Shown: one piece after another, positions 1 through 11,244 of the stretch
Layout of the letters: every line of letters begins with the position of its first letter
Position numbering within the stretch: position 1 is the first letter of the stretch
Source: Synergistaceae bacterium
Lineage (GTDB): Bacteria; Synergistota; Synergistia; Synergistales; Aminobacteriaceae
NCBI GenBank assembly: GCA_031270755.1
Contig: JAISWV010000078.1
Coordinates: 1 to 11,244 of the forward strand
Direction: 5' to 3'
DNA: 11,244 bases
Notes under the pieces: model-generated
The model's database searches: none
Seen by the model: only the letters and a program-made list of their open reading frames with translations
Told to the model about the DNA's origin: nothing
Position numbers and translations under genes: made by a program

Positions 1-339
1 TTGCTGTATATGCGGCAAGAGGGCCGCGGAATCGGAATCGTCAACAAATTGAAGGCCTACAAACTGCAGGAAGAAGGGCTGGATACGGTGGATGCCAACA
101 TCGCCCTGGGTTACGCGCCGGACCTGCGTGACTACGGCATTGGAGCCCAGATTTTGACGGATCTCGGACTGAAAAAAATCCGGCTTTTAACGAACAACCC
201 TAAGAAAATCATCGGTCTGGAGGGGTACGGCATTCAGATCGTGGATCGAATACCGCTCGTGATCGAACCCAACGAATTCAACGAAGGATATATGAACACC
301 AAAGAAAGCAAGATGGGACATCTGTTGCATTCACTGTAA
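1..339 (+). CDS. ribA: GTP cyclohydrolase II, C-terminal part (RibA or the RibA half of RibBA), truncated by the window edge
   Basis: This is the last 112 residues of GTP cyclohydrolase II, which opens the imidazole ring of GTP in the first committed step of riboflavin synthesis. The fragment starts inside the conserved block [10 protein letters not shown], which contacts the GTP phosphates. It continues through [18 protein letters not shown] and [13 protein letters not shown], then [16 protein letters not shown]. In the family the Asp and Arg of the (A)DxRD motif (bases 121-132) act as proton acceptor and nucleophile, and both are present. The zinc-binding cysteines and any DHBP synthase (RibB) half would lie upstream, so RibA and fused RibBA cannot be told apart. 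The TTG at base 1 is an internal codon, not a start. The stop TAA lies 19 bases before ribH, which fits a riboflavin operon. Family assignment is very secure. Confidence 0.95.
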
Positions 340-358
340 ACATGAGGAGGATACTGTC

Positions 359-838
359 ATGCGGGTAGTGGAAGGGAAACTGATAGGGACGGGGCTTTCG
401 GTGGCGATCGTCGTCTCGCGCTTCAACGAATTGATCTCCAACAAGCTTTTGGAGGGCGCGAAAGACTCTCTTTTGCGCCACGACGTCTCCCATCAGAATA
501 TAGAAATTTACTGGGTCCCGGGCGCCTGGGAGCTTCCCTTGATCGCCAAAGAGCTGGCTCTTTCGGGGAAATACGACGCGATCATCGCGCTGGGGGCCGT
601 TATTCGCGGAGACACCCCTCATTTCGACTACGTTTCGGCGGAGATGTCCAAAGGCTTGGCCTGCGTCGGCATGGAGCAGCGCGTTCCTGTGGCCTTCGGC
701 GTCCTGACCTGCGACACGCTGGAACAAGCTCTTTTGCGCGCCGGCAGCAAGGCGGGAAACAAGGGCGCGGATTGCGCGGTCAGCACCATCGAGATGGCCA
801 ACCTTTTGAAAAACATCCGCGTGGGAGAAAAAACCTAG
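359..838 (+). CDS. ribH: 6,7-dimethyl-8-ribityllumazine synthase (RibH)
   Basis: RibH condenses 5-amino-6-ribitylaminouracil with 3,4-dihydroxy-2-butanone 4-phosphate to give lumazine, the direct precursor of riboflavin. It is a soluble enzyme that usually assembles into pentamers or icosahedral shells. The 159-residue length is normal. Recognisable motifs are SRFNELI (residues 20-26), VPGAWELP (53-60), [14 protein letters not shown] (79-92) and [10 protein letters not shown] near residue 135. His88, in the [10 protein letters not shown] loop, matches the catalytic histidine of the Bacillus enzyme. The start ATG is well placed, eight bases after GAGGAGG at 344-350. The gene follows ribA by 19 bases and is surely cotranscribed with it. 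Nothing looks degraded. Confidence 0.97.
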
Positions 839-847
839 TTTTCTTTC

Positions 848-852
848 GGAGG
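848..852 (+). promoter_or_regulatory. Shine-Dalgarno site that decides the start of the glycosyltransferase gene
   Basis: GGAGG at 848-852 overlaps the upstream in-frame GTG at 852, so it cannot serve that codon. The next in-frame start is TTG at 864, eleven bases downstream, which is a workable though slightly long spacing. ATG codons at 888 and 894 have no comparable site. I therefore place the start at 864; an annotation using 852 would add four residues. Confidence 0.6.
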
Positions 853-863
853 TGTCACTCTTT

Positions 864-2603
864 TTGAGCGTTTCCTACAATTTGCAGATGATAATGGGCT
901 GCGTGAGCGCGGCCCTCATGTGCATCTTCGTTCAATACGCGGTGAAAAGATCTTTCGAGCCGCGCCAGTACGGCTATTTACGCGATCTGATTCTCGTGGG
1001 AGGATGGCTGCTGCTGGCGATCTGGTTTGGCTCGCCCCAGTCCCGCTTTGTCGTGGGAGCCGCCTTTCTGTCGGGAATCGTCGGTTTGACGGAAAACTTC
1101 TGGCCAGGGCGGCCGGGACGATGGGGGTATCTTTTCATCGGTCTTTGCTGCGCCCTCTTCGGACCTTCCATCAGCTTCATAAGCTTCGTCGACGGAGAGT
1201 ATATTTATCTGACTCCGTTGACGTCGATTGTCGTCACCACTTTGTGGTTTTCGCTTTTCCCCATGATTCTCCAGCAGTTGGACACCATCCCCGGCCTGGT
1301 GGGCTATATGCTGGCCGTGACCTTTTCGCTCATGCTGATTTCCGTGGTTCTGGCCGTACGCGGCATGCAGGACGCTTTTTTCATGTCTTTCGCCGGGCTG
1401 GTGTTTTTGGGGGCTTTTTGGAGCCGCTTCAGCAACTTTTACCGCCAGGCAGGCAAATCCATGTCGGCGATGTGGGGGACTCTGGCCGCTGGAACGGCAA
1501 TCCTGGGGGTCAGCAAGGGCATTGTGTTCAGCTCGATGCTTTATTTGTCCTTGGGGCTTTTCGCCATTCCCATGGCGGAAGCCTCTTTACACTTGGTGAA
1601 TTTGGTGTTTTCCGATACTTCCCACGGAACGGAGCGGCTTTACCGCAAATTGATCCGTAGCGGGCTGGAACATCCCGACGCGGTGCGCCTGATAGCCGGT
1701 CTTTGCGCTTTTCTGGGTATCGCTACGGCTCTATCCCAGTACCCCGGAGATTACAAGGCGTGGATCTGGTGGGGAGTCGCGGGGACCTTCGTCCTTGCCG
1801 TGCTCGTCCCCCTGATTCTCAAGTACAGGAACCGGTCTCCCATGTCCCACGCAAAACCCCGCTTGTGGGGCGTCAACATCGACAATATGTCCCTCAACTA
1901 CGCTTTGGCGAGGGCCAGGGGGATACTTTTGTCCTCCAGGGAAACGAAGTTGGTCTCGACTGTAAACGCCCTGGGGATGGACGAAGCCGTCCGCGACGTT
2001 GAATACCACCGTATCTTGAGGCGCTCCGCCATGGTTTTATCGGATGGAATCGGTCTTTTGTGGGGCCTGCGCTTTTTGGGAATGCCCATACAAGAGCGGG
2101 TGACGGGGATCGATTTTGCCGAGCAGCTTTGCCGGATGGCGGCGGTGGAGGGATGGCCGGTCTATTTTCTGGGGTCTCAGGGCAAGACGGCGCTGGTTTG
2201 CGCCAAGGTTCTGGCGGCGAGATATCCGGGGCTCATGGTCGCGGGTGCGCGGGACGGTTATTTCGGCATGGACGACCCCGCTGTGGCGGACACCATCGCC
2301 TGCTCCGGGTCGAAGATTCTTTTCGTGGCGATGGGAATTCCTCGGCAGGAAAAGTGGGTGGCCCGTCACTCGAAGCGTTTGGGCGGTGTCCTGGCCGTCG
2401 GAGTGGGAGGGGCTTTCGACGTGTTGTCCGGTAATTTGAGGCGCGCGCCGAAGATCGTTCAGAAATTGGGGCTGGAATGGTTTTTCAGGCTGTGCCAGGA
2501 GCCCTATCGGTGGAAAAAAGATTTGAGACTGATCTTTTTCGTTGCCCGCGTTTTCGCGACGCGCGTAGGCCTCTACACTTGGAAAGGGGAAGACCACGAA
2601 TGA
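864..2603 (+). CDS. Membrane glycosyltransferase: degenerate WecA/MraY-like domain fused to a WecG/TagA/CpsF (GT26) domain
   Basis: The 579-residue protein has two parts. Residues ~1-320 are strongly hydrophobic with about ten membrane segments. They follow the layout of WecA/MraY-type polyprenyl-phosphate sugar-1-phosphate transferases, but the catalytic motifs are changed: the expected GxxDD reads GLTEN (1083-1097), NxxDGxDG reads as QQLDTIPG (from 1275), and neither MGDxGS nor HLHHRL is present. Residues ~333-571 are a GT26 domain: STVNALG with the catalytic-type Thr366, LSDGIG with Asp394 (28 residues later, as in TagA), RVTGIDF, GIPRQEKW, GVGGAFDVLSGNLRRAP and GLEWFFRL. GT26 enzymes transfer a sugar from a UDP-sugar to a lipid-linked sugar at the inner membrane face, in teichoic acid, enterobacterial common antigen or capsule synthesis. 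The pseudo-transferase half may serve as membrane anchor or lipid-carrier docking site (inference). The substrate is unknown. The stop overlaps the next gene by ATGA. Confidence 0.85.
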   Translation: MSVSYNLQMIMGCVSAALMCIFVQYAVKRSFEPRQYGYLRDLILVGGWLLLAIWFGSPQSRFVVGAAFLSGIVGLTENFWPGRPGRWGYLFIGLCCALFGPSISFISFVDGEYIYLTPLTSIVVTTLWFSLFPMILQQLDTIPGLVGYMLAVTFSLMLISVVLAVRGMQDAFFMSFAGLVFLGAFWSRFSNFYRQAGKSMSAMWGTLAAGTAILGVSKGIVFSSMLYLSLGLFAIPMAEASLHLVNLVFSDTSHGTERLYRKLIRSGLEHPDAVRLIAGLCAFLGIATALSQYPGDYKAWIWWGVAGTFVLAVLVPLILKYRNRSPMSHAKPRLWGVNIDNMSLNYALARARGILLSSRETKLVSTVNALGMDEAVRDVEYHRILRRSAMVLSDGIGLLWGLRFLGMPIQERVTGIDFAEQLCRMAAVEGWPVYFLGSQGKTALVCAKVLAARYPGLMVAGARDGYFGMDDPAVADTIACSGSKILFVAMGIPRQEKWVARHSKRLGGVLAVGVGGAFDVLSGNLRRAPKIVQKLGLEWFFRLCQEPYRWKKDLRLIFFVARVFATRVGLYTWKGEDHE

Positions 2604-3064
2604 TCACTACAGTGGGTGAACTCATGGACCGTGACCTGACGGTCGTCAGGGAGCACAGTACGATCAGCCAGGCCATCGATATTTTTTATTCCCATAACGT
2701 GGCCGGTCTGCCTGTTGTGGACATGAACTGGCGGCTGGTGGGTTTTTTGTCCGAGACCGACATTTTACGGGCCGCGACGCCGTCGTATCTCGAAGTCCTC
2801 ACTCAAAGCTCGTTTTTGAGCGAAGAAGAGGACGAATTTGTGAGGCAGCTGGAAAAACTGGGAAAGCTTCCTGTCAGGGACTACATGACCCAGCCTCCCG
2901 TGGCCGTGGAGCCCTACGTGAGCCTCATGTCCATAGCCGACTTGATGATACGAAAACATCTTCGCCGCCTTCCTGTCGTGGAGGACGGGGTGTTGGTCGG
3001 CATCATCGACCGTAAAATGCTTTGGAATTTCATGCTCGAAGGATATGACCGCAATGTCGGATAA
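2600..3064 (+). CDS. CBS-domain pair protein
   Basis: This 154-residue protein consists almost entirely of two CBS domains. CBS1 is at residues ~5-60 (VGELMDRDLTVVREHSTISQ, then AGLPVVDMNWRLVGFLSETD). CBS2 is at ~93-150 (VRDYMTQPPVAVEPYVSLM, then RRLPVVEDGVLVGIIDRKML). A helical acidic linker rich in Glu (SEEEDEFVRQLEKLGKL) lies between them. CBS pairs bind adenine nucleotides (AMP, ADP, ATP, SAM) or related ligands and usually regulate a partner protein; no enzymatic domain is attached here. The ATG at 2600 overlaps the preceding stop in ATGA and has a purine-rich AAAGGGGAAG just upstream. A longer reading from 2477 would run inside the glycosyltransferase gene and is unlikely. Its place immediately before the ATPase genes makes a nucleotide-sensing regulator of that complex possible, but this is inference. 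Confidence 0.9.
   Translation: MITTVGELMDRDLTVVREHSTISQAIDIFYSHNVAGLPVVDMNWRLVGFLSETDILRAATPSYLEVLTQSSFLSEEEDEFVRQLEKLGKLPVRDYMTQPPVAVEPYVSLMSIADLMIRKHLRRLPVVEDGVLVGIIDRKMLWNFMLEGYDRNVG
3038..3043 (+). promoter_or_regulatory. Shine-Dalgarno site that decides the start of the stalk-like gene
   Basis: GAAGGA at 3038-3043 is only one base before the ATG at 3045 but ten bases before the in-frame ATG at 3054. The second ATG is the better start; the choice changes the protein by three residues. Confidence 0.55.
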
Positions 3065-3470
3065 ATCGGCCGTCCCTTTTTCCAAGACCGAGGTTTTCTC
3101 CGGGTCCGGCGCGGCATTCGCCGGTGCAGCGTTCTCCGATCCGCTGGTTGAAACCCGGGGAAAACTCGAGGCTGTACGCAAGCAGCTGGCCTACGATATG
3201 GAAGACAAAAAAAACGAACTCGAGCGTTTCAAAGAAGAAACTTTGTGGCGTTTGAACGCCATGTCCGACCGCACCATCGAACTTGCCCGGATGAAAGAAA
3301 AAGACGTCGAAGAGTGCCTCGCTCGGGACAGAGAAAAATTGGAAGCGGAGCTGGCCGCCTGGAAAGAGCTCCTTTATGAACGGTTGCACGACGAAAAATT
3401 TCTCGATGTTTTGGTGAAAGACGCTTTCGACCGCTTGCTTCCTTCGCGAAATGGAGGCGATAGTACGTGA
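3054..3470 (+). CDS. Coiled-coil protein, putative V-ATPase peripheral-stalk (G/H-like) subunit
   Basis: This small 138-residue protein is not recognised by clear sequence motifs. The first ~30 residues are Gly/Ala/Ser/Phe-rich and probably disordered. Residues ~32-125 are a long, highly charged heptad-like helix (for example KLEAVRKQLAYDMEDKKNEL and ELARMKEKDVEECLARDREK) with no membrane segment, followed by a short hydrophobic end (FLDVLVKDAFDRLL). V/A-ATPases have peripheral stalks made of an E subunit paired with a coiled-coil G or H subunit, and the G/H gene commonly lies just before subunit I. Position and shape therefore support that role, though similarity alone would not. The gene overlaps the CBS gene by 11 bases, and its stop overlaps the subunit I start (GTGA at 3467-3470). 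Any coiled-coil accessory protein remains an alternative. Confidence 0.6.
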   Translation: MSDKSAVPFSKTEVFSGSGAAFAGAAFSDPLVETRGKLEAVRKQLAYDMEDKKNELERFKEETLWRLNAMSDRTIELARMKEKDVEECLARDREKLEAELAAWKELLYERLHDEKFLDVLVKDAFDRLLPSRNGGDST

Positions 3471-5470
3471 TAAAGCGTATGGCCAGGGTTACCTTATGGG
3501 GAGTACGCGATAAAAAAACGCCGATCGTCGCGCGGCTTTACGAGCTGGGAGTTTTCCACCTCGACAACGTGCCGGCCGACGACACGGCGGTCGATACCCA
3601 GGGCCTTCTCCTGGAAAAACTGAGAGAGCGAAGGAGAAGGGTCCTTGGCCTGATCGAGGCGCTCGAGTGGGATGAATGGAGGAAATTGACCGACGCCTTT
3701 GTCGAAAACGTTCGTTACAACCTCTTCGGCAACTTGGAGTTCATGATGGCCGAGATCGACAGGAGCCTCGAGCGCATCCAGTCGCGTCTTTCCCGGATTG
3801 AAGAAAGCCGGGAAAGTATGCAGAACATCTTTATGAAGCTGCAAAGAACCAACCTCATTCTGGCTCATGCCCGCGCATTCTTGGAACAAGAGCGTTCTTC
3901 CCGGGGCGTGGTGTCCATTTGGAGGCTTTCGCGCCAAGAACAGCACACCCTTGTTTCCAAAGTAAACGGAGAATTGGATTTTCTTCCCAGCGGGCATGAA
4001 AAGCCCTGGTTTCGCTATCACACGTTCGAGCTCAAAGACGGTTCCTCCGAATTCAAAGACGGTTCCTCCTTTCTCGTGACCAGCGCGTCTTACGAAGCAC
4101 AGTCCAGCATCGACCGAATCGTCGCCGACATGGAGGGTTCTCTTTGGACGTTTCCGGAAGGCCTCGAATCCGTTCCTTTCGTTCCCACCGACGACGAACC
4201 GGCCGCCGACGGGGCTGAGCCCGATAAAGCCGAGCCCGATGAAGAACCTCTGTTGGCGGCGGCGGAACGGATCAAACAAATTTCACAGGTCATGCCCGCG
4301 CAAAGGAGGGAAAACAAGCAAGAGCTGCGCAGGCTGAGCGATCAGTGGGGGGCGAACCTGGCCGCCGTTTACATTCTCTTGAACGAACGCCTGGAGCAGC
4401 TTCTCATGGAGGCGTCCGCCGCCGAGAACGAGGAATTTTTCAGCCTGGAAGGCTGGATTCCCGAGGACGACCTGGCGCGTACCGGGGCGGTGTTGAAAGA
4501 GGACTTCGGCGACGCCGTCGTCCTGCGCTCCAGGCCTCCCGACCCCGAAAAGGACGGAGCGGTTCCCACCGCTTTGCGAAACAACTCTCTTTTCAAGCCC
4601 TTCGAATTGTTTTTGAAGCTGTTGCGGGTGCCGAACTACAACGCCTACGACCCCTCTCCGTTGATCGGCATCTTCTTTCCTTTTTTCGCGGGCTGCATGG
4701 TGGGGGATATCGGCTACGGCGTGTTGATTTTGTGGCTGGGCTGGCATCTGAAGCAAAAGCGCTCGGAGGTCCCGCGGGATGTGGGAATCATTCTCATATT
4801 CGTCGCGTTTTGGAGCATCGTGTGGGGAGCTCTGTACGGTGAATTTCTGGGAGACACCGCCCATCGATTGCTGCACATGAGGCCGCTCTGGGTGGAGAGG
4901 TCCGAGGCGGTTTTGACGGTTATGGCGTTCAGCGTCGCTTTGGGAGGAGCTCATGTTTGCCTGGGGCTTCTTATCGGCATGATTCAGGGGATTCGCAATC
5001 GGCATCGTCATCAATGGATGGAACGGGGAGGCAATCTGCTGGTCATCCTGAGCTTGGTAACAGCTCTGGCGGTGCTGCGCTCGGAGCTGTCGAGCGCTCT
5101 TTTTTCCGTGCCCGTCACCCTGCTGGTCTTCGGACTGATTTTTTTGATACGCGGAGGAGGGATTGGGGGCGTCATCGAATCCTTGGGGACCATCGGCAAC
5201 ATCATCAGCTACGTCCGCATCGCCGCCATCGGCCTGTCGTCCGCCATCCTCGCCATGGTTGCCGGCACGTTCGTGGACATCTTCGGGGTCTCCATATTGG
5301 GGCTTTTCATGGCGTTTGCCATTCATCTTTTGAACTTCGTGCTGGCCATCGGAGGATCCGCCCTCCACGCGGCGCGGCTTCATTACGTGGAGTTCATGGG
5401 GAAGTTTTACGAGGACGGAACCCTCGAGTACAAACCGTTTGCCAAAAGAAGGAGGCTGTACAATGACTGA
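3467..5470 (+). CDS. ntpI: V/A-type ATPase membrane subunit I (a-type stator subunit)
   Basis: Subunit I forms the ion half-channels beside the rotor ring and anchors the peripheral stalks. The 667-residue length is typical. Residues ~1-385 are the soluble, mostly helical arm (start MIKRMARVTLWG, long coiled-coil around residues 85-145). Residues ~390-650 hold about seven or eight membrane helices, including the family motif GCMVGDIGYGVL and the late helix GNIISYVRIAAIGLSSAILA. In that helix Arg584 (codon 5216-5218) corresponds to the essential arginine that interacts with the rotor carboxylate. The C-terminal stretch ALHAARLHYVEFMGKFYEDG is also characteristic. The GTG start sits nine bases after GGAGG (3453-3457). 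Two oddities lie in the soluble arm: an in-frame 21-base duplication near residue 190 and an acidic, proline-rich low-complexity segment at residues ~243-264. The membrane half looks functional. Confidence 0.95.
   Translation: MIKRMARVTLWGVRDKKTPIVARLYELGVFHLDNVPADDTAVDTQGLLLEKLRERRRRVLGLIEALEWDEWRKLTDAFVENVRYNLFGNLEFMMAEIDRSLERIQSRLSRIEESRESMQNIFMKLQRTNLILAHARAFLEQERSSRGVVSIWRLSRQEQHTLVSKVNGELDFLPSGHEKPWFRYHTFELKDGSSEFKDGSSFLVTSASYEAQSSIDRIVADMEGSLWTFPEGLESVPFVPTDDEPAADGAEPDKAEPDEEPLLAAAERIKQISQVMPAQRRENKQELRRLSDQWGANLAAVYILLNERLEQLLMEASAAENEEFFSLEGWIPEDDLARTGAVLKEDFGDAVVLRSRPPDPEKDGAVPTALRNNSLFKPFELFLKLLRVPNYNAYDPSPLIGIFFPFFAGCMVGDIGYGVLILWLGWHLKQKRSEVPRDVGIILIFVAFWSIVWGALYGEFLGDTAHRLLHMRPLWVERSEAVLTVMAFSVALGGAHVCLGLLIGMIQGIRNRHRHQWMERGGNLLVILSLVTALAVLRSELSSALFSVPVTLLVFGLIFLIRGGGIGGVIESLGTIGNIISYVRIAAIGLSSAILAMVAGTFVDIFGVSILGLFMAFAIHLLNFVLAIGGSALHAARLHYVEFMGKFYEDGTLEYKPFAKRRRLYND
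4032..4069 (+). repeat. In-frame 21-base tandem duplication within subunit I
   Basis: A 17-base exact match (TCAAAGACGGTTCCTCC) occurs at 4032-4048 and again at 4053-4069, with a period of 21 bases. It encodes two successive copies of KDGSS followed by EF or FL. The perfect nucleotide identity suggests a recent slippage or duplication event that added seven residues without breaking the frame. Confidence 0.85.
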
Positions 5471-5684
5471 GAAAGCGATTATGGCACTGGCCGCGGCTTT
5501 GGCCGTCGCCGTTCCCGCCTTGGCCACCGCTTACGCCCAGGCGCGCATTGGAAGTTCGGGAGCGGGCACCGTCGCGGAAAAACCGGAAACCTCGGGAACC
5601 ATCATCATCCTGGAGGCCATTCCCGAGACGATGGTCATCCTGGGCTTCGTCGTCGCCATCATGATTATCATGAGGATGGCTTGA
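5463..5684 (+). CDS. ntpK: V/A-type ATPase rotor-ring subunit K (c-type proteolipid)
   Basis: The 73-residue protein is a single hairpin of two membrane helices, the basic unit of the ion-carrying rotor ring. TM1 covers residues ~5-27 (Ala/Val-rich) and TM2 ~46-71. The polar loop and glycine pattern RIGSSGAGTVAEKPE match V-type c subunits. TM2 contains EAIPETMVILGF, where Glu55 (codon 5625-5627) is the expected ion-binding carboxylate. Its distance from the loop (13 residues after Glu42) agrees with archaeal-type K proteins. Gln26 in TM1 together with Glu55-Thr56 resembles a sodium-binding arrangement, so Na+ coupling is possible. The ATG at 5463 is seven bases after AAGGAGG (5449-5455) and the gene overlaps the end of subunit I by eight bases. 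An in-frame ATG at 5439 lies ahead of this site and is rejected. It is the short two-helix form, not the doubled four-helix form found in some bacteria. Confidence 0.93.
   Translation: MTEKAIMALAAALAVAVPALATAYAQARIGSSGAGTVAEKPETSGTIIILEAIPETMVILGFVVAIMIIMRMA
5672..5675 (+). promoter_or_regulatory. Shine-Dalgarno site supporting the TTG start of subunit E
   Basis: GAGG lies at the end of the subunit K gene, ten bases before the TTG at 5686. The alternative ATG at 5704 has only GGA upstream. This favours TTG as the start, one base after the subunit K stop. Confidence 0.5.
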
Positions 5685-5685
5685 G

Positions 5686-6357
5686 TTGCCGGACGCTCGA
5701 CTCATGGAAGCGCCGAGGGCCGACGCGTCGAGAGCCGACGACCTGGCGGGCTTCAAGGAAGCTCTGCTGGCGCAGCACAGAGAGCGCTGTCTTGTCTTGA
5801 AACGCTCCGTGGATGAAGACCTTGCCGATATCATTACGGCGCGCCGCCTGGAGGTGGAACGTATCGTTCACGGCCTGTGCCGCGCCCGGGAAAAACGTTT
5901 CGGCGAAGGGTTGAAGGCCAATCGCCGCCGTGCGGAGCTTCAGAGGAAAATGTTCAAGATCGAGCTGCAGGACGGATTTCTCGAACATTTGGAAGAAAAC
6001 GTGCGCGCGCGCCTGGAGGCTTTTCGCCGTTCGCCCCGGTATGGGGAGACGATGGAATCTTTGGTTGCGGAGACAAGGGAAAACTTCCCCTTCCCCTCCA
6101 TCGTGTGGGTGGAAAAAGGAGACGCCGTTTTTTTGAAGCCCTGCGAGCCGAGCGGACCCGGCGAAAGCGTCTTGGAGGTCCGCGAGGGATTGAAAGACGT
6201 CTGGGGCGGCCTCCTGCTCGAAGAAAAAGAAAGCGGCCGGCTCCTGGACAACACGTTTCGGACCAGGTGGCGGCGTTTGCGCCCTTTCTTCATCGCGGAG
6301 CTGGGGGAAATCTTCACCGAACTTTTCGAGTTTCCGGCACTGGAGACGCGCAAATGA
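5686..6357 (+). CDS. ntpE: V/A-type ATPase peripheral-stalk subunit E
   Basis: Subunit E pairs with a G/H-type coiled-coil to form the stator stalk that holds the A3B3 head against subunit I. The 223-residue length is close to normal. The N-terminal half (~20-115) is a charged helix rich in Arg, Glu and Leu. The C-terminal half is globular and carries the best family signature: a Gly-Gly then Leu-rich strand followed by the conserved asparagine-threonine turn (GGLLLEEKESGRLLDNTF) and a terminal helix (RRLRPFFIAELGEIF). The start is taken as TTG 5686; the ATG at 5704 would shorten it by six residues. Its stop overlaps the subunit A start as ATGA (6354-6357), so the two are translationally coupled. 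In many V-ATPase operons genes for C and F lie near E and A; neither is found on either side here. Confidence 0.87.
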   Translation: MPDARLMEAPRADASRADDLAGFKEALLAQHRERCLVLKRSVDEDLADIITARRLEVERIVHGLCRAREKRFGEGLKANRRRAELQRKMFKIELQDGFLEHLEENVRARLEAFRRSPRYGETMESLVAETRENFPFPSIVWVEKGDAVFLKPCEPSGPGESVLEVREGLKDVWGGLLLEEKESGRLLDNTFRTRWRRLRPFFIAELGEIFTELFEFPALETRK

Positions 6358-6387
6358 AAGAAATGAAAGAAAATTCAATGAAAGAGG
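6354..6387 (+). repeat. Nine-base repeat carrying three successive ATG codons at the start of subunit A
   Basis: ATGAAAGAA occurs twice in direct succession (6354-6371), followed after AATTCA by a near copy, ATGAAAGAG (6378-6386). The product begins MKEMKENSMKED, so three possible start codons lie within 27 bases. The repeat is outside the conserved domain and looks like replication slippage. Confidence 0.75.
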
Positions 6388-8279
6388 ATTTGCCGAAGGG
6401 TTCGATAACGGGGGTCTCGGGGCCGGTCATCACCGTCAAGACGGTTACCGTCGAGACGGGCGCCGCCAAGACGGATTCGTATGCCCGCATGTTCGAGGTG
6501 GCGCGGATCGGCGGGGCGTCCGCGAACCTTCTCGGAGAAGTTGTCCGGATCCGGGGGAAAGAGGCGGACGTCCAAGTCTACGGAGACACGACGGGGCTGG
6601 CCGCGGGAGAAGAGGTCTTTTTTACCGGAGAGCTCTTGAGCGTGGACTTGGGCCCCGGTTTTTTGGGAGAAATTCTGGACGGTCTCGGACGCTTTCTCCG
6701 CATTCCCGGCGGGCCGACCAAGGGGGAGATTTACCTCGAGCCAGGGCTGGCCGCCTTCCCGGACGAAAGGCTGTGGCGCTTCACGCCATCCGCGGCGGAA
6801 GGAGACGCGGTCGTCCCGGGGGATATTTTGGGAACCGTCGTCGAAAAAAAGAGTTTTCTCCATCGTATTTTGATTCCCCAGCTTGTGTCAACCCGGGAAA
6901 CAATCGCGTGGATCGCCCCGGAGGGAGACTACCTTTCGCGGGAGTGTATATGCCGATTGGCGAGCGGGATCGAACTTTCTTTGGCGCAGCGGTGGGCGGT
7001 CCGCGTGCCCAGGCCCGCCAAGGCGCGTTTGCCCCTGGAGCGTCCGCTGCTGACGGGACAGCGCGCACTGGACACGCTTTTTCCTCTGGCGTTGGGCGGC
7101 GCGGCCTCCGTGATCGGAGGTTCCGGCACGGGAAAGACCTTCGTGCAGCGGTCTCTGGCGAAGTATTGCGACGCCGACGTCATGGTTTATGTCGGATGCG
7201 GAGGGCGGGGCGGCGAAACGGCGGAGGTCTTCGAAGAGTTTTCCGGAATCGAGAGCCGGGGAATCCCGCTGAAAGACCGCACGGTGTTCGTCGCGCACAC
7301 GTCCAACATGCCGACAGCGGCACGGGAGACCGGCGTCTATTTGGGAATGACCTTGGCCGAGTACTATCGGGATATGGGGTACAACGCCGTCGTCATGGTC
7401 GATTCCATGTCCCGGTGGGCGGAGGCTTCCAGGGAAATCGAAAGCCATCTCGAAGAATTTTCCGGAGAAAGAGGCTATCCAGCTTGTCTTGGGAGCCATT
7501 TAACCGGCTATTGCGAGCGCGCGGGGCATGTGGAAACCCTGGGCGCTCCTTCACTGAAAAACCCTTCCCCGCGCCGCGGTTCGGTGAGCCTGATCAACGC
7601 CTTTTCGCTGGAGGAAGGAAATTGGGGAGCGGATTTTTTCGAGTCGGCGGCCCAGGCCGGATTGAGCGCGGCCGGCGTGCATTGGAAACTGGACAAAACC
7701 CTTGCCCAAACCCGCTGGTTTCCCGCCATCGACATCCGGGAAAGCTATTCGCTTTACGAAGAGGCCGTCGCGAACGCTCTGACCCACGACGCGGGCCAAG
7801 ACTGGCCGGATTTGAAAGAATATTTGAAGAACGTCCTGCTACGTCAACGGGAGCTTTCCGATTCGAGACGCTTCACCGGCGAAAACTCGCTTTCCGAAGA
7901 AGACCGGTGGCTCCTCTTCCACGCCGAAACCCTGAAAATCGTTTTCCTGCGGCAGAGCGCCTTGGACGCGAAAGACGCCTGCGCTTCGCCGGCAAGCTCG
8001 GCGGCGATACTGCGGCTTCTCAAGGCGCTGGACGACAGGGTGCGAAAGTTTTTGAACGAAGGGCTCCGCTGTGACGACGTGATCGGCGTGTCCATGAGAC
8101 CGGAGCTGATCGCCTTGCGCGAACTGCCGGAGGATCTCACCAATAAAGGACAAGAGTGGCTGGAGCTTTTTTCTATCGAACTCGCCAAATTGACCGAACT
8201 CACCACAAACTCCACGAAACCCATTAAACCCACCAAACAACCGGCTGACGGAGAGGCAATGCAGGAGGCGGTACCATGA
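6354..8279 (+). CDS. ntpA: V/A-type ATPase subunit A, divergent, lacking the catalytic glutamate
   Basis: Subunit A normally carries the catalytic nucleotide sites of the A3B3 head. At 641 residues it is somewhat long. The N-terminal beta-barrel begins ITGVSGPVI; LSVDLGPGFL and WAVRVPRPAKARLPLERPLL follow in the expected order. Walker A is GGSGTGKT (residues 255-262, Lys261), where family members usually read GPFGSGKT. The next motif is VGCGGRGGE instead of VGCGERGNE, so the catalytic Glu, 23 residues after the Walker Lys, is Gly284 (codon GGG, 7203-7205). Walker B with following residues is VDSMSRWAEASRE (Asp350) rather than DSTSRWAEA. Later blocks GYPACLGSHL and FPAID(I)RESYSLYEEA fit subunit A, not FliI or F1 subunits. 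The C-terminus has an unusual Thr/Lys/Pro tail. ATG 6354 is eight bases after GGAG (6342-6345); in-frame ATGs at 6363 and 6378 are alternatives. It is a full-length open frame, so it appears to be maintained. Confidence 0.92.
   Translation: MKEMKENSMKEDLPKGSITGVSGPVITVKTVTVETGAAKTDSYARMFEVARIGGASANLLGEVVRIRGKEADVQVYGDTTGLAAGEEVFFTGELLSVDLGPGFLGEILDGLGRFLRIPGGPTKGEIYLEPGLAAFPDERLWRFTPSAAEGDAVVPGDILGTVVEKKSFLHRILIPQLVSTRETIAWIAPEGDYLSRECICRLASGIELSLAQRWAVRVPRPAKARLPLERPLLTGQRALDTLFPLALGGAASVIGGSGTGKTFVQRSLAKYCDADVMVYVGCGGRGGETAEVFEEFSGIESRGIPLKDRTVFVAHTSNMPTAARETGVYLGMTLAEYYRDMGYNAVVMVDSMSRWAEASREIESHLEEFSGERGYPACLGSHLTGYCERAGHVETLGAPSLKNPSPRRGSVSLINAFSLEEGNWGADFFESAAQAGLSAAGVHWKLDKTLAQTRWFPAIDIRESYSLYEEAVANALTHDAGQDWPDLKEYLKNVLLRQRELSDSRRFTGENSLSEEDRWLLFHAETLKIVFLRQSALDAKDACASPASSAAILRLLKALDDRVRKFLNEGLRCDDVIGVSMRPELIALRELPEDLTNKGQEWLELFSIELAKLTELTTNSTKPIKPTKQPADGEAMQEAVP
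8206..8241 (+). repeat. Degenerate nine-base tandem repeat in the 3' end of subunit A
   Basis: Four units of nine bases can be aligned: CAAACTCCA, CGAAACCCA, TTAAACCCA, CCAAACAAC. The surrounding + strand from about 8191 is nearly all A and C, unlike the rest of the gene. It encodes a Thr/Lys/Pro-rich tail (NSTKPIKPTKQP) that ordinary subunit A proteins lack. Confidence 0.65.
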
Positions 8280-9712
8280 CGCTCCAACGCAAACTCTACA
8301 GACAGGGTTCGCGTGGAATCAAGAGCATATCCGGTTCTCTTCTTTTCGTCGGGAACATGACGGGCGCGGGCTGCGGCGAGCTGGTAACGATAAGCGGCGA
8401 AGGTTCTGAGAAGACGGGACAGGTTATACAGATCAAGGACGACCTTTGCGTCATCCAGCTCTTTGACGACACGTTGGGGCTCGAAACGGGACGAGCCACC
8501 GTGTGGATGGAACGCGACGTGGCGAAGATCGGGGTGGGAAAGGCCCTGTTGGGGCGCGTTTTGAACGGCCGAGGACAGCCCGCCGACGGAAAGAGCCTTT
8601 ACGGTGCGGAAAAGTTCATCCCCGTCAGCGGTCCGCCAATCAACCCCGCCGTCAGAATACCCCCCAACGGCGCTATCGAGACGGGAATATCCGCCCTGGA
8701 CCTGATGAACACCCTGGTGCGGGGGCAGAGGCTGCTTTTGTGTGCAGGCCCCGGGCTGCCTGCCGGTGAAATCGCGGCGCGAGTGGCGGCTCAAGCGCAG
8801 ATTCCCGGCAAAGACAACGATTTTCTCGTGGTATTCGCCGCCCTGGGGATCACCAGCCGCGAGGCGGATCTTTTCATGGAGGCATTCGAACGCGGCGGCG
8901 TGACGGACAGGGGAGTGTTCGTGCTGAACAGGGCGGGCGATCCGATTGCGGAGCGTCTTTTAGCGCCGCGGGTGGCCTTGAGCGTCGCCGAATATTTTGC
9001 TTTCGTCAAGGGGTACGACGTATTCGTGGTCATGACGGACATGCTCCGTTACTGCGAGGCCCTTCGGGAGATCAGCGCCGCCCGGAAAGATATCCCGGGC
9101 CGAAGGGGATATCCTGTCGCTATGTATTCCGACCTGGCCGAACTTTACGAACGCTCCGGCTGCGTCCAGGGATGTCCGGGGAGCGTGACGCAGCTTCCGG
9201 TGATCACCGTGCCCGGTGACGATGCTGCGCACCCGGCGGCCGATCTTTCGGCGCAGCTCACCGACGGGCGGATCGTTTTGGACCGGGAGCTGCACGCCAA
9301 AGGTATTTTCCCTCCCGTGGACGTACTTGGTAGCTTGTCCCGATCCATGAACAGAGGGATAGGAAATAATAAAACCTTCGAATCTCACCGTGTCCTTGCC
9401 GATCAGCTTTACGCCGCTTACGCCAAGGCGAAGGAAATGAAAAACCAGCGGCAAATTGCCTCCGACAGGCTCTCCGACGCGAGAGAGCATTACCTGAGAT
9501 TCGGGGACGCCTTCGAAAAATCCTTCATCGGCCAAAAGCGAGGGCAGCCAGGGCAATTCGAAAGAAGGACTTTAGCCCAATCCGAGGCGATAGCGTGGAA
9601 GGTCTTGAGCCAGCTGCCCATGGAAGAACTGTCGGGCCTGCCTCGGGCGCTCTTGGAGCGAAAAATCGCCATTGGCGCGGCGTCGCCGGAAAAATCCGGA
9701 GGCCCGAAATGA
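8276..9712 (+). CDS. ntpB: V/A-type ATPase subunit B (non-catalytic head subunit)
   Basis: Subunit B alternates with A in the head and contributes the arginine finger. The 478-residue length is normal. In order: an N-terminal barrel (GELVTISGEGSEKTGQVIQI), LLGRVLNGRGQPADG, GPPINPAVRIPPNGAIETGISALDLMNTLVRGQ, the degenerate P-loop region AGPGLPAGEIAARVA typical of the non-catalytic subunit, VVFAALGITSREADLFMEAF, TDMLRYCEALREISAARKDIPGRRGYP, YSDLAELYERSG and GSLSRSMNRGIG. Arg356 (codon 9341-9343) in SLSRSM matches the arginine finger. The usual ARDxPxEFIQTG segment is altered (AVRIPPNGAIETG) and SGSGLPHNE reads AGPGLPAGE, so the protein is divergent but well built. Start ATG is seven bases after AGGAGG (8263-8268) and overlaps the subunit A stop as ATGA. 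Its own stop overlaps the next gene in the same way. Confidence 0.95.
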   Translation: MTLQRKLYRQGSRGIKSISGSLLFVGNMTGAGCGELVTISGEGSEKTGQVIQIKDDLCVIQLFDDTLGLETGRATVWMERDVAKIGVGKALLGRVLNGRGQPADGKSLYGAEKFIPVSGPPINPAVRIPPNGAIETGISALDLMNTLVRGQRLLLCAGPGLPAGEIAARVAAQAQIPGKDNDFLVVFAALGITSREADLFMEAFERGGVTDRGVFVLNRAGDPIAERLLAPRVALSVAEYFAFVKGYDVFVVMTDMLRYCEALREISAARKDIPGRRGYPVAMYSDLAELYERSGCVQGCPGSVTQLPVITVPGDDAAHPAADLSAQLTDGRIVLDRELHAKGIFPPVDVLGSLSRSMNRGIGNNKTFESHRVLADQLYAAYAKAKEMKNQRQIASDRLSDAREHYLRFGDAFEKSFIGQKRGQPGQFERRTLAQSEAIAWKVLSQLPMEELSGLPRALLERKIAIGAASPEKSGGPK

Positions 9713-11091
9713 GAAAAAATATCGGTATTTGGATTCTTTGGAGTGTTATTCTGTCACTCTCTTTCGCGCCACCCTGCGCGGCGTCGGTTTCCAGCGGCGA
9801 CCTTTCTCTTTCAGGCGAGCTCGACGAATTTTTCGAGAAAATTCAGCAAGGGGGCGTTGCGGACGTGGAAGCCGCTATTGCCGGAGGGCAGGACGTCAAC
9901 GTCACAAACAAGGCCGGTGTTTCGCCTCTTCTGGCCTTGGCCCAGAAGATCTCCTTCGAAAGGATGGAAAAGTGGGAGGTTTTTCGCAAAGAGAACCCCA
10001 AAGTCGTGCCCCTCGATCTTCCAATCCTCAGCCCTTACGCCATAGCTTCCCGCGACGTGGAAATTGCCAGGCTGCTGATCGGCGCGGGGGCCGCCATGAA
10101 AGAAACCGACTCCCGCGACGGCGGGCGGACGCTTTTGAACGTGTACATTCCCCTGGGCCCGGAGTTTGTCGAACTGCTCCTGAAAGCGGGGGCAGACCCC
10201 AACGATTATGTCTCAGGGGAAAATTTTCCTCTGCGGCTCGCTGTTCGGGTTTCCAGGCTTACGCCCGAACAGCGGCTCAGGACGGTGGAGCTTTTGCTGG
10301 CGGCCGGGGCCGACGTCAACAGAAAAAACCCCGGCGGAGAAACCGTCTTGAATTCAGCGGCGATGCCCTTCGTCATGTTTCTTCCACCGGAGGCGGAAAG
10401 GCGTCTGGTGGAGATGCTGCTGGGCGCTGGAACGGATGTCAACGCGACCTCCGATTGGGGGCTCACGCCCTTGATGAACTGGGCGATGGCGGGAAGCGCG
10501 GAGACGGTACGCCTCTTATTGGACGCGGGAGCGGACGTCGCCGCCAAAGACCGATACGGAACCACCGCGCTGATGATGGCGTTGACTAACGCCAGGTGGG
10601 ACAGCCCGCAGATCGTGGAGATGCTGATCGAACGCGGAGCCGACGTTCACGTTAGGGACGAGCTCGGAATGACGCCCCTTCATGTGGCGGCGGGACTGGG
10701 CAGCGCGCCCAAGACGGCCTTGCTTTTGAAAGCAGGGGCCGACCTCCTGGACGACCATCAATCGGGAGTGACGCCCCTGCACCTGGCCACGGGAGTTGTC
10801 GCGCAGGAAACCGAACGCAACAAGGGAACCTTTGAAGAAAGAAGAAAAAACGTCATGGAAGGACTGGTGCTTCTTCCTTCCAGGCACGAGGTTCTGGAGA
10901 TGGACTTTTCGGCCACGGTTCGGGTCCTGGTGGAGGCAGGAGCCAAGCTGAACGTCAGAAGCGGAAAGGATTTCAAAGACCCTCTTGGAGGCGACACGTC
11001 TTGTTTCTTGGAGAAGACCCCGTTGGAGTTCGCACGGATCCTGGGCAACGAAGAGGTCGTGCGATACCTGGAAAGCAAAGGAGCCGAATAA
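9709..11091 (+). CDS. Exported ankyrin-repeat protein
   Basis: This 460-residue protein begins with a typical signal peptide: MRKN, a hydrophobic core of about 16 residues (IGIWILWSVILSLSFA) and a likely cleavage region near PCAAS around residue 26. No lipobox is visible. The mature part is built of roughly nine ankyrin-type repeats from residue ~40 to the end, with clear hallmarks LLKAGADPN, LLLAAGADVN, LLGAGTDVN, LLDAGADVAAKD, LIERGADVHVRDELGMTPLHVAA, LLKAGADL and GVTPLHLA. Some repeats are spaced by longer insertions, for example around residues 364-398. Ankyrin repeats bind other proteins; a location outside the cytoplasmic membrane is implied. The start ATG is six bases after GGAGG (9698-9702) and overlaps the subunit B stop as ATGA, so it is translationally coupled to the ATPase. 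A functional link with the ATPase is possible but unproven. A longer in-frame reading from 9595 lies inside subunit B and lacks the signal peptide at its start; it is not used. Confidence 0.9.
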   Translation: MRKNIGIWILWSVILSLSFAPPCAASVSSGDLSLSGELDEFFEKIQQGGVADVEAAIAGGQDVNVTNKAGVSPLLALAQKISFERMEKWEVFRKENPKVVPLDLPILSPYAIASRDVEIARLLIGAGAAMKETDSRDGGRTLLNVYIPLGPEFVELLLKAGADPNDYVSGENFPLRLAVRVSRLTPEQRLRTVELLLAAGADVNRKNPGGETVLNSAAMPFVMFLPPEAERRLVEMLLGAGTDVNATSDWGLTPLMNWAMAGSAETVRLLLDAGADVAAKDRYGTTALMMALTNARWDSPQIVEMLIERGADVHVRDELGMTPLHVAAGLGSAPKTALLLKAGADLLDDHQSGVTPLHLATGVVAQETERNKGTFEERRKNVMEGLVLLPSRHEVLEMDFSATVRVLVEAGAKLNVRSGKDFKDPLGGDTSCFLEKTPLEFARILGNEEVVRYLESKGAE

Positions 11092-11143
11092 AAAAGATAA
11101 AAAAACATTTTCCAAACGATCGCCGAGCCAAACAAAATGCCCT

Positions 11144-11172
11144 TTGTATTAATATCGATGTGATGTTAGTAT
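11144..11172 (+). promoter_or_regulatory. Weak sigma-70-like promoter candidate
   Basis: In the AT-rich gap after the ankyrin gene, TTGTAT (11144-11149) and TAGTAT (11167-11172) are separated by 17 bases. They match the -35 consensus poorly beyond TTG and the -10 consensus at four of six positions. The site lies ~40 bases before the next start codon. No convincing terminator hairpin is visible in 11092-11143, which is mainly A-rich. Confidence 0.3.
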
Positions 11173-11200
11173 TCTCTTGGACGAAATGACCGGCGAGGCA

Positions 11201-11206
11201 AGGGGG
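11201..11206 (+). promoter_or_regulatory. Shine-Dalgarno-like site for the gene entering at the right edge
   Basis: AGGGGG is eight bases before the ATG at 11215 and fourteen before the in-frame ATG at 11221, so it favours 11215. Confidence 0.4.
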
Positions 11207-11214
11207 TAGTTGCG

Positions 11215-11244
11215 ATGGGGATGGCTACGGCGAGGAAAGTATGG
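11215..11244 (+). CDS. Start of an unidentified gene, cut by the window edge
   Basis: An open frame begins MGMATARKVW and runs off the window. It has a possible ribosome-binding site eight bases upstream and a weak promoter candidate before it. Ten codons are too few to identify a product. The beginning does not look like subunit D of the V-ATPase, whose N-terminus usually contains an NPTRMELL-type motif. Another frame from TTG 11210 is also open. Confidence 0.35.
   Translation, partial: MGMATARKVW

Follow-up and report, generated by a model that had tools for sequence, protein, structure and literature searches.

A V-ATPase operon without rotor genes in Synergistales, with a relaxed catalytic head and a conserved membrane part

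The window, that is, the whole stretch of 11,244 nucleotides analysed here, carries on its forward (+) strand an operon for a V-ATPase of a third type, designated 'X', together with the genes that usually adjoin it. A gene for a WecG/TagA glycosyltransferase whose N-terminal region is long and hydrophobic (852..2603; PF03808) and a gene for a protein with two CBS domains (2600..3064; PF00571), both usual neighbours of this type, precede a coiled-coil-like protein located where subunit G/H is expected (3045..3470), which was assigned from position and composition, no family scoring above its cut-off. These are followed by the a/I subunit (3467..5470; PF01496, 93.5 bits), in which the arginine of ISYVRIAAIGLSSA is kept, and by the c/K proteolipid (5463..5684; PF00137, 58 bits), a single hairpin that retains the glutamate of its PET motif. 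Subunit E of the peripheral stalk (5686..6357; PF01991) matched its family with an E-value of 0.0043, under the cut-off, and its orthologue at locus L043 with 1e-10. Subunit A (6354..8279) and subunit B (8276..9712; NF003235, 530 bits) complete the operon. Approximately 390 largely hydrophobic residues without a Pfam match precede the WecG/TagA domain, and a homologue of this gene lies upstream of the 'X' type in most operons read, G076 being an exception. Likewise, the two-CBS-domain protein neighbours the 'X' type with or without a rotor and was not found in G076; it is conceivable as a nucleotide-sensing partner. Downstream, an ankyrin-repeat protein with a start that resembles a signal peptide by eye is encoded at 9709-11091, its ATG overlapping the stop codon of subunit B (ATGA).

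Subunit A comprises 641 amino acids and was recognized by NF003220 and PF00006. It scored 525 bits against the V-type A subunit family NF003220, above the cut-off of 470, 519 bits against the narrower TIGR01043, below its cut-off of 972, and 176 bits against PF00006. An AlphaFold2 model (mean pLDDT 85.9, pTM 0.89, with 72 for the block 281-290) predicted a good fold. The first-pass annotation had called attention to the sequence GCGGRGGE in this subunit, and direct reading of 7194-7217 (gga tgc gga ggg cgg ggc ggc gaa, in the frame that opens with the ATG at 6354) bore this out. The catalytic glutamate of the GER motif is absent; in its place, equivalent by motif to T. thermophilus A/E257, stands Gly284, encoded by GGG at 7203..7205. 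It lies, as also claimed, 23 residues after Lys261 (7134-7136), and the first-pass annotation likens its position to that of Glu286 in the yeast A subunit.

The accompanying statement that the Walker motifs are otherwise kept proved correct for Lys261 and Thr262 of Walker A (7116..7139) and for Asp350 of Walker B (7401..7403) but not for their surroundings, as alignment placed Ser257 at the P-loop phenylalanine, turning GGFGTGKT into GGSGTGKT, and Met352 at the threonine adjacent to Asp350, turning DSTSRW into DSMSRW. We mapped the active-site residues of the Thermus and Enterococcus hirae enzymes onto the window by motif. In Thermus, A/E257, A/R258 and B/R360 have been named as catalytic residues (PMC8904598), and in E. 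hirae Lys238, Arg262 and B Arg350 have been described as contacting the gamma-phosphate (PMC5095293). Lys261, Thr262, Asp350 and the arm residue Arg285 were invariant across 48 aligned relatives, and the arginine finger of subunit B, Arg356 (9341-9343), is kept. The reading frame is intact, the nucleotide-binding residues are retained, and the loss of the catalytic glutamate is a natural one. The first-pass suggestion that another residue might substitute found no support: inspection by eye of residues 250-300 and 340-362 revealed no new acidic residue common to the glycine forms.

An error in base calling, assembly or strain at 7203-7205 might be suspected in a draft genome of 446 contigs (2.68 Mb, 87% complete). 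However, the orthologues, which the first-pass annotation had proposed to check, ruled this out: glycine stands at this position in four other genomes, written GGC, GGA and GGG, and further relatives have Cys, Lys or Leu. Because the glycine codons of the five genomes read GGG, GGC, GGA, GGG and GGG, such an error is excluded even without the reads, and we attach practically no probability to it. The other proposed check, for a second, canonical subunit A in the same genome, was also positive, with canonical A and B subunits located on contig C216 and the A subunit reading GCGERGNE. Further canonical pieces of this genome comprised D on C287, a and c on C335, and D, C, a, c and F on C285; these fragments fit two canonical V-ATPases.

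The first-pass interpretation, sound with respect to the glutamate loss, the orthologues and the canonical copy, had overlooked that the operon itself has lost subunits C, F and D. The usual gene order of the 'X' operon is wecG, CBS, G (a short coiled-coil ORF), a, c, E, C, F, A, B and D. At the junction of E and A (6354..6357), the site of C and F in relatives, the two genes of the window overlap by four bases (ATGA), leaving room for neither C nor F nor a remnant of them. To place this in context, we surveyed 81 genomes of the family, which yielded 21 'X'-type operons, all of which were read; outside the family, a search of 180 genomes of the order listed 33 'X'-type matches (45-52% identity), 20 of which, from seven families, were fetched and read. 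Thirty-two operons, 12 in the family and 20 outside it, bear rotor genes: C and F stand directly before A in all 32, and D follows B in 29, the other three contigs stopping before the position of D. C, F and D are absent from the remaining nine operons, those of the window, G068, G069, G067, G070, G072, G073, G075 and G076, which span five genera, the first three belonging to a single genus. The wecG-CBS-G neighbours accompany eight of the nine. In G076 (L057), a genome with 9% contamination, the 19.5 kb fetched with the operon showed no wecG, CBS or G-like gene, so that its peripheral stalk appears incomplete by sequence. The gene rlmH directly follows B in G070, G072 and G073 and lies behind D in G006.

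We then considered whether the rotor genes had been relocated. Pfam profiles of D, C and F matched only canonical-type copies in the nine rotorless genomes; in G076, canonical a and c accompany a third copy of C on C14. Profiles built for the D, C and F subunits of the 'X' type gave 107-544 bits in all four rotor-bearing control genomes. In the nine rotorless genomes, the own-type D profile reached at most 40 bits, always at canonical D except for two matches of 13 bits, and the C and F profiles reached at best 12.5 and 15.8 bits. Relocation of own-type rotor genes was therefore rejected on the basis of these profiles; the genomes are incomplete (82-98%), although each operon is continuous. 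For the window, the central shaft (D and F) and subunit C, which we take to be the counterpart of subunit d, were not found in the operon, nor was an own-type copy present elsewhere in the genome. Weak Pfam F matches with an in-frame TGA were seen at G006:C1:1025517-1025738 and G008:C1:1075929-1076171; the type-specific F profile encounters no stop in the G006 gene, and run-on of the alignment is likely. The ankyrin gene was also considered as a substitute for the rotor and dismissed, as the regions retrieved around the other eight rotorless operons contained no real relative; the one match in them, at L041, spans 36 residues from the end of B and lies outside the ankyrin gene. Owing to the loss of C, F and D, the head cannot on its own bring about rotation, regardless of its active site, and the complex is very probably not a self-sufficient rotary ATPase.

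Most rotorless genomes contain two canonical sets of D, C and F, with fewer pieces in the window's draft, and a hybrid rotary enzyme in which A3B3 borrows canonical D, F and C, slow or inactive in its glycine forms, would thus have its parts at hand. The surfaces that would receive such a rotor have nevertheless changed. Loops of A and B contact D in E. hirae (PMC3879392). The corresponding loops read approximately LVQLVGRDGLSEEDKW and RLRLIVGDDGL in the rotor-bearing copies that reach this region and are altered in all nine rotorless operons; in the window, the loop of A equivalent by motif and alignment to the rotor-contacting DSLSDND/DELSEED loop (7866..7901) has diverged, as has the rotor-contact loop of B. 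Some copies have insertions or deletions, with approximately 31 residues inserted in A of G069 (L041 8287-10209), 13 inserted in B of G068 (L039 1574-3127) and 15 deleted in B of G070. Moreover, canonical D scores no higher than 46 bits with the own-type D profile, compared with 305-374 bits for D of the 'X' type. We consider a hybrid enzyme quite improbable.

Replacement of the catalytic glutamate is shared by several of the rotorless operons. Among the 120 homologues listed, including the window, the position holds Glu in 113, Gly in four, and Cys, Lys and Leu in one each, the cysteine being that of P0003. Glycine was found in five of the nine rotorless A subunits (window, G068, G069, G075 and G076), while Glu is kept in the other four (G067, G070, G072 and G073). 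All 32 rotor-bearing copies carry GCGERGNE and GGFGTGKT, so that glutamate loss amounts to five of nine against none of 32 (p = 1.7e-4 by Fisher's test, which ignores relatedness). In the canonical A subunits of ten genomes, the nine rotorless ones and G071, GCGERGNE is kept in 18 of 18 copies. The P-loop phenylalanine, which in Thermus (A/F230) moves nearer to the triphosphate in the open site (PMC8904598), is lost in eight of the nine rotorless copies. Furthermore, the residues at the positions of Trp271, Met289, Pro297, Ala349, Thr352 and Tyr387, invariant in the aligned rotor-bearing copies of the family and in canonical copies, are changed in all nine. The metagenomic sequence P0005 (a contig of 9,584 bases) retains Glu in GCGERGSE and groups with the glycine copy of the window (support 99/94), so reversal or repeated loss of the glutamate must be considered.

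To trace these losses, we built quick trees of the individual genes. In the A tree, the nine rotorless copies group together with a support of 100, and the alternative that places G071, which bears a rotor, beside G072 and G073 of the same genus was not rejected (p-AU 0.058). In the B tree, G071 joins these rotorless members of its genus, and a single clade of the nine is rejected (p-AU 0.005); the a tree comes close to rejecting that clade (0.055), and the wecG and E trees are neutral. Long branches make the A tree less safe than the B tree. Two or more losses of the rotor would fit the trees, as would a single loss with restoration in G071. The Glu/non-Glu state requires at least three changes, in either direction, on the A tree, and the glutamate has probably been lost more than once.

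Subsequently, we compared selection on the individual subunits using pairwise NG86 estimates of dN/dS; synonymous sites were saturated in genus g3, leaving most ratios there undefined, and some of the ORFs used begin upstream of the true start, most markedly CBS and B of G068-G069. A and B are relaxed in the rotorless copies, their ratios being raised roughly three-fold: dN/dS of A was 0.22-0.37 in five rotorless pairs versus 0.06-0.09 in the eight rotor-bearing and canonical pairs that gave a defined value, and that of B was 0.19-0.34 in five versus 0.05-0.10 in seven. Consistent with this, the nucleotide-binding domain of A shows 66-84% identity in four rotorless pairs, compared with 96-99% in four rotor-bearing or canonical pairs. 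Subunit a is not relaxed, at 0.10-0.21 in five rotorless pairs versus 0.07-0.19 in seven rotor-bearing and canonical pairs, and c is slightly so, with 0.02-0.26 in five rotorless pairs versus 0.00-0.01 in rotor-bearing and 0.14-0.22 in canonical ones; E is about equal (0.15-0.38 versus 0.20-0.27). The same division appears among positions invariant in the rotor-bearing copies of the family: those that do not hold in every rotorless copy number 175 of 252 for A and 120 of 198 for B, compared with 22 of 147 for a and nine of 51 for c. The arginine of a and the glutamate of c that belong to the ion path are kept in all nine rotorless operons. The spacing of residues in c differs from the Na+ ligand set described in PMC2359735, so this comparison assigns neither Na+ nor H+.

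These values bear on two further explanations. The relaxed constraint on A and B, the lost C, F and D, and the loss of the glutamate in some copies could mark the whole operon as a relic heading for loss without a present function. All frames are nevertheless open in nine of nine genomes and five genera, and the dN/dS of subunit a equals that of rotor-bearing and canonical complexes; frames kept open at ratios well below one indicate that the rotorless proteins are still maintained, and we regard a relic as improbable, although less so than a hybrid enzyme. The main rival holds that a, c, E and G act as a second membrane part with which the canonical V1 and rotor can pair, for example for another ion or voltage range, with the operon's own A and B redundant and decaying. 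Full constraint on a and considerable constraint on c alongside relaxed A and B, together with the canonical D, C and F sets in the same genomes, agree with such an exchange. It must be set against canonical operons that already carry their own a and c, an 'X'-type subunit a only 24-30% identical to canonical a over the aligned stretch, and A and B genes that remain open in all nine genomes with dN/dS well under one. On balance, we judge this rival to be unlikely.

With moderate confidence, we favor a rotorless paralogous V-ATPase with a relaxed head, in which the function under selection resides mainly in the membrane part. Most simply, the glutamate loss is one sign among others that constraint has relaxed across the entire A3B3 head. 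In the proposed course of events, the central stalk (C, F and D) would have been lost from a paralogous V-ATPase; with the head no longer turning a rotor, constraint on A and B would have fallen, and the catalytic glutamate could then be lost. The head retains the residues expected to hold Mg-nucleotide (Lys261, Thr262, Arg285, Glu288 and Asp350, with Arg356 of B) and is presumably still tied to subunit a via the peripheral stalk. Judging from the sequences, the complex would assemble and would not hydrolyze ATP, although hydrolysis may persist in some forms because four of the nine rotorless A subunits and P0005 keep the glutamate. Since a and c keep the ion-path residues and most of the constraint, the selected function most likely lies in the membrane part. 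As a tentative specific form of the rotorless reading, A3B3 could constitute a static nucleotide-sensing cap that may gate or stabilize the membrane part, the complex being a non-rotary V-ATPase derivative with a and c as a nucleotide-gated or uncoupled ion path. The membrane part could be an ion path or a membrane assembly freed from rotary coupling; an ion-path role is plausible, if somewhat short of an even call. In Thermus, isolated Vo is reported to be shut by the soluble region of subunit a touching d, and Fo, without d, to conduct without a threshold (PMC7367684). Yeast Vo, as cited in the same article, is reported to be tight even without contact between a and d, making a free leak less likely.

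By descent, the rotorless operon is a V-ATPase variant and not a new kind of machine. It shares with the V/A-type ATPases of Thermus, Enterococcus hirae and Pyrococcus the A family, B, E, a and c, the operon logic and the nucleotide-binding residues; unlike them, it is without D, F and C, its catalytic glutamate is replaced, and its P-loop phenylalanine and rotor loops are changed. Closer still are the rotor-bearing 'X'-type operons of Synergistales (for example, L043 and L171-L190), with orthologous c, a, A and B and with wecG and CBS adjoining where the contig reaches, which differ from the window in having kept C, F, the glutamate and GGFGTGKT throughout, and D in 29 of 32. N-type ATPases are F-type enzymes with a rotor. 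They are described as being encoded by an additional rotary ATPase operon that accompanies the main one (PMC5376962), as is the case in the window's genome. The F1-like ATPases of Mycoplasma (gliding motor and MIB-MIP-associated) likewise are rotary-ATPase paralogues diverted from the usual task; they are F-type enzymes, for which gamma- and epsilon-like subunits have been reported (PMC3369863), whereas the window operon has no shaft and its membrane part is the best kept. The best families of the window's A and B are V-type, and the gliding ATPase family NF045863 gave them 72 and 97 bits, far under its cut-off of 600. In a search of named genomes, the best identity among the matches listed (at least 80 loci) was 45%, and none was titled Synergistota. 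We found no description of a rotorless V-ATPase operon in the open-licence literature searched, a body that mostly excludes subscription papers.

Rotary ATPases are usually taken to need a shaft, and an operon without D, F and C is nevertheless open in five genera. It offers a natural test of an uncoupled stator, head and membrane ring, as well as a natural set of A subunits in which loss of the catalytic glutamate accompanies loss of the rotor. Collectively, our findings suggest the conversion of a rotary pump into a complex that has ceased to work as a rotating pump.
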